Positions 1-64,000 of a DNA stretch of 64,000 nt are shown piece after piece. Source of the stretch: Mesorhizobium sp. M4B.F.Ca.ET.058.02.1.1. Its GTDB lineage: Bacteria; Pseudomonadota; Alphaproteobacteria; Rhizobiales; Rhizobiaceae. The first letter of the stretch is position 1, and each line of letters starts with the position of its first letter. The notes under the pieces were generated by a model that saw nothing but the letters and a program-made list of their open reading frames with translations, was not told the DNA's origin and did no database searches. Location of the stretch: NCBI RefSeq assembly GCF_003952505.1, contig NZ_CP034450.1, positions 4,030,001 to 4,094,000 on the forward strand, in the 5' to 3' direction. Both the position numbers and the translations under genes were made by a program.

Positions 1-147
1 GCGGTCCTGGCTGTAGAGCTCGAGCCGCATGGCATTTGGATGGCCGTTCCTGATCTCGAAAGTGACGTCGCCGGCATGAGCGGCCGGCGCGGCCAGCGTG
101 GCGATGAAGAACGCCGCAGCGATGCGGCGGGCGGTGAAGAAAGTCAT
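1..147 (-). CDS. Small exported protein, C-terminus beyond the window edge
   Basis: The N-terminal 49 codons of a gene that runs off the left edge. The product starts MTFFTARRIAAAFFIATLAA and has a clear Sec signal peptide ending near AHA-GD, so it is probably periplasmic. The mature start (DVTFEIRNGHPNAMRLELYSQDR) lines up with the mature start of the next gene on the same strand (MSVFVRNQRSQGVALELFSRDR), so the two are tandem paralogues separated by a palindromic repeat. No function is recognised. The start is supported by the signal peptide beginning directly at this ATG. Confidence 0.7.
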   Translation of the reverse strand, partial: MTFFTARRIAAAFFIATLAAPAAHAGDVTFEIRNGHPNAMRLELYSQDR

Positions 148-276
148 GGCAGTCCCCCGAAAAGAATCGGCCCCCATGGCCGATGGCGGGATGATGGCAT
201 GGCGCGAGCCAATGCCAAGGGGCGGTGGCGAAATAACGGGCGGAATTTTGGGATTGGCGAAAGCGGCGGTGCCGGC

Positions 277-457
277 CGATCTCCCCCTTGAGGGGGAGAT
301 GGCCGCGAAGCGGTCAGAGGGGGTCCTCGCGCGTGAAGCGCCAGCGTCATCTCTTGTCGCGCACAGCGTCTCTTGTCGCGCACAGCGTCGGCGCTCGACG
401 CGCGGCGACCCCCTCTGTCGCCTTCGGCGACATCTCCCCCTCATGGGGGAGATCGGC
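277..457. repeat. Interspersed palindromic element, family A (copy 1)
   Basis: Both ends carry a short palindrome of the type ATCTCCCCCTTGAGGGGGAG, followed inwards by CAGAGGGGGTC on the left and its inverse GACCCCCTCTG on the right, giving a nested inverted repeat of about 180 bp. Inside it a 19-bp unit (TCTCTTGTCGCGCACAGCG) is duplicated in tandem at 350-387. It resembles rhizobial intergenic mosaic elements. It fills the gap between the two paralogous exported proteins. Confidence 0.75.
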
Positions 458-465
458 GCCCCCCG

Positions 466-813
466 TCACTCCGCCAGGTCGATCGTCTCGGTGGAATGCT
501 CGACGCAGATGAAGCAGCATGTATCGCAGGGCTGGTCGTTGTCGGGGCCGACGCCGGCGGAGACCTGGTCGTCGCCATTGACCCAGGCGCCCCAGCAGAT
601 GTTCTCGCCCGGATTGCAGGAGATAGGCACGGATTTGCGTGCGCCCGGACGGATGAGGAAGACCTTGTCGCCGCCCGGCCAGACCGTGTCGCGGTCGCGG
701 CTGAACAGTTCCAGCGCGACGCCCTGCGACCGCTGGTTCCTGACGAACACCGACATGTCGTCGGCCTGGGCCGGCGTGGCGAGGAGAAGGGCGGCGAGCA
801 GAGCGCGAATCAT
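466..813 (-). CDS. Cys-rich small exported protein
   Basis: A 115-residue product with a Sec signal peptide (MIRALLAALLLATPAQA-DD). The mature domain of about 97 residues looks like a small beta-rich domain (SVFVRNQRSQGVALELFSRD) and ends in a dense cysteine segment, CDTCCFICVEH, with further cysteines in SCNPGENICWG: six in all. These could bind a metal or form disulfides in the periplasm; this is inference. It is a paralogue of the truncated gene at the left edge. I do not recognise the family. The start is the ATG directly before the signal peptide; longer upstream frames run through repeat DNA. Confidence 0.75.
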   Translation of the reverse strand: MIRALLAALLLATPAQADDMSVFVRNQRSQGVALELFSRDRDTVWPGGDKVFLIRPGARKSVPISCNPGENICWGAWVNGDDQVSAGVGPDNDQPCDTCCFICVEHSTETIDLAE

Positions 814-858
814 GGTGGGTCCCGGGGGAGTAGAGCACGGGTGGGGGAGCCGCGCGAC

Positions 859-1136
859 CTCCCCTTCTCCCCTTGTGGGGTGAGAAGTGGTCCGCGTTAG
901 CGGACGAAAAAGCCAATTGCTTGGCTTTTCGAGCTTCGAACGCCCTGAGCCTGCGAAGGGCCGGGCGGTGGCCGAGCGAAGCTCGGACGGATGAGGGGTG
1001 TTCCAGCTTGGCGTAAACCTCCGCCGGCGGCGAAAGGCGCGACACGGTCGCCAGCGCCTCACTCCGCTGGAACACCCCTCATCCGTCTCTGCGCTGCGCG
1101 CCGATCCACCTTCCCCCACAAGGGGGGAAGGGGGAG
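859..1136. repeat. Interspersed palindromic element, family C (copy 1)
   Basis: Fills the gap between two genes. Outer arms are CCTTCTCCCCTTGTGGGGTG on the left and a CCCCCACAAGGGGGG palindrome on the right. Inner arms GGATGAGGGGTGTTCCAGC and GGAACACCCCTCATCC form a second inverted repeat. The same architecture recurs at 6388-6536. No gene is seen in it. Confidence 0.75.
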
Positions 1137-1138
1137 CT

Positions 1139-1648
1139 CTACCTATCCACCACCACATGCGGCGCGAATTTGCGGATCGCATCGATCATGTCGTCGCCGC
1201 GCACGTCGAGCGAGGAGACCTCCATGTGCACGATGGTCTTGCCGAACGGTAGGATCCGGTTCACCACATTGGCCGGCGCGTATTTGATGGCGTCGGGCGG
1301 CTCCTCGGTGAGCTCGAAATTGAGCATGGCCGAACCCTTGCCCGAGGTGAGGCGCACGCTCCGCACCTTCGTCCACGGCACCAGCACGTCGCCGGCGCGG
1401 CGGTCTCGAAAACCATGGGAGTCCAGCACGACCTGCACCGAGGTGTCGAAGGCGCCGCGCGCGAGGAAGAAGCCGAGCGCCAGGCAGCCCGCGCTGAGCA
1501 GCGCGATGACAAGCACATGCCCGCTTTTCGCCCCGGCCGCGATGCCCTGCACCACGCCGAAAGCGAAGATCGCGCCGATCAGCAGCGGCCCGATCGCCGG
1601 CAGGATTTTTCCCGTTGCGCTGTTGTGGAGTTCGAGCGGCGCGGTCAT
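1139..1648 (-). CDS. Membrane-anchored PH-like domain protein
   Basis: A 169-residue protein starting MTAPLELHNSATGKI. Two hydrophobic segments (about residues 17-37 and 44-64) form an N-terminal hairpin, followed by a soluble domain of about 100 residues (VLDSHGFRDRRAGDVLVPW and onward) with the beta-rich look of a bacterial PH-like domain facing the cytoplasm. It lies 11 bp downstream of another small membrane protein on the same strand, so they are probably co-transcribed. The ATG at 1648 is preferred because longer versions overlap the upstream gene. Function unknown. Confidence 0.75.
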   Translation of the reverse strand: MTAPLELHNSATGKILPAIGPLLIGAIFAFGVVQGIAAGAKSGHVLVIALLSAGCLALGFFLARGAFDTSVQVVLDSHGFRDRRAGDVLVPWTKVRSVRLTSGKGSAMLNFELTEEPPDAIKYAPANVVNRILPFGKTIVHMEVSSLDVRGDDMIDAIRKFAPHVVVDR

Positions 1649-1659
1649 TTTTCCGCCCC

Positions 1660-2166
1660 TCACCGCTCGGGTTTCAGCAGCGTCCAGATCCAGCCGATGA
1701 AGGTGAGGACCAGGAACGGATAGCCGATCGCCGGCAGCGGCGCCGAAGTCGGCAGCAGCGGCGCGCCCCACAGGATCATCAGCGCCGAGACGGTGAACAG
1801 CAAGGCGGCGACGAGCCCGGCGAGCCGTGTCCAGAGCGCGAAAGTCGCCGGAGCGCTGACCATGACCAGCCCCGCCGCCCACAGCGCGATGCCGCCGACA
1901 TAGGAAGGCACGCTGGCCTGCAGCCCCGCCGCGTTGCCGGCCAGAAGCAGGCTTTCGCCGGCGAGGAAGGTCAGGAAGCCGGCCGCGACGAGATCATTGC
2001 CGAGCCGCTGGTATTTCATCGTCAGCAGCGCCGCCGCAACGACGACACCCACGCCGTCGATGGTCCACAACGTCTCGCGCAGCGCGTCGCTGGCAACGAA
2101 AGTGCCCGCCATGCCCAGCGCGCCGCCGATGGCGAGGCCGATTGCGGCGATGGTGTCCGAGCGCAT
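1660..2166 (-). CDS. Small multi-pass membrane protein
   Basis: A 168-residue, very hydrophobic product beginning MRSDTIAAIGLAIGGALG, with about five predicted transmembrane segments and a basic C-terminus (LLKPER). A GGGGAG Shine-Dalgarno lies 7-12 nt before the ATG. It is first in a two-gene unit with the PH-like protein. I do not recognise the family. Its 5' side marks the left border of the AT-rich islet: base composition changes within about 100 bp upstream of the start. Confidence 0.75.
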   Translation of the reverse strand: MRSDTIAAIGLAIGGALGMAGTFVASDALRETLWTIDGVGVVVAAALLTMKYQRLGNDLVAAGFLTFLAGESLLLAGNAAGLQASVPSYVGGIALWAAGLVMVSAPATFALWTRLAGLVAALLFTVSALMILWGAPLLPTSAPLPAIGYPFLVLTFIGWIWTLLKPER

Positions 2167-2257
2167 GTGATGTCTCCCCAAAGCCGGGGAGAGGATACGC
2201 CGATGTGGGGGGATGGTGAAGGGACTACATCCGTCGCGCGACGCGAGAGCAATGCTC

Positions 2258-4063
2258 CTATATGACTCCGCCCGCCGAATAGCTTTTTTCAGACATAATG
2301 TACGAATGCGTCTTGGTGAGCTTAGCTTTATCTCCCTCTGCGATTTCCGCACTTCGGAGTACCGACTGCAAAACCAACATCTTCTCGTGTGTGCATTTTA
2401 GCGGCACGCTATCGTTTTTTGCGCCAATAACTGACTTGATGCGTTTGTATTTGACCGCTTCTCCTTCCAGCTCTTTATGAAATTCAAGCAGTTCCACCCC
2501 ACTAGGCAGCAACCGCTCGCCAAGATAGATATAATACTTTGGAAATTCCTCCTTGTTTTCCCTGAGTCGCGGCCACATTCCGGCAACCAATCGAGATAGA
2601 GACTCGTCATTCGTCCAAACAAATTCTGTTTCCTCAAGGAACTTAAAAATGGTTTTGGCTAATCCGAACCGAGAAAGAATCCAGATCGCAGCGTAGACCG
2701 AGCAGAAATCGTCCTTTGGAAAATAGGTTAGGATCGCCTTCAGTGAACCTGCCTCTGTTCCATCATATTCGATCTTGGCTTCTACGAGGCGTTTTGCAAG
2801 AATCAATCGGAAGTAGTCGTCGCAAACCAATCCTCGCTCAAACACGGCCTTAATCCTATCGAAATCGACCTTACGAACACCGCATATCCCTACGTTTCGT
2901 AGTGCCGAGTCGCGTAAATTAGGATGGAGTGACATAAAATATTCGAACAGGATATCCGGAATTCTTGCCGAAAACCTATTGTATATACCTATCAGTCTTT
3001 TTACTATCTTCTCACCATTTCCCACCTTGAAGTAGCCGCGTTTATATAGTTCCTCGAAAACCTGCGATACCTTTTTAATTTTCGCTTCTATAGACTCGCC
3101 CGCCGAGGTCATTGCAAGCAGCCGTGCCTCCAATTGCTCTAAGAAGCGATTGTCCCGCACTCTGAAATGTGAATAGGCCTCTTTGGCAGTCAATATCCGG
3201 GTCTTACCGGCATTCAATCTCAGACTGCGTGATTGCAATACCAGATCAGTATCTCGAAGTAACTTCTTCGCGTCTTCGATGGTGTCCACGCCTGCATCGA
3301 TATCATCCATGAACCGCGCATAATTCTTTTGAGAACGCTGCTCCATAAAGCGATCCAACTCAAATAGGTAGCAGTGAGCAAGCAGCCTTGGTGCGTCGAG
3401 ATCGATTTGTGGCAAACCTATTTGACGTGGAGGCATGAAATCTGGTCGCCAAGCGAGCGCGGATATTATATGAAGATAGAAATCAAAGAGCGACTCTTGG
3501 ACCGTCACGAAAGACGTAATCACGTTCCGCAACTGTACAAGATCGATGAAATCGTAGTAATTCGATATATCAGTGACGACTACAAACTTGTTTTCATCAC
3601 GAAAGTCTAATATTTTTTCTTGAAATTTCTTCCATGATTTGAATGTTCCGTACTCTTGTTCGTCGGTCGGCTTGAAGCTGTGATCTTGCGGCTCAAAAAA
3701 CGCGTTTTTGGACGGGGACTGTTTCTTGATGTCGCTGTAGAGCCTGTCCGAAAGGCATTGCAGTATGATGGCTGCCTCGACCGAGGTCTGAACCATCAGT
3801 CGGCACAATCCGAGAGTTTTTTCGACATGGTAGCGCCGGGGCTGGCTTACACCGAAATTCCCCCTACGGATGGCCGATCGTATTCGCGCAATCACAGCAT
3901 CGATGCTTGACTGAAGATCGAGATACTCCACAGGGTCCGGGAATACTTGTCTTTTTAGATCGTATCTTGTTTTCTTCCGCCACTTCTCTTCCAGTCGCTT
4001 GGCGGTGAGATACCTTAGGATATCTTGAGCTCTCAGGCTGTATTTTGGAGAGTGTTGGGTCAC
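2258..4063 (-). CDS. Stand-alone reverse transcriptase-like protein (Abi/UG-DRT type suspected)
   Basis: A 601-residue protein with the palm motifs of a reverse transcriptase. Motif A is VVVTDISNYYDFID (Asp165). A motif 4-like stretch, LPQIDLDAPRLLAHCYLFEL, lies near 217-236. The catalytic box is YARFMDDID (Asp253, Asp254), FMDD in place of the usual YADD. LRLNAGKTRILT at 281-292 matches the (L)N-x-x-KT motif. The N-terminal RYHVEKTLGLCRLMVQTS resembles RT1/2. Residues from about 310 to the end are almost entirely alpha-helical and contain no nuclease or maturase motif I recognise; this RT plus helical-repeat layout is known from AbiA/AbiK and several UG/DRT antiphage RTs. The start is GTG with a stop just upstream in frame and only a weak ribosome site. 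The gene is much richer in A+T than its neighbours, which suggests horizontal acquisition. A role in phage defence is inference. Confidence 0.8.
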   Translation of the reverse strand: MTQHSPKYSLRAQDILRYLTAKRLEEKWRKKTRYDLKRQVFPDPVEYLDLQSSIDAVIARIRSAIRRGNFGVSQPRRYHVEKTLGLCRLMVQTSVEAAIILQCLSDRLYSDIKKQSPSKNAFFEPQDHSFKPTDEQEYGTFKSWKKFQEKILDFRDENKFVVVTDISNYYDFIDLVQLRNVITSFVTVQESLFDFYLHIISALAWRPDFMPPRQIGLPQIDLDAPRLLAHCYLFELDRFMEQRSQKNYARFMDDIDAGVDTIEDAKKLLRDTDLVLQSRSLRLNAGKTRILTAKEAYSHFRVRDNRFLEQLEARLLAMTSAGESIEAKIKKVSQVFEELYKRGYFKVGNGEKIVKRLIGIYNRFSARIPDILFEYFMSLHPNLRDSALRNVGICGVRKVDFDRIKAVFERGLVCDDYFRLILAKRLVEAKIEYDGTEAGSLKAILTYFPKDDFCSVYAAIWILSRFGLAKTIFKFLEETEFVWTNDESLSRLVAGMWPRLRENKEEFPKYYIYLGERLLPSGVELLEFHKELEGEAVKYKRIKSVIGAKNDSVPLKCTHEKMLVLQSVLRSAEIAEGDKAKLTKTHSYIMSEKSYSAGGVI

Positions 4064-4224
4064 TCAAATTACCCAAGAGAGAAGTCGGCGTATCTAGATT
4101 CTACTCTTTAGCCAAAAGCGCAGCCGACGTCTATCTTGTCTCCATTGGCAGAACGCGGCCGCCAACTGATTTCGAAATCCCTCATAAGCGCTGGGACGAA
4201 CGCCCTTGGGTGAAGTCGGTTGTC
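4064..4224 (-). other. Intergenic leader between small ORF and RT gene
   Basis: A 161-nt AT-rich stretch upstream of the reverse transcriptase on its coding strand, with no convincing protein frame. Some defence RTs use a non-coding RNA encoded next to the gene as template or cofactor, so this stretch is the first place to look for one. I see no strong hairpin or promoter by eye, so this marks a location, not an identified RNA. Confidence 0.3.
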
Positions 4225-4470
4225 TCAGCTAACACGCTTCCCGTCGATGAAGATATTGCGCCTAACAAGTGACGGCCGAGTCCTCGTTTCGATGCGAATT
4301 GAGAAGCCCTTTAGGATCAGGCGAATTGCTTCTTCCTCGGTTCGGACGAGGACCTCGTTCTTTTTGAGGTGTTTGATGTTCCGGGCTTCAGGATCCCCGA
4401 GAACGAATAGCCCGTCTTTCTGTGCTGGCGGCCATTTCCGGCCATCGGAAGTCAACCGATAGATTCTCAT
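4225..4470 (-). CDS. Small hypothetical protein upstream of the RT gene
   Basis: An 81-residue basic product starting MRIYRLTSDGRKWPPAQKDG and ending FIDGKRVS, with no membrane segment or signal peptide. The ATG at 4470 is preferred because AGGGA lies about 7 nt upstream; an in-frame ATG at 4476 would sit on top of that site. Same strand as the RT gene, 161 bp upstream, with composition between that of the islet and the core genome. The alternation of charged and hydrophobic residues (LVRTEEEAIRLILKGFSIRI) looks like a real folded protein. I do not recognise the family; it may be an RT partner or an unrelated orphan. Confidence 0.5.
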   Translation of the reverse strand: MRIYRLTSDGRKWPPAQKDGLFVLGDPEARNIKHLKKNEVLVRTEEEAIRLILKGFSIRIETRTRPSLVRRNIFIDGKRVS

Positions 4471-4532
4471 CACCATCCCTGATGTTGTCCGAGGGTCTTT
4501 GTCGGCTGCTCGTTCGACGGTCTACACAGACC

Positions 4533-6338
4533 TCAATCCCCCATCTTCAGCGCCTGGATAAACGCCTCCTGCGGGATATCCACTTTGCCGAACTGCCGCA
4601 TCCGCTTCTTGCCCTCTTTCTGCTTGTCGAGCAGCTTGCGCTTGCGCGAGACGTCGCCGCCGTAGCATTTGGCGGTGACGTCCTTGCGCAGGGCCGAGAC
4701 GGTCTCGCGGGCGATGATGCGGCCGCCTATTGCCGCCTGGATCGGGATCTTGAACAGGTGCTGCGGGATCAGCTCCTTCAGCTTCTCGCACATCTGGCGG
4801 CCACGCTTTTCAGCCGCCGTGCGGTGCACCAGCATGGACAGCGCGTCGACCGGCTCGTCATTGACCAGGATCGACATCTTGACCAGGTCGCCCTCGCGAT
4901 AGTCGGTCAGGTGATAGTCGAAGGAGGCGTAGCCCTTGGAGATCGACTTCAGGCGATCGTAGAAGTCGAAGACGACCTCGTTGAGCGGCAGGTCGTAGGT
5001 GAGCATGGCGCGCTTGCCGACATAGGAGAGATCGGCCTGAATGCCGCGCCTGTCCTGGCAGAGTTTCAGGATGCCGCCGAGATAGTCGTCAGGCGTCAGG
5101 ATGGTGGCGCGGATCCACGGTTCCTCGATCGAGGCGATCTTGACCACGTCGGGCATGTCGGCCGGGTTGTGCAGCTCCTTCACCGTGCCGTCGTTGAGGT
5201 TCATGCGGTAGACGACGGACGGCGCGGTGGCGATGAGGTCGAGGTTGAACTCGCGTTCCAGCCGCTCCTGGATGATCTCCAGATGCAAGAGGCCGAGGAA
5301 GCCGCAACGGAAGCCGAAGCCAAGTGCTGCCGAAGTTTCCATTTCATAGGAGAAGGAGGCGTCGTTGAGGCGCAGCTTGCCGACGGCGGCGCGCAGATCC
5401 TCGAAATCGGCGGCGTCGACCGGGAACAGGCCGCAGAACACCACCGGCTGCGCCGGCTTGAAGCCCGGCAGCGCCTTTTGCGTCGGGCGGCGATCCTCGG
5501 TGATGGTGTCGCCGACGCGGGTGTCGGCCACTTCCTTGATCGAGCCGGTGAAGAAGCCGAACTCGCCGGGGCCAAGCTCGTCGACATTGATGCGGGCGGG
5601 CGTGAAGACGCCGGTGCGCTCGACCAAATATTTGGCGCCGGTGCCCATCATGCGGATGGTCTGGCCCTTCTTCAGCACGCCGTCGATGACGCGGACCAGC
5701 ACGATGACGCCGAGATAGGCGTCGTACCAGCTATCGACCAGCATCGCCTTCAGCGGGGCCGATAGATCGCCCTCGCGCGGCGGCGGCAGCTGGTGGACGA
5801 TCGCCTCCAGCACGTCGGGGATGCCCAAGCCGGTCTTGGCCGAGATCAGCACGGCGTTGGAGGCGTCGATGCCGATCACCTCCTCGACCTGCTCGCGGAT
5901 GCGCTCGGGCTCGGCCGCCGGCAGGTCGACCTTGTTCAGCACCACGACGATCTCGTGGTTGTTGTCGATGGCCTGGTAGACATTGGCCAGCGTCTGCGCC
6001 TCGACGCCTTGCGAGGCGTCGACGACCAGCAGCGAGCCCTCGCAGGCGGCCAGCGACCGCGACACCTCATAGGCGAAGTCGACATGGCCGGGCGTGTCGA
6101 TGAGGTTGAGGATATAGTCCTCGCCATTGTCGGCGCGGTATTTCAGCCGCACCGTCTGCGCCTTGATGGTGATGCCGCGCTCGCGCTCGATGTCCATCGA
6201 GTCCAGCACCTGCTCCTTCATGTCACGCGCCTCCAGCCCGCCGGTGAGTTGGATCAGCCGGTCGGCAAGCGTGGATTTGCCATGGTCGATATGGGCGACG
6301 ATGGAGAAATTGCGGATATGGTCGAGGGGCGTCGTCAT
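4533..6338 (-). CDS. lepA: Elongation factor 4 (LepA), ribosomal GTPase
   Basis: 601 residues, the normal length for LepA/EF4, a translational GTPase that acts on stalled or mis-translocated ribosomes. The GTPase motifs are all present: AHIDHGKST (G1), DTPGHVDF (G3) and NKVDLP (G4) within the first 140 residues, followed by EF-G-like domains and the LepA-specific C-terminal domain ([15 protein letters not shown] near the end). The ATG at 6338 gives the canonical start [20 protein letters not shown]; longer frames read into the upstream repeat. Transcribed alone, with a family C palindromic element upstream. Confidence 0.97.
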
Positions 6339-6387
6339 GCGGCGCGCTTTAGCAGGGGCGGGGTTGAGGGGCAAGCGGTGGGCTCTT

Positions 6388-6536
6388 CTCCTTCTCCCCT
6401 TGTGGGAGAAGGTGGATCGGCGCGCAGCGCCGAGACGGATGAGGGTGTTCCAGCGGAGTGAGACGTCGGCGTTCCCTGGAACACCCCTCATCCGTCGCCT
6501 TCGGCGACACCTTCTCCCACAAGGGGAGAAGGGGAG
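6388..6536. repeat. Interspersed palindromic element, family C (copy 2)
   Basis: Outer palindromes TTCTCCCCTTGTGGGAGAAG on the left and CTTCTCCCACAAGGGGAGAA on the right are inverse copies. Inside them, GACGGATGAGGGTGTTCCAG pairs with GGAACACCCCTCATCCGTC. This about 150-bp nested inverted repeat lies between lepA and the pilus gene. The rest of the gap (6537-6646) is the leader of the downstream gene and holds no other feature I can support. Confidence 0.8.
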
Positions 6537-6646
6537 TCGCGCCAACCCGCCCCGCGCCTAGATAAGTCGCACCTTAAAGATTAATCCACCAGTTTGGAGC
6601 ATGATCCGCCGCTGCCTCGGCAGGCCTGGTTTGGGGGACCTCAACA

Positions 6647-7711
6647 ATGTTCGGATACACAAGAGATTTCGTGCGCTCGCGGCGCGGCTCGATGATGCCG
6701 GTGTTCATCATCATCCTGACGCCGCTGCTGCTCGCCGTCGGCTTCTCGGTCGACTACACCTCGGCGGTCGAGACGAAAAGCAACATGCAGAACGCGCTCG
6801 ACGCGGCGATCCTGTCGGTCACCACGCTGCCGAAAACCACCCCGCTGGCCGACCGCGAGACGTCGCTGAAGCAGGCCTTCGCCGCCAATGGCGGGCAAGG
6901 CACCGCCAAGCTCGACAGCTTTGTTGTGGCCGCAGACGGCACCGCCACCGCCACGGCTTCGGCGCACTACCCGATGCCGACCAATTTCATGCAGATCGCC
7001 AGGATCGAAACGGTCGAGGTCGGCGTCGCCTCGGCGGTGCGCAAGCGGCCGGCGCTGGTGCAGACCACGTTCAAGGTCACCAAAGTATCCGGCTACTGGA
7101 ACAAGACGATGACGCTCTACGGCACCAAGTTCGGCGACACCGTCGCCAAGCCGCTGATGACGATCACCTATGCCTATAACAACTACGGTGACCCGAAGGG
7201 CTACGGCACCTCGATCGTCAGCACGATCAACGGCAGCACCACGACCAAGGTGCAGCAGCAGGTCTGCACGACCTCGACGGTGAAGAACTTCAGCAGCCTG
7301 CCCAGCGGCGCGATCACGCAAACCAGCGGCAGCAAGAAGTATGTCACGACCTGCGCCGATACGTTCTATCCCAGCAACGGCGCCGGCGCGGTGATCGACG
7401 TCAGCCAGATGGACAACCTCTATCTGCAGATGGACGTGCCCTCGGGCAGCCCGAAGGTGCTGAAATCCAACGACCCGACCACCTCGAACCGGCTCTACAT
7501 CGGCACCAGCACCACGACCATGCCCGAGGTCGCGACCGGCCAGACGGTCGACATCTTCACCGCGGTGCCCTGCGGCCAGCCCGGCTACCAGGCCTGGGAG
7601 GATGGTGGCAACCCGGTGCCGGCCGACGTCAGCAATGCCGACTTCTTCTACACCGTCCAGGGCAAATGCGACTTCAACCAGCGGCCGTCCAACACGGTGC
7701 TGACGCAGTGA
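6647..7711 (+). CDS. TadE/TadG-like Flp pilus assembly protein
   Basis: 354 residues. The N-terminus (RRGSMMPVFIIILTPLLLAV, then DYTSAVETKSNMQNALDAAI) is the TadE/TadG pilin-like module: a basic patch, one membrane helix, and an amphipathic segment rich in N and A. The rest is a Thr/Ser/Gly-rich extracytoplasmic domain with six cysteines. Such proteins are minor pseudopilins or surface components of Tad (tight adherence) systems. No other tad genes lie nearby, so it is an orphan and its partners would be elsewhere. A GGGGGA site precedes the ATG. A perfect 12-bp stem hairpin follows the stop codon. Confidence 0.8.
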   Translation: MFGYTRDFVRSRRGSMMPVFIIILTPLLLAVGFSVDYTSAVETKSNMQNALDAAILSVTTLPKTTPLADRETSLKQAFAANGGQGTAKLDSFVVAADGTATATASAHYPMPTNFMQIARIETVEVGVASAVRKRPALVQTTFKVTKVSGYWNKTMTLYGTKFGDTVAKPLMTITYAYNNYGDPKGYGTSIVSTINGSTTTKVQQQVCTTSTVKNFSSLPSGAITQTSGSKKYVTTCADTFYPSNGAGAVIDVSQMDNLYLQMDVPSGSPKVLKSNDPTTSNRLYIGTSTTTMPEVATGQTVDIFTAVPCGQPGYQAWEDGGNPVPADVSNADFFYTVQGKCDFNQRPSNTVLTQ

Positions 7712-7718
7712 TGAGCAC

Positions 7719-7746
7719 TTCCCTTCTCCCCTGTGGGAGAAGGGAA
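7719..7746. terminator. Perfect 12-bp hairpin after the pilus gene
   Basis: TTCCCTTCTCCC, loop CTGT, then GGGAGAAGGGAA: a perfect 12-bp stem beginning 7 nt after the stop codon. It has no clear T-run, so it may be a weak terminator or a minimal solo copy of the palindromic repeats found elsewhere in the window, whose core has the same CTTCTCCC/GGGAGAAG sequence. Confidence 0.5.
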
Positions 7747-7839
7747 AGAGCAGCGCAATCACAAACCGGTGATGCCTGTAACGAAGCCCGATGCGGTGGC
7801 GAAATGGGAGCAAGACCCCGCCGCAACGGAGACTTCCCC

Positions 7840-8547
7840 ATGACCAGACCCAAGACGTCGCTCGGCAGCGCGCTCCTCGCCAGCGCGGCCTTCATCGCGC
7901 TGGCCACGACCGCCGGCACGGCCGCCGCCCAGCCGCTGACCGTGGTCGAGCTGTTCACCAGCCAGGGCTGCTCGTCCTGCCCGCCGGCCAATGCCAACCT
8001 GATCAAGGTCAAGGACCGGCCGGGCGTGCTGGCGCTGTCGTTCAACGTCACCTACTGGGACTATCTCGGCTGGAAGGACATTTTCGGCCGGCAGGAATTC
8101 ACGCAGCGCCAGGTGAATTATGAGCCGTCGCTCGGCCATGACGGTCCGTTCACGCCGCAGGTGGTGGTGAATGGCAGCGCCGACGCGGTCGGCGCCGCGC
8201 CCGGCGAGATCGAACGGCTGATCTCGACCGGCCCGCAACCCAAGGGTCCGGCGCTCTCGCTCGGCGACGGCAAGGTGAGCATCGGCGCCGGCACGGCGCC
8301 CGGCGGGACGGCCGATGTCTGGCTGGTGCGCTACGCACGCGGCGTCGTCGAGGTGCCGGTGGCGCGCGGCGAGAACACCGGCCGCACCCTGCCGCATGCC
8401 AATGTCGTGCATTCGCTGCAGCGGCTCGGCCGCTGGAACGGCCAGGCGACGACGTTGCCGCTGCCGGCCGATGGTGGCGGGCTCAGCACCGCGGTGCTGG
8501 TGCAGACACCCGGCGGCGGGCCGATCCTGGCCGCCGCGGCGAACTGA
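7840..8547 (+). CDS. DUF1223 family exported thioredoxin-fold protein
   Basis: 235 residues with a Sec signal peptide (SALLASAAFIALATTAGTAA, cleavage near AAAQ). The mature protein opens with VVELFTSQGCSSCPPANANL, a CSSC motif in a thioredoxin-like context typical of DUF1223 proteins, which are predicted periplasmic redox proteins of unknown substrate. FTPQVVVNG further on is also characteristic of the family. The start lies 11-14 nt downstream of a GGAG site; upstream in-frame codons run through the hairpin. It precedes the Met-rich protein and MsrA genes on the same strand, making a cluster of envelope redox or repair functions. Confidence 0.85.
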   Translation: MTRPKTSLGSALLASAAFIALATTAGTAAAQPLTVVELFTSQGCSSCPPANANLIKVKDRPGVLALSFNVTYWDYLGWKDIFGRQEFTQRQVNYEPSLGHDGPFTPQVVVNGSADAVGAAPGEIERLISTGPQPKGPALSLGDGKVSIGAGTAPGGTADVWLVRYARGVVEVPVARGENTGRTLPHANVVHSLQRLGRWNGQATTLPLPADGGGLSTAVLVQTPGGGPILAAAAN

Positions 8548-8630
8548 GCATCCCTTCTTCGCGCGATGCCGCATGGGGCGGCAGCGCACCATCCGGCCCG
8601 CATCGCGCGCCACAACCCAAGGAGAATACC

Positions 8631-8957
8631 ATGACCAAATTCCTGACCGCGCTCGCCCTTGCGCTCGCAACCACGGCGTTCGCCGCCGGCGCCCGCGCCG
8701 ACGACGCGACCAACGCCATGAAGCCGGCCAATGCAATGGCCACCGACGCCATGAAGCCGAAGACCGACGCGATGAAACCCGCGACGGGTGCGATGAAGCC
8801 GGCCAACGCGATGGCGACCGATGCGATGAGCACGCAGGCGATGAAGCCGGCCGATGCCATGAAGCCGGCCACGGGTGCGATGAAGCCGGCCACGGATGCG
8901 ATGAAGCCGGTGACCGATGCGATGAAACCCGTCGATGCGATGGCTCCAGCGCAATAA
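8631..8957 (+). CDS. Exported methionine-rich AMKP repeat protein
   Basis: 108 residues. A signal peptide (MTKFLTALALALATTAFAAG, cleavage near ARA-DD) is followed by about 84 residues of low-complexity repeat in which x-AM-KP-A/V-x recurs: 13 Met, always after Ala, spaced every 5-8 residues. It resembles the short Met-rich MXKDX-type repeat proteins of proteobacteria, whose role is unknown. AAGGAG lies just upstream of the ATG. It is 81 bp upstream of an exported MsrA, so a Met-rich periplasmic protein sits beside a periplasmic Met-sulfoxide reductase. That suggests an oxidant-sink or metal-binding role, by inference only. Confidence 0.8.
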   Translation: MTKFLTALALALATTAFAAGARADDATNAMKPANAMATDAMKPKTDAMKPATGAMKPANAMATDAMSTQAMKPADAMKPATGAMKPATDAMKPVTDAMKPVDAMAPAQ

Positions 8958-9038
8958 GTTGCAGCCGACGCACGCCAAAGTGAGAACCTGGCGGCGGCTG
9001 GTTTCGTATATAGTGAACAGCAGCAAGGGAGTTCCAAC

Positions 9039-9773
9039 ATGACCGCAATTCGACAGCAGAAGCGATCATCGACCTTCGCCAAAGGCGCGCTCGCCGCGCT
9101 CGTCCTGACCGTCGCGGCCGCCGCCTTCTGGCAGACGCCGGCGGTCTCGGCCGAGGACGCGGTGGTGATCCCGCCGCCGGCAATGGACGAGAAGGCGTCG
9201 AGCGGCAGCGAGACGGCGGTCTTCGCCGGCGGCTGCTTCTGGGGCGTGCAGGGCGTGTTCCAGCACGTCAAGGGCGTGAGCAAGGCGGTGTCCGGCTACA
9301 CCGGCGGCAGCAAGGAAAACGCCGTTTACGAGGTCGTCGGCACCGGCAGCACCGGACATGCCGAGTCGGTCGAGATCACCTACGACCCGTCGCAGGTGAC
9401 CTATGGCCAGCTGCTGCAGGTCTATTTCTCGGTCGCGCACAATCCGACGCAGCTCAACTACCAGGGGCCGGACCACGGCACCCAGTACCGCTCGACGATC
9501 TTCGCCGGCAATGACGAGCAGAAGAAGGTGGCCGAGAGCTACATCGCCCAGCTCGACAAGGCCAAGGTGTTTTCTCAGCCGATCGTCACCACGCTGGAGA
9601 CCGGCAAGACCTTCTATCCGGCCGAGGACTACCACCAGGATTTCCTGACGCTGAACCCGACCTATCCCTACATCGTCTACAACGACCTGCCGAAGGTGGC
9701 GAATCTGAAGACGCTGTTCCCCGAGCTCTACAGCGAAACGCCGGTGCTGGTGCTGGCGTCGAACAAAAGCTGA
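9039..9773 (+). CDS. msrA: Exported peptide methionine sulfoxide reductase A
   Basis: 244 residues. An N-terminal signal or anchor (LAALVLTVAAAAFWQTPAVS) precedes a complete MsrA domain with the catalytic GCFWG (Cys66) and the substrate-binding stretch HNPTQLNYQGPDHGTQYRS. MsrA reduces methionine-S-sulfoxide in proteins. Cys66 is the only cysteine in the protein, so this is a 1-Cys type without resolving cysteines and must be re-reduced by an external thiol. Predicted periplasmic. The leader has AAGGGAG before the ATG. Probably linked functionally to the preceding Met-rich protein. Confidence 0.92.
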   Translation: MTAIRQQKRSSTFAKGALAALVLTVAAAAFWQTPAVSAEDAVVIPPPAMDEKASSGSETAVFAGGCFWGVQGVFQHVKGVSKAVSGYTGGSKENAVYEVVGTGSTGHAESVEITYDPSQVTYGQLLQVYFSVAHNPTQLNYQGPDHGTQYRSTIFAGNDEQKKVAESYIAQLDKAKVFSQPIVTTLETGKTFYPAEDYHQDFLTLNPTYPYIVYNDLPKVANLKTLFPELYSETPVLVLASNKS

Positions 9774-9777
9774 GCGG

Positions 9778-9931
9778 CAATCTCCCCCTCGAGGGGGAGA
9801 TGTCGCCGAAGGCGACAGAGGGGGTCCGCGCGCGTGGAGCGCCGACCCCTATCGGCGCCAGGAAGCAGGCTGAGCCCGGTCAGACCGACCCCCTCTGGCC
9901 TGCCGGCCATCTCCCCCTCGAGGGGGGAGAA
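9778..9931. repeat. Interspersed palindromic element, family A (copy 2)
   Basis: Left palindrome ATCTCCCCCTCGAGGGGGAG, then CAGAGGGGGTC; right side GACCCCCTCTG, then CATCTCCCCCTCGAGGGG. It fills the gap between the convergent msrA and cydB genes and may act as a bidirectional transcription stop. Confidence 0.75.
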
Positions 9932-9939
9932 AGACGCCC

Positions 9940-10944
9940 TCAATCATAGGTCAGATCCGTCGCCTTCCCACCAAAAACCCGGTAGGCATAGAACGAATAG
10001 AAGATGATGATCGGCAGCACCACGACGACGCCGACCAGGATCACCACCAGGCTTTCCGGCGCCGAGGCGGCCTGCCAGATGGTCAGCTTGTCGGGCACGA
10101 CGAAGGGGTAGAACGACCAGGCGAGCCCGGCGAAGCCGAGCGCGAAGATGGCGGCGAGCGTCAGGAACGGCGTCAGCGCATGGCGGTCGGCCGGCTTCGG
10201 CAGGTGGAAGGTCTGCCGCCACAGCCACAGGAACAAGAGTGCCGAGAGGATGGGCAGCGGCGAGAGATAGAGTATCTCCGGAAAGAGGAACCATTTGTCG
10301 AAGATGCGCGGGCTGGCGAAGGGCGTGGCGAGCGACACCGCGACCATGCCGAGCGCCGCCAGCACCAGCGCGGTACGCAGCCAGCGCACCGCCTTGCGCT
10401 GCAACTCGCCCTCGGTCTTGTAGATAAGCCAGGCCGAGCCCATCGCCGCATAGGCGGCCGACAGGCAGAGCGCCACCAGCGCGCCGAAGGCAATGCCGCC
10501 GAGGCCGACATCGAGGCCGAGCACATAGACGCCCAGCATGTAGCCCTGCGCCAGCGAGGCGACGGCCGAGCCGAGGAAGAAGATGCGGTTCCAGCGATGC
10601 TTGCTGCCGGCCGGCACCTTGGCGCGGAAATCGAAGGCGACGCCACGCAGGATCAGGCCGACCAGGAGCACGAAGACCGGTATGTAGAGCGCGCTGAGTA
10701 TGGTGCCGTGCGCCAGCGGGAAGGCGACGAGCAGCAGGCCGACGGCCAGCACCAGCCAGGTCTCGTTGGCGTCCCAGAACGGGCCGATGGCCGCGATCAT
10801 CGTGTCCTGCTCGTGGTCGTCGGCGGCGGCGAACAGGATGCCGATGCCGAGGTCGAAGCCGTCGAGGATGACGTAGATCAGGATGGCGAGGCCCATCAGG
10901 CCGGCGAAGATCAGCGGGAGCGCGGTTGGCCAGTCATAGGTCAT
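9940..10944 (-). CDS. cydB: Cytochrome bd-type ubiquinol oxidase subunit II
   Basis: 334 residues, the usual length of CydB/CioB, with about nine membrane helices. It begins MTYDWPTALPLIFAGLMGLA; characteristic segments include YVILDGFDLGIGIL, GPFWDANETWLV and LRGVAFDFR. Together with CydA it reduces O2 at the expense of quinol in the inner membrane, and supports microaerobic or cyanide-resistant respiration. GAGGAGAAG precedes the ATG. Its partner cydA lies upstream on the same strand, but the two are now separated by a palindromic element and a 1.3-kb IS, so cydB may have lost the cydA promoter. No small cydX-like gene is visible downstream. Confidence 0.95.
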   Translation of the reverse strand: MTYDWPTALPLIFAGLMGLAILIYVILDGFDLGIGILFAAADDHEQDTMIAAIGPFWDANETWLVLAVGLLLVAFPLAHGTILSALYIPVFVLLVGLILRGVAFDFRAKVPAGSKHRWNRIFFLGSAVASLAQGYMLGVYVLGLDVGLGGIAFGALVALCLSAAYAAMGSAWLIYKTEGELQRKAVRWLRTALVLAALGMVAVSLATPFASPRIFDKWFLFPEILYLSPLPILSALLFLWLWRQTFHLPKPADRHALTPFLTLAAIFALGFAGLAWSFYPFVVPDKLTIWQAASAPESLVVILVGVVVVLPIIIFYSFYAYRVFGGKATDLTYD

Positions 10945-10982
10945 TTTCTTCTCCTCACGCGCCAGTCTCGATTTCCGAGGTC

Positions 10983-11139
10983 GGCGCCGCCCCTCATCCC
11001 CTGCCGGGACCTTCTCCCCGTATGGTGACGGGGAGAAGGGGGCTGGCCGCAACAACAGCGTACTTCCAACGTCGGCGATTGGCGAAACCGGCGATGGGAG
11101 CGCCCCTCTCCCCGTCCCTATACGGGGAGAGGATGCCGG
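10983..11139. repeat. Interspersed palindromic element, family B, left part (interrupted by IS)
   Basis: Begins GGCGCCGCCCCTCA and contains two hairpins, CTTCTCCCCG...CGGGGAGAAG and CTCTCCCCGT...ACGGGGAGAG. It continues after the IS at 12472-12493, ending TGAGGGGCAGCGCC, the inverse of its start with one mismatch. The intact element would be about 180 bp with 14-bp terminal inverted repeats. It lay between cydA and cydB before the IS inserted. Confidence 0.75.
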
Positions 11140-12467
11140 TGTCCGAACCGGATAGATAGGTAACAGAATGGACCGATTGCATAGGTGACAGTTTTCTCCC
11201 TCGCCGGAGGACCCGGCGATGGTTTGGCGAGAGACTGGCATCATGGACGAGCGGCTTCGTTTTGTAGTGGATTGCCTTTCTGGCGAAGAGACGATGAGCG
11301 AGCTTTGTGCGGCCTACGGAATTTCGCGCAAGATCGGCTATAAATGGCTGGGTCGCTACCGGGAGTTTGGCCCGGAAGGTTTGCACGATCGGCCGCGAGC
11401 GCCGCTCAATCATGGCCGTGCGACAGCCCTTGATCTTGTCGAGCGGATCGTGGCGGCGAAGGAGACGCATCCGCTGTGGGGGCCCAAGAAGATCGTGGCG
11501 CGGCTCAAGCGCGCGGCTCCCGACTTGATCTGGCCGTCGGCCTCGACGGCAGGCGCTATCCTTGCACGGCATGGGCTTGTCAGCGCCCGCAAGCGGACCC
11601 GGCTGCGGGCCTGCGGCAATGGACCTTGGCCGGAGCCGCAAGGGCCGAACGCGGTGTGGACCGGCGATCACAAGGGCTGGTTCCGGACCCGTGACGGGTG
11701 GCGTTGCGAACCGTTGACGGTGATGGATGCGTCGAGCCGCTACTTGCTGGCGCTCGAAGCGACCGGCTCGACGGCGGATGCCGAGGCCTGGCCGGTATTC
11801 GAGCGGCTGTTTGAGGAGCATGGCCTGCCGGACCGGTTCCGAAGCGACAATGGCCCGCCCTTCGCGTCGGCCGGTGTCACCGGGCTGACACCGCTTGCGG
11901 TGCGCTTCATCAAACTCGGCATCGCCCTGGAGCGGATCGCGCCCGGCAAACCCCAGCAGAACGGGCGCCACGAGCGCTTTCATCTGACCCTGTTGCCGCT
12001 GGCCGAGGCACCGGAGGCCGACAGGGCGGCCCAGGGCCACGCCTTCGAGGCCTTCCGGCGCAGCTACAATGAAGAACGTCCCCATGAGGCGCTAGGCATG
12101 GACACTCCAGCCCAGCATTACAGATCCTCCCGGCGCGCCATGCCGACGATGCCGCCCGAGCCTGATTATCCGGCCGAGGCCGCGGTCCGTCATGTACGCC
12201 ACAATGGCGAGATCAGGTGGAACGGCGGCTTCGTCTATGTCTCGCAGGCACTGGTTGGTGAAGCTGTCGCGGCCGCCCAAACCGAGGATGGTCAATGGGC
12301 TCTTTCCTTCCATGCACACCAGCTCGGCATCATCGACACAAGGCGTATGACGCTTGTCCGCTGCAGCGCCGCGCTAACCAATCCGCTTGGCGCTGCAGCG
12401 GACAAATAGGGGGAGAACTGTTACCTATGTATCCGGTTCAAACTGTTACCCATCTATCGGCTGGACA
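11140..12467 (+). mobile_element. IS481-family insertion sequence, copy 1 (1328 bp)
   Basis: Ends TGTCC...GGACA, with imperfect terminal inverted repeats: the left end TGTCCGAACCGGATAGATAG corresponds to the inverse of the right end, TGTCCAGCCGATAGATGG. It is flanked by CCGG on both sides (11136-11139 and 12468-12471), a 4-bp target duplication. One transposase gene fills the element. It has inserted into a family B palindrome in the cydA-cydB gap and is transcribed against the cyd genes. A copy that appears identical lies at 60178-61505. Confidence 0.93.
11219..12409 (+). CDS. IS481-family transposase (copy 1)
   Basis: 396 residues. An N-terminal helix-turn-helix (about 10-60; TMSELCAAYGISRKIGYKWL) is followed by a retroviral-integrase-type DDE core: Asp150 in WTGDHKGWF, Asp210 in RFRSDNGPPF and Glu252 in NGRHERFHLTL, the IS481-type signature. 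A C-terminal tail of about 100 residues follows. GGAGG lies 8-12 nt before the ATG, and the N-terminus MVWRETGIMDERLRF matches the usual IS481 start. The reading frame is intact, so it could be active. Confidence 0.95.
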   Translation: MVWRETGIMDERLRFVVDCLSGEETMSELCAAYGISRKIGYKWLGRYREFGPEGLHDRPRAPLNHGRATALDLVERIVAAKETHPLWGPKKIVARLKRAAPDLIWPSASTAGAILARHGLVSARKRTRLRACGNGPWPEPQGPNAVWTGDHKGWFRTRDGWRCEPLTVMDASSRYLLALEATGSTADAEAWPVFERLFEEHGLPDRFRSDNGPPFASAGVTGLTPLAVRFIKLGIALERIAPGKPQQNGRHERFHLTLLPLAEAPEADRAAQGHAFEAFRRSYNEERPHEALGMDTPAQHYRSSRRAMPTMPPEPDYPAEAAVRHVRHNGEIRWNGGFVYVSQALVGEAVAAAQTEDGQWALSFHAHQLGIIDTRRMTLVRCSAALTNPLGAAADK

Positions 12468-12471
12468 CCGG

Positions 12472-12493
12472 CAGGCAGGTGAGGGGCAGCGCC
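12472..12493. repeat. Family B palindromic element, right remnant after IS insertion
   Basis: CAGGCAGGTGAGGGGCAGCGCC-type end of the element that begins at 10983; the 4-bp duplication CCGG separates it from the IS. The same end occurs at 61606-61627. Positions 12494-12540 up to the cydA stop hold nothing further. Confidence 0.65.
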
Positions 12494-12540
12494 AGCGTCC
12501 GGCGTCGAGTCAAGATTTCTTCGCAGTTCGACCACTGCCC

Positions 12541-13902
12541 TCACTCCCCTGCCGCCGGCTGCGACATGGCCGCGTTCATAACGCCCGGCAGCGGCGAGGT
12601 GTCGCCATCCTTGGCCGCCTTCAGCGCCAGGTGCACCAGCACGCCGAGATAGGCGATCAGCAAAATCACGTAGAGGACGAGATAGACGGCAAGCGTCAGC
12701 GCGACATGGCTGCCGGCGACCGGGCCGACGGCATCGGCGGTCTTCAGGACGCCGGTGACCAGCCAGGGCTGGCGGCCGATCTCGGTGGTGTACCAGCCGG
12801 CCAGCGTCGCCACCCAGCCGGAGATCGTCATCGGCACCATCAGCAGCGCCAGCGGCTTCGGCAGGCTGTGGCGGCGCTTGAGGAAGAAGGCCGCCGACCA
12901 GGAGACGATCAGCATCAGGATGCCGGTGCCGACCATGATGCGAAAACCCCAGAACACCGGGAAGACCGGCGGGTGGTTGCCGGGATAGTCGTTGAGCCCC
13001 GGCACGACGCCGCTGGTGCTGTGCCTCAGCACGACGCTGGCGCCGTCGGGGATGGCGATCTCGAATTTGTTTTCCCTGGCCGCCTCGTCGGGCCAGGCAA
13101 AGAGCACCAGCGGCACGTTGGAGCCGGTGTTCCAGTTGGCCTCCATGGCGGCGATCTTCTGCGGCTGGTGCTCGAGCGTGTTCAGGCCGTGCTGGTCGCC
13201 GGCGAAGATCTGGACCGGGATCAGGATGGCGGCGGTGAAGACGCCGGTGCGCAGCGCCTTCCACATCGATTCCGAGCGGTCGCCGGTGAGATAGCGCAGC
13301 GCCGACAGGCCGGCGATGAGGAAGGATACGGTCAGCCCCGAGGCGAGCAGCATGTGGACGAGCCGGTAAGGCATCGAAGGGTTGAAGACGATCGCCCACC
13401 AGTCGACGGCATGCGCCTTGCCGTCGCGCATCTCGAAGCCGGCCGGCGTCTGCATCCAGGAATTGAGCGCGATGATCCAGAAGGCGGAAACCGTGGTGCC
13501 GCCGGCGACCAGTACGGTGGCCAGCGTGTGGATGCGGTTGGACACGCGGCGGAAGCCGAACAGCATGATGCCGAGGAAGGCCGCCTCGAGGAAGAAGGCG
13601 GTGAGGATCTCATAGGCCAGCAACGGGCCGGCGATGTTGCCGACGGTCTCCATGTAGCCCGGCCAGTTGGTGCCGAACTGGAAGCTCATGGTGACGCCCG
13701 AGACCACGCCCATGGCGAAGGACAAAGCGAACACCTTCACCCAGGTGAAATAGGCGCGCATCCAGGCGGAATCGCCGGTCCTGTTGTAACGCAGCTTGAA
13801 GAACAGCAGCACCCAGCCAAGTGCAATGGTGATTGCCGGAAACAGGATATGGAACGAAATATTCGCGCCGAACTGGATGCGCGACAGGATGAGCGGGTCC
13901 AT
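12541..13902 (-). CDS. cydA: Cytochrome bd-type ubiquinol oxidase subunit I
   Basis: 453 residues. It begins MDPLILSRIQFGANISFHIL with the conserved heme-ligand His in SFHILFPAIT, and continues with GTNWPGYMETVGNIAGPLLA and the C-terminal GRQPWLVTGVLKTADAV. The Q-loop is short, so it belongs to the CIO-type (cyanide-insensitive) rather than the long-loop E. coli type. About nine membrane helices. The ATG follows CGGAG; the frame upstream of it extends towards 13977 but lacks membrane or family sequence. It is first in the former cydAB operon, now separated from cydB by about 1.6 kb of repeat and IS DNA. Confidence 0.95.
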   Translation of the reverse strand: MDPLILSRIQFGANISFHILFPAITIALGWVLLFFKLRYNRTGDSAWMRAYFTWVKVFALSFAMGVVSGVTMSFQFGTNWPGYMETVGNIAGPLLAYEILTAFFLEAAFLGIMLFGFRRVSNRIHTLATVLVAGGTTVSAFWIIALNSWMQTPAGFEMRDGKAHAVDWWAIVFNPSMPYRLVHMLLASGLTVSFLIAGLSALRYLTGDRSESMWKALRTGVFTAAILIPVQIFAGDQHGLNTLEHQPQKIAAMEANWNTGSNVPLVLFAWPDEAARENKFEIAIPDGASVVLRHSTSGVVPGLNDYPGNHPPVFPVFWGFRIMVGTGILMLIVSWSAAFFLKRRHSLPKPLALLMVPMTISGWVATLAGWYTTEIGRQPWLVTGVLKTADAVGPVAGSHVALTLAVYLVLYVILLIAYLGVLVHLALKAAKDGDTSPLPGVMNAAMSQPAAGE

Positions 13903-14136
13903 GGGCGACTCCGGCTGCTGCTTATGGCTCACAGAATAGGGCGCTGACGCGGTCCGGTCAAAGCGGCGTGGCGCCACGCGGGGCGCGTTGTCGCAGCAGT
14001 TCGGGCGAAAGCGTCAGCGCCCGATCGGGGAATGATTGTCCAGAATTGTCAGCAGCGGCATTGACTTCCCGCCGCGGGCACCGACATTCAGCGCAATAAA
14101 AATCCACAACCGCCTTTCAAGCAGCCGTTTTCAGCC

Positions 14137-15063
14137 ATGCCATCCATTATTTCGATTGCCGGGGTGACCAAGACCTACGCCACCGGTTTCAAGGCCTTGA
14201 AGGAAATCAACCTCGACATCGAGCGCGGCGAGATCTTCGCGCTGCTCGGGCCGAATGGTGCCGGCAAGACGACGCTGATCTCGATCGTCTGCGGCATCGT
14301 CAACCGCTCTTCCGGCACGGTCATGGTCGACGGCCACGACATTGCGCGCGACTACCGCGCCGCACGCAGCCTGATCGGGCTGGTGCCGCAGGAACTGACC
14401 ATCGACGCCTTCGAGACCGTCTGGGCGACGGTCAACTACAGCCGCGGCCTGTTCGGCAGGCCGGCCAACCATGCCTTTGTCGAGAAGGTGCTGCGCGACC
14501 TTTCGCTGTGGGAGAAGAAGGACGCCAAGGCGATCACGCTGTCAGGCGGCATGAAGCGCCGGCTGATGATCGCCAAGGCGCTTTCACACGAGCCGCGCGT
14601 GCTGTTCCTCGACGAGCCAACGGCCGGCGTCGACGTCGAACTACGCCAGGACATGTGGGCGATGGTGCGCCGGCTGCGCGAGGACGGCGTGACCATCATC
14701 CTCACAACGCATTACATCGAGGAAGCCGAGGCGATGGCCGACCGCGTCGGCGTCATCAACCGCGGCGAGATCGTGCTGGTCGACGACAAGGCCGAGCTGA
14801 TGCGCAAGCTCGGTCGCAAGCGGCTGCTGCTGGAGCTGCGCAGTCCGCTCGGCGCGATACCGGAGAGCTTCTCGCGCTACGCGCTGGAACTGTCGCCCGA
14901 CGGCGGACAATTGACCTACACCTACGACAACCAGAGCGACCGGCCGGGCGTCGCCTCGCTGATCCGCGACATCGAGGCGGCCGGCATTCAGTTCCGCGAC
15001 ATCGAGACGGAGAACAGCTCGCTGGAGGAGATCTTCGTCAATCTGTTGAGGCAAGAGCCATGA
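14137..15063 (+). CDS. ABC-2 type exporter ATP-binding protein (YadG-like)
   Basis: 308 residues. It has Walker [11 protein letters not shown] near residue 38, the signature [10 protein letters not shown], Walker [13 protein letters not shown] and the switch histidine in TTHYIEEAE, followed by a C-terminal domain of about 80 residues. This is the nucleotide-binding subunit of an ABC-2 exporter; the substrate is unknown. Its stop overlaps the start of the permease gene (ATGA), so the two are translationally coupled. The 234-bp gap to the divergent cydA probably contains both promoters; none is clear enough to place. Confidence 0.92.
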
Positions 15064-15821
15064 ACCTTCGTGCGGTATGGGCGATCTACCGGGTGGAGAT
15101 GGCGCGCGCGCTGCGCACCGTGCTGCAGAGCATCATCTCGCCGGTGCTGTCGACCTCGCTCTATTTCGTCGTCTTCGGCTCAGCCATCGGCTCGCGCATC
15201 ACCGAGATCGACGGCATCAGTTACGGCGCCTTCATCGTGCCGGGGCTGATCATGCTGTCGCTGCTGACGCAGTCGATCTCGAATGCCTCCTTCGCCATCT
15301 ATTTCCCGAAATTCGTCGGCTCGATCTACGAGCTGCTTTCGGCGCCAGTGTCCTATCTGGAGATCGTCATCGCCTATGTCGGGGGTGCGGCGACCAAGTC
15401 GATCGTGCTCGGCCTGATCATCCTGGCCACCGCCTCGCTGTTCGTGCCGCTGCATATCGAGCACCCGTTCTGGATGCTCGCCTTCCTGGTGCTGACGGCG
15501 GTGACCTTCAGCCTGTTCGGCTTCATCATCGGCATCTGGGCGAAGAGCTTCGAGCAGCTGCAGCTTGTGCCGCTGCTGATCATCACGCCGCTGACCTTCC
15601 TCGGCGGCAGCTTCTATTCGATCAACATGCTGCCCGGCATCTGGCGCACGGTGACGCTGTTCAACCCGGTCGTCTATCTGATCAGCGGGTTCCGCTGGAG
15701 CTTCTACGGCAAGTCGGACGTCTCGGTCGGCATCAGCCTCGGCATGACCGTGGTGTTCCTGGGCGTCTGCATCGCGATCGTCGCCTGGATATTCAGGACC
15801 GGGTATCGATTGAGGAACTGA
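15060..15821 (+). CDS. ABC-2 type exporter permease (YadH-like)
   Basis: 253 residues with six predicted membrane helices. The ABC-2 permease signature is visible in [20 protein letters not shown] and the C-terminal [20 protein letters not shown]. It overlaps the ATPase gene by 4 nt and forms a two-gene YadGH-type exporter. It converges with the DUF2156 gene, with 8 bp between stop codons. Confidence 0.92.
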
Positions 15822-15829
15822 CCGGCAGG

Positions 15830-16867
15830 TCAGATCGCCTTCACCAGCCGCAGCAGCCCCAGCATCTCGACAAGCGTCCCCCTGCGGAAGGCGACATAGG
15901 TCGGCTGTTCCTGGCCGTGGAAACGGCGCTTGAAGGCCGCCTGGCCCTGCAAATTGAACTTCGAGCGATTGATCCAGGCGGAGCCGTAGGCGCGCTGGAA
16001 GGTGCTGCGCCAGAAGCTCGATTCGGCAAAGCCGCTGGCCTCGATGTCGACCAGCGGCGACAGACCCAGCGTGACGACGGACTTGCCCTCCTCGCGAAAG
16101 CGGTCGACGGCGAATTTGGTCAGGCCGATCTCGGCATGCGGCGTGGCGTCGATATGCTTGCGCTTGAAGGCGGTGGTGTAGCCGATGACCTTGCCGTCGC
16201 GAAACAGCGGATCGAAATCGAGCAGGGCGACCAGCTCGCCCTCCGGCCCATGCAGCACGAAGCGGCGCATGTCGGCGCCGAGATGGTCGGCGAAGGGCCG
16301 GTTGAGGAAACCCATCTCCCAGCGCTTGACGATGCGCTCGCCGCGCCAGTTCTCCGACAGCCTGGCGATCTCGTCGAGGAAGATGTTGCGCCTGTCCTCC
16401 TCGAAGGAAAAACCCTTCTTCGACAGCCAGCGTTCGGAATAGCGCACCGTCTCGTTGCGCTTGCCGGAGAAATCGTGCGCGGGCAGGTGCAGCCTGGTGT
16501 CGATGCCGAGGCGATTGATGCGGTAGCCGAGACCGGCCAGCACCCGCGCGGTATCGGCGCCGATCTGCACGAACCAGGGATCGCCTGCGGCCTCGACGAA
16601 GCGCTTGATATAGGCCGGCCGCTCGGCCGGATGGACCACCGGATCGCCGAGCGCGAAATGGTGCTTCATCTTGGTGCCGAAGGCGATGTAGCCGTCGCCA
16701 TCGCTGAAATAGGACAGTTTCTGCTGCACGGCCGTGGAATAGGCGAGCGAGAAATCGCCATGCCGGCGCACCAGCGCCAGGCGCTCGAGATGCGTCAGGT
16801 CGCGCCGCGGAACCTTGGGTGCTGCGCCTTCGAGAAACCTGTCAATGTGGATCCGCAGGGAGGGCAT
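15830..16867 (-). CDS. DUF2156 / LPG-synthase C-terminal-like acyltransferase
   Basis: 345 residues from the ATG at 16867 (MPSLRIHIDRFLEG), which has GGAAC just upstream; a TTG at 16939 would add 24 residues. The sequence has the GNAT-like DUF2156 fold found in the cytosolic half of MprF-type phosphatidylglycerol aminoacyl transferases (LAYSTAVQQKLSYF; GYTTAFKRKHIDATPHAEIG; ASGFAESSFWRSTFQRAYGS). It lacks the membrane flippase half, so any lipid-aminoacylation role is inference. Transcribed alone, divergent from the MarR gene. Confidence 0.8.
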   Translation of the reverse strand: MPSLRIHIDRFLEGAAPKVPRRDLTHLERLALVRRHGDFSLAYSTAVQQKLSYFSDGDGYIAFGTKMKHHFALGDPVVHPAERPAYIKRFVEAAGDPWFVQIGADTARVLAGLGYRINRLGIDTRLHLPAHDFSGKRNETVRYSERWLSKKGFSFEEDRRNIFLDEIARLSENWRGERIVKRWEMGFLNRPFADHLGADMRRFVLHGPEGELVALLDFDPLFRDGKVIGYTTAFKRKHIDATPHAEIGLTKFAVDRFREEGKSVVTLGLSPLVDIEASGFAESSFWRSTFQRAYGSAWINRSKFNLQGQAAFKRRFHGQEQPTYVAFRRGTLVEMLGLLRLVKAI

Positions 16868-17088
16868 GAGGTTCCGCGTGCCGATAGATGGAGACCCGTC
16901 GACCCGCAGGGCCCGAATCAGTCGCCTTGGCACGGTCAATCATACCGCGCAGGCGCCATATAGGATGCAATCGGCACCGACAGAAGGGGAAATCTCGGCC
17001 AAAGGGTGGCGAGTGGGCAGCGCGCCATGCGCCCTAATCGGCCGGATCGGCTTGCATCCTGTGGTAGCAGGCTTTGACTTTTCATGTG

Positions 17089-17107
17089 ATGTTATATATC
17101 ATGTTAT
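17089..17107. promoter_or_regulatory. Direct repeat in front of the MarR gene
   Basis: ATGTTAT occurs at 17089-17095 and again at 17101-17107, 12 bp apart, in an AT-rich patch 25-43 bp before the marR-like start codon. The overlapping TGATGTTATATATCA is also partly palindromic. The position suits an autoregulatory MarR operator or the -10 region; no binding is shown by sequence alone. Confidence 0.35.
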
Positions 17108-17131
17108 CGTTTTGACTGAACGAGCTGGATC

Positions 17132-17623
17132 ATGGACGACATCATACGGTCGCTTGGCTTTCTGTGCCTGGGCAGCAGGTTCAAGCGCATCGGCGAGCAG
17201 TTGCAGGCGGATACGCAGCGCGTGCTCGACGAGCTGGAGGTCCGGGTCCAGTCGAGCCAGTATCCACTGCTCGCCGCGCTCGACAGGCTGGGGCCGCTGC
17301 CGGTCGGCGAGCTGGCGCAGTCGGTCGGGATCGCGCAGCCGGGCGTCACGCGCAGCGTGGCGCTGCTGGCCGAACTGGGACTGGTCGAGGTCAGCCCGTC
17401 GAACGACGACCAGCGGCGCCGAATCGTCTCCCTCAGCCGCAACGGCCGACGGCTGGTCGATGTGGCGAAGCGCGAAGTCTGGCCTCGCATCGAGGGCGCC
17501 GTCCAGGATCTGTGCGCCGATCTATCCGGGCCACTGCTCGAGCAACTGGCCGCCATCGAGGACGGCCTCGACGCAGCGCCGCTGCATCGTCGCATCAAGG
17601 AAGCCGAAGGCGCCGTGCCATGA
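17132..17623 (+). CDS. MarR family transcriptional regulator
   Basis: 163 residues with a winged helix-turn-helix: PLPVGELAQSVGIAQPGVTR is the recognition helix region and EVSPSNDDQRRRIVSLSRNG the wing, as in MarR proteins. Its stop codon overlaps the start of a GNAT gene (ATGA), so they form a regulator-enzyme pair. It probably represses its own operon; AT-rich repeats lie just upstream. Confidence 0.88.
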   Translation: MDDIIRSLGFLCLGSRFKRIGEQLQADTQRVLDELEVRVQSSQYPLLAALDRLGPLPVGELAQSVGIAQPGVTRSVALLAELGLVEVSPSNDDQRRRIVSLSRNGRRLVDVAKREVWPRIEGAVQDLCADLSGPLLEQLAAIEDGLDAAPLHRRIKEAEGAVP

Positions 17624-18300
17624 AACACGTGCTCGACCGTCCCATCTGGAGCGCTCTCGCGACGCGGCATCAGGCCTTCGCGCAAGGCGACAACCTCGCC
17701 AGGCGATACATGCCGTCAATCGTTCCGTTCTCCGCGACGGCCGTGGACGACAAGGAAAGCCTTGAGGCGCTGGCCAAGCTTATTCCACCACGCGAAAGCT
17801 CCTTCGTGGTCCAGGCGGACGCAATCGTCCTGCCCGCGGCGCTCTGTGCGATTTCAACCGCGTCCCTGGTCCAGATGATTGCCGAGCATCCGGTGCAGGC
17901 CGTGTCGGACGAGCGCATCCGGCGGTTGACGCAGGACGATGCCGCCGAGATGCTCGCTCTGGCGGCGCTCACCAGGCCCGGCCCGTTCACGCTGGAGGCG
18001 TTGAGCCTCGGCGATTTCTGGGGGGTCAAGATCGACGGCAGGCTGGCGGCGATGGCCGGCGAGCGCATGAAGCAGCCGGGCTATACCGAGCTCAGCGGCG
18101 TGTGCTCGCATCCGGATTTCCGCGGCGGCGGCCTTGCCAGGCGGCTGTCCCTGTTCGTTGCAAACCGGATCATGACGCGGGGCGAAATCCCCTATCTCCA
18201 CGCTTATGCCAGCAATGTCGCGGCCACGGGACTGTACGAGTCCATCGGCTTCCGGCTGAGAAGCATGATGAACATGGCCGTGGTTCAGCGCACCGGATAG
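17620..18300 (+). CDS. GNAT family N-acetyltransferase
   Basis: 226 residues. The C-terminal half has the GNAT/FR47 fold: GVCSHPDFRGGGLARRLSLF is the acetyl-CoA pyrophosphate loop (R/Q-x-x-G-x-A/G), followed by LHAYASNVAATGLYESIGF. The N-terminal half is less conserved, as usual for FR47-like enzymes. Substrate unknown. Coupled to the upstream MarR gene by a 4-nt overlap. Confidence 0.88.
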   Translation: MKHVLDRPIWSALATRHQAFAQGDNLARRYMPSIVPFSATAVDDKESLEALAKLIPPRESSFVVQADAIVLPAALCAISTASLVQMIAEHPVQAVSDERIRRLTQDDAAEMLALAALTRPGPFTLEALSLGDFWGVKIDGRLAAMAGERMKQPGYTELSGVCSHPDFRGGGLARRLSLFVANRIMTRGEIPYLHAYASNVAATGLYESIGFRLRSMMNMAVVQRTG

Positions 18301-18329
18301 GGCGCACCAGCGGCCGTTCTCGCGGACCT

Positions 18330-18432
18330 AGAGCGTTTCACGGAAACGGCAAACTGCTCCGTCTCTTTGTTTTTTGTTTTGAGGCAATTCCGGACGGAAA
18401 ACCGCTCACACTTTTCCTGGAATTGCTCTAGG
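18330..18432. repeat. Short element with CTAGAGC / GCTCTAG ends
   Basis: A stretch of about 100 bp bounded by CCTAGAGC and GCTCTAGG, containing GTTTCACGGAAAC and a T-rich centre. A smaller relative with TTAGAGC...GCTCTAA ends lies at 22580-22626. This pattern is common between genes in rhizobia. The stop codon of the following minus-strand gene lies at its right end. Confidence 0.5.
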
Positions 18433-18652
18433 CCGACTTTGGCTCAAGCCGCCGGAAGCCGACGGCTTCCATCAGCATGTCCTCTTCGACCATGCCGGCA
18501 TTGTGCAGGGCAAGCAGGTTCAGGGCGATTTCCCGGGCTTCGGTCGAATCGGGATGCGCCTGGCGCCGCCGGCAGGCCTCGTCAAAGACGCGCTGCAGCC
18601 TGGCGATATCGGCAGGCTTCAGCAGGCCACGGTCATAAACAGACTTTGGCAT
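18428..18652 (-). CDS. Small conserved-looking hypothetical protein
   Basis: 74 residues starting MPKSVYDRGLLKPADIARLQ, fully helical and charged, without signal or membrane segment. AGGAGACTGCC directly precedes the ATG, a strong translation start. The body (RVFDEACRRRQAHPDSTEAR) reads like a small cytosolic helical protein. Function not recognised; transcribed alone. Confidence 0.7.
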   Translation of the reverse strand: MPKSVYDRGLLKPADIARLQRVFDEACRRRQAHPDSTEAREIALNLLALHNAGMVEEDMLMEAVGFRRLEPKSA

Positions 18653-18737
18653 GGCAGTCTCCTGACAAGGACCTAGGGCGCCACGCATAAATTGCCAATC
18701 TTTCCCGAAGCTTGACTGGTTCGCGAAATGAAAAGGA

Positions 18738-18761
18738 GGGATCTCGGGGCGCCGAGATCCC
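18738..18761 (-). terminator. Rho-independent terminator of the phoX-like gene
   Basis: GGGATCTCGG, loop of 4, CCGAGATCCC: a perfect 10-bp GC-rich stem. On the minus strand it is followed by TCCTTTT, and on the plus strand by TTCTTT, so it could stop transcription in both directions. It lies 36 bp after the phoX-like stop codon. Confidence 0.8.
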
Positions 18762-18797
18762 TTCTTTGATCATGCAATGGGTCGAGATGACCGCAGG

Positions 18798-20801
18798 TCA
18801 GACGGCGATCTTGCCGCCGCCCTTTTTGGTGATGGCGACCACTGAAGGCCGCGTCGGCATGTCGGGCTTGAAGTCGGGCCAGCGGGTCGCCAGGTCCTCA
18901 TAGTAGGAGGGGCGGCCGAAGGCTTCCCAATCCTCGCCGCCGTCGCCCGGATGCTGGACGGCGACGAAGGCGGTCTGATCGTCCGGCGCGAACAGCGGGC
19001 CGCACATCTCGGCGCCGATCGGCACGCGGAAGAACAGCTTTGAGGTCGCCCGCGCGGCGCCCTCGGTGTCGACCGCCCACAGGCCGTCAGTACGGCCGGT
19101 GGCCTTCGGGCCCTGGCCGTCGGTGGCGACCCACAAGCGGCCGGCCGAATCGACGGCGCAATTGTCCGGCATGCCGAACCAGCCATTGGCGGTGGTCGCG
19201 GTCGAGAAGGTGGCGCCGACGTCGGCCACCGAAGGATCGCCGCATTTCAGCATCACTTCCCACTTACCCTTGGCGGCAGTGAAGTCGCCGCCGTCCTCGA
19301 CGATCTCGATGATATGCCCGAAGGCGTTCGCCGCGCGCGGATTGGCGGCGTCGACCTGTTCGGGCTTGCGCTTGGAATTGTTGGTCAGCATGACATAGAC
19401 CTTGCCGTTGGCGCCGTTCGGCTGGATGTCCTCGGGACGGTCCATCTTGGTGGCGCCGAGCAGGTCGGCGGCGCGGCGCGTCTCGATCAGCACGTCGGCC
19501 TGGCCGGTAAAGCCATTCTCAGCGGTGAGCGGCCCCTGGCCGAACACGATCGGCATCCATTCGACGGTGCCATCCTCGGCGAATTTGGCGACATGCAGCG
19601 TGCCGTCGTCGAGCAGGTCCTTGTTGGCCGCGAGGTCGTTGGGATTGAATTTGCCCGTGGTGACAAATTTATAGACATAGTCGAAACGCTCGTCGTCGCC
19701 GAGATAGAAGACGACGCGGCCGTCCTTGGCGACGATCGATTCCGCGCCCTCATGCTTGAAGCGGCCCATGGCCGTGCGCTTGCGCGGCACCGAATTCGGA
19801 TCATTGACGTCGACCTCGACGATCCAGCCGAAGCGGTTGGGCTCGTTCGGCTCCTTGGCAAGGTCGAAGCGGTCGTAATGCGCGCCCCATTCATAGGCGC
19901 CTTCCGGGATGCCGAGACGCTTGTAGTTGGCCGCTTCCTTGTGGCCTTCCGGCAGCTCGCCGGTGAAATAGCCATGGATGTTCTCCTCGGCCATGACATA
20001 GGTGCCCCATGGGGTGACGCCGCCGGCGCAATTGTTGAAGGTGCCGACGACCTTGGTGCCGGAAGGATCGGCGTTGGTCTTGAGGCGATCATGGCCGGCG
20101 GCCGGACCCGACAGCGCCATCTCGGTTTTGGAGGTGATCCGCCGGTTGAGCTTGCCGTCGCGCACCACCTGCCATTTGCCCCCGTCCTTGCGGATCTCGA
20201 CGATGGTGCCGCCATGCGCCGCCATCTCGACATCGACCTGCTCCTTGCTGAGAGGCGCTGTCTCTGCGGCCTTCTTGCCGTCCTTGTCGACGATCTTGAC
20301 GATGCCGGGGAACATCAGATGCGGGTTGGTGTATTCGTGGTTGACCACCAGCAGACCATGCTCGGCCGAGCCGTCGATCGGGATATAGCCGATATAGTCG
20401 TTGTTGTAGCCGAACTGTTTTGCCTGGGCCTCGGCCGACTGCTTTACCGGGTCGAATTCCGGCGAGTCGGCAAACAGCGGGTCGCCCCAGCGCAAGAGCA
20501 CATCGGCGTCGTAACCCGGTGCGACATGGTGCTTGTCGTCGATGCCGGCCTCGAGCTCGTCGAACTTGAAAGCCGAGGCTTCTGCGGCGCGGGCATCGTC
20601 GGCGGCGACGAGCGCCAGCGGGCTGACCGTGGCGGCGATGGCCGAAACGGCCAGCGAGCCCTTCAGGAAGCCACGGCGCGAGAAACGCGCGGCGATGATC
20701 TCGCCCATGGTGCGGTTGTCGGTAGGATTGACGGCCGGACCGTCATTCTCCTCGAGCAGGCTGGTGCGGAAACCGGTGTCAGGGGAGCGGTGGTCGGTCA
20801 T
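18798..20801 (-). CDS. phoX: PhoX family alkaline phosphatase (DUF839), TAT-exported
   Basis: 667 residues. A twin-arginine signal (FSRRGFLKGSLAVSAIAATV, near residue 42) predicts export of a folded, cofactor-loaded protein. The body is the DUF839/PhoX beta-propeller: NHEYTNPH, NNCAGGVTPWGTYVMAEENI and MPDNCAVDSAGRLWVATDGQ are typical. PhoX enzymes are Ca/Fe-dependent phosphatases that release phosphate from organic esters under phosphate starvation. AGAGGAA precedes the ATG, a candidate Pho box lies 60 bp upstream, and a strong terminator follows. Confidence 0.9.
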   Translation of the reverse strand: MTDHRSPDTGFRTSLLEENDGPAVNPTDNRTMGEIIAARFSRRGFLKGSLAVSAIAATVSPLALVAADDARAAEASAFKFDELEAGIDDKHHVAPGYDADVLLRWGDPLFADSPEFDPVKQSAEAQAKQFGYNNDYIGYIPIDGSAEHGLLVVNHEYTNPHLMFPGIVKIVDKDGKKAAETAPLSKEQVDVEMAAHGGTIVEIRKDGGKWQVVRDGKLNRRITSKTEMALSGPAAGHDRLKTNADPSGTKVVGTFNNCAGGVTPWGTYVMAEENIHGYFTGELPEGHKEAANYKRLGIPEGAYEWGAHYDRFDLAKEPNEPNRFGWIVEVDVNDPNSVPRKRTAMGRFKHEGAESIVAKDGRVVFYLGDDERFDYVYKFVTTGKFNPNDLAANKDLLDDGTLHVAKFAEDGTVEWMPIVFGQGPLTAENGFTGQADVLIETRRAADLLGATKMDRPEDIQPNGANGKVYVMLTNNSKRKPEQVDAANPRAANAFGHIIEIVEDGGDFTAAKGKWEVMLKCGDPSVADVGATFSTATTANGWFGMPDNCAVDSAGRLWVATDGQGPKATGRTDGLWAVDTEGAARATSKLFFRVPIGAEMCGPLFAPDDQTAFVAVQHPGDGGEDWEAFGRPSYYEDLATRWPDFKPDMPTRPSVVAITKKGGGKIAV

Positions 20802-20860
20802 GAGCTTTCCTCTGGCTTCTTGGCTGGAGCATGTGAGCTTCCGACCCGTATAGCCGCAGG

Positions 20861-20878
20861 ATCACATTTTCGTGACAG
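20861..20878 (-). promoter_or_regulatory. Candidate Pho box upstream of phoX
   Basis: On the minus strand CTGTCAC-GAAA-ATGTGAT matches the PhoB direct-repeat consensus CTGTCAT-N4-CTGTCAT at 11 of 14 positions, about 60 bp before the phoX start codon. The rest of the 346-bp gap to the next gene (20879-21147) shows no other feature I can support. Confidence 0.45.
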
Positions 20879-21147
20879 AAGTCGCGATTTCGGCAATCTA
20901 TTTGCCGGCTCATGAGCGCGACCATGGATACGGCCGGCTTCGGCCGTCATTCGTCGCTCCCGCATGATCGTCAAAATATCGCGCCGGCCAGCACCAACCA
21001 TGTTGCCAGGACGTATCTTGCGACATCCGGCTTCGATCATGTCTGAGCGGGACACCGGTCCGACGCGGTCTGCTTGACGGCCTCGCGCGCTTGGGAAACA
21101 AGGACTGCGGCACGCGCGGCGACGGCCGCTACAGGAGGGGATGAAAA

Positions 21148-21486
21148 GTGAGTTTCTGGGGACTGGTGCAGCTTGGTGTGTCGACCGTGATCTTCCTGCT
21201 CGCGGCGACCGCGGCCAAGCAATGGGGGCTGGCGCCAAGCCTCGGCAAGATCGTGCTGACGCTGGCGCTCTATTCGATCGGCAACCTGATCATGCTGAGG
21301 CTGATCCGTGAGTTCGGCATGTCGGTGTCGTTCAGCCTTTCGGCGGTGATCCAACTGGTGTCGGTGAACGTGGTTGCGCTTGCCTTTTTCGGCGAGAGGG
21401 TCAACGCGCTGCAGGCCACCGGCATCGTGCTGGCGATCGCCGCCGTGGCGCTGATCACCCTCGGGCCCTATATGCAGCGGCTGTAG
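21148..21486 (+). CDS. EamA/SMR-like four-helix transporter
   Basis: 112 residues, four membrane helices, the size of a small multidrug-resistance protein or half an EamA transporter. The end (ALAFFGERVNALQATGIVLA) carries the conserved GER motif of the DMT superfamily. The start is GTG with an excellent AGGAGGG 8-14 nt upstream; an ATG 7 nt earlier is out of frame. It is 16 bp before the PAP2 gene, so the two are likely co-transcribed. Substrate unknown. Confidence 0.82.
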   Translation: MSFWGLVQLGVSTVIFLLAATAAKQWGLAPSLGKIVLTLALYSIGNLIMLRLIREFGMSVSFSLSAVIQLVSVNVVALAFFGERVNALQATGIVLAIAAVALITLGPYMQRL

Positions 21487-21502
21487 TCGGACGGCCAAGC
21501 TG

Positions 21503-22204
21503 ATGAGGTCCTTCGCAACCGCCCTGCTCAACAAGATCGAGTTCCCGGTTCTACTGGCCGGACTGGTGATCGCCGGCGGTCTGTGGGGCTTGGAGGAGCT
21601 GATGGAGGTGGCGCACGCGACCACGCCGCATGCTTTCGACACCGAGATCCTGCTCGCCTTTCGCCATCCGGGCCAGCCGGATAGTCCGATCGGCCCGGCC
21701 TGGCTGGAAGGGGCGGTGCGCGACATTACCAGCCTTGGCGGCACCAGCGTTTTGGTGCTGGTGACGACAGCGGTCATCATCTATCTACTGCTCATCCGCC
21801 GGCCGGCAACCGCGCTGCTGATGTTCGTGGCCGTGGCGGGCGGGCAAGTGCTGTCGAGCCTGCTCAAGTTCGAAGTCGACCGGCCACGACCGGATCTTGT
21901 TTCGCATCTCGTCAACGAGACCTCGCTGTCCTTTCCGAGTGGTCACGCCATGCTTTCGGCGGTGACCTACCTCACCCTAGGCAGCATGGCGGCCCGCTTC
22001 CTGCCGGGCCGCACGACGAAGATCTTTGTCCTCGGCCTTGCCATACTGACGACATTGCTGGTCGGCGCCAGCCGCGTCTATCTCGGCGTCCACTGGCCGT
22101 CCGACGTGCTCGCCGGCTGGTGTGCCGGTTTCGCCTGGGCCATGCTCTGCTGGCTGGTGGCGCGCTTCCTGCAGCGGCGCCATGCGGTGGCGGACAGTGA
22201 GTGA
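21503..22204 (+). CDS. PAP2 family membrane phosphatase
   Basis: 233 residues with about six membrane helices and the three acid-phosphatase motifs: KFEVDRPRP, PSGHAML and SRVYLGVHWPSDVLAGW. These enzymes dephosphorylate lipid phosphates such as undecaprenyl-PP or phosphatidate phosphates on the membrane. It lies in a short operon with the upstream four-helix transporter. Confidence 0.92.
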   Translation: MRSFATALLNKIEFPVLLAGLVIAGGLWGLEELMEVAHATTPHAFDTEILLAFRHPGQPDSPIGPAWLEGAVRDITSLGGTSVLVLVTTAVIIYLLLIRRPATALLMFVAVAGGQVLSSLLKFEVDRPRPDLVSHLVNETSLSFPSGHAMLSAVTYLTLGSMAARFLPGRTTKIFVLGLAILTTLLVGASRVYLGVHWPSDVLAGWCAGFAWAMLCWLVARFLQRRHAVADSE

Positions 22205-22208
22205 CCCA

Positions 22209-22244
22209 TGTTTCATCCATGCTAAATGATGCTTGAAACATCAT
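22209..22244. promoter_or_regulatory. Nested inverted repeats before the XRE gene
   Basis: TGTTTCA (22209-22215) pairs with TGAAACA (22234-22240), and ATGATG (22226-22231) pairs with CATCAT (22239-22244). They lie 52-87 bp before the XRE start, followed by AT-rich promoter-like sequence, and are a plausible operator for that regulator. Confidence 0.4.
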
Positions 22245-22295
22245 GATCCTTATATTATCCATTGATACTGCAGACTCAGACAAGGGTTCTGGCCG

Positions 22296-22565
22296 ATGAT
22301 CACCGCCCAGCAGATGCGCGCCGCGAGGGCGCTGGCCGGCATCGATCAGAAGACGCTGGCCGAGCGCGCCGGGGTTTCGCTTCCGACCATCCAGCGCATG
22401 GAGGCGAGCGACGGTGTCGTCAGGGGCGTGGTCGACACGCTGATGAAGGTCATCCAGGCCCTCGACGGGTCCGGGGTGGAGCTGATCGGCGAGAACCAGG
22501 CCAGCGAGCGCGGCGGCAGGGGCGTGCGCCTCAAGCCGGCCGCACCGCAGAACCCGCAAGGCTGA
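22296..22565 (+). CDS. XRE family regulator, probably of the SulP gene
   Basis: 89 residues. A Cro/CI-type helix-turn-helix covers residues 1-60 (MRAARALAGIDQKTLAERAG, then VSLPTIQRMEASDG), with a short tail GVELIGENQASERGGRGVRL. It is 129 bp upstream of a SulP transporter on the same strand, separated by a TAGAGC-type repeat, and is the likely local regulator. Inverted repeats precede it. Confidence 0.85.
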   Translation: MITAQQMRAARALAGIDQKTLAERAGVSLPTIQRMEASDGVVRGVVDTLMKVIQALDGSGVELIGENQASERGGRGVRLKPAAPQNPQG

Positions 22566-22579
22566 GCCGGCACGTAAAG

Positions 22580-22626
22580 TGTTAGAGCATATCTTGTGCG
22601 TCCGATTTGGACGCGCGTCGCTCTAA
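22580..22626. repeat. Short inverted repeat with TTAGAGC / GCTCTAA ends
   Basis: TTAGAGCATATC...GTCGCTCTAA surrounds a GCGTCCGATTTGGACGC hairpin core. It is related to the element at 18330-18432, lies between the XRE and SulP genes, and may reduce read-through. Confidence 0.5.
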
Positions 22627-22694
22627 AGTCGCGACGGCGACCGCCGACATCCCTGCCGACGATCCCGCCGCCTTTCAGGAGTGGAAGGCAGTCC

Positions 22695-24398
22695 ATGGAT
22701 CAAACCAGGCGGGCAACCCATCAACCGGCACGGCCGACATTTGCCGAACTGTTCACACCGAAGCTGGTGACGGTGCTGCGCGAGGGCTACACGCTGGCGC
22801 ATTTCAGGGCCGACGCCGTTGCCGGGCTGACGGTCGCCATCGTGGCGCTGCCACTGTCGATGGCGATCGCGATCGCATCCGGCGTCACACCAGAGCGCGG
22901 CCTCTACACCTCGATCGTCGGCGGCTTCATCATTTCGGCGCTCGGCGGCAGCCGCTTCCAGATCGGCGGGCCGGCGGGCGCCTTCATCGTGCTGGTGGCG
23001 GCGACGGTGGCGCGTGTGGGCGTCGACGGTCTGCTGCTGGCGACGATTATGGCCGGCGTCTTCCTGCTCGCCATCGGCTACCTCAGGCTCGGCACCTATA
23101 TCAAGTTCATCCCGTATCCGGTGACCGTCGGCTTCACCGCGGGGATTGCCGTCATCATCTTCTCCGGCCAGATCACCGAGCTGTTCGGGCTGAAGCTCGC
23201 CGGCAAGGAGCCGGGGCCGCTGGTGCCGAAGCTGATGGCGCTCAGCGAGGCGGCCGGCACGATCAACCCGGCCGCGACCTTCGTGGCGGTGCTTACCATC
23301 GCGACCATCGTCCTCCTCAAGCGCTGGCGGCCGAAATGGCCGGCGATGCTGGTCGCCATCGGGCTGGCCTCACTCGTCGTGGCGCTGTTTTCACTGCCGG
23401 CCGAAACGATCGGCACGCGCTTTGGCGGCATCCCGCGAAGCCTGCAATGGCCGGCCCTGCCGCCGCTCAGTCTCGACAGGATGGTCGACGTGCTGCCGGA
23501 CGCGATCGCCTTTGCCCTGCTCGGCGCGATCGAATCGCTGCTGTCTGCCGTGGTCGCCGACGGCATGACCGGCCGCCGCCACCGCTCCAACTGCGAATTG
23601 GTGGCGCAAGGTTTCGCCAACATCGCGTCGGCCCTGTTCGGCGGAATCTGCGCCACCGGCACGATCGCCCGCACCGCCACCAACGTGCGGGCCGGCGCGC
23701 ACGGTCCGGTCTCGGGCATGTTGCATTCGGCGATGCTCTTGGCGTTGATGCTGGTGGCGGCCCCGCTCGCCAGCTACATCCCGCTCGCCGCCCTTGCCGG
23801 CGTGCTGGCGGTGGTGTGCTGGAACATGTTCGAGAAACAGGCCTTCGCCACGCTGCTCAGAAGCTCGTCAGGCGATGCGCTGGTGCTGATGGCGACGTTC
23901 CTGATCGTCATCTTCCGCGACCTCACCGAAGGCATCGTCGTCGGCTTCGCGCTGGGCTCGATCCTGTTCATCGATCGCATGGCCAAATCGATCGCCGTCG
24001 AGGCCGACCAGCCGCTGGTGCCGGAGGACGTCGCCGACCGCGCCACCGCCTATGATTCCAGCGAGGCGAGCGATGCCGACACTGTCGTCTACCGCATTTC
24101 GGGCGCCTTCTTCTTCGGCGCCGCTTCGACCGTCGGCGCCGTGCTCGACCGCATCGCCGACCAGAGGAAGAACTTCATCCTCGACTGTTCGGCGGTGCCG
24201 TTCTTCGATTCCACCGCGGCCAACGTCATCGAGGGCGCGGCGCACAAGGCCAAGCGCGCCGGCGTGCGCTTTATCATCGCCGGCGCTGCGCCGCAGACGC
24301 GGCGCATGCTGATCAACCACGGCGTCAAGCGGCCGCTGGTCACCTACGCCGCCTCGATCCGCGATGCGCAGGCGCAGCTCAAGGCGCCCGCCGCCTGA
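22695..24398 (+). CDS. SulP family anion transporter with STAS domain
   Basis: 567 residues. The membrane part (about 60-420) carries SulP features: VAIVALPLSMAIAIASGVTP, GLYTSIVGGFIISALGGSRF, and NCELVAQGFANIASALFGG. The C-terminal STAS domain (about 460-560) has the conserved Ser in PFFDSTAANV. SulP proteins import sulfate, bicarbonate or dicarboxylates by proton or sodium symport; the substrate here is not determinable. The start at 22695 follows GGAAGG; the longer frame reads through repeat DNA. Confidence 0.92.
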   Translation: MDQTRRATHQPARPTFAELFTPKLVTVLREGYTLAHFRADAVAGLTVAIVALPLSMAIAIASGVTPERGLYTSIVGGFIISALGGSRFQIGGPAGAFIVLVAATVARVGVDGLLLATIMAGVFLLAIGYLRLGTYIKFIPYPVTVGFTAGIAVIIFSGQITELFGLKLAGKEPGPLVPKLMALSEAAGTINPAATFVAVLTIATIVLLKRWRPKWPAMLVAIGLASLVVALFSLPAETIGTRFGGIPRSLQWPALPPLSLDRMVDVLPDAIAFALLGAIESLLSAVVADGMTGRRHRSNCELVAQGFANIASALFGGICATGTIARTATNVRAGAHGPVSGMLHSAMLLALMLVAAPLASYIPLAALAGVLAVVCWNMFEKQAFATLLRSSSGDALVLMATFLIVIFRDLTEGIVVGFALGSILFIDRMAKSIAVEADQPLVPEDVADRATAYDSSEASDADTVVYRISGAFFFGAASTVGAVLDRIADQRKNFILDCSAVPFFDSTAANVIEGAAHKAKRAGVRFIIAGAAPQTRRMLINHGVKRPLVTYAASIRDAQAQLKAPAA

Positions 24399-24442
24399 TC
24401 GCTGAGCGGGCGGCCTCAACTCGAGCCGACCGCCCGACGGCT

Positions 24443-25300
24443 TCAATCGAGGCTGAGCGCGGCGACCTCGCCCTCGTTCATCAGCGGCACGAAGATGGTT
24501 TTGCCATCGGCGCCGATGTCGGCGCTGCCCGGCTTGAAGGTGGCGACCACCTCAGGCTTGCCACCGCCGTGATAGCGGTAGAGCGTGCCGGTCATGTAGG
24601 CGGTGGCGTAGATGCTGTCGCCGATGGCGACGACGCCGTCGAGGTCGGCGAACTTTTCCGCGCCGGGTAATTGCGAAACCGTCCTGGTGGCGAGGTCGAC
24701 CGCAAGCAGGCCGCCGGGCTCGGCGGTGCTGAAGTCAGGCTTGATGCCCTTGCCCCAGGACGCGACGATCAGCCTGCCGCCGTCGGCGAAGACGCCGTTG
24801 GGCGAGGCAAGCGCGGCGTTCTTGACGAACAGTTTCGGTGTGTCGCTGTCGATGCGGTAAATCGCGTCGGCCAGCATGTCGCTGACATAGACCTTGCCCG
24901 CGCTGTCGGCCGTCATGTCGTTGAGGAAGACGGCGTCCGGCACGTCGATGCTTGTGAGCAGCTTGCCGCTGGAGAGATCGACGACGCGGACCCTGGTGAT
25001 GTCGGCGACATAGAGCTTGCCGCCGGAAATCGCCATGCCCTTGGGCGCGTCCATGCCGTCGGTCCAATGCCGCGTGACGACCTTGCCGTCGAGCGATAGC
25101 ACCGAAAGGTAGCCATTGCCGTCGGCCGCGCCGGGATTGCCGACGATGTTGGAGACGATGATGCGCTTGTTGACGGCATCGAAGAGCGCCTATTCCGGCT
25201 GCTCGAAGCCGGTGGCGCGCCAGATTTCGCCGGCCTCGGCGACTGAAGTCAGCGCAATGCCGGCGATCGCGAAGATGGTCGAAGCGATGAGGGTCTTCAT
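24443..25300 (-). pseudogene. SMP-30/gluconolactonase-like exported protein, amber codon 37
   Basis: A 285-codon frame starting MKTLIASTIFAIAGIALTSV (signal peptide) and continuing as a six-bladed propeller of SMP-30/NHL type (MDAPKGMAISGGKLYVADIT; DAVFLNDMTADSAGKVYVSD; ASPNGVFADGGRLIVASWGK). Codon 37 is TAG (25190-25192) in GFEQPE-stop-ALFDAVNKR; one base change from TCG (Ser) would explain it. The remaining 248 codons are open and protein-like, so the mutation looks recent. Translation of the downstream part would need an internal start and would lack the signal peptide. It could also be a sequencing error. It is divergent from an XRE regulator. Confidence 0.8.
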
Positions 25301-25340
25301 GGCCTGGTCTCCTGTGATGACGGCGGAGAGCTAGGGTTTT

Positions 25341-25388
25341 TGATACTTTTCCGGAATGCCTCTTCCAGCTAGTATCACAAATCGATAC
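25341..25388. promoter_or_regulatory. GATAC inverted repeats between divergent genes
   Basis: TGATAC at 25341-25346 is the inverse of GTATCA at 25372-25377, and a third half-site, GATAC, at 25384-25388 pairs with GTATC at 25372. They lie between the gluconolactonase-like gene and the divergent XRE gene, where an operator for the XRE protein would be expected. Confidence 0.4.
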
Positions 25389-25414
25389 GAATTCGCGCTG
25401 GCGAGGTGCATTCC

Positions 25415-26212
25415 ATGAACGGTCCGATCTTCGAGGCGCTGAAACGCACGCTGAGGGCGAAGGGCCTGACCTATCGCATGCTGGCCGAGCGCATGGGTGT
25501 TTCCGAGCCGACGGTGAAGCGTGTCTTCCATGAGAAGAACTGCAAGCTCGACCGCCTGGTCGAGATCTGCGCCGCCGCCGAGGTCGAGCTGGAGAACGTG
25601 CTGGGATCGATGAACAGGGGGCCGGGACCCGCCAACCATGTCGCGCCGGAGATCGAGCGCAAACTTTCTGCACGGCCGGCGCTGCTGTTCGTCTTCATCA
25701 TGCTCTCGGAGAAGTTCACACCCCAGGGCATCATGCGTTCTCAAGGGTTGAGCGAGGCCTCTATGTTCCTCTATCTGCGCGACCTGGAAGAGCTCGGCCT
25801 TGTCGAGATCGGGCGCGGGCTTTCGGCGCGGCTGCTGGTCGAGACGCCGATCCAGTGGAATTTCGACGGGCCGCTGAGGCCGCTATTCGAGACGACCAAC
25901 AAGAATTTCATCGGCTGGGCGATCACCCATCTGGAGCGCGAGGCGAGTTTCGTCAGCTTCTCGCGGCGGATGCGACCTGAGACGGCGGAGATGGTGCGGC
26001 GCGAGGCGGAAGAGCTGGCGGAGCGCGCAAAACTGCTTGCCCATCACGACCAGCACACGACACCGGAGGAACAGCTCATCGGCTACAAATGGACGTTCGC
26101 CTTCGGGGCGACGCCGTTTCCGGCGATCATGCCGATCGGGCCGCATGCACGCGATGGCGGCGCGAGGCCGAGCGGCCGGCCCGTTGCCGGCAAACCACGC
26201 CAGCCCGCCTAA
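25415..26212 (+). CDS. XRE family transcriptional regulator with C-terminal effector domain
   Basis: 265 residues. An N-terminal helix-turn-helix (RTLRAKGLTYRMLAERMGVS, EPTVKRVFHEKNCKLD) is followed by a helical domain of about 190 residues (MFLYLRDLEELGLVEIGRGL resembles a second winged-helix, then a regulatory part). GAGG lies about 7 nt before the ATG; an in-frame GTG three codons upstream is possible. It is divergent from the broken SMP-30-like gene, which it may have controlled. The ligand is unknown. Confidence 0.82.
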   Translation: MNGPIFEALKRTLRAKGLTYRMLAERMGVSEPTVKRVFHEKNCKLDRLVEICAAAEVELENVLGSMNRGPGPANHVAPEIERKLSARPALLFVFIMLSEKFTPQGIMRSQGLSEASMFLYLRDLEELGLVEIGRGLSARLLVETPIQWNFDGPLRPLFETTNKNFIGWAITHLEREASFVSFSRRMRPETAEMVRREAEELAERAKLLAHHDQHTTPEEQLIGYKWTFAFGATPFPAIMPIGPHARDGGARPSGRPVAGKPRQPA

Positions 26213-26213
26213 T

Positions 26214-27014
26214 TTATTCCGCGGCCTTGGCCTCGGCCGCCTTGTCGTCCCAGGTCACCGCCCGGTAGTCGAAGCCATATTCCAGCGTCGGCTTGACGAT
26301 GCGGAAGAAGGGCGACAGGTCGAAATCGCGCGGCGTGTAGAGCGAGTGGTGGCGGATGTGCAAGATCTCGCGGCGCATGTAGCTCGATTGCGCCGAGGCG
26401 CGGCCGGGCGCGCGGGTGATCTCGGGCAGGATCGGATAGCGTATCTGGCCATAGGCCTCGGCGATCAGCGTCGAGCAGATCGCCCGCGTCGGATCGCCGG
26501 ACCCGAACGCCAGCATGCGGCGGCGCCAGCGCACCGGCACCGGCGGCGTTGGAAAGAAAAATCGCAGCATATCGAAGATATTCTTGAGATCGTATTTCAG
26601 GCCGAGCTTGCCGATCATGAAGGCCACGACATGGTCGCGGTCTTCGGGCGTCAGGCCGCTCGCCCGGCAGATGCGGGTGTTGTAGGTGCGGTAGCGCGAC
26701 AGCGGCACGGCGACACAACCCTCGCCGAGCGTGACCTCGATCAGGCGCGGCCGCTCCGAACCGTCTTCAGGCGCGGGCAAGGCATCGCCGACATAGAAGG
26801 CAGCATGCGACCATGTCGACTGGGTCAGGTATTTAATGACCGCCGAGATCTTCTGGTTGCCCTCAATGAGCAGGATGTCGCCCGGTTCCAGCGCGCGGCG
26901 CAGCGTTTCGGCATCGGACGGTGTGTAGGGCTCATAGCCCGAGGACTCATCCTGCAGCCGGCTGGCAAGCCAGCGGCCAAGGCGGTCGAGAAGGGTTTCG
27001 GCCGGCGCGGTCAT
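26214..27014 (-). CDS. YiiX-like permuted NlpC/P60 cysteine hydrolase
   Basis: 266 residues. The permuted papain-like arrangement is visible: His in STWSHAAFYVGD (about residue 70), an acidic residue in RLIEVTLGEG, and the nucleophile Cys in TRAICSTLIAEAYGQ (about 180). YiiX/YebB-type enzymes are predicted amidases acting on lipids or peptides; the exact substrate is unknown. There is no signal peptide. The 3' end abuts the convergent XRE gene with 1 bp between stops. It lies 49 bp downstream of nothing obvious, so it has its own promoter or belongs to the CYTH-CHAD unit. Confidence 0.82.
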   Translation of the reverse strand: MTAPAETLLDRLGRWLASRLQDESSGYEPYTPSDAETLRRALEPGDILLIEGNQKISAVIKYLTQSTWSHAAFYVGDALPAPEDGSERPRLIEVTLGEGCVAVPLSRYRTYNTRICRASGLTPEDRDHVVAFMIGKLGLKYDLKNIFDMLRFFFPTPPVPVRWRRRMLAFGSGDPTRAICSTLIAEAYGQIRYPILPEITRAPGRASAQSSYMRREILHIRHHSLYTPRDFDLSPFFRIVKPTLEYGFDYRAVTWDDKAAEAKAAE

Positions 27015-27063
27015 GGTAGAGCGTGATTAGCATGGGCCGGCGGGGGGACGCCAGCAGCGCCCG

Positions 27064-28005
27064 TTAGCCGGCGGCGGCCGCCAGATCTTCCTGGGCTGCT
27101 CCGGCGAGGTCATCGCGGGCCTTGCGGGCAAGTTTCCTGGTCGACCGTTTGGGGCTGTCGCCGAACAGTTCGGCCGCCTCGGCGAGGCTTGACTTGCGCA
27201 GGCTCTTTTCCGAGCGCTTCAGGAGCTTGCCGAGAAGCTTTGTATCCTCTGGCGGTCCGAGCGGCTCGGCTTCGGCATCGAGCAGGGCGCGCATGACGAA
27301 GACATCGTGGAGTTCGCCCAGCCGTTCACCCAGAGCATCGACCGCCTTGCGGCGGGCCTTGATCGGTGTCGGCCACAGCCGGCCGAGCAGCGACAGGTGC
27401 ATGCTGTGGGTCTTGGCCGCCTTGCGCAGGTCGTGGAAATCATCCGCCTCGCCGCGGGACCCAGCCTTGTCCAGCGCTTTGCGCGCCCGCCGCAAGGTGG
27501 CGCGGGCGCCCTCGGCGAGAATGTCGGCCGCCTGCTCGGGCTGGTCGGGCAGGGAGAGCCTGTCGATATGGCCGAGGCCCTCCCGGCAAGCGGCAGCCGC
27601 GGCACTGATCGCGGCATCGAGACCTGCGCCGGCATGCAACTCATGCTGGCGCATAACCAGCCGGTCGCGGACGGCATCGAGGCCGCCGCCGGCGCTCTGC
27701 TCCGGGAAGCTTGCTGCCAGGCGGTCGATGGTTTCGATCAGGGCGGTCGCCTCGCGCGGCCCGGCAAGCAGCGCCGATACCTGCTTGTAGCACTCGTTTT
27801 CGGTCTGGCAGAACGGTTCGTCACCGGAACGAACCAGGCGCAGCAATGCACGCACGCTCTTCAACCGCTTGCGGCATTTATGCAGCCCCTGCTCGGGCTT
27901 CTCACGCGCCATCTCGAGATGGGCGAGCGCCTTGCCGACCTCGTCAGTCAGGATGCGCCTGACCTCGCCGGTCAGCGGCAGGTGCGGATCGATGCGAAAA
28001 CTCAT
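27064..28005 (-). CDS. CHAD domain protein
   Basis: 313 residues, mostly helical, with the conserved-histidine CHAD pattern (GLHKCRKRLKSVRALLRLVR; DDFHDLRKAAKTHSMHLSLL; HDVFVMRALLD) and a basic tail. CHAD domains bind polyphosphate and often accompany CYTH enzymes. Its start overlaps the stop of the CYTH gene by 4 nt, and GGAG lies inside the CYTH gene end, so translation is coupled. In many bacteria the two domains are fused; here they are separate genes. Confidence 0.9.
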   Translation of the reverse strand: MSFRIDPHLPLTGEVRRILTDEVGKALAHLEMAREKPEQGLHKCRKRLKSVRALLRLVRSGDEPFCQTENECYKQVSALLAGPREATALIETIDRLAASFPEQSAGGGLDAVRDRLVMRQHELHAGAGLDAAISAAAAACREGLGHIDRLSLPDQPEQAADILAEGARATLRRARKALDKAGSRGEADDFHDLRKAAKTHSMHLSLLGRLWPTPIKARRKAVDALGERLGELHDVFVMRALLDAEAEPLGPPEDTKLLGKLLKRSEKSLRKSSLAEAAELFGDSPKRSTRKLARKARDDLAGAAQEDLAAAAG

Positions 28006-28475
28006 GCGGCGATCTCCGGAATCCCCCCAAGGGCGAGCGACGCGTTGTAGAACCTCGACTCGCCTGTGATTTCACGGCCGAGCCAATCAGGCAGCATTTC
28101 GTCCGGCACGTCTTCCGGCGTCTCGAGCTCGGCGACCACCAGCCCCGCCAGCATCCCGCCGAAGACATCGACTTCGTAGAGATAGCCGCGGTGCCTAACA
28201 TGGTGACGTGTCTTCTCGATGACACGTCCGATGGCGAAGGCCTGCATTTCTTCAGCCTCCGCAAGTGGGATCGGATATTCGAACTCGTCGCGCTCGCGCG
28301 CTTTGCTGCCGAATTTGAGCGTCAGTTCCGCTGAGGTGTCGTCGCTGATGCGCACGCGGACCGTGCGGCCGGGGGCGGCGGCAAGGTAAAATTGCCGGAT
28401 GCGGATATCCGCCTCGGCCAGGTCACGCCAGGCGGCGCTGGAGACCAGGAATTTGCGTTCGACTTCCTTGCCCAT
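28002..28475 (-). CDS. CYTH domain protein (triphosphate tunnel metalloenzyme)
   Basis: 157 residues, beginning MGKEVERKFLVSSAAW with the ExExK motif of the CYTH superfamily, followed by alternating charged strands (TVRVRISDDTSAELTLKFGS; YLYEVDVFGGMLAGLVVAEL). The family hydrolyses inorganic triphosphate or related compounds with Mg or Mn. Operon with the CHAD gene. A short gap upstream contains the divergent TetR operator region. Confidence 0.9.
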   Translation of the reverse strand: MGKEVERKFLVSSAAWRDLAEADIRIRQFYLAAAPGRTVRVRISDDTSAELTLKFGSKARERDEFEYPIPLAEAEEMQAFAIGRVIEKTRHHVRHRGYLYEVDVFGGMLAGLVVAELETPEDVPDEMLPDWLGREITGESRFYNASLALGGIPEIAA

Positions 28476-28531
28476 GGCCGCGCACTAAAGCGCGCGCGGA
28501 CGGACATGGCAAGCCGAAGCTGAGAATCGGA

Positions 28532-28560
28532 TTGACTTTAATCAATCGATTGATTAAACG
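28532..28560 (+). promoter_or_regulatory. Perfect 20-bp palindrome overlapping a promoter
   Basis: TTAATCAATCGATTGATTAA (28538-28557) is a perfect palindrome just upstream of the TetR-family start. TTGACT (28532-28537) fits a -35 box, and TTAAAC (28554-28559) could serve as -10, so a repressor bound here would block the polymerase. The predicted start site is then at the GTG itself, which would make the mRNA leaderless; there is no Shine-Dalgarno. Confidence 0.65.
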
Positions 28561-28566
28561 AATACC

Positions 28567-29310
28567 GTGAGCAAGAAAACGAGCGTCAAACCTCCCCATC
28601 GCGAAGCTTCTCCCGCCGAGCAGACGCGCGCCGCACTTGTGCACGCGGCGCTGAAGCTGTTCGGCCGGCAAGGCTTCGACGGCACCTCGACGCGCGAGAT
28701 CGCGGCGGAGGCCAAGGCCAATATCGGCTCCATCGCCTATCATTTCGGCGGCAAGGAAGGCCTGCGCGCCGCCGCCGCCGACTACATCGTCGACACCATC
28801 CAGACGATTGCCGGGCAAGCACTTGGAAACCAGGCCGTCAGCGCCGCGCCAGCGCCGGCGGACGCGGAAGCGGCACGGGCGCAGCTTTTCACGGCGCTGG
28901 AGCGGATGGTGGCCTTCATCGTTGCGAGCCCGCAGGCAGGCGAGATCGTACAATTCGTACTTAGAGAGCTTTCCCACCCGACCGCCGCGCTCGACCGCAT
29001 CTATGCCGGCGTGTTCGAGCCGACGCATCGCAGGCTTTGCATGATCTGGGAGCAGGCCACGGGCGAACCGGCCGAGAGCGAGCGCACCCGGCTCACCGTC
29101 TTCACGCTGATCGGCCAGGTGATCTATTTCCGCATCGGCCGCGAGGCGGTGATGCGCCGGATGGGCTGGCGCGAGATCGGCGAGGCCGAGGCGGCCAAGG
29201 TGGTGGCGATCGCCTCGGACAATCTCAGCGCAATGCTTGCCGCCCGCAATCTGGCTGCCCGCAATCCGGCCGCTGGCACCGTGGCCGCCCGCAAGGAGGG
29301 CAAATCATGA
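28567..29310 (+). CDS. TetR/CecR-like repressor of the adjacent ABC exporter
   Basis: 247 residues. TetR helix-turn-helix at about 25-65 (GFDGTSTREIAAEAKANIGS, IAYHFGGKEGL), followed by a C-terminal domain of the CecR/YbiH (DUF1956) kind (IVQFVLRELSHPTAALDRIY). In E. coli CecR controls the ybhGFSR drug exporter, and here HlyD, ATPase and permease genes follow with 4-nt overlaps, the same logic. The start is GTG without a ribosome site; a perfect palindrome lies 9 bp upstream. Confidence 0.9.
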   Translation: MSKKTSVKPPHREASPAEQTRAALVHAALKLFGRQGFDGTSTREIAAEAKANIGSIAYHFGGKEGLRAAAADYIVDTIQTIAGQALGNQAVSAAPAPADAEAARAQLFTALERMVAFIVASPQAGEIVQFVLRELSHPTAALDRIYAGVFEPTHRRLCMIWEQATGEPAESERTRLTVFTLIGQVIYFRIGREAVMRRMGWREIGEAEAAKVVAIASDNLSAMLAARNLAARNPAAGTVAARKEGKS

Positions 29311-30260
29311 GCTTTCTCTGTTCGCTGCCGCTAGCCGCCCAGCTGTTCGGCGCCTGCGCGCCGGCTGCACCGCTGGCCGTAGGCTATGTCGAGGGCGACT
29401 ATGTGTTGCTGGCACCGATCGAGGTCGCGCAGGTGGAGACCGTCGCGGTCAAGCGCGGCGACCGCGTCGCGCCGGGCGCGACGGTGGTGACGCTGGAGAG
29501 CGCCGACGCCAAGATCACCGTGGCTCAGGCTGAGGCAGCGCTGGCGCAGGCGCAGGCGCAGCTCGCCGACCTGCAAGTGGGCAAGCGTCCGGAAGAAATC
29601 GCCGTGCTGAAGGCACAAGTCGACATGGCCAGGGCTCAGGCCGCCGACGCCAAGCGCCGCTATGACCGCGCCAGCGACCTTTACAAGCGCGGCACCGGCA
29701 CGCAGGCAGATTACGATACGGCGTCGGCCGCGCTGGAGACGGCCAACGCGCAGGTCGGCCAGGCCGAAGCCAACCTCGCTGTCGGCGGTCTGCCGGCACG
29801 CCCGGAAACGATCAAGGCCGCCGACAACCAGGTCAAGCAGGCGCAATCGGCCCTGGGACAGGCTCAGTGGCGGCTGTCCAAGCGCGTGCTGACGGCGCCT
29901 TCGCCCGGTCGCGTCAACGACGTGATCCGCAATCCGGGCGACACCGCCGGCCCGACGGCGCCTGTCATCTCGATACTGCCGGACGGCGCCGTGAAGGTCA
30001 GCGTCTATGTACCGGAAAGCGCCTTCTCCTCGGTCAAGGTCGGTGCGCTGCTCAGCGTCCATTGCGACGGCTGCGGGCCTGATCTGAGGGCGCGCGTCAG
30101 CTATGTGTCGCCGGATCCGGAGTTTACGCCGCCGGTGATCTATTCGCTGGAGAACCGGCAGAAGCTGGTGTTTCTGGTCGAGGCGCGGCCGGAGGGCGAT
30201 GCCGGCCCGCTGCAGCCCGGGCAGATCGTCGACGTCGACCTGGCGGATGCCGGAAAATGA
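29307..30260 (+). CDS. HlyD family periplasmic adaptor (YbhG-like)
   Basis: 317 residues. After a short hydrophobic N-terminus come a biotinyl-lipoyl half-motif (APIEVAQVETVAVKRGDRVA), a long coiled coil of about 110 residues rich in Ala and Gln (AEAALAQAQAQLADLQVGKR), and the second half (VLTAPSPGRVNDVIRNPGDT). Such membrane-fusion proteins link the inner-membrane ABC exporter to the outer membrane. AAGGAGGG precedes the ATG; overlaps both neighbours by 4 nt. Confidence 0.9.
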   Translation: MSFLCSLPLAAQLFGACAPAAPLAVGYVEGDYVLLAPIEVAQVETVAVKRGDRVAPGATVVTLESADAKITVAQAEAALAQAQAQLADLQVGKRPEEIAVLKAQVDMARAQAADAKRRYDRASDLYKRGTGTQADYDTASAALETANAQVGQAEANLAVGGLPARPETIKAADNQVKQAQSALGQAQWRLSKRVLTAPSPGRVNDVIRNPGDTAGPTAPVISILPDGAVKVSVYVPESAFSSVKVGALLSVHCDGCGPDLRARVSYVSPDPEFTPPVIYSLENRQKLVFLVEARPEGDAGPLQPGQIVDVDLADAGK

Positions 30261-31177
30261 ACGCCATCGACGTCCATGGCCTGGTCAAGCGCTTCGGCAA
30301 CAAGACCGTCGTCGACCACGTGACGATGACGGTGGCCGAGGGTGAGATCGTCGGCTTCCTGGGGCCGAACGGCTCGGGCAAGACGACGACCATCCGCATC
30401 ATGTGCGGACTGCTCACGCCGGACGAGGGCGAAGGCACGGTGCTCGGCCTCGACATCCGCACCGATGCGCTCAGGATCAAGCGCGAAGTCGGCTACATGA
30501 CGCAGAAATTCTCGTTCTACGAGGATCTGACGATCGGCGAGAACCTCGAATTCGTGGCCCGGCTCTACCAGCTGAGACCGGTCGAGGAGCATGTGGCGCG
30601 GACGCTGGAGGAGCTTGGCCTGACGACACGCCGGAACCAGCTCGCCGGCACGCTGTCGGGCGGCTGGAAGCAGCGGCTGGCGCTCGCCGCCTGCATCATG
30701 CACAAGCCGAGGCTGCTTCTGCTCGACGAGCCGACGGCGGGCGTCGATCCCAAGGCAAGGCGAGAATTCTGGGACGAGATCCACCGGCTGGCGAGCGGCG
30801 GCCTGACCGTGCTGGTCTCCACCCATTATATGGACGAGGCCGAGCGCTGCCACCGCATCAGCTACATCTCCTACGGCAAGATGCTGGCCACCGGCACTGT
30901 GGAAGAGGTGGTGAAGAATGCCGGGCTCACCACCTTCGTGGTGCAGGGTCCGCGTCTCGACCAGGTCGCGGAGGCGCTGCAGGGCCGCGCCGGCGTCGAC
31001 CAGGTGGCGCCGTTCGGCGCGACGCTGCATGTCGTCGGCTCCGACAAACAGGCGCTCAAGGCGGCGCTCGCCGATGTCGAAAAGCAGCACAAGGGCGTGA
31101 CGGTGACGCCGGGCGAAACCAGCCTCGAGGACGTCTTCATCCAGTTCATGGCCGGCTCGAAGGACAATATGGGATGA
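30257..31177 (+). CDS. ABC exporter ATP-binding protein (YbhF-like)
   Basis: 306 residues with Walker A FLGPNGSGKTTT, signature LSGGWKQRLAL, Walker [14 protein letters not shown] and switch STHYMDEAE. It contains a single nucleotide-binding domain, whereas E. coli YbhF has two fused. Coupled by 4-nt overlaps to the HlyD and permease genes. It energises export by the adjacent permease; the substrate is unknown but probably hydrophobic drugs. Confidence 0.93.
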   Translation: MNAIDVHGLVKRFGNKTVVDHVTMTVAEGEIVGFLGPNGSGKTTTIRIMCGLLTPDEGEGTVLGLDIRTDALRIKREVGYMTQKFSFYEDLTIGENLEFVARLYQLRPVEEHVARTLEELGLTTRRNQLAGTLSGGWKQRLALAACIMHKPRLLLLDEPTAGVDPKARREFWDEIHRLASGGLTVLVSTHYMDEAERCHRISYISYGKMLATGTVEEVVKNAGLTTFVVQGPRLDQVAEALQGRAGVDQVAPFGATLHVVGSDKQALKAALADVEKQHKGVTVTPGETSLEDVFIQFMAGSKDNMG

Positions 31178-32322
31178 AAAACAGGATGAGCGCCCTGTTC
31201 TCCTTCGCCAGGCTCGGCGCGCTGCTGATCAAGGAGTTCATCCAGATGCGGCGCGACCGCATCACCTTCGCCATGATGCTGGGCGTACCGCTGATGCAGC
31301 TGGTGCTGTTCGGCTATGCCATCAACAACGATCCGAAGAGCCTGCCGGCGGCGCTGGTGGCGACGAGCAGCGATCCCTATACGCGGGCCATGGTCTCGGC
31401 GCTGCAGACCACCGGCTATTACCGCTTCGACCATGTCGCGCAAAGTGCCGCCGAGGCCGAGTTCCTGATGTCGCGCGGCGACGTCGCCTTTGTCGTCACC
31501 ATTCCCGCCGATTTCGCCCGCCGCGTCGAGCGCGGTGACAGTCCGCAGATCCTGATCGAGGCCGACGCCACCGACCCGGCCGTGGCGAGCGGCGCCATCT
31601 CGACGCTGGGCACGGTCGCCAACCAGGCGCTGCTTCGGGCGCGCGGCATGCAGGAGGCGGCGGCGGAAACCGCCAAGGGCCAGCTCGAAGTGGTGGTGCA
31701 CCGGCGCTACAATCCCGAAGGCATCTCGCAATACAACATCGTGCCCGGCCTGCTCGGCGTCATCCTGCAGATGACGATGGTGATGATGACCTCGATCGCG
31801 CTGACGCGCGAGACCGAGCGCGGCACGATGGAGAACCTGCTCGCCATGCCCTCCAGCCCGCTCGAGATCATGATGGGCAAGGTGCTGCCCTATCTGGTGG
31901 TCGGCGCCGTGCAGGTGGTGGTGGTGCTGGCGGCGGCGAAGCTTCTGTTTTCCATCCCGTTCACCGGCTCGATCTCGCTGCTGTTGACCGCCGTGCTGAT
32001 CTTCGTGCTGGCGCTGGTGCTGCTCGGCTACACCATCTCGACGATCGCACGCACGCAGATGCAGGCGCTGCAGCTGACCTTCTTCTTCTTCCTGCCCTCG
32101 ATCATGCTGTCGGGCTTCATGTTCCCCTATCGCGGCATGCCGGGCTGGGCGCAGCTGTTCGGCGAGATCCTGCCGCTGACGCATTTCCTGCGCATCATCC
32201 GCGCGGTGATGCTAAAGGGCGCCGAGCTGCCGGCGGTGGCGACCGAGATCGGCTGGCTGGTGCTGTTCGTGGCGGTGTTTGCCGGCGTGGCGCTGGTGCG
32301 GTTCAGGCGGACGCTGGACTAG
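31174..32322 (+). CDS. ABC-2 type exporter permease (YbhS/YbhR-like)
   Basis: 382 residues. One N-terminal helix (FAMMLGVPLMQLVLFGYAIN), a periplasmic domain of about 130 residues, then five C-terminal helices with the ABC-2 signature ERGTMENLLAMPSSPLEIMM and PSIMLSGFMFPYRGMPGWAQ. Only one permease gene is present, while E. coli has two (ybhS, ybhR), so the exporter would be a homodimer. It is the last gene of the TetR-HlyD-ATPase-permease operon. Confidence 0.92.
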   Translation: MKNRMSALFSFARLGALLIKEFIQMRRDRITFAMMLGVPLMQLVLFGYAINNDPKSLPAALVATSSDPYTRAMVSALQTTGYYRFDHVAQSAAEAEFLMSRGDVAFVVTIPADFARRVERGDSPQILIEADATDPAVASGAISTLGTVANQALLRARGMQEAAAETAKGQLEVVVHRRYNPEGISQYNIVPGLLGVILQMTMVMMTSIALTRETERGTMENLLAMPSSPLEIMMGKVLPYLVVGAVQVVVVLAAAKLLFSIPFTGSISLLLTAVLIFVLALVLLGYTISTIARTQMQALQLTFFFFLPSIMLSGFMFPYRGMPGWAQLFGEILPLTHFLRIIRAVMLKGAELPAVATEIGWLVLFVAVFAGVALVRFRRTLD

Positions 32323-32417
32323 GTCCAGCAAGGCATGGGCTCCGCACGCTTGTCGCGGCTGTGCCGGACGCTCGAATGCGATAGAGTGGTGGTTCCTGTA
32401 TCATCAGAGCTGGTCCG

Positions 32418-33383
32418 ATGAGGGTCGTCGATACGGCAGAGGTCATCTTTCTCGTCGACAACGCGACGGACAGCCTGTCGTCGAGCCCCGGCTTCGTCGA
32501 GACCGAGTTCGCCCGCCTTCGCCGTCGCGGGATGCCATGGCTGTCGGGCAAATGCCTGTGCTGCGCCGCGCATGGGCTTTCCTGCCTGATCACCGTCCGG
32601 ACGGCATCGGCCAGCCGCACGCTGCTGTTCGACACCGGGCCCGAGGAATGGGTGTTCGAGCGCAACGCGGTCAGGCTCGGCGTCGATCTCGGGGAGGTTG
32701 GGGCGGTAATGCTGTCGCATGGGCACTGGGACCACGCCGGCGCAATGCCGCGCGCCCTGCAGATGATCACGATGGCCAATGGCGGGCGGCCCGTCCCGAC
32801 CTACATGCATCCCGACATGTTCGCCTTGCGGGCGACCAAATCCGCCGATGGGCAGTTTCGGCCGATGGAACTGGTGCCGAGCGTGGAGGTCCTGTCCGGG
32901 AGCGGCGCCGATGTCATCGTTACCCGCGACGAGCAGTTGCTTCTTGACGAGACGTTCTATGTCAGCGGCGAAATCCCGCGCGTGACCCGGTTCGAACGCG
33001 GCTTTCCCGGCCAGTATCGCCAGACCGCCGCAGGCGGCTGGGAACTGGACGAAGTGATGCCGGACGAGCGCTACGTTGCAATCAACGTGGCCGGCAAGGG
33101 GCAAATCGTCTTCACCGCCTGCTCGCACGCCGGCCTGATCAACGTCCTGACCCACGCCAAGGCACGGTTTCCGGAAATTCCGCTCTACGGCGCGTTCGGC
33201 GGCTTCCACCTCTCGGGGGTGACCGAGCCGATCATCCCCGAGACGGTCGAAGCACTGGCCGAGTTTGACCTGCAGCTGATATCGCCCGGGCATTGCACGG
33301 GCTGGCGCGCCGTGAGCGCGCTTGCGGCCGCCTATGGCGAGACGGTCGCTCCATCCGTGGTCGGCAAGACGTTTTCGCTTTGA
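32418..33383 (+). CDS. Metallo-beta-lactamase-fold hydrolase
   Basis: 321 residues. It has the zinc-binding HGHWDHAG motif (near residue 100), a downstream CSHAG (about 236), and a last His in SPGHCTGW. This arrangement resembles the MBL subgroup annotated as dihydropterin-ribofuranosylaminobenzene phosphate synthase-like, whose bacterial role is uncertain. The ATG lacks a strong ribosome site. Monocistronic between the ABC operon and the convergent dehydratase gene. Confidence 0.85.
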   Translation: MRVVDTAEVIFLVDNATDSLSSSPGFVETEFARLRRRGMPWLSGKCLCCAAHGLSCLITVRTASASRTLLFDTGPEEWVFERNAVRLGVDLGEVGAVMLSHGHWDHAGAMPRALQMITMANGGRPVPTYMHPDMFALRATKSADGQFRPMELVPSVEVLSGSGADVIVTRDEQLLLDETFYVSGEIPRVTRFERGFPGQYRQTAAGGWELDEVMPDERYVAINVAGKGQIVFTACSHAGLINVLTHAKARFPEIPLYGAFGGFHLSGVTEPIIPETVEALAEFDLQLISPGHCTGWRAVSALAAAYGETVAPSVVGKTFSL

Positions 33384-33423
33384 CGGCTCCAGAACGACTC
33401 AGGCGTCCAATGCCCGCAGTCCC

Positions 33424-34401
33424 CTAAGCCGCCGCCATGATCTCCGCATAAGTGTCGAAATCGACATTGCCGCCAGAGAGCACGACGGCGACGCATTTGC
33501 CGGCGAGATCGATCTCGCCGGACGAGAGCGCGGCGAGGCCCACGCAGCCGCCGGGCTCGACCACCAGCTTGAGATGGGCCATGGCGTCGCGCATCGCCTG
33601 CGCCGTCGCCTTGTCGGACACGGCGACAGCGCCGGCGAGGTTTTTGCGGTTGATCTCGAAGGTGATGGCGCCGGGCTCGGCGGTGAGGATGGCGTCGCAG
33701 ATCGAGGTGTGGCCGGGCTCGTTGGCGACCCTCTCACCCTTGGCCAGCGAACGGCGGGTGTCGTCGAAATGTTCCGGTTCGGCGGCCCAGACCGCGGTGT
33801 CCGGCGAGGCATCCTTGACGGCAACGGAGATGCCGCTCGACAGGCCGCCGCCGCCACAGGGAATGACGACCGCGTCGAGGCTGACGCCGAGAGCCCTGGC
33901 CTGGGCCATCAGCTCGAGGCCGATCGTGCCCTGGCCGGCGATGATGGCCGGATCGTCGAAGGGCGGAACCAGCGCCATGCCCTTGTCCAGCCAGGGACGA
34001 ACCACCGTCATGCGGTCATCGCGAAAGCGGTCGAACGGAACCACCTCGGCGCCCATCTTGCGGACATTGCCGATCTTCATCGCCGGCGCGTCGGCCGGCA
34101 TGGCGATGACCGCCTTGACGCCGAACATCGCGGCGGAAGCGGCGACGCCCTGCGCGTGATTGCCCGAGGAGAAGGCGACGACGCCGCGACCGCGCTCCGC
34201 CGCGCTCAGCGACGACAGTTTGTTGTAGGCGCCGCGGAACTTGAACGAGCCGGTGCGCTGCAACGTCTCCGGCTTGAACAGGATGCGGCCGCCATAGCGC
34301 TTGTTGAGCTCCGGCGATTCGATCAGCGGCGTCTCGACGATCAGGCCGGAGAGGCGCGCCGCGGCGTTGCGGATATCGGCGATGCCGGGAGGGACGGTCA
34401 T
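33424..34401 (-). CDS. PLP-dependent threonine/serine dehydratase-like enzyme
   Basis: 325 residues of fold-type II PLP enzyme. It has the Schiff-base Lys in GSFKFRGAYNK, SSGNHAQG for carboxylate binding and CGGGGLSSG for phosphate binding. It has no C-terminal ACT regulatory domain, so it resembles catabolic threonine dehydratases or hydroxyectoine-type dehydratases (EutB-like) rather than IlvA. It deaminates a hydroxy-amino acid to a 2-keto acid plus ammonia; the substrate is not certain. The start at 34401 gives MTVPPGIADIRNAAARL. Confidence 0.88.
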   Translation of the reverse strand: MTVPPGIADIRNAAARLSGLIVETPLIESPELNKRYGGRILFKPETLQRTGSFKFRGAYNKLSSLSAAERGRGVVAFSSGNHAQGVAASAAMFGVKAVIAMPADAPAMKIGNVRKMGAEVVPFDRFRDDRMTVVRPWLDKGMALVPPFDDPAIIAGQGTIGLELMAQARALGVSLDAVVIPCGGGGLSSGISVAVKDASPDTAVWAAEPEHFDDTRRSLAKGERVANEPGHTSICDAILTAEPGAITFEINRKNLAGAVAVSDKATAQAMRDAMAHLKLVVEPGGCVGLAALSSGEIDLAGKCVAVVLSGGNVDFDTYAEIMAAA

Positions 34402-34507
34402 GGGCGCGGCCTTGAGCAAACAGACCGCCCATGGTGCACGGAAAAGGCCGCGGCGCGCCAACGAAAAAATGTGATGGTTACAAGGTTGGCGGATTATAGC
34501 TGCCGTT

Positions 34508-34521
34508 GGCGCCGCCCCTCA
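34508..34521. repeat. Solo end of a family B palindromic element
   Basis: GGCGCCGCCCCTCA is identical to the terminal repeat of the elements at 10983 and 60129. On the minus strand it supplies the TGA that ends the shifted frame of the neighbouring pseudogene. Positions 34402-34507 hold nothing else recognisable. Confidence 0.5.
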
Positions 34522-34841
34522 CCCCAACAGCGTTCTTTGCCTTTTGCTGCCGCCGAGCTTGCGCCAGGCGTTGAAGCGGTGGGTGGCGGCGGCGAACGAA
34601 ATCTTCATCTGCTGAGCGACCGAATAGCGCGACTTGCCATTGTCGAACATGCGGTAGCAGCACTCGACGCCTCTTCCGTCAGCTTGCCGTCGGGAGACTT
34701 GTTGTGCGGATTGGCGGGATCGAATTTCTCGACCTGCTGCTCGACCAGGCCTTTCAGGCGCTGCAGGTCGGCCTCGATGCTGGCGATGAGATCGAGGACA
34801 GGTTTCGGATCAAGGGCGTGCGCATGCTCTTTCGGCGGCAT
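34519..34841 (-). pseudogene. Frameshifted small DNA-binding-like gene
   Basis: It begins MPPKEHAHALDPKPVLDLIA with AAAGGAA as ribosome site. After SPDGKLTEE (near 34670) the sense-looking continuation lies in another frame: GVECCYRMFDNGKSRYSVAQ, QMKISFAAATHRFNAWRKLG. One missing G (GAGGGCGTC to GAGGCGTC) would restore a product of about 107 residues whose C-terminal half looks like a helix-turn-helix. The total length, 323 nt, is one short of a multiple of three, as expected. Function not recognised. As written, only a hybrid 78-residue protein is made. Confidence 0.65.
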
Positions 34842-34981
34842 CCGGGGATTCCTTTCTTTTGGCTTAAGTTCAGCTATATAGGTGAACGTTCGGTAATAAA
34901 GAAGGCCCCGCCGGCAACCGGATCAACAAATCTTGCGCACGCCCGCAATGCGCGATTGACCGGCCGCGGGTCCAACCCTAG

Positions 34982-34997
34982 TTTAGAATAATTCTAA
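34982..34997 (+). promoter_or_regulatory. Irr-type iron control element before mbfA
   Basis: TTTAGAATAATTCTAA contains a perfect inverted repeat TTAGAAT-A-ATTCTAA. This matches the ICE motif bound by the heme-responsive regulator Irr in rhizobia. It lies 17 bp before the mbfA start codon, a position that predicts repression under iron limitation, as described for mbfA in other rhizobia. Confidence 0.8.
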
Positions 34998-35014
34998 TCT
35001 AGGGTGACTTGCTC

Positions 35015-35998
35015 ATGCTTTCCCGTGTCTTCGGCTTCGGCCGCCGTTCCTTTGATTCGCTCAACGAGCAGGAGATCCTGGCGCTGGCCATATCCTCGGA
35101 GGAGGATGACGGGCGCATCTACCGCGCCTATGCCGACGGGCTGGCGCAAGACTTCCCGCAATCGGCCAAGGTGTTCGAGGCCATGGCGGAGGAAGAGGAC
35201 GGCCACCGCGATTCGCTGATCGAGGTCTACCGCAAGCGTTTCGGCGAGCGCATCCCCTTGATCCGGCGCGAGCACGTGAGGGGCTATTACGAGCGCAAGC
35301 CCGACTGGCTGGTCAGGCCGCTCGGCATCGAGGCCGTGCGCCGGCAGGCCGAAGCGATGGAACAGCAGGCCTACCGCTTCTATGTCGAGGCCGCCAAGCG
35401 CACCACCGATGCCTCGACCCGCAAACTGCTCGACGAATTGGCGGTGGCCGAGCAGGGCCATGAGAGCTCGGCTCACCAACTGGAACAGGAGCATGTTCCG
35501 GGCGAGATCAAGATCGAGGAGGCGACGGCCGAGCAGCGCCAGTTCATCCTCACCTATGTGCAGCCGGGACTGGCCGGGCTGATGGACGGATCGGTGTCGA
35601 CGCTGGCGCCGATCTTCGCCGCCGCCTTCGCCACGCACGACACGTTCCAGACCTTCCTGGTCGGATTGGCCGCTTCGATCGGCGCCGGCATTTCGATGGG
35701 CTTCACCGAAGTCGCCTCCGACGACGGCAAGCTGTCGGGCCGCGGCTCGCCGCTGAAGCGCGGACTGACCGTCGGCATCATGACGACGCTGGGCGGTCTC
35801 GGGCATGCGCTGCCCTATCTCATCCCGTTCTTCTGGACGGCGACGGCGGTCGCCGCCGTGGTGGTGTTCTTCGAATTGTGGGCGATCGCCTTTGTGCAGA
35901 ACCGCTACATGCAGACGCCGTTCTGGCGCGCCGCGTTCCAGGTGGTGCTGGGCGGCGCGCTGGTCTTCGCGGCCGGCGTGCTGATCGGCAATGCGTAG
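35015..35998 (+). CDS. mbfA: Membrane-bound ferritin MbfA (erythrin-VIT family iron exporter)
   Basis: 327 residues. An N-terminal ferritin-like/rubrerythrin domain (about 15-160) carries the diiron Glu/His pattern (ISSEEDDGRIYRAYADGL; AMAEEEDGHRDSLIEVY; LAVAEQGHESSAHQLE), and a C-terminal VIT-type membrane domain (about 170-325; DGSVSTLAPIFAAAF) has about five helices. MbfA exports iron and protects against iron and peroxide stress. The ATG at 35015 follows AGGGTGA; a TTG two codons earlier is possible. An Irr box overlaps the promoter region. Confidence 0.95.
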   Translation: MLSRVFGFGRRSFDSLNEQEILALAISSEEDDGRIYRAYADGLAQDFPQSAKVFEAMAEEEDGHRDSLIEVYRKRFGERIPLIRREHVRGYYERKPDWLVRPLGIEAVRRQAEAMEQQAYRFYVEAAKRTTDASTRKLLDELAVAEQGHESSAHQLEQEHVPGEIKIEEATAEQRQFILTYVQPGLAGLMDGSVSTLAPIFAAAFATHDTFQTFLVGLAASIGAGISMGFTEVASDDGKLSGRGSPLKRGLTVGIMTTLGGLGHALPYLIPFFWTATAVAAVVVFFELWAIAFVQNRYMQTPFWRAAFQVVLGGALVFAAGVLIGNA

Positions 35999-36007
35999 CA
36001 CCTTCTC

Positions 36008-36352
36008 TCACCCATTCACCGCCCGGCTATCCTGCGGCGCCTCGGTCCTGTCGGTGAGGCCGTAGTCGCGCACGACGTGGGCGATGCGCAGACGATAGCC
36101 GGCAAATATACCGCCGCGGCCGGCCTTCTGCGCCTGCCGGTGCTCTTCGGTGTTGCGCCAGGCTTTCACCGCGTCCTCGTCGCGCCAGAAGGACAGCGAC
36201 AGGACGCGGTTCGGATCGGCGAGGCTCTGGAAGCGCTCGATCGAGATGAAGCCGTCGATGCCGTCGAGCTGGGGCCGCAGCGCCGCCGCGATGCCGAGAT
36301 AGGCATCGCGCCTTCCCTGAGCCGGCTCGACCTCGAAGATGACGGCGATCAT
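36008..36352 (-). CDS. ABM-domain monooxygenase-like protein
   Basis: 114 residues of dimeric alpha/beta ferredoxin-like fold typical of antibiotic biosynthesis monooxygenase (ABM) domains: MIAVIFEVEPAQGRRDAYLG at the start and RVLSLSFWRDEDAVKAWRNT before EEHRQAQKAGR. Proteins of this kind act as small oxygenases or heme-degrading-like enzymes, often of unknown substrate. Its ATG overlaps the stop of the NIPSNAP gene, so the two form an operon. Confidence 0.85.
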   Translation of the reverse strand: MIAVIFEVEPAQGRRDAYLGIAAALRPQLDGIDGFISIERFQSLADPNRVLSLSFWRDEDAVKAWRNTEEHRQAQKAGRGGIFAGYRLRIAHVVRDYGLTDRTEAPQDSRAVNG

Positions 36353-36717
36353 GCTTCCATCCCTTCCTTGACCGTGACGTCGGTCTGGAACATCTGCCGC
36401 GGCCCATGCGGACCTGACGCCAGTCTCAGGAAGATGCGGTCCTCCTTCAGGATAAATTTCTCGCGCCGCGCGAATTCGTAGTTCGCCTTGCCGGCCGGGT
36501 CGGCGGCAAGCCGGGCGCGGTAGGCTTCGTAGGCCGCGAGGTTCTCGATGTTGTAGGCGGCATAGGCGGTGGTGGCCGAACCTTCATGCGGCGCGAAATA
36601 GCCGATGAGGTCGGCGCCGCAGCGCGGGATGGCCTGCCCCCAGGCGCGGGCATATTGCCCGAATGCCGCCTTGCCGAACGGGTCGATCTCGTAGCGGATG
36701 AAGCAGGTGATGGTCAT
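36349..36717 (-). CDS. NIPSNAP family protein
   Basis: 122 residues, starting MTITCFIRYEIDPFGKAAFG with the same dimeric alpha/beta barrel fold as ABM proteins and the NIPSNAP pattern (ADLIGYFAPHEGSATTAYAA). GAGGAGACGACC precedes the ATG. It is co-transcribed with the ABM gene and divergent from an ArsR-like regulator that probably controls both. Function unknown. Confidence 0.87.
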   Translation of the reverse strand: MTITCFIRYEIDPFGKAAFGQYARAWGQAIPRCGADLIGYFAPHEGSATTAYAAYNIENLAAYEAYRARLAADPAGKANYEFARREKFILKEDRIFLRLASGPHGPRQMFQTDVTVKEGMEA

Positions 36718-36767
36718 GGTCGTCTCCTCGTCGGCTTGGGTTTGCTGCGGCGACAGTTAGAGCACGC

Positions 36768-36876
36768 TCGAAGCATCGCGCGCTTCGGGTGTGATAGGCA
36801 ATCCGATGTCAGGAGCGTCGTCGCCATCTCCTTGATCTGACCGCAGGATAGTGGTTTTCTGGCGAGAATGCTTCGA
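36768..36876. promoter_or_regulatory. Inverted TCGAAGCAT half-sites between divergent genes
   Basis: TCGAAGCAT at 36768-36776 and its exact inverse ATGCTTCGA at 36868-36876 lie 100 bp apart (first base to first base) in the gap between the NIPSNAP operon and the divergent ArsR-like gene. Each is near one of the two start codons. They are candidate operator half-sites for that regulator. Confidence 0.35.
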
Positions 36877-36889
36877 TGGAGATGAAACT

Positions 36890-37564
36890 ATGCGCGAAGG
36901 ACCGGACATTGCCCGCACCGCCAGCCTGGTCGGCGATCCGGCCCGTGCCAACATGCTCACCGCGCTGATGGGCGGCACGGCATTGACCGCATCGGAACTG
37001 GCGCTCGAGGCCGGCGTGTCGCTTCCGACGGCCTCCTCGCATCTGTCGAAGCTGATGGAGGGTGGATTGCTGACCCTGGCCAGCCAGGGCCGGCACCGCT
37101 ACTACGGGCTTGCCGGGCCGCAAGTGGCGGGCATGATCGAAGCGATCATCGGCGTCGCCGAGGCCGTCGGCCCGAAGCGCGTGCGGCCGGGGCCACGCGA
37201 CGCGGCGATGCGGGTGGCGCGGGTCTGCTACGACCATCTCGCCGGCGAGCAGGCGGTGGCGATGCTCGACCGACTCGTCGACCGAAAGGTCCTGCTACGG
37301 CACGACCGCGAAATCAGGCTTGGCCCGGCAGCGGCCTCGCATTTTTCCGCGCTCGGCATCGATGTCGAGGCCAAGGCGCGACGGCCGGTCTGCCGCGCCT
37401 GTCTCGACTGGAGTGTGCGGCGCTCGCATCTCGCCGGCACGCTGGGCGCCGCCATCCTCGACAAGATCATCGCCGAGAAATGGGCCCGACGCGAGAAGGA
37501 CAGCCGCGCCGTGGTGTTTTCGCCGCCGGGCAGGCAGGCGTTCGAGAAGGTGTTTCTCGCCTGA
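36890..37564 (+). CDS. ArsR family winged-helix regulator
   Basis: 224 residues. The N-terminal ArsR helix-turn-helix (LVGDPARANMLTALMGGTAL; EAGVSLPTASSHLSKLMEGG) is followed by a long C-terminal extension with a two-Cys segment (RRPVCRACLDWSVRRSHLAG). The extension is longer than in metal-sensing ArsR proteins and is typical of the group found beside ABM/NIPSNAP-type genes. GGAG lies about 9 nt before the ATG at 36890; a GTG at 36851 would add 13 residues. Confidence 0.85.
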   Translation: MREGPDIARTASLVGDPARANMLTALMGGTALTASELALEAGVSLPTASSHLSKLMEGGLLTLASQGRHRYYGLAGPQVAGMIEAIIGVAEAVGPKRVRPGPRDAAMRVARVCYDHLAGEQAVAMLDRLVDRKVLLRHDREIRLGPAAASHFSALGIDVEAKARRPVCRACLDWSVRRSHLAGTLGAAILDKIIAEKWARREKDSRAVVFSPPGRQAFEKVFLA

Positions 37565-37578
37565 TGCGCCTTCCGTGA

Positions 37579-40098
37579 TCAGCCGCGTTTCAACGGCTTG
37601 CCCAGCTTGAAGAAGTCCTTCCACGGATTGGCTTCACCCAGCTGCTTCAGCGTCGTGGAATCGCCGAGCGGAAAGGCATTCGGCGCCAGACCCTTCTCGA
37701 GTTCCGGCCAGGTCACCGGCATCGACACCGTCGCCCCCTTCTTGGCGCGCGAGGAGTACGGGGCGACCGTCGTCGAGCCGCGGCCGTTGCGCAGATAGTC
37801 GACGAAGATCTTGCCGGTGCGCGCCTTCTTCGACAGCGTCGCGGTGTAGCGGTCGGGCGCGGCCTGCTCCAGCGCGCGGGCGAAATCATGGGCGAAGTCC
37901 TTGACCTCGTCCCAGTCCGCCGACGGCTTCAGCGGCACCAGCACGTGATAGCCCTTGCCGCCGGAGGTCTTGACGAGGTTGGGCAACGACAGCTCGTCCA
38001 GCTGCTTGTGGATGTCGAGCGCCGCCTCGCGCACCGCCTTGACGTCGACGCCTTCGTCGGGATCGAGGTCGAAGATGATCTGGTCGGGCTTCTCCAGCTC
38101 GTCGACGGTTGAGCCCCAGATATGGACCTCGACGACACCGTACTGGACCAGCGCGGCAAGCCCGTCGAAATCCTTGATGAACAGGATCTCCTCGCCATCG
38201 GTCGGATCCTTCATCCGGGCGATCTTGTCGCTCATGCCGGGCGAGGCATGCTTCTGGAAGAAGCGCTGGCCGCCAATGCCGTCCGGCGCCCGCACCAGAC
38301 TGAGCGGCCGGTTGACGACGAATTGTTCCATGCGCGGCCAGACCAGCGCGTAATGGTCGAGCAGGTCCAGCTTGGAGACCTTCTCGTCGGGCCACAGCAG
38401 CTTGTCCGGATGGGATAGTTTCACCGACGTCCTTGCCACTCCAGCCGAGGCGGCCTTTGGCGTCGCCGTGCCGCCGCCCGCATCGCTTTCGCCCTTGCCG
38501 GAGGCCCGCTTCGGTTTTTCCTGCACGACTTCCTCCGCCGGCTTGTCCTCGCGCAATCCCTGGAACGAGGCGTGACGTATTATACGGTCCGCGGTCCAGC
38601 TGCGGAACTCCACTTCGCCGACAAGTTGAGGCTTGACCCAGACCAGGCCCTTTCCCTTGGGCACGGCGGCGGAAAAGGGCGAGGTTCTTGCCGTGAGGCC
38701 GTCGAGTTTTTTCTTGAGGTCGGTGGCCATTTTGCCGGAAAAGCCGGTGCCGACGCGGCCGGCATAGTGGAGCTTGCCGCGCTCGTGATAGCCGACCAGC
38801 AGTGAACGCAGGCCGCGTCCGGTCTTCTCGGGGGACGGCAGATAGCCGCCGATCACGAATTCCTGGCGCAGCGTGCATTTCGATTTCACCCAGGTGAGGC
38901 CACGACCGCTGCGGTAAGGCGCGTCGGCGCGTTTCGAAACCACGCCTTCCAGGCCCATGCGGCAGACATGCTGCAGCATGATCTTGCCGGGCTCATGGAA
39001 ATGGTCGCTGAAGCGCAGCGCTGAATCTTCCGGCTGGTCGCCGAGCAGTTCAGCCAGCGCCTGCTTGCGCTCGACCAGCGGCTCGCGGCGCAGATCCTCG
39101 CCGTTGAGGCGCATCAGGTCGAAGACATAGTAGACGAAGCGGTCGCCGCGGCGGGCCGACAGATCGGCCTGCAGCAGGGCGAAGGACGACACGCCGCTGT
39201 CGGCCAGAACGATGATCTCGCCATCGATGACGGCTTCCCGGCACTTCAGACCGGCGAGCGCGGCGGTGACGGGGCCGTCGAATTTTGAGGTCCAGTCGAG
39301 GCCGGCGCGGGTGAGCAGCCTCACCTCGCTGCCGGCGACCTGCGCCTGCATGCGGTAGCCGTCGAATTTTACTTCATGCAGCCAATCGTCGCCGGATGGC
39401 GCATCCTTCTCCAGCGTGGCGAGCTGCGGCTCGATGAACTCCAGCCGGCTGGCAGGCCCGGCTCTTGCCTTGCCGGCGGCCGGCTTGTTGGAGTGCCAGA
39501 CTTTCGGCTTCGCGCCTTTGGCCGTCTTGCCCTCGCCGACCTCCTCGATCGTCAGGCCGGATTTCACCGATTTCGGCTCCTGCTTCAGGATGTCCTCGCC
39601 GGGGCGCGCGGCGGCATCGTCGGATTTGATCAGCAGCCAGTTGTCGCGCTTTTCGCCGGAGCGCGGCTTCAGCCGCACCAGATGCCAGCGGCCATGCAAT
39701 TTGTGGCCTTCCAGCTCGAAGCCGATATGGCCCTTCTTCATCGCCTTGGCCGGATCGCCTTCCGGAATCCATTTGCCCTCATCCCAGACGATGACCGAGC
39801 CGCCGCCATACTCGCCCTTCGGGATGGTGCCTTCGAACGGCGCGTAATCGATCGGATGGTCCTCGACGTGCACGGCCAGCCGCTTCTCATGCGGATCGAG
39901 GCTCGGGCCGCGCGTCACCGCCCAGCTCCACAGCACGCCGTCATGCTCGAGGCGCAGGTCGTAGTGCAGCCTGGTCGCCGCATGCTTGTGGATGACGAAG
40001 ATGCCGGCGGCCTTCTTGCCGCTCCGCGACAGCTTGCCGGCCGGCTCGGCGGTCTTCCTGAAATCCCGCTTGGCCCGATACTGCTCGAGGCTGGCCAT
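37579..40098 (-). CDS. ligD: ATP-dependent DNA ligase LigD (NHEJ)
   Basis: 839 residues, three domains in the order phosphoesterase-ligase-polymerase. The 3'-phosphoesterase spans about 1-170 (FVIHKHAATRLHYDLRLEHD). The ligase spans about 220-530 with the nucleotidyl-Lys244 in EVKFDGYRM and motif GLEGVVSKR. The primase-like polymerase spans about 560-839 with IFDLDPDEG and KTSGGKGYHVLVPL. It repairs double-strand breaks with Ku. It lies 12 bp downstream of the ku gene on the same strand, a complete two-gene bacterial NHEJ operon. Many rhizobia carry several such sets. Confidence 0.96.
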   Translation of the reverse strand: MASLEQYRAKRDFRKTAEPAGKLSRSGKKAAGIFVIHKHAATRLHYDLRLEHDGVLWSWAVTRGPSLDPHEKRLAVHVEDHPIDYAPFEGTIPKGEYGGGSVIVWDEGKWIPEGDPAKAMKKGHIGFELEGHKLHGRWHLVRLKPRSGEKRDNWLLIKSDDAAARPGEDILKQEPKSVKSGLTIEEVGEGKTAKGAKPKVWHSNKPAAGKARAGPASRLEFIEPQLATLEKDAPSGDDWLHEVKFDGYRMQAQVAGSEVRLLTRAGLDWTSKFDGPVTAALAGLKCREAVIDGEIIVLADSGVSSFALLQADLSARRGDRFVYYVFDLMRLNGEDLRREPLVERKQALAELLGDQPEDSALRFSDHFHEPGKIMLQHVCRMGLEGVVSKRADAPYRSGRGLTWVKSKCTLRQEFVIGGYLPSPEKTGRGLRSLLVGYHERGKLHYAGRVGTGFSGKMATDLKKKLDGLTARTSPFSAAVPKGKGLVWVKPQLVGEVEFRSWTADRIIRHASFQGLREDKPAEEVVQEKPKRASGKGESDAGGGTATPKAASAGVARTSVKLSHPDKLLWPDEKVSKLDLLDHYALVWPRMEQFVVNRPLSLVRAPDGIGGQRFFQKHASPGMSDKIARMKDPTDGEEILFIKDFDGLAALVQYGVVEVHIWGSTVDELEKPDQIIFDLDPDEGVDVKAVREAALDIHKQLDELSLPNLVKTSGGKGYHVLVPLKPSADWDEVKDFAHDFARALEQAAPDRYTATLSKKARTGKIFVDYLRNGRGSTTVAPYSSRAKKGATVSMPVTWPELEKGLAPNAFPLGDSTTLKQLGEANPWKDFFKLGKPLKRG

Positions 40099-40110
40099 GG
40101 CTGCGGCCTC

Positions 40111-40974
40111 CTATGCCGATTTGCGCCGCGGAGCGGAGGCCTTGCCCCGTCCGGCCTTTGGCTTTGCCTTCGCCTTCGACGCGGCCTTGCCCGCGCCTTC
40201 CGCGTTCAGGCTCTTCTTCAGCGCATCGAAGAGGTTGACGACATTGGAAGGCTTCGGCGGCGCCTTGGCCTTTGGCGCCTTCCTGCCGGCCTTCTTGGCG
40301 CGGATCAGCTCGAGCAGGGCATCCTCGTAGCGGTCGTCGAACTTCGACGGATCGAATTTTGCCCCCTTCCGGTCGATGATGTGTTCGGCAAGGTCTATCA
40401 TCTCATCGTCGGTCTTGACCGGCTTGATATCGCCAAAGACGCTGTCGGGCTGACGCACTGTGTTGTCGTAACGCAGCGTGGTCAGCACCATGCCCTTGCC
40501 GAGCGGCTCGATCACCACCGGGCGTTCCCGCTGGTAGAGCACGATGCGGGCGAGGCCGGCCATCTTCTTGCCCGCCATGGCGTCGCGGATGACGGCAAAG
40601 GCCTCCTCCGACACCTTGTCCGCCGGCGAGACATAATAGGGCGTGTCGAGGTAGATCTGCCGGATCGAGGATTTGTCGACGAAGCCGTCGAGGCTCATCG
40701 TATGCGAGGACTCGATCTGGACGGCCTCGATCTCGTCTTCCTCGATATGGATGAACTCGCCGTCCTCGACCTCATAGCCCTTTATCTCGTCGCCTTCCTC
40801 CAGCGGCTTGCCGGTCTCGGCATCTACATAGATGCGCTTCACGGTGTTTCCGGTCTTGCGGTTGAGGATGCGGAAGGAGACCTTTTCGGCGTGGGTGACG
40901 ACGTTGGTCAGCTCGATGGCGCAAGTGACCAGCGACAGCTTGAGATAGCCTTTCCAGGCCGGGCGCGGCGCCAT
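40111..40974 (-). CDS. ku: Ku protein (NHEJ DNA-end binding)
   Basis: 287 residues. The Ku core spans about 1-240 (PAWKGYLKLSLVTCAIELTN; DGEFIHIEEDEIEAVQIESS; MVLTTLRYDNTVRQPDSVFG), followed by a Lys/Ala/Pro-rich tail (KAKAKPKAGRGKASAPRRKS) that can bind DNA or recruit LigD. It forms a homodimer ring on DNA ends. GGAG lies 9 nt upstream of the ATG at 40974; longer frames read into non-coding DNA. First gene of the ku-ligD unit. Confidence 0.95.
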   Translation of the reverse strand: MAPRPAWKGYLKLSLVTCAIELTNVVTHAEKVSFRILNRKTGNTVKRIYVDAETGKPLEEGDEIKGYEVEDGEFIHIEEDEIEAVQIESSHTMSLDGFVDKSSIRQIYLDTPYYVSPADKVSEEAFAVIRDAMAGKKMAGLARIVLYQRERPVVIEPLGKGMVLTTLRYDNTVRQPDSVFGDIKPVKTDDEMIDLAEHIIDRKGAKFDPSKFDDRYEDALLELIRAKKAGRKAPKAKAPPKPSNVVNLFDALKKSLNAEGAGKAASKAKAKPKAGRGKASAPRRKSA

Positions 40975-41337
40975 GACGAACTCCGTGAGCAGGGTGGTTG
41001 AACCGAGAACGGGCAGAACCCGCTCCGGTTCCGGGAGGCCGCCTCCAGGCTGGGTCCTGACTTTCCCGGGCGGCGCACGGAAATTTCGTCGAGGCGCCCG
41101 CGATTGAAACAGAACCGCGCTCAACCGACATCGGGGCGAAACATATGTGATGCAAAAGTCACATTGGGCGAGATGCCGACAAATGGCTCGGAAAGACCCC
41201 GAATCAGCCGCATTCCGGCCACGAAGCGGGGCATTTCGGACCAGAAATTAACATCACGTTCACCGACTATTCACGCCTCGACGCTATGATGCCCGCAATT
41301 CGGACGGGACATCCGAAATCGGGACAGGGACAGGGAA
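40975..41337. other. Intergenic region without recognised gene
   Basis: 363 bp between ku and a small plus-strand gene. A TATGAT at 41285-41290 could be a -10 box for the small gene, but no -35 stands at a normal distance. No repeat family or RNA is seen. Confidence 0.5.
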
Positions 41338-41484
41338 ATGAAGTTCTGGAACCACATTGCCGGCTACGCCGCCGCCATCCGTGAATTCGTCGCGCCGACC
41401 TATCGGCCTGAGCGTTATTACATGCGCGGCCCAGGCCCGGCCTGCGCCCGCCGCGGCAACTCGCTCGGCATCAGCGCGCACTGA
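41338..41484 (+). CDS. Possible 48-residue small protein
   Basis: MKFWNHIAGYAAAIREFVAP, then TYRPERYYMRGPGPACARRG and NSLGISAH, preceded by CAGGGA at a suitable distance from the ATG. Amphipathic and basic, with many aromatic residues in its first half. It lies alone between ku and the DCC gene, following an AT-richer stretch with a TATGAT box. Not recognised. Support is limited to the start signal and composition. Confidence 0.4.
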   Translation: MKFWNHIAGYAAAIREFVAPTYRPERYYMRGPGPACARRGNSLGISAH

Positions 41485-41663
41485 TCATGACGCTGGAGAG
41501 CCGTCATGACAGCCGGATCTGCAAACCGGCCGACAGCCATCGCGCAACCACCTATCGCGCCGAGCGCCCCGCGCTGGCCGGTCGGCGGCGTGCGACAACG
41601 CCACCGCTTTGACGCCGCCGCCGGCTGGCTTAGTGTCTGACGACACCAGCAGCCGGGGCCGAC

Positions 41664-42116
41664 ATGATTGACCTGCCCGAACCGAAGCGTCCCCTTCCTC
41701 CGCCGCAAGCTTACGATGCAACCCAGCCGCTGATCGTCTTCGACGGCGTCTGCGTGTTCTGCTCGGGTTTCGTGCGGACGGTGGTGCGGTTCGACCGCGG
41801 GAAGCGCTTTCGTTTCGCCACGGCGCAGTCGCCGTTCGGCGAAGCGCTGTTTCGCAAGCACGGACTGGCGACCGACAGCTACGATACCAGCCTGACCCTG
41901 ATCGACGGAAAGGCCTTCACCCAACTGGACGGCTTCATCGCCGTGATGGCCGAGCTTGGCTGGCCATGGCGCACGGCGAAGGTTTTGCTCGCCCTGCCGC
42001 GGCCGCTGCGCGACTGGTTCTACGACCGCATCGCCAAGAATCGCTACGCCCTGTTCGGCAGGACGGGCAGCTGCGAGATCCCGTCGCCGGAACTGCGGGA
42101 GCGGCTGATCGGCTAG
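41664..42116 (+). CDS. DCC family (DUF393) thiol-disulfide oxidoreductase-like protein
   Basis: 150 residues with the family signature near residue 25: PLIVFDGVCVFCSGFVRTVV contains the DxxCxxC-type DGVCVFC motif, and DGFIAVMAELGWPWRTAKVL follows later. DCC proteins have a thioredoxin-like fold and a presumed redox role that is not well defined. Monocistronic; the ribosome site is weak. Confidence 0.88.
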   Translation: MIDLPEPKRPLPPPQAYDATQPLIVFDGVCVFCSGFVRTVVRFDRGKRFRFATAQSPFGEALFRKHGLATDSYDTSLTLIDGKAFTQLDGFIAVMAELGWPWRTAKVLLALPRPLRDWFYDRIAKNRYALFGRTGSCEIPSPELRERLIG

Positions 42117-42322
42117 AATCCCGCCACGGCTGGTCGGAGCCTGGCCGGCGGCGAGATTCGGCCTCCCGACAATCCTCGCAAATTCACGGATCATCGCCGC
42201 CGGCTTGCGCAAGGCGCCGCGCGGGTCGAAAGATTTTCGTAGCACCTGTCGAAATCCGCCTGGCCCAGGCGACATTGGTCAGGCCGGCGATGACGCGGCC
42301 TTCGAGAAAACGGGAGAAGACC

Positions 42323-42691
42323 ATGCGATACATGCTTTTGATCTACGCGAACGAAGCCGCGATGGCGACCGCGCCGAGCGAGAAGACCTACGAGATCAGC
42401 GCCGCCTATGGCGCCTATACCGAGGCGTTGAAGAAATCCGGCGCCTGGCTCGCCGGCGACCGGCTGCGGCCGACGCAATCCGCAACGGCGGTGCGCACGG
42501 CCGACGGCAAGACCAATGTGCTCGACGGCCCCTATGCCGACACCAAGGAGCAGCTCGCCGGCTTCTACATGATCGAGGCCGAGGACGCCGACGCGGCCAT
42601 CGCCTGGGCGGCGCGCTGCCCGGGCGCCAGCGCCGGCACGATCGAGGTGCGACCGATCTGGGAAATGAGCGACTATCCGTCCGCGAATTGA
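42323..42691 (+). CDS. YCII/DGPF domain protein, partner of the ECF sigma factor
   Basis: 122 residues. It starts MRYMLLIYANEAAMATAPSE and contains VLDGPYADTKEQLAGFYMIE, the DGPF-type motif (here DGPYAD) of YCII-related proteins. GGGAGAAG precedes the ATG. Such genes stand directly before ECF42-type sigma factors, as here with a gap of a few bp. Their molecular role is unresolved; they probably act in a stress response controlled by the sigma factor. Confidence 0.9.
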   Translation: MRYMLLIYANEAAMATAPSEKTYEISAAYGAYTEALKKSGAWLAGDRLRPTQSATAVRTADGKTNVLDGPYADTKEQLAGFYMIEAEDADAAIAWAARCPGASAGTIEVRPIWEMSDYPSAN

Positions 42692-42698
42692 CCCAGTG

Positions 42699-43952
42699 AT
42701 GGACAATCGACCGGAGATCGCGCGGGCGGCGGCGGAAGCGGCCGCCCGGCAAAGCTACGGCAAGCTGGTCGCCTTTCTCGCGGCGCGCACGCGCGATGTC
42801 GCCGGCGCCGAGGACGCGCTGGCGGATGCCTTCGCGGCGGCGCTCGAGCGCTGGCCGCAGACCGGCGTGCCCGAAAAGCCGGACGCCTGGCTGCTCGCGG
42901 TGGCGCGCCGACGGGGCGTCGATGCGGTGCGGCGGCGGCAAACCGGCGAGGCGGCGCGCGATCATCTCAAGCTGATCGCCGAGGAGGTGGAGGCCCGCAT
43001 GACCGACGAAGAGCTGCCGGACGAACGGTTGCGGCTGATGTTTGCCTGCGCCCATCCGGCGATCGAGGCCAGCGTGCGCGCGCCGCTGATCCTGCAGACC
43101 ATCCTTGGCTTCGACGCGGCGACCATCGCTTCGGCCTTCCTGGTCTCGCCGGCGACGATGGGCCAGCGCCTGGTGCGCGCCAAGACCCGGATCCGCGAGA
43201 TCGGCATTCCGTTCCGGGTGCCGGAGCGGGCCGAGCTCGGCGAGCGGCTGGACGCGGTGCTGGAGGCGATCTACGCCGCCTTCGCCGAAGGCTGGACCGA
43301 TCCTGCCGGCACCGAGACGCGGCGCCGCAACCTCGCCACCGAGGGCATCTGGCTCGGCCGGCTGGCGGCCTCGCTGATGCCGGACGAGCCGGAGGCGGTA
43401 GGGCTTCTGGCACTGATGCTGTTTGCCGAAGCGCGGCGGGCAGCGCGACGCAGCCCGGAAGGTGACTTTGTGCCGCTTGCCGAGCAGGACACCGCGCTCT
43501 GGGACGACACGCTGATCGACGAGGCGGAAGACCTGCTCGAACGTGCCGCCGCCAAGGGGATCATCGGCCGCTACCAGCTGGAGGCGGCCGTGCAATCGGC
43601 CCACACGGCGCGGCGGCGCGGCGGCCGCACCGACTGGGCAGCGATCCGCCAGCTTTACGACGCGCTGCTGGCCGTCGCCGGCTCGCCTGTTGTGGCGATC
43701 AACCGCGCCGTGGCGATCGCCGAGGATGAGGGCGCTGCGGCCGGGTTGGCAGCGCTTTACGTGCTGGGTGACGACAAGCGGCTGGTTGACTATCAGCCCT
43801 ATTGGGCTGCCCGCGCCGGCCTGCTGGCGAGGCTCGGCACGACCGGATTGGCGGCCGAGGCTTACGACCGCGCGATCGGCCTCGAACGGGACCCGGCCGT
43901 GCGCCGCTTCCTGCAGGAAAAGCGGGCGAAGCTCACAGCGGGCAGCAACTAG
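42699..43952 (+). CDS. ECF42-type RNA polymerase sigma factor with TPR-like extension
   Basis: 417 residues, far longer than a basic ECF sigma factor. The N-terminal sigma-2 (AEDALADAFAAALERWPQTG; PDAWLLAVARRRGVDAVRRR) and sigma-4 (ILQTILGFDAATIASAFLVS; PATMGQRLVRAKTRIRE) regions cover about 175 residues. The remaining 240 form helical repeats ending in a TPR-like segment (LAAEAYDRAIGLERDPAVRR). This extension replaces an anti-sigma factor in the ECF42 group, which is linked to DGPF genes exactly as here. A GTG one codon upstream is also possible. Confidence 0.9.
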   Translation: MDNRPEIARAAAEAAARQSYGKLVAFLAARTRDVAGAEDALADAFAAALERWPQTGVPEKPDAWLLAVARRRGVDAVRRRQTGEAARDHLKLIAEEVEARMTDEELPDERLRLMFACAHPAIEASVRAPLILQTILGFDAATIASAFLVSPATMGQRLVRAKTRIREIGIPFRVPERAELGERLDAVLEAIYAAFAEGWTDPAGTETRRRNLATEGIWLGRLAASLMPDEPEAVGLLALMLFAEARRAARRSPEGDFVPLAEQDTALWDDTLIDEAEDLLERAAAKGIIGRYQLEAAVQSAHTARRRGGRTDWAAIRQLYDALLAVAGSPVVAINRAVAIAEDEGAAAGLAALYVLGDDKRLVDYQPYWAARAGLLARLGTTGLAAEAYDRAIGLERDPAVRRFLQEKRAKLTAGSN

Positions 43953-44111
43953 GCCGCGGCGCGATTAGAGCGCCGCCAGCCAACTCCCATCTCTTCCATT
44001 TGGGATGGTGCTTTCCGGAAAGGCCTCGGCTTTCTGCTCGATGGGCTCTCTCCAGGACAAGGTTCCGGCCTGCTATGATGGCCTTTTCCCGGCAACCTCG
44101 TAAGAGGCCGC

Positions 44112-44732
44112 TCACCACATCGCGTGGGCGGCATTCAGTTTGTGGATCAGCTCATGATCGCGCAGCCTGGCCCACAGGCGCTCGATATCGGGCCAGGCAG
44201 CGGCGACCTTGCCGATCTCGGGATGCCAGGCCACCAGCATGATCAGGTAGATGTCGGCCAGCGATAGCTGCTCGCCCACCAGCCAGTCGCGGCCGGCGAG
44301 GGCCTTGTCGAGGATGGCAAAGCCGCGCTCCGTCTCGTTCAGCGCGGCCTGTTTCACCGCCTCCACGCCGTCCGGCGTCACGGTGTAGCGATGGGCATAA
44401 TAGTAGCGCAGCCCCGCCGGGTAGAGGACCGACGACATGAAGGCCATCCAGCGCAGGAAGTCGGCGCGGGCCGGCGAACCCGCCGCCGGCGCCAGCCCGG
44501 CTTCCGGATGGCGCTCGGCGAGCAGAATGCAGATCGCCGCCGATTCGGTGATCGATCGGCCGTCCGGCAAGGTCAGCACCGGCACCTGGTTCAACGGGCT
44601 GATGTCGAGGAAGGCCTGGTCGGGCGGGTCCTTCTTCGGCACGTCGATCTGGTCAAACGGCGCGCCGGCCAGGGCAAGCGCCGCCTCGACGACGAAGCCG
44701 CCGCTGCCGGGGCGTGTGTAAAGTCTGTACAT
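44112..44732 (-). CDS. Glutathione S-transferase family protein
   Basis: 206 residues. An N-terminal thioredoxin-fold domain (MYRLYTRPGSGGFVVEAALA; NQVPVLTLPDGRSITESAAI, where PVLTLPDG-SITES is the glutathione-binding region) is followed by a helical C-terminal domain (DWLVGEQLSLADIYLIMLVA). GGGAGGG precedes the ATG. Detoxification or thiol transfer; substrate unknown. The 159-bp gap downstream to the sigma factor gene (43953-44111) shows no feature. Confidence 0.9.
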   Translation of the reverse strand: MYRLYTRPGSGGFVVEAALALAGAPFDQIDVPKKDPPDQAFLDISPLNQVPVLTLPDGRSITESAAICILLAERHPEAGLAPAAGSPARADFLRWMAFMSSVLYPAGLRYYYAHRYTVTPDGVEAVKQAALNETERGFAILDKALAGRDWLVGEQLSLADIYLIMLVAWHPEIGKVAAAWPDIERLWARLRDHELIHKLNAAHAMW

Positions 44733-44864
44733 CAATCCCTCCCAACCGCCCGCGCGGGGCCGGTTGAGGTTTGCACCGGAAGCGGTGCCGCGCTCAAGCG
44801 CGGCGCGGACGCCACACGGGTTTTTTCAGCGGTCCAGCGTCCCGCGACCGTTCATTGAGGAGGC

Positions 44865-45845
<981 letters not shown>

Positions 45846-46036
45846 TGTTTCGCTCCCAGGACAGGCAATTGCATCAGCGACAGAATAGGGCTTTCAGCCG
45901 CGCAAGATAGGCTGCCGGTCGAAAATATCCGAGTGGGGCGCGTGCTGAAAACGCTGCCGCCCCGGAATAGCATTTTCCGGATCGGCTTGTTTCCGGAATG
46001 GTTTGGCCGAAACGGAAGCGCGATGAGACGGGTGCT

Positions 46037-46654
46037 CTATTGCCTGGCCGCGATCGCCGCCGCCGCGCCGACCATGAAGCCGGCGGCCGTGCGGTTCAGC
46101 GCCTTCAGCGCGCGCGGCGACTTCAGAAACCAGCGCGCCTTCGCAGCGAGCGCCAGATAGGGCACCAGCACGACCAAGAGGACAATGACGGTGAGCGCGA
46201 CGAGGATGCCATAGTCGGCCAGCGTGATCGTCTTCAGGTCGACGATGGTCGGCGTGATGGCGAGGTAGAAGATCATCGTCTTCGGATTGCCGAGCGTCAC
46301 CGTGAGGCCGGCAAGGAAGGAGGCGACGAGCCCGCCCTTGCCCTTTCGCGCCTCGACAGTCTCCGGCGTGATGCCGCTGGTCCAGAAGCGCCAGCCGAGG
46401 AAAGCGAGATAGGCGACGCCGGCCCATTTGATGGCGAGAAAAACCATGCCGAAAGTCTGCGCGACGAAGGCAAGACCGAGCATGACGGCGGTGAGATAGG
46501 TGAGATCGCCGAGGATCAGGCCAAACGACATCGCCAGCGACGAACGGAAGCCGGAACCCAGCGCCCGCGCCACAAGCGCGGTGACGCCGGGGCCCGGAAT
46601 GGCAGCGGCGATGCCGAGGGCGGCGCTGCAAGCGACAAATCCGGTGAGCGTCAT
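46037..46654 (-). CDS. LysE/RhtB family amino-acid exporter
   Basis: 205 residues with six membrane helices. GIAAAIPGPGVTALVARALG is the LysE signature and TVTLGNPKTMIFYLAITPTI the second conserved block. It exports amino acids or related metabolites; the substrate is not predictable. The start at 46654 gives MTLTGFVACSAALGIA. Neighbouring gaps contain nothing notable. Confidence 0.92.
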   Translation of the reverse strand: MTLTGFVACSAALGIAAAIPGPGVTALVARALGSGFRSSLAMSFGLILGDLTYLTAVMLGLAFVAQTFGMVFLAIKWAGVAYLAFLGWRFWTSGITPETVEARKGKGGLVASFLAGLTVTLGNPKTMIFYLAITPTIVDLKTITLADYGILVALTVIVLLVVLVPYLALAAKARWFLKSPRALKALNRTAAGFMVGAAAAIAARQ

Positions 46655-46790
46655 GGCTTTCGGTCCAGATGAGTGCGCCTTGTCGCATACATCCGAATGG
46701 AATTGAATTTCCTGAGGACTGGATTCGATTGCACCAGATCTCGCCGGGTCAACCCGAGGCGGCCCCAACAGGATTCCCAGGCCGGCTCAA

Positions 46791-48131
46791 TCAGGACCGG
46801 CCGTCGCCATAGGTGACGCGCCAGATGGTGCCGTTGCCGTCCTCGGTGAGGATCAGCGCGCCGTCCTTCGCGACAGTGACGCCGACCGGCCGGCCCCAGA
46901 CATCGTCGTCGGAGATGACGAAGCCGGTGGCGAAATCCTCATACGCGCCGGTCGGCTTGCCATCCTCAAATTTCAGCCGCACCACCTTGTAGCCGGTGCG
47001 CACGCCGCGGTTCCAGGAGCCGTGCAGGGCGACGAAGGCATCGCCCTGATACTCGGCCGGGAAGCTCTTTTTGTCATAGAAGGCGATGCTGAGCGGCGCC
47101 GAATGCGCCTGCATCAGCACGTCGGGAACAGTGACCTTGCCAGCAAGGTCGGGGCGCGCGCCCTTGTGGCGCGGGTCCTCGTTGGCGCCGATGTAATACC
47201 AGGGCCAGCCATAGAAGCCGCCTTGCCTGACCGTCGTCGCATATTCGAATGGCACGTTGTCGCCGAGCCCGTCGCGCTCGTTGACGACGCACCAGAGCGC
47301 GCCTGTCTGAGGCTGCACCGTCATGCCGGAGCAGTTGCGCAGGCCGGTGGCGAAGCTGCGCCGGTTCCTGCCGTCCGGATCGAAGGCCAGAACGTCGGCG
47401 CGCCCTTCCTCCGGTCCCCAGCTCGCGCCGAGCGGTGCCGACGCCGCCCATTGCGCGAGCCCGCCTTCCGGCTCGGCGCCGATGTCCTCGGCGACGTTGG
47501 AGCCCGATCCGACCGATAGGTAGAGCGTCTTGCCATCAGGCGAAAAGATGATGTCGCGCGTCCAGTGATGGCTGGAGGGGATGTCCGGGACGATGGTTTC
47601 CGGCTTGCCCTGCGCCTTCAGGTCACCTTCGCGGTAGGCGAAGCGCACGACGCTGTTGCTGTTGGCGACATAGACCCATTGCGGCCTGTCGCCCGACGGG
47701 TAGAAGGCGATGCCATAGGGCCGGGTCAACCCTTCGGCGAAAATGGCTTGCTGCGCCGGCCTCGCGCCGCCCTCGGCGAGGCGATAGACGCGGATCTGGT
47801 TGGCCTTGCTGTCGGCGACAAACAGGTCGCCATTGGGTGCCACGCGTACGACGCGTGGATTGTCGATGCCGGAAGCAACGAGTTCGATGGAGAAGCCGGG
47901 CGGTAGAAGCGGCTTGACCCCTTCGGGACGATCGCCAACGCCCGGGCCGTTCGATGACGAGCGGGTGCGGTAGGGCGCCGGCAGGTCCTGCGGCTTGATC
48001 AGCCGGCGCACTCCCGGACGGTCGGCCTTCCAGTCGCCGAAAGCCTTGCTGCCGGTCAGCACCGGCTGGTCCGCAAGCGCTGCGGTGGCGACGAGCATGG
48101 CAGCTCCCGCAAGACTGGCAAACCGGATCAT
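46791..48131 (-). CDS. Exported PQQ-dependent sugar (sorbosone) dehydrogenase-like protein
   Basis: 446 residues. A signal peptide (MIRFASLAGAAMLVATAALA-DQ) is followed by a six-bladed propeller of the soluble glucose/sorbosone dehydrogenase family: NPRVVRVAPNGDLFVADSKA, HHWTRDIIFSPDGKTLYLSV, GLRNCSGMTVQPQTGALWCV and VALHGSWNRGVRTGYKVVRL. Such enzymes oxidise sugars in the periplasm using PQQ. GGAGGACGGT precedes the ATG at 48131; a longer frame from 48158 lacks such a site. Confidence 0.9.
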   Translation of the reverse strand: MIRFASLAGAAMLVATAALADQPVLTGSKAFGDWKADRPGVRRLIKPQDLPAPYRTRSSSNGPGVGDRPEGVKPLLPPGFSIELVASGIDNPRVVRVAPNGDLFVADSKANQIRVYRLAEGGARPAQQAIFAEGLTRPYGIAFYPSGDRPQWVYVANSNSVVRFAYREGDLKAQGKPETIVPDIPSSHHWTRDIIFSPDGKTLYLSVGSGSNVAEDIGAEPEGGLAQWAASAPLGASWGPEEGRADVLAFDPDGRNRRSFATGLRNCSGMTVQPQTGALWCVVNERDGLGDNVPFEYATTVRQGGFYGWPWYYIGANEDPRHKGARPDLAGKVTVPDVLMQAHSAPLSIAFYDKKSFPAEYQGDAFVALHGSWNRGVRTGYKVVRLKFEDGKPTGAYEDFATGFVISDDDVWGRPVGVTVAKDGALILTEDGNGTIWRVTYGDGRS

Positions 48132-48253
48132 ACCGTCCTCCAGGGTTGGTTTGGCCATGGGCAGTCAAGGCCAGGTACGGGACAAACGGAAAAATCAGAC
48201 CGGCGTTCCGCAACGAAGGGGGCACAGGTGAACTTAAGGGTGGTAGTGGGTGC

Positions 48254-48451
48254 TCAGCTGCCTTCCGCATAGAAATCATCGTCCAGGCGCCTTTCCAACG
48301 CGACCAGATCGGCCGGCAGCGGCAGGCCCATGGCGCGCAATTCCTGCAACTTCTCGCGCAGCTGCTCCCGTATCTCGTGCTGGTCCTCGGGCTGGTTGAC
48401 CATTTCCTCGAGCAGCAGGCTGATCTGGGCCTTGAGCGATTCCAGCGCCAT
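48254..48451 (-). CDS. Small helical hypothetical protein
   Basis: 65 residues: MALESLKAQISLLLEEMVNQ, PEDQHEIREQLREKLQELRA, then a short acidic end. It is predicted as a helical hairpin or coiled coil. GGAGGAG a few bases upstream of the ATG is an excellent ribosome site, so it is very likely translated. It lies between the sugar dehydrogenase and hrcA genes on the same strand, beyond a 129-bp imperfect palindrome. Function unknown. Confidence 0.75.
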   Translation of the reverse strand: MALESLKAQISLLLEEMVNQPEDQHEIREQLREKLQELRAMGLPLPADLVALERRLDDDFYAEGS

Positions 48452-48471
48452 TTTTCTTCTCCTCCACTGCC

Positions 48472-48600
48472 TAGGTGTACTGAGATCCGGTCAGGCCGGG
48501 TCGAAAATGGTGGTCTCCGAGAACCGGAGCGGAGCGTACTTGAAGTACGTGAGCACCGGAAGCGCGGGAGATCGCCATTTGCAGGCCGGCCTCACACCTA
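48472..48600. repeat. 129-bp imperfect palindrome at the end of hrcA
   Basis: The outer ends TAGGTGT and ACACCTA are inverse. Inner pairs include CAGGCC/GGCC, AATGG/CCATT and TCTCC/GGAGA, closing on the perfect hairpin CGTACTTGAAGTACG. The last three bases are the hrcA stop codon. It probably folds into one long structure on the hrcA transcript and may act as terminator or RNA-stability element. Confidence 0.65.
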
Positions 48601-49680
48601 ACGCAGCATGCGCGAAATGAGCTGCGCCGTATAGTCGACCATCGGCACGATGCGGGCATAGTTAAGCCGCGTCGGACCGATGACGCCGAGTGCGCCGACG
48701 ACACGGGCGTCCTTGTCGCGATAGGGCGCCACGACCAGCGACGAGCCGGACAGCGAAAACAGCTTGTTTTCCGAGCCGATGAAGATGCGCACGCCGGGCC
48801 CTTCCTCGGCGAGGTCGAGCAGTTGCAGCAGCCCGTCCTGCGTCTCCAGATCCTCGAACAGATGGCGCAGCAATTCGATGTCGGCCTGGGCGGTGACGTT
48901 TTCGAGCAGGTTGGCGCGGCCGCGCACGATGAGCCGTGCCGGCAGGCCGCTTTCGGCGCCAGCCCAGACCGCCAGGCCCTTTTCGACCAGGTCCTGCGAC
49001 AGCGTGTCGAGGGCGGCCCTGGTCTCGTCCTTGATGCGGGCGATCTCGACGCGCGCCTCGGCCAGTGTGCGGCCCCGGATATGGGCGTTGAGGAAGTTGG
49101 AGGCCTCGTGCAGCTGCGACACGGTGGTGCCGGCGGGCAGGTCGACGACGCGGTTCTCGACGTCGCCGTTCTGCGACACCAGCACGGCCAGCGCCTTGGT
49201 GGGTTCCAGCTGGATGAACTCGATGTGCTTCAGCGCCACCTCGTTTTTGGCGGCGAGCACCAGGCCGGCGCCGCGCGACATGCCCGACAGCATCTGGCTG
49301 GCCTCGGTCAGCATATGCTCCAGCGTGGCGCCCGAGCCGGAGGCGCGCACCTGCGCTTCGATGATGCGGCGCTCCTCGTCGGAGAGGTCGCCAAGCTCCA
49401 TAAAGGCGTCGACGAAGAAGCGCAGGCCGGTCTGCGTCGGCAAACGGCCGGCCGAGATATGCGGGGCATAGATCAGGCCGAGATGCTCGAGATCGCTCAT
49501 CACGTTGCGGATGGTGGCCGGCGACAGCGAAGAGGGCAGGATGCGCGACAGGCTGCGCGAGCCGACCGGCTCGCCATCCCTGAGATAGGATTCGACGATG
49601 CGCCGGAAGATATCGCGCGAGCGCATATCAAGCGACTGGAGCGCGGGCGACTGCGATGCCGGATCGACTGCCTTGGTCAT
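48598..49680 (-). CDS. hrcA: Heat-inducible transcription repressor HrcA
   Basis: 360 residues. An N-terminal winged helix (about 15-85; [40 protein letters not shown]) is followed by the HrcA effector domain ([20 protein letters not shown] at the end). It represses groESL-type heat-shock operons through CIRCE elements and is titrated by GroEL. AGGAGG lies about 10 nt before the ATG. No CIRCE sequence is visible in the 142-bp gap to rph, so it does not appear to be autoregulated here. It usually precedes grpE; that gene is not in the window. Confidence 0.96.
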
Positions 49681-49822
49681 TCGAGCCAAAACCTCCTGCT
49701 CAAATATAGACTTAGGCCGTGCCCGCGCAACCCGGTCCATTTTCCTTTGCGCCATGCGCCGCATGCGTCTACAAGCCGCCAACGAATCCTTGAAAACCAA
49801 AAGAAAGAAGAAAGAGGCCTCG

Positions 49823-50539
49823 ATGCGCCCCTCCAAACGCCAAGCCGACGAAATGCGCGCCATCTCCTTCGAGCGCGGCGTCTCCAAGCACGCCGAGGGT
49901 TCGTGCCTCGTGAAGTTCGGCGACACGCATGTTCTGTGCACGGCAAGCCTGGAGGAAAAAGTGCCGGCCTGGATGCGCAATTCCGGCAAGGGCTGGGTGA
50001 CGGCCGAGTACGGCATGCTGCCGCGTTCGACCGGCGAGCGCATGCGGCGCGAGGCTTCAACCGGCAAGCAGGGCGGCCGCACGCTGGAAATCCAGCGGCT
50101 GATCGGCCGTTCCTTGCGCGCCGTGGTCGACCTGCAGGCGTTGGGCGAGCAGCAGATCACTGTCGACTGCGACGTGATCCAGGCCGATGGCGGCACCCGT
50201 ACCGCCTCGATCACCGGCGGCTGGGTGGCGCTCCATGACTGCCTGCGCTGGATGGAGGCGCGGCAGATGGCCAGCGTCGCCAAGGTGCTGAAGGACCATG
50301 TCGCGGCGATCTCCTGCGGCATCCATGACGGCCAGCCGGTCCTCGACCTCGACTATCTCGAGGATTCCTCGGCCGGCACCGACGCCAATTTCGTCATGAC
50401 CGGCAAGGGCGGTATCGTCGAGATCCAGGGCACGGCGGAAGGCGAGCCGTTCTCGGAGGAGCAGTTCGCGTCGCTGATGGGCCTCGCCAAGAAAGGCATT
50501 TCGCGCTTGGTCAGCCTGCAGCAGATGGCGGTGGCGTAG
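49823..50539 (+). CDS. rph: Ribonuclease PH
   Basis: 238 residues, exact family length. It starts [20 protein letters not shown], contains [20 protein letters not shown] and the phosphate-binding [19 protein letters not shown], and ends with [17 protein letters not shown]. It trims tRNA 3' ends phosphorolytically. Divergent from hrcA, the conserved alphaproteobacterial order, and followed by VOC, rdgB and hemW on the same strand across a long hairpin. Confidence 0.97.
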
Positions 50540-50560
50540 GTTTCGAATGCCGAGCCTGGG

Positions 50561-50717
50561 CACCCCCCTCTGGCCTGCCGGCCATCTCCCCCTCAAGGGG
50601 GGAGATTGGATATACGGCCGGCCTTCGCCAATTATCGGCGGTGCAAGGGGTGCAGCGGCACGAGAACTGCCAATCTCCCCCTTGAGGGGGAGATGGCCGG
50701 CAGGCCAGAGGGGGGTG
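50561..50717. repeat. Family A palindromic element with 47-bp arms between rph and VOC gene
   Basis: The left arm begins GCACCCCCCTCTGGCCTGCC and continues into GGCCATCTCCCCCTCAAGG; the right arm is its inverse with a single-base length difference over about 47 bp. The loop is about 60 nt. The right end, ...CCAGAGGGGGGTGCC, stops 2 nt before the GTG start of the next gene and supplies its purine-rich ribosome-binding sequence. Confidence 0.85.
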
Positions 50718-50721
50718 CCTC

Positions 50722-51132
50722 GTGACACCCTCGGCAATTTTGGAATCAGCGCTCTACGTCACCGACCTACACGCTGCCGAGCAATTCTATGCCGACGTGC
50801 TCGGCCTCGACCTGATCGGCAGGGTCGAAGGCCGCCACGTCTTCTTCCGCTGCGGGACGGGCGTGCTGCTGCTGTTCAACGCCGAGGCGACCAAGATCCC
50901 GCCGGCACCCGATGCCAGGCTGAAGGTGCCGCCGCATGGCACAGTGGGCGAGGGCCATCTTTGCTTTGCCGCGAGCGCGGAGGAGATTGCCGGTTGGCGC
51001 CAGCACCTCGCGGCGAAAGATGTCGCCATCGAAAGCGACTTCGAATGGCCGCAAGGCGGGCGCTCGATCTATTTTCGCGACCCTTCGGGCAATTCGATCG
51101 AATTCGCCGAGCCAAGGATCTGGGGCCTGTGA
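50722..51132 (+). CDS. VOC (glyoxalase/dioxygenase-like) family protein
   Basis: 136 residues made of two beta-alpha-beta-beta-beta modules: [20 protein letters not shown] in the first, and [20 protein letters not shown] in the second with the metal-ligand Glu. The exact reaction is unknown. The start is GTG, with its AGGGGGG ribosome site provided by the end of the palindromic element. The stop overlaps the rdgB start by 1 nt, so the two are coupled. Confidence 0.88.
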
Positions 51133-51779
51133 TGCATTCTTTGAACGGACACAAGATCGTCGTTGCCAGCCACAATGAAGGCAAGCTGCGCGAGTTCGCC
51201 GACCTGATGGCGCCATTCGGCTTCGAGGCGAAATCGGCCAAGGAGTACGGCCTGCCCGAGCCGGACGAGACCGGCACGACGTTCGAGGAGAACGCCTACA
51301 TCAAGGCATATGCCGCGGCCAAGGCCACCGGCCTGCCGGCGCTGTCCGACGATTCCGGCCTCTGCGTCGACGCGCTAGACGGCGCGCCCGGCGTCTACAC
51401 CGCCAACTGGGCCGAGACGCCCGACGGCAGCCGCGACTTCGGCATGGCCATGCAGCGCACCGAGGTGGCGCTGCAGGAAGTCGGCGCGGCTGAAGCCGCG
51501 CAGCGCGCGGGCCGCTTCGTCGCTGTCATCTGCCTGGCGTTTCCCGACGGCGAGGCCGAATATTATCGCGGCGAGGCCGAAGGCACGCTGGTGTGGCCGC
51601 CGCGCGGCACGCTCGGCTTCGGCTACGATCCGGTGTTCCTGCCCAATGGTTTCGAAAAGACCTTCGGCGAGATGAGCGCCGAGCAAAAGCACGGCTGGAA
51701 GCCCGGCCAGCCGACGGCGCTGTCGCACCGCGCCCGCGCCTTCCAGAAATTCGCCAAAGCGCGGCTGGGCTCGGCCTGA
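51132..51779 (+). CDS. rdgB: dITP/XTP pyrophosphatase (RdgB/HAM1)
   Basis: 215 residues. [15 protein letters not shown] is the nucleotide-binding start, and [20 protein letters not shown] and [20 protein letters not shown] are family hallmarks. It removes non-canonical purine nucleotides (ITP, XTP) from the pool. It sits in the cluster rph-VOC-rdgB-hemW with near-zero spacing. Confidence 0.97.
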
Positions 51780-51780
51780 G

Positions 51781-52938
51781 ATGCTGCTCGACCGCGGCCC
51801 CGGCTTCGGCGTCTACATCCATTGGCCGTTCTGCGCGGCCAAATGCCCCTATTGCGACTTCAACAGCCATGTCCGCCACCAGCCGGTCGACCAGGAACGC
51901 TTTGCGCGCGCGTTCGAGGCGGAACTGGCGACGATGCGCGCCCGCACCGGGCCGCGCGAGGTGACCAGCATCTTCCTCGGCGGCGGCACACCGTCGCTAA
52001 TGAAGCCGGAAACGGTGGCCACCGTGCTGGACGCCGTGGCAAGGAACTGGACGGTGCCCAGCGGCATCGAGGTGACGCTGGAGGCCAATCCCTCCTCGGT
52101 GGAGGCCGAACGCTTCCGCGGCTACCGAACGGCGGGCGTCAACCGGGTGTCGCTCGGCGTGCAGGCGCTGAACGACAAGGATCTGCGTTTCCTCGGCCGG
52201 CTGCACAATGTCGAGGAGGCGCTGCACGCCATCGGTCTCGCCCGCGAGATCTTTCCGCGCCTCTCCTTCGACCTGATCTATGCCCGGCCGGGCCAGACGC
52301 CGGAGGGCTGGCAGGCCGAGCTCGAGCAGGCGATCGGCCATGCCGCCGACCATCTTTCGCTCTACCAGCTGACGATCGAGGAAGGCACGCCGTTCCACGC
52401 GCTGCACGCGGCGAAGAAGTTCACCATTCCCGACAACGACCATGCCGCCGATCTCTACGCGCTGACGCAGGAGGTGACCGCCGCGCATGGGCTGCCGGCC
52501 TACGAGATTTCCAACCATGCCAGGCCTGGCGCGGAAAGCCGGCACAATCTGACCTACTGGCGCTACGGCGAATATGTCGGCGTCGGCCCCGGCGCGCATG
52601 GCCGATTCGTTGAGAACGGGCGCCGCACGGTGACGATCGCCGAGAGGATGCCGGAGACCTGGGCCAATCTGGTCGAGGCCAGGGGCCATGGCGTCACCGG
52701 CGGCGAGATTTTGACGCGCTCGGAAGAGGCCGACGAGTTCCTGCTAATGGGGCTGAGGCTGGCCGAAGGCATCGACCTGTCGCGCTACGAGGCGTTTTCC
52801 GGACGCGGCCTGTCAAGCGCGCGACTGGCGGTGCTGCAGGAAGAAGGGCTTGTCGCGCCGGTCGGCAATTCGCGGCTGCGGGCGACGACGGCCGGGATGA
52901 TCGTGCTGGATGCCGTGGTGGCGGACCTGGCGCGCTAA
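51781..52938 (+). CDS. hemW: Radical SAM heme chaperone HemW
   Basis: 385 residues. The radical SAM cluster motif CAAKCPYC lies in HWPFCAAKCPYCDFNSH near residue 20, followed by FLGGGTPSLM and the HemW-type C-terminus (EEADEFLLMGLRLAEGIDLS). This CxxxCxxC form followed by CDFNSH marks HemW rather than the oxygen-independent coproporphyrinogen oxidase HemN. It binds heme and helps load it onto respiratory enzymes. Starts 1 bp after rdgB. Confidence 0.95.
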   Translation: MLLDRGPGFGVYIHWPFCAAKCPYCDFNSHVRHQPVDQERFARAFEAELATMRARTGPREVTSIFLGGGTPSLMKPETVATVLDAVARNWTVPSGIEVTLEANPSSVEAERFRGYRTAGVNRVSLGVQALNDKDLRFLGRLHNVEEALHAIGLAREIFPRLSFDLIYARPGQTPEGWQAELEQAIGHAADHLSLYQLTIEEGTPFHALHAAKKFTIPDNDHAADLYALTQEVTAAHGLPAYEISNHARPGAESRHNLTYWRYGEYVGVGPGAHGRFVENGRRTVTIAERMPETWANLVEARGHGVTGGEILTRSEEADEFLLMGLRLAEGIDLSRYEAFSGRGLSSARLAVLQEEGLVAPVGNSRLRATTAGMIVLDAVVADLAR

Positions 52939-52939
52939 G

Positions 52940-52985
52940 CCCGAAAGTGGATACCGGTTTTCGGACAAGATCATGCTTGAGTAAC
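52940..52985. repeat. Short interspersed repeat before the phosphatase gene
   Basis: CCGAAAGTGGATACCGGTTT, then TCGGACAAGATCATGC: a motif widely scattered between genes in Hyphomicrobiales. The core ACCGG is palindromic. It fills the whole gap between hemW and the next gene and occupies the place where a ribosome-binding site would be expected. Confidence 0.6.
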
Positions 52986-52990
52986 AACCC

Positions 52991-53311
52991 TTGAAGAACG
53001 TCCTCTTCGTCTGCAGCCAGAACCGCTTGCGCAGCCCGACGGCCGAGCAGGTGTTTTCCAAACGCAGGGATATCGAGGTCGAATCCGCCGGCACCAATCA
53101 CGACGCCGACAATCCGCTGACGCATGAGCTCGTCGCCTGGGCCGACATCATCTTCGTGATGGAAAAGGCGCACCGCGCCAAGCTGCAGAAGAAATTCCGG
53201 TCGAGCCTGAAGAAGGCGCGGTTAATCTGCCTCGACATCCCGGACGACTATGAATTCATGGATCCGGAGCTGGTGCAGCTTCTGGAAGCGAAAGTGTCGC
53301 GGTATCTCTAA
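52991..53311 (+). CDS. Low-molecular-weight protein tyrosine phosphatase-like protein
   Basis: 106 residues. MKNVLFVCSQNRLRSPTAEQ contains the CX5R phosphatase loop (CSQNRLR) at the N-terminus, and CLDIPDDYEFMDPELVQLL carries the general-acid Asp region. It is shorter than classical LMW-PTPs (about 150) but matches a short bacterial subgroup. The start appears to be TTG; no ATG or GTG lies nearby in frame and no Shine-Dalgarno is visible, because an interspersed repeat ends just upstream. Expression may be poor. Confidence 0.8.
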   Translation: MKNVLFVCSQNRLRSPTAEQVFSKRRDIEVESAGTNHDADNPLTHELVAWADIIFVMEKAHRAKLQKKFRSSLKKARLICLDIPDDYEFMDPELVQLLEAKVSRYL

Positions 53312-53329
53312 GGGATACCGCCGTCCCCC

Positions 53330-53488
53330 CCGCGTTCGAGAGCCGTCCGCGCCCGTCGCACCGCACTAAGCGTCGTGCTTGTGGCGGTGTTTGGCGCGGT
53401 CCTTCTCGGCGAGCGCCTCTCCGGAGCGAACTGGCTTGGCGTTTTCCTTATCGCGGCGGGGGCGGTGCTGGTCGCTTATCGGGGATAG
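53330..53488 (+). pseudogene. C-terminal remnant of an EamA-family transporter
   Basis: In frame, ALSVVLVAVFGAVLLGERLS, then GANWLGVFLIAAGAVLVAYR-G-stop: the last two membrane helices and the GERLS motif of an EamA/DMT transporter. There is no upstream membrane sequence and no start, so only about 50 codons remain. It overlaps, antisense, a short minus-strand frame whose C-terminal part is merely the complement of this remnant. Confidence 0.7.
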
Positions 53489-53554
53489 CGGCACGCCTTC
53501 GCGGGCGGTTTTGGTTTCGAGACGGCTGATGAAGATATCGAAGCGATTGGGCAT
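53366..53554 (-). CDS. Doubtful small protein reading into transporter remnant
   Basis: A 62-codon frame, MPNRFDIFISRLETKTAREG followed by a charged tail. It starts 7 bp after the upstream small gene. Only the first 24 or so residues look like sense; the rest is the reverse complement of the EamA remnant, so the gene may be a truncated original that now reads through foreign sequence. Confidence 0.3.
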   Translation of the reverse strand: MPNRFDIFISRLETKTAREGVPLSPISDQHRPRRDKENAKPVRSGEALAEKDRAKHRHKHDA

Positions 53555-53561
53555 CGTCCGG

Positions 53562-53756
53562 TCAGTGCTCCGTCGTGCTGTCGGTTTCGGCCTTGAGTCT
53601 GGTCTTCGGCCGGCGGCGCAAACGCCGCTTCCTGGCTTCGGTTTTACCGGCGACGCCATCGGCGCTGGCCGGCAGGCTCTTGTCCCTTCGCATGGCGAAA
53701 CGCTTGCGGCCCGCATAGTAGGGCTCGAAAACGTCCTGAATCTTCAGGCTATCCAT
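53562..53756 (-). CDS. Small basic hypothetical protein
   Basis: 64 residues: MDSLKIQDVFEPYYAGRKRF, then AMRRDKSLPASADGVAGKTE and a highly basic stretch ARKRRLRRRPKTRLKAETDS. GGGAGGCACAGG directly precedes the ATG, a strong ribosome site. The composition suggests nucleic-acid or membrane-surface binding. No family recognised. Confidence 0.55.
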   Translation of the reverse strand: MDSLKIQDVFEPYYAGRKRFAMRRDKSLPASADGVAGKTEARKRRLRRRPKTRLKAETDSTTEH

Positions 53757-53920
53757 CCTGTGCCTCCCGAGACTCACAGACAAACGAGACTCACGGATAG
53801 AATTCGCCGGTCACGGTTTCGTTCCGCAGTATGGCAAAGGCATGGCGGCCACATTACGTCCTCGTCACGTTTTGCAACCGGACATCAGCCGTGCCAAACA
53901 GGCTGGATGGAGGGCCTAGG

Positions 53921-54829
53921 GTGACCAGCGACAAACGCAGCTATGTGATCGGGCAGATCGAGATACCGGCGCGGCCGCTGGGGCCGGCGCTCTATCTGGT
54001 GGCGACGCCGATCGGCAATCTCGCCGACATCACGCTGCGCGCGCTGGAGACGCTGGCCGCCGCCGACATCGTCGCCTGCGAGGACACGCGCGTCTCGCGC
54101 GTGCTGCTCGAGCGCTACGGCATCCGCCGCCGCGCCACCGCCTATCACGAGCACAATGCCGGCGAGGCCGGGCCCAAGCTGATCGCGGCGCTCGAAGCCG
54201 GGCAGAGCGTGGCGCTGATCTCGGACGCCGGCACGCCGCTGATTTCGGATCCCGGCTACCGGCTGGTCGGCGAGGCGCTCGACCATGGCATCCGCGTCGT
54301 GCCCATTCCCGGTCCGTCGGCGGCGCTGGCGGCGCTGACCGCCTCCGGCCTGCCTTCGGACGCCTTCCTGTTCGCCGGTTTTTTGCCGGTGAAGACCGGC
54401 CAGCGGCTGACACGGCTGGAGGCGCTGAAAAGTGTGCCGGCGACGCTGATCTTCTTCGAATCGCCCAGGCGGCTGGCCGAGACGCTTGCGGCGATGGTCG
54501 AGGCGCTGGGCGGCGGACGTAAGGCGGCGATCGGCCGCGAGCTGACCAAGACCTTCGAGGAGATGCGCACGGGCACGCTCGACGCGCTTGCCGGCCATTA
54601 CGCGGCGGCCGACACTCCGAAGGGCGAGATTGTGGTCTGCGTCGGCCCCGCCGAAGCGCAGGAGGACCAGCCGGCGGACATCGACCGTCTGCTGTTGTCG
54701 CTCGCCGCCGAGATGCCGGCCTCCAAGGCGGCGGCGGAAGCGGCAAAGATGACCGGCGGCCAGAAGCAGGCGCTCTACCGGCGGCTGCTCGAACTCAGGG
54801 GCGTCTCGGGAGGAGACAGCGGTGGCTAA
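53921..54829 (+). CDS. rsmI: 16S rRNA (cytidine(1402)-2'-O)-methyltransferase RsmI
   Basis: 302 residues. [20 protein letters not shown] is the SAM-binding start of the tetrapyrrole-methylase fold, and [20 protein letters not shown] and [12 protein letters not shown] are diagnostic. It methylates the 2'-O of C1402 in 16S rRNA. The GTG at 53921 follows GGAGGG at good spacing and gives family length. It overlaps yraN by 8 nt. Confidence 0.96.
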
Positions 54830-55199
54830 GCGTCCGGCCGCCGGCCGCCTGAAAGCCTATCGGCGCGGCCATCGCGGCGAATGGCTGGCGGCGCTGGCGC
54901 TGATGCTGAAAGGCTACCGGATCCTGGCGCGCCGCCACCGCACGCGGCTCGGCGAGATCGACCTGATCGCCAGGCGCGGCGACCTGGTGCTGTTCGTCGA
55001 GGTCAAGGCGCGGCGTTCGCTGATGGAAGCGATGGAGGCGATCGCCCACGGTTCGGAGCGCCGCATCGAGGGCGCCGCCGACTTATGGCTGTCGCGCCAA
55101 TCCGACTATGGCAGGCTCTCGGTGCGTTTCGACATGGTGGCGGTGCTGCCCTGGCGCTGGCCGGTGCATGTCGAGAACGCGTTTTATGGGCGGAATTGA
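54822..55199 (+). CDS. YraN family (UPF0102) nuclease-fold protein
   Basis: 125 residues with the restriction-endonuclease-like core [23 protein letters not shown] (E...D...ExK). The family has the Holliday-resolvase fold; its role is uncertain but it neighbours rsmI in many genomes, as here. GTG start with GGGAGGAG upstream, overlapping rsmI by 8 nt. Converges with uppP, with 5 bp between stops. Confidence 0.92.
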
Positions 55200-55204
55200 G
55201 GGCC

Positions 55205-56011
55205 TCACCCCCAGATCATCAGCGCCACCAGCCCGAGCCCGCCGACCACAAGCCGCCACCAGCCGAACAGCGAATAGCCGTTGCGCGAGACGTAATCGAG
55301 CAGGAAGCGGACGACGAACAGCGCGGTGACGAAGGCGGCGACGAAGCCGATGGTGATGATCGGCAGGTCGGCCGAGGTCAGTACGTTACGGTTCTTGAAC
55401 AGGTCGAAGGCGAAGGCGCCGACCATGGTCGGGATGGCGAGGAAGAAGGAGAATTCAGCCGCCGCGCGCTTGTCGACGCCGAGCAGCAGCGCGCCGACGA
55501 TGGTCGAGCCGGAGCGCGAGGTGCCGGGGATCAGCGACAGGCACTGGAACAGGCCGATCTGCAGATAGAGCCGGGTCGGGAAACGTTCGACGTCGCGATA
55601 GACCGGCTTCAGGGCCAAGCGGTCGACCACGAGCAGGACCACGCCGCCGATGATCAGCATGATGCAGATCAGCCGCGGCGATTCGAACAGGATCGTCTTG
55701 ATGAAGTCGTGCGCCAAGGCGCCGATGATGGCCGCCGGCAGGAAGGCGATGAGGATGCCGAGGGCGAAATGCCGCGTCAGCCGGTCATAGGGCAGTTCGG
55801 TGAGCATCTGCCACAGGCGTTTGAAATAGACGCTGAGGATGGCGAGGATGGCGCCTAGCTGGATCAGGATCTCGAAGGCCTTGCCGGTCGAATGGAAGCC
55901 GAGGAAATGGCCGGCGAGCAGGATATGGCCGGTCGAGGACACCGGAATGAACTCGGTCAGGCCCTCCAGCAGGCCGAGCAGCAGCGCTTCGACGATGGTC
56001 TGGCTATCCAT
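55205..56011 (-). CDS. uppP: Undecaprenyl-diphosphatase UppP (BacA)
   Basis: 268 residues, about eight membrane helices. [20 protein letters not shown] and [20 protein letters not shown] are the two catalytic signatures. It recycles the undecaprenyl-PP carrier for peptidoglycan synthesis and gives basal bacitracin resistance. GAGGTTGCC precedes the ATG. Confidence 0.96.
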
Positions 56012-56165
56012 GGCAACCTCGGAATTGTGGCTTGGGGAAGGGCTTGCTTGTCATGGCGCGGAAGTCCCCCTATAGGTCGCAGCACCCTGACGGTCCGCTT
56101 TGCGGGCGGCCAAGACTTACCGGCGCGGCCGGCGATTCGCCAGTGCGCCTTATTATCGCGGGACC

Positions 56166-56858
56166 ATGCTGACGCTCTTCCACCACCCGATGTTCGCCAC
56201 CTGCCGGTTCGTGCGCCTCGCCTTCGGCGAATATGGCGAGGAGCTGGCGCTGATCGAGGAAAAGCCGTGGACGCGGCGCAAGGAGTTTTTGGCGCTGAAC
56301 CCGGCCGGCACGCTGCCGATCCTGCTCGCCGAAGGCGACGTGCCGATCGTCGGCGCCATGGTGATCGCCGAATATCTCGACGAGACGCGCGGGGTGCTCA
56401 AGCGCGACAAGCGGCTGTTCGCCGAGGACCCGATGGAGCGCGCCGAGATCCGCCGGCTGACCGACTGGTACCTGAACAAGGCCGAGAGCGAGGTGACCAG
56501 GCATCTGGTGCGCGAGCGCGTGCTGAAGCCGGTGATGCCGGAGACGGCGGGAGGCGGCTCGCCCGATTCGGCGGCGATCCGCGCCGCGCGCGCCAACATC
56601 CGCCAGCACATGAAATACACCAACTGGCTGGCCGGCACCCGCCACTGGCTGGCCGGCAACAGGGTCACCTATGCCGACCTCGCGGCGGCGGCGGCCCTTT
56701 CGGTGCTCGACTATCTGGGCGAGATCGACTGGCGCGAGCACAGCGCGGCGCGCGAATGGTATACAAGGGTTAAATCACGGCCCTCGTTCCGGCCGCTTCT
56801 GTCGGACCGGGTGCGCGGCCTGTCGCCGGTGTCGCATTATGCGGACCTCGATTTCTAG
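56166..56858 (+). CDS. Glutathione S-transferase family protein
   Basis: 230 residues. Thioredoxin-fold N-terminus [20 protein letters not shown] and [20 protein letters not shown], followed by the helical domain ([20 protein letters not shown]). Its 3' end overlaps the queG start by 20 bp, so the two are co-transcribed, an arrangement found in other rhizobia. The start at 56166 is preferred; a frame from 56100 adds only basic non-family residues. Confidence 0.9.
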
Positions 56859-57993
56859 GACGCAAAGCCTGCGCGCGCTGATCGACCGCGAGGCGAGGCG
56901 CGCCGGTTTCGACGCCGTCGCCGTCACCCGGCCGGACGCCATCCCGCTGGCGCCGGCCAGACTCGCCGAATTCGTCGCCGACGGTTTTCATGGCTCGATG
57001 GGCTGGATCGCCGAGACGATCGAGCGCCGCGCCGAACCATCCACGCTGTGGCCAGAGGTTCGCTCGATCATCGTGCTGGCGATGAATTACGGCCCGGACC
57101 GCGATCCGCGCGGCATTCTCGCAAAGCACGACCGCGGCGCGATCTCGGTCTATGCGCAAAACCGTGACTATCACGAGGTGATGAAGGGCAGGCTGAAGGA
57201 GATCGCAGGCAAGATCGTCGCCCGCGCCGGCGGCGACGTGAAGGTCTTCGTCGACACCGCCCCGGTGATGGAAAAGCCGCTGGCCGAAGCCGCCGGGCTG
57301 GGCTGGCAGGGCAAGCACACCAACCTGGTCAGCCGCGAACACGGCTCCTGGTTGTTCCTCGGCACAATCTTCACCACCGCCGAGCTCGCGCCCGACACAG
57401 CGGAAGAGGACCATTGCGGCTCCTGCCGCGCCTGCCTCGACGCCTGCCCGACCGACGCCTTCCCGGCGCCCTACCGGCTCGATGCGCGGCGCTGCATCTC
57501 CTATCTCACCATCGAGAACAAGGGGCCGATCCCGCGCGAATTCCGCGACAAGATCGGCAACCGCATCTATGGCTGCGACGATTGTTTGGCCGCCTGTCCG
57601 TGGAACAAGTTCGCCCAAGCCGCCTCGGAGGCCAAGCTTGCCGCGCGCGACGACCTGCGCGAGCCGCCGCTGGCGGAGCTGCTGGCGCTCGACGACGCAG
57701 CTTTCCGCAGCTTCTTCTCGGGCTCGCCGATCAAGCGCATCGGCCGCGACCGGTTCATCCGCAACGTATTGATCGCCGCCGGCAATTCGGGCGGCGCCGC
57801 GCTGGCGGGCGTGGTGCGCGGCCTGCTCGACGATGCCTCGCCACTGGTGAGGGGCGCTGCCGTCTGGGCATTGTCCAGGCTTCTGCCTGCTATCGACTTC
57901 GCCCAGCTGGCCGCCACCGCCCTGGCAACCGAAGATGACATGACAGTGCGCGACGAATGGCTGTCGGCGCTGCCAGCAAAGGTGCATGCATGA
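56839..57993 (+). CDS. queG: Epoxyqueuosine reductase QueG
   Basis: 384 residues. Two 4Fe-4S clusters are coordinated by [16 protein letters not shown] and [13 protein letters not shown], with the cobalamin-binding N-terminal domain ([14 protein letters not shown]) and a C-terminal HEAT-like segment ([20 protein letters not shown]). It performs the last step of queuosine synthesis, epoxyqueuosine to queuosine in tRNA. It overlaps GST by 20 nt and the next gene by 4 nt. Confidence 0.96.
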
Positions 57994-58892
57994 GTGAAAA
58001 GCAGTTCCTCGTCTTTGGCGCCGGCTATTCCGGCAAGGCATTCGCCCGCGCCAACCGGGATGCGGCAACGATTTACGGCACGACGCGCTCGCTGGAGAAG
58101 TTCGCGGCGCTCAGCCAGGTCGGCATCGCGCCGATGCGCTTCGACGGCGCGCTGACGGCTGAGATCGGCGAGGCCCTGAAGACGACCACCCACCTCATCG
58201 TCTCGGTGGCGCCGGAAGAGGCCGGCGATCCGGTGCTCGGCGCCGCGCGGGAGGCGATCGCAGCCATGCCGGCGCTGCAATGGATCGCCTATCTCTCCAC
58301 CGTCGGCGTCTATGGCGACCATGGCGGCGGCTGGGTGGACGAGCGGGCCGAATGCCGGCCGGTGTCGAAACGCTCGGTGATGCGGGTGGCGGCCGAGCAG
58401 GCCTGGCTGCGGCTCGGCGAGGAGACCGGCCGGCCAGTGGCGATCCTGCGCCTGTCCGGCATCTACGGTCCGGGCCGCAACGCGCTGGTCAATCTGGCTG
58501 ATGGCACCGCGCGGCGGCTGGTCAAGCCCGGCCAGGTGTTCAACCGCATCCATTGCGATGACATCGCCGGCGCGCTCTGGCATCTGGCCGGGAAGAATCT
58601 CGGCGGCATCTTCAACGTCACCGACGACGAGCCGGCGCCGCCGCAGGATGTCGTCGCCTATGCCGCTGGGTTGATGGGCGTCGATCCGCCACCGGAAATT
58701 GCCTTCGAGACCGCCGAGCTTTCGCCGATGGCGCGCTCCTTCTATGGCGAGAACAAGCGCGTCTCCAACGCCGCGATCAAGGCGGCGGGCTATCACTTTG
58801 CCTTGCCAAACTACCGCGAGGCCCTCGACCATATGTGGGCCGACGGCAGCTGGCGCGAGGGCGAGCCGCGCAGCCCGATGAAGCGTTCCTGA
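57990..58892 (+). CDS. NAD(P)-dependent epimerase/dehydratase (SDR) family protein
   Basis: 300 residues. The Rossmann start [16 protein letters not shown] (GxGxxG) and [20 protein letters not shown], with a YGDH-type site and a downstream catalytic-like region, mark an extended/atypical SDR (YeeZ-like). The product is cytoplasmic; the substrate is unknown. Coupled to queG by a 4-nt overlap. Confidence 0.88.
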
Positions 58893-58978
58893 TTAAAGCG
58901 CGGCGCCGGGCGTGATATGATTCGCGCCATCGCCGCTCTCGAGGCTCGGGCGGCGCGACAGGAGAGGGATGCGGCTTC

Positions 58979-60097
58979 ATGGTGACCTCGATGCGATCAT
59001 TGCCCGTCAGACGGCCATTCCTGACGGCGGCGCTGGCCATCCTTGCGCTGGCCGGGCTGGCGGCGGGCGCGCTGACGGCCGAGCCGCGCGCAAAAGACCT
59101 GTTCGGCGCCAAGAAGCTGCCGGCCGTGGCGGCGGCGCAATCCTTCGGCTTCTATTCCAAGGGCTGCTTCGCCGGCGGCGTCGCCATCCCCATGGACGGA
59201 CCGAGCTGGGAAGTGATGCGCCCCTCGCGCAATCGCCGCTGGGGCCATCCGGCGATGATCGCGCTGATCGAGAAGCTGGCCCGCGACGCGCATGCCGACG
59301 GCTGGCCCGGCCTTCTGATCGGCGACATCTCGCAGCCGCGCGGCGGACCGATGCTGACCGGCCACGCCTCGCACCAGATCGGCCTCGACGCCGACATCTG
59401 GCTGACGCCGATGCCCAGCCGGCCGCTGTCGATGGCGCAGCGCGAATCGATGAGCGCCACCCTGATGGTCGACGAGAAGACCCATCTGGTGAAGGACGCG
59501 CTGTGGACGACGCGACACACGCAACTGTTGAAGCGCGCGGCGAGCTACCCTGAGGTCGAGCGCATTCTGGTCAATCCAGGCATCAAGAAGAAGCTGTGCG
59601 ACACGGTGAAGGGCGACCGTTCCTGGCTGCGCAAGATCCGGCCGTTCTGGGGCCACGACTATCATTTTCACATGCGCATCGGCTGCCAGCCGGGCTCGCG
59701 CGGCTGCAAGGCGCAGGAAGCAACGCCGGCCGATGACGGCTGCGGCAAGCCGCTGGCATGGTGGTTCACCGCGGAGCCGTGGCGCCCCAACAAGAATCCG
59801 GACGCGCCGAAGGCGCGCGATATCATGACGATGGCCAACCTGCCGAAGGAATGCCGGGCGGTGCTCGACGCGCCGAATCCGCCTTCGGCGGAAGCCGTAA
59901 CCTATCACGGCGACGGCGTGCCGATCGCTGGCGACGGCGTGCCGATCGCGGCCGCCGAGCAGCCTGCCGAGCCGCAGCAGCCGGTGGCGGCTTCGACGGT
60001 GCCGGTTGGCGCGGCTGCCATGCCGGCCTCGGCAAGCGCTTTTGCGCCGACCCCGAAAATCGGCATTCCACTGCCACGGCCAAGGCCGGAAAACTGA
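58979..60097 (+). CDS. mepA: Penicillin-insensitive murein endopeptidase MepA
   Basis: 372 residues, with a signal sequence (PFLTAALAILALAGLAAGAL). The LAS-type metallopeptidase core has LTGHASHQIGLDADIWLTPM (zinc ligands His and Asp) and FWGHDYHFHMRIGC. It cleaves the D-Ala-mDAP crosslink in peptidoglycan in the periplasm. The C-terminus carries a Pro/Ala-rich tail of about 80 residues, including a 7-residue tandem repeat (GDGVPIA), longer than in E. coli MepA (274 residues). Confidence 0.95.
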   Translation: MVTSMRSLPVRRPFLTAALAILALAGLAAGALTAEPRAKDLFGAKKLPAVAAAQSFGFYSKGCFAGGVAIPMDGPSWEVMRPSRNRRWGHPAMIALIEKLARDAHADGWPGLLIGDISQPRGGPMLTGHASHQIGLDADIWLTPMPSRPLSMAQRESMSATLMVDEKTHLVKDALWTTRHTQLLKRAASYPEVERILVNPGIKKKLCDTVKGDRSWLRKIRPFWGHDYHFHMRIGCQPGSRGCKAQEATPADDGCGKPLAWWFTAEPWRPNKNPDAPKARDIMTMANLPKECRAVLDAPNPPSAEAVTYHGDGVPIAGDGVPIAAAEQPAEPQQPVAASTVPVGAAAMPASASAFAPTPKIGIPLPRPRPEN

Positions 60098-60128
60098 CGC
60101 CAGGCATTCCGGGCTAATTGTCGAAGCA

Positions 60129-60177
60129 GGCGCCGCCCCTCATCGCCCTGCCGGGCACTTCTCCCCGAAGGGGCTGG
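60129..60177. repeat. Family B palindromic element, left part (interrupted by IS copy 2)
   Basis: GGCGCCGCCCCTCATCGCCC then ...CTTCTCCCCGAAGGGGCTGG, matching the start of the element at 10983. It continues after the IS at 61510. CTGG at 60174-60177 is the duplicated target. Confidence 0.75.
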
Positions 60178-61505
60178 TGTCCGAACCGGATAGATAGGTA
60201 ACAGAATGGACCGATTGCATAGGTGACAGTTTTCTCCCTCGCCGGAGGACCCGGCGATGGTTTGGCGAGAGACTGGCATCATGGACGAGCGGCTTCGTTT
60301 TGTAGTGGATTGCCTTTCTGGCGAAGAGACGATGAGCGAGCTTTGTGCGGCCTACGGAATTTCGCGCAAGATCGGCTATAAATGGCTGGGTCGCTACCGG
60401 GAGTTTGGCCCGGAAGGTTTGCACGATCGGCCGCGAGCGCCGCTCAATCATGGCCGTGCGACAGCCCTTGATCTTGTCGAGCGGATCGTGGCGGCGAAGG
60501 AGACGCATCCGCTGTGGGGGCCCAAGAAGATCGTGGCGCGGCTCAAGCGCGCGGCTCCCGACTTGATCTGGCCGTCGGCCTCGACGGCAGGCGCTATCCT
60601 TGCACGGCATGGGCTTGTCAGCGCCCGCAAGCGGACCCGGCTGCGGGCCTGCGGCAATGGACCTTGGCCGGAGCCGCAAGGGCCGAACGCGGTGTGGACC
60701 GGCGATCACAAGGGCTGGTTCCGGACCCGTGACGGGTGGCGTTGCGAACCGTTGACGGTGATGGATGCGTCGAGCCGCTACTTGCTGGCGCTCGAAGCGA
60801 CCGGCTCGACGGCGGATGCCGAGGCCTGGCCGGTATTCGAGCGGCTGTTTGAGGAGCATGGCCTGCCGGACCGGTTCCGAAGCGACAATGGCCCGCCCTT
60901 CGCGTCGGCCGGTGTCACCGGGCTGACACCGCTTGCGGTGCGCTTCATCAAACTCGGCATCGCCCTGGAGCGGATCGCGCCCGGCAAACCCCAGCAGAAC
61001 GGGCGCCACGAGCGCTTTCATCTGACCCTGTTGCCGCTGGCCGAGGCACCGGAGGCCGACAGGGCGGCCCAGGGCCACGCCTTCGAGGCCTTCCGGCGCA
61101 GCTACAATGAAGAACGTCCCCATGAGGCGCTAGGCATGGACACTCCAGCCCAGCATTACAGATCCTCCCGGCGCGCCATGCCGACGATGCCGCCCGAGCC
61201 TGATTATCCGGCCGAGGCCGCGGTCCGTCATGTACGCCACAATGGCGAGATCAGGTGGAACGGCGGCTTCGTCTATGTCTCGCAGGCACTGGTTGGTGAA
61301 GCTGTCGCGGCCGCCCAAACCGAGGATGGTCAATGGGCTCTTTCCTTCCATGCACACCAGCTCGGCATCATCGACACAAGGCGTATGACGCTTGTCCGCT
61401 GCAGCGCCGCGCTAACCAATCCGCTTGGCGCTGCAGCGGACAAATAGGGGGAGAACTGTTACCTATGTATCCGGTTCAAACTGTTACCCATCTATCGGCT
61501 GGACA
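60178..61505 (+). mobile_element. IS481-family insertion sequence, copy 2 (1328 bp)
   Basis: The same length, ends (TGTCC...GGACA) and transposase as the copy at 11140-12467; no difference was seen on reading. It is flanked by CTGG direct repeats (60174-60177, 61506-61509). It lies inside a family B palindrome between mepA and glucokinase, in the same orientation as copy 1. Confidence 0.93.
60257..61447 (+). CDS. IS481-family transposase (copy 2)
   Basis: 396 residues, the same translated sequence as copy 1, with Asp150, Asp210 and Glu252 intact. The lack of divergence between the copies implies recent transposition. Confidence 0.95.
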   Translation: MVWRETGIMDERLRFVVDCLSGEETMSELCAAYGISRKIGYKWLGRYREFGPEGLHDRPRAPLNHGRATALDLVERIVAAKETHPLWGPKKIVARLKRAAPDLIWPSASTAGAILARHGLVSARKRTRLRACGNGPWPEPQGPNAVWTGDHKGWFRTRDGWRCEPLTVMDASSRYLLALEATGSTADAEAWPVFERLFEEHGLPDRFRSDNGPPFASAGVTGLTPLAVRFIKLGIALERIAPGKPQQNGRHERFHLTLLPLAEAPEADRAAQGHAFEAFRRSYNEERPHEALGMDTPAQHYRSSRRAMPTMPPEPDYPAEAAVRHVRHNGEIRWNGGFVYVSQALVGEAVAAAQTEDGQWALSFHAHQLGIIDTRRMTLVRCSAALTNPLGAAADK

Positions 61506-61509
61506 CTGG

Positions 61510-61627
61510 CCGCAGCGCTGGCACTCCTTTCCGCAACGCTGATGATTGGCGAAATCGCGAATGACAGCGTCCCTCTCCCCGTCACTATGCGGGGAGAGGT
61601 GCCGGCAGGCAGGTGAGGGGCAGCGCC
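61510..61627. repeat. Family B palindromic element, right part after IS copy 2
   Basis: Includes CCTCTCCCCGTCACTATGCG-GGGAGAGG hairpin and the terminal GGTGAGGGGCAGCGCC. Joined to 60129-60177 it gives a complete element of about 167 bp, matching the one between cydA and cydB. Positions 61628-61743 are the leader of the glucokinase gene; nothing else seen. Confidence 0.75.
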
Positions 61628-61743
61628 AACGCTGAAAAGGACGAAATTCAAGCTGACGCGAAGCGGCTTTCCCTTTGCAAGCCCATGCGCTAGTTCAACG
61701 AAGAGACAAACGGCAGACTGCCGGAACGGGGACGAACAACAGC

Positions 61744-62763
61744 ATGGCAGGTGAAGACGAGACAACGCTGCGGTTTCCGGTCCTGATCGGCGACATCGGC
61801 GGCACCAATGCGCGCTTCTCGATCGTGCTCGACGCCAATTCGGAGCCAACCGAGCCGCAGATCGTCCAGACGGCCAGCTTCAACACCATCGACGAGGCGA
61901 TCCAGGCGGCGGTGCTCGACCGCTCTTCGGTGCGGCCGAATTCGGCCGTGCTGGCGATCGCCGGGCCGGTCGACGGCGACGAGATCCCACTCACCAATTG
62001 CCCCTGGGTGGTGAAACCGAAGCAGATGTTCGCCAATCTGGGCTTGAGCGAGGTCGTCGTGCTCAACGACTTCGAGGCGCAGGCGCTGGCCGTCGTCGCG
62101 CTCGGCGAGGAGCATATGGAGAAGATCGGCGGCGGCGCGCCGGAGCCGAACGCCAGCCGCGTCGTGCTCGGGCCCGGCACCGGGCTCGGCGTCGCCGGGC
62201 TGATCTATGCGCTCAACCACTGGATACCGGTGCCGGGCGAAGGCGGGCACATGGATATCGGCCCGCGCTCGCCGCGCGATTTCCAGGTTTTCCAGCATAT
62301 AGAGCGGCTCGAGGGTCGCGTTTCCGGCGAACAGATCCTGTGCGGGCGTGGCCTGGTCAATGTCTACCGCGCGGTGGCCAAGGCCGACGGCAAGCCGGCG
62401 CCCTTCAGGGCGCCGGCCGAGATCACCGGCGCGGCGCTGGCGAAGTCCGACCCGGTGGCGGAGGAAGCGCTGTCGATGTTCGTCACCTGCCTCGGCCGCA
62501 CCGCCGGCGACCTCGCGCTGGTGTTCATGAGCCGCGGCGGCGTCTTCCTCACCGGCGGCATCGCGCAGAAGATCGTGCCGGCGCTGAAAGCGGGCAATTT
62601 CCGCTCGGCCTTCGAAGACAAGGCGCCACACAGCGCGCTGATGCGGGCGATGCCCGTCTATGTCATCACCCACCCGCTGGCGGCGCTGCTCGGCCTCGCT
62701 GCCTATGCCAGGAACCCCTCGCTGTTCGGCGTGCAGACGGCGGGGCGGCGCTGGCGGCTGTAG
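61744..62763 (+). CDS. glk: Glucokinase
   Basis: 339 residues. It has [20 protein letters not shown] (ATP-phosphate motif), [16 protein letters not shown] (catalytic Asp region), [16 protein letters not shown] and [13 protein letters not shown], all typical of the bacterial GlcK group that phosphorylates glucose at C6. Intact and in its own transcription unit downstream of the IS; an outward promoter in the IS could influence it. Confidence 0.95.
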
Positions 62764-62888
62764 CGCTTCGCGCCCTGGTTGTCGGATCGCGAATCGCGCC
62801 GCGACGAAGTTTCGCCATAGGCAAGCCGCGACGGGAACGCTAAGAGGGGTGCCGAATTTCCAGACGGAACCACGGAACGACCCTCGAT

Positions 62889-64000
62889 TTGAACCAGCTT
62901 CAACACCAAGCGACGGCCCGGCCCGGCGAGACCTGGGCGGTGCTGCGCCGCATCATTGCCGAAAACGGCCGTGAATACCGCTCGGCCTATATCTTCGCCA
63001 CTCTCTGCCTGCTGACAGTATCGGCAACGACGGCCTTCACCGCCTGGGTGATGAGCCCGGTCGTCAACCAGATCTTCTATGAGCGGCGCGGCGATCTGAT
63101 CGTGCTGATCTGCGCCGGGATCATGGGCTCCTTCATGCTGCGCGGGCTCGCCACCTATGGCCAGGCGGTGACGCTGGCCCGGATCGGCAACAATCTGGTG
63201 GCGCGCTACCAGAAGCGCGTCTTCGACCATCTGATGAAGCTTGGCGTCGGTTTCTTCAACGACACGCGTTCGGGCCAGCTCGCTGCGCAGGTCAACGAGA
63301 ATATCAACGGCATCCGCGACCTGCTGTCGATGACGCTGACCTCGATCGCGCGCGACGGGGTGACGCTGGTCGGCCTCATCGCCGTCATGATCTACCAGGA
63401 TCCGCTGCTATCGCTCTCGTCGCTGCTGATCGGACCGCCGCTGATCTACACCGTCGTCTATCTGATGCGCCGCGTGCGCCGCATCGCGCGCGAATCCGTG
63501 CAGATCAACTCGCGGCTGATCGGCGCCATGCAGGAGGCGACGCAAGGCATAGCCATCGCCAAGGCGTTCACCATGGAGGGGGAACTGGCGCGCCGCATCG
63601 GCAAGCTCGCCGAGAGTGCCGAGCAGCGGGGCAACAAGATCGCCCGCGTCTCGGAGCGGCTGACGCCGATTTCCGACATGTTGGCCGGCCTCGCCGTCAC
63701 CGGCGTCATCGCCTATTCCGGCTACCGGGCGCTGGTGCTCGGACAGCCACCGGGCGCGGTCTTTTCCTTCATCACGGCGCTGATCCTGGCCTATGATCCG
63801 GCTCGCCGCCTGGCGCGCATGCAGGTTGGCATGGAGCGGTCGCTGGTCAACGCGCGCATGATCTACGAGCTGCTCGACCAGCAGCCACAGCAGGGCGACG
63901 CGCCGGGCGCGGTCGAAGTGAGGATCACCAGCGGCGAGGTGCGTTTCCACAATGTCTCGTTCCGCTATGCCGCCGACGCGCCGGTGCTTAAGGAATTGAG
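62889..64000 (+). CDS. Type I ABC exporter (MsbA-like), C-terminus beyond window
   Basis: At least 370 codons, open to the window end. It starts with TTG (LNQLQHQATARPGETWAVLR) after a GGAA site; no nearby ATG fits. Six membrane helices are predicted (YIFATLCLLTVSATTAFTAW and onward), with the conserved coupling region FFNDTRSGQLAAQVNENING. The nucleotide-binding domain is just beginning at the end (VRFHNVSFRYAADAPVLKEL). MsbA-like lipid or drug exporter; Walker motifs lie outside the window. Confidence 0.88.
   Translation, partial: MNQLQHQATARPGETWAVLRRIIAENGREYRSAYIFATLCLLTVSATTAFTAWVMSPVVNQIFYERRGDLIVLICAGIMGSFMLRGLATYGQAVTLARIGNNLVARYQKRVFDHLMKLGVGFFNDTRSGQLAAQVNENINGIRDLLSMTLTSIARDGVTLVGLIAVMIYQDPLLSLSSLLIGPPLIYTVVYLMRRVRRIARESVQINSRLIGAMQEATQGIAIAKAFTMEGELARRIGKLAESAEQRGNKIARVSERLTPISDMLAGLAVTGVIAYSGYRALVLGQPPGAVFSFITALILAYDPARRLARMQVGMERSLVNARMIYELLDQQPQQGDAPGAVEVRITSGEVRFHNVSFRYAADAPVLKEL

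Follow-up and report, generated by a model that had tools for sequence, protein, structure and literature searches.

Which function would a stand-alone reverse transcriptase (RT) have in Mesorhizobium sp. M4B.F.Ca.ET.058.02.1.1, a soil bacterium from the root-nodule group, when its gene lies directly behind lepA in an AT-rich islet? The question was addressed in the window, that is, the whole 64,000-nucleotide stretch of DNA analysed here, and in related genomes. The reading that we consider probable is phage defence by a DNA polymerase that needs neither a template nor a second gene, is primed on the protein itself and works in the manner of DRT4, DRT6 and AbiK.

The RT is encoded by an intact open reading frame on the minus strand (4063..2258), with a GTG start and a length of 601 aa. 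Its N-terminus, MTQHSPKY, agrees with those of the relatives. The protein carries VVVTDISNYYD, RFMDDID and LRLNAGKT, and Pfam RVT_1 covers residues 124-292 (E=4.6e-9; 36.7 bits, cut-off 29.6), which bears out the RT palm described in the first-pass annotation of this DNA. Motif A, TDISNYYD (3551..3574, minus strand), contains the catalytic D165, and motif C, FMDD (3302..3313, minus strand), the catalytic D253 and D254.

Judged by its sequence profile, the window RT falls into a group that already has a name, UG13. PADLOC RT_UG13a matches residues 3-596 of 601 with 649.2 bits (E=1.9e-195), compared with 111 bits for the second-best UG profile, UG21, and nothing separates the window RT from this group, being 33-100% identical to the relatives listed or aligned. 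The unclassified subgroup that the annotation had thought plausible is therefore given up. The matches to NCBIfam models were all below the respective cut-off: group_II_RT_mat (53.5 of 300), Drt4 (25.6 of 450), Drt3a (23.5 of 200), Drt5 (15.8 of 550) and AbiA (15.5 of 250). The sequence search of solved structures revealed no significant relative (best E=0.057). No characterised member of UG13 was found in the literature searched, many subscription papers lying outside that search, and the name UG13 occurs neither in the review PMC13213688 nor, as far as the main text goes, in PMC8934634, a paper that classifies RTs.

The protein search detected 369 relatives at E<=0.001 among 8000 candidates scored. 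A scan of GTDB contigs found 45 loci, including 28 strong ones (L031-L058, E<=7e-47), all from Alphaproteobacteria to judge by their record titles; the remaining 17 had E values of 2e-20 to 2e-4. The window RT was aligned with 82 of 120 listed relatives, most fragments and near-duplicates being left out. D165, D253, D254 and Y138 are invariant in all 83 rows, and conservation averages 0.66 over residues 40-310 but 0.42 over residues 311-601. At motif C, 56 of the rows have FMDD and the other 27 YMDD, so that (F/Y)MDD is the family norm; FMDD is no peculiar variation, as had been assumed, and gives no ground for a separate subgroup. The divergent loci L053, L054, L055 and L057 have WVDD at this motif.

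The RT gene is under purifying selection, with dN/dS of 0.09, 0.07, 0.05 and 0.04 in four pairs (dS 0.26-2.6, the last near saturation); these are four of eight RT pairs, dS not being computable in the other four. Such values, together with catalytic residues that never vary among the 83 rows, argue against a decaying remnant of a mobile retroelement of the group II intron type, devoid of present function, and we hold this explanation to be very improbable. It would account for the weak likeness to intron maturases and for the existence of broken relatives: the homologue of Aurantimonas marina (L031, 6001-10371) is interrupted after about residue 478 by approximately 2.5 kb, and a homologue behind lepA in a Rhizobiaceae MAG (L032, 6001-7801) is matched in three segments in different frames, reflecting decay or an assembly error. 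Nonetheless, the maturase score of 53.5 bits is far under the 300-bit cut-off, and neither an intron RNA nor any other Rfam match was found at positions 1600-5200, so that the locus does not qualify as a group II intron.

The predicted structure of the RT (pLDDT 91.8) has two lobes and is helical from about residue 293 to 596, in line with the roughly 290 helical residues first noticed after the palm. This C-terminal all-helical domain is encoded at 2276..3187 (minus strand) and is delimited by the model and by structural alignments. In the model, the helical repeat lobe stands in place of the thumb, as in Class 1 DRT and Abi enzymes; a comparable helical domain has been published as replacing the thumb in AbiK and Abi-P2. 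The model aligns over both lobes with DRT6, DRT4, UG15, AbiA, Abi-P2 and AbiK, and only over the RT lobe with DRT2 and DRT9. These alignments come from a second look with VIA-align at the top 1000 of Foldseek, and absence from that list is uninformative. The initial description of a lone RT that carries an extra helical domain, like the Abi and UG/DRT enzymes, is upheld.

Similar to the window RT, DRT4 (UG15) and DRT6 are single genes with an RT and a helical lobe, and 441-450 residues are aligned, although they are only 10-13% identical to it. AbiK, Abi-P2 and AbiA share the catalytic Asp triad and the helical lobe replacing the thumb, with 351-399 residues aligned. According to reviews, DRT4 uses tyrosine priming, produces random ssDNA and is triggered by ORF55. 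The highest Z values, up to 19.8, belong to RTs of DGRs and group II introns, which counts against the polymerase reading; they rank first because the RT lobe dominates the alignments. A fold in common with DRT4, DRT6 and AbiK is no proof of a common chemistry. Template-free synthesis is also reported for Class 3 DRTs in PMC13275509, so that Class 1 is a tentative assignment for the window RT. In a set of 398 genomes, the UG17 and AbiP2 profiles each matched 2 at E<=1e-60, too few to provide references for a class tree; the Drt5 profile matched none at that threshold, and its controls were unmatched too, so absence is not implied.

A different way of working is found in DRT2, DRT9 and DRT10, which copy a noncoding RNA encoded adjacent to the RT. 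If the window RT were such a Class 2-like DRT, its flanking DNA should hold a conserved RNA, and the flanks argue otherwise. A blastn comparison of 700-nt flanks of the window and 28 loci found them alike where the host genes are common or the RTs are close, besides a few short, weak matches (L031/L032 downstream). The upstream 200 nt were compared pairwise in 24 of 29 loci, leaving out L031, L049, L056, L057 and L058. They were dissimilar in 31 of the 37 RT pairs of at least 50% identity (z -1.5 to 2.0), including 9 of the 10 pairs at 83-89% identity, which derive from seven loci (L033, L034, L038, L042, L043, L044, L051) and are not independent. Similar upstream DNA was seen in the other six: the three closest RT pairs, at 93-98% identity, and three within the uvrA group (L039/L048, L039/L046, L046/L048), where a host gene is shared.

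No alignable RNA candidate was identified in the RT flanks, and Rfam matched no family at E<=1 in positions 1600-5200, which fits the absence of any known retron or group II intron RNA. Neither a retron, a group II intron nor a CRISPR gene was found, as had been stated at first reading. With neither an Rfam match nor a conserved flank, the locus does not qualify as a retron, and by sequence similarity and Rfam only, it lacks the conserved cis-encoded RNA template of a Class 2 DRT. The flanks thus appear free of conserved RNA, as in Class 1 DRTs, as far as similarity searches reach; an RNA encoded elsewhere, or conserved in structure rather than in sequence, may exist. Since the alignments past the RT lobe are also with the single-gene enzymes and not with DRT2 or DRT9, we regard the copying of an adjacent RNA as unlikely and retain the template-independent polymerase.

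No recurrent or obligate partner gene stands beside the UG13a RT, again as in Class 1 DRTs. Among the neighbouring proteins, the only clusters with more than two members were the lepA flank, the gene before lepA and the uvrA flank. An 83-aa ORF of unassigned function (4225..4476, minus strand) occupies the lepA-proximal part of the islet. Its protein search returned 18 sequences, the first 100% identical, and among 31 genomes searched it was present in its own genome only. As an obligate partner of UG13a it was rejected; it also adjoins a different cargo behind lepA in another strain (L158). The ORF is present on contigs equal in length to those of two among the closest RTs (P0002/P0123 and P0003/P0122); it might matter, and this counts against the single-gene reading. 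Two other strains (L033, L034) share a gene on the opposite strand (224 and 199 aa) that separates lepA from the RT and is upstream of the latter.

The RT gene occupies a variable slot at 2224..4532, where homology to relatives ends at the lepA stop codon and resumes at base 2224, at a distance of 57 bases from the core gene downstream. The upstream boundary is formed by a 601-aa gene (4533..6338, minus strand) that we take, from its sequence, to be lepA and whose copies in relatives are 88-97% identical. The downstream boundary is a conserved small gene (1660..2166, minus strand), of membrane type by eye and without a Pfam match. The GC content of the slot is 0.479, compared with 0.650 for the window, and every one of the window's lowest-GC 2.3-kb stretches overlaps it. 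In 500-base windows the GC content is 45-47% across 2251-4000 and 61-73% outside the transition zones in 1-10000, confirming the AT-rich islet described at the outset. Long inverted repeats are located on both sides of the lepA region (1049-1136 with 6385-6471, and 262-342 with 390-470); they are presumably intergenic mosaic elements. Beyond lepA, a small ORF (8631-8957) carries repeats at 21-base spacing with units of the AMKPA type.

The distribution of UG13a in the genus is sporadic. Matches at E<1e-190 were detected in 6 of 146 genomes; at E<=0.001 any match was present in 47, the other 41 being no better than 5e-30. The gene lies behind lepA in four of the six (G000, G015, G058, G096), as it does in the MAG mentioned above. 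Other loci have it behind uvrA (L039, L048, L053 and L054, which form one cluster with Pfam run on L039, and L046 by DNA similarity) or behind rpoD (L037). A phage or virus origin was considered and rejected, as no match was found in 50,697 phage records. IMG/VR contained six weak loci with 22-32% identity to the RT. Among 72,556 plasmid records, 12 had RT matches, all below 60% identity. Three plasmids of Leptospira weilii (NZ_CP092204, NZ_CP092209, NZ_CP092210), outside the Alphaproteobacteria, encode an RT 27.6% identical over 82% of the query.

The comparison of the lepA-adjacent locus in related strains showed that its gene content differs between strains. The lepA 3' end was matched in 142 of 146 genomes, and 141 loci, window included, were examined; one genome with matches split over two contigs (G079) was left out. 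Slot sizes were obtained from 101 of these loci, the downstream core gene not being found in the other 40, which have short contigs or another gene order. The distance from lepA to the core gene was at least 1 kb in 89 of the 101 and below 700 bases in 10, with a median of 2444. The first batch comprised 96 loci in which the core gene was found; the GC content of their slots ranged from 0.47 to 0.66 and exceeded 0.60 in 7.

The cargo was tallied from the slot proteins with 170 aa or more, 142 in all, the families given here being among the first 25 of each tally (330 and 172 families in the two PADLOC tallies). PADLOC matches at E<=1e-8 include AriA/AriAB, GajA, Old, PtuA, NsnA/NsnB and PycTIR, as well as UG13a, Drt8, RTasPDDEXK and type II methyltransferases. 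Pfam matches at E<=1e-4 include HamA, GmrSD_N, SIR2_2, NACHT and others. Several matches are generic (ATPases, helicase), which counts against a defence reading of the slot. Of the 88 slots of at least 1 kb, 30 were sampled at random; in 12 of these the largest ORF had a PADLOC match at E<=1e-10, with UG13a once, Drt8 once, ATPases three times and a helicase model twice. The largest ORF of the other 18 had no PADLOC match at this threshold, which also speaks against the defence reading. As a control, none of 10 other window ORFs, drawn at random, matched PADLOC; this control is small, and the choice of ORFs was mechanical.

Five of the first 121 loci (L140, L155, L157, L165, L173) hold, inside the slot, a partial second copy of the lepA 3' end, of 106-108 query bases and 81-99% identity; another locus (L235) contains one by protein match. 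These copies suggest an insertion that restores the end of lepA, and hint at the way in which the cassettes arrive. Two further strains (L175 and L209) have DRT8 (PADLOC Drt8) at this position behind lepA. It differs from the single window RT in having a second gene after it, probably the PDDEXK partner tallied as RTasPDDEXK, and reaches only 39-40 bits to a UG13a profile. A third type of RT, of 543 aa and about 30 bits to the UG13a profile, adjoins lepA in one genome (L232 in G009). PMC10250203 and PMC10121019 describe core hotspots of Pseudomonas aeruginosa and E. coli with strain-variable defence cargo at fixed places. The lepA slot shares the variable cargo at a fixed place with these hotspots, as described there, but unlike them it is small. 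The titles and opening abstract lines of the literature searched do not name it as a defence hotspot.

The same comparison bears on whether the RT synthesises DNA in a housekeeping, repair or mutagenic role and not in phage defence. Such a role would suit the position behind lepA, uvrA and rpoD, in the same reading direction, and the phage defence of UG13a is itself something that we infer. A housekeeping enzyme is difficult to reconcile with presence in 6 of 146 genomes, and other strains hold other genes in the slot, with defence profiles among them; we therefore find this role improbable. The restricted occurrence and the low GC content also show that the islet is not a core-like feature of all relatives. 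As for the defence role raised by the first-pass annotation, its setting is supported by the comparison between strains, and action against phage stays a conditional part of our proposal.

The favoured polymerase would then work as follows. The UG13a RT gene would reside immediately behind lepA, in a slot whose content can be exchanged, and in its product an alpha-helical repeat lobe, taking the place of a thumb, would close the RT palm (D165, D253, D254). Nucleotides would be added to a hydroxyl of the protein itself, in the absence of an RNA or DNA template, and the DNA made, either by itself or through being stabilised by a phage factor, would keep the infected cell from supporting phage growth. 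From the fold and the gene context we infer the template-free, protein-primed synthesis and the defence; an oligomeric form and toxicity are likewise presumed.

No counterpart of the loop with the priming Tyr44 of AbiK was identified in the window RT. One candidate priming hydroxyl is Ser5 of the N-terminal SP[KR][FY] motif (4049..4051, minus strand), put forward for its conservation: position 5 is Ser in all 72 rows having a residue there, and Thr in the divergent L053, L054, L055 and L057 and in one other listed relative. Another candidate is Tyr138 (3650..3652, minus strand), at the edge of a mobile loop (residues 130-137, pLDDT <50). Tyr138 was not accepted as a sure primer, two other UG RTs aligning Phe at this position. 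We tentatively propose, as a joint claim that is possible rather than probable, that UG13a is a template-independent antiviral polymerase primed on Ser5 (Ser/Thr) or Tyr138, and not on the tyrosine of AbiK, and that the lepA slot is a genus-wide exchange site where most cassettes are small and undescribed defence systems are to be found among the unmatched cargoes (18 of 30 sampled).

UG13 is a named branch of defence-associated RTs for which the literature searched yielded no tested member. Its two-lobed model is confident, its single gene is compact and its flanks lack a conserved RNA, so that UG13a offers an easy test of how far protein-primed synthesis without a template reaches among the UG groups. 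Of broader value, and the more useful by-product, is the slot behind lepA. Within one genus, a few kilobases at a constant position carry small cassettes that differ from species to species, and because the largest gene matches PADLOC in 12 of 30 sampled slots and does not in 18, the slot provides a ready-made list of candidate defence genes.
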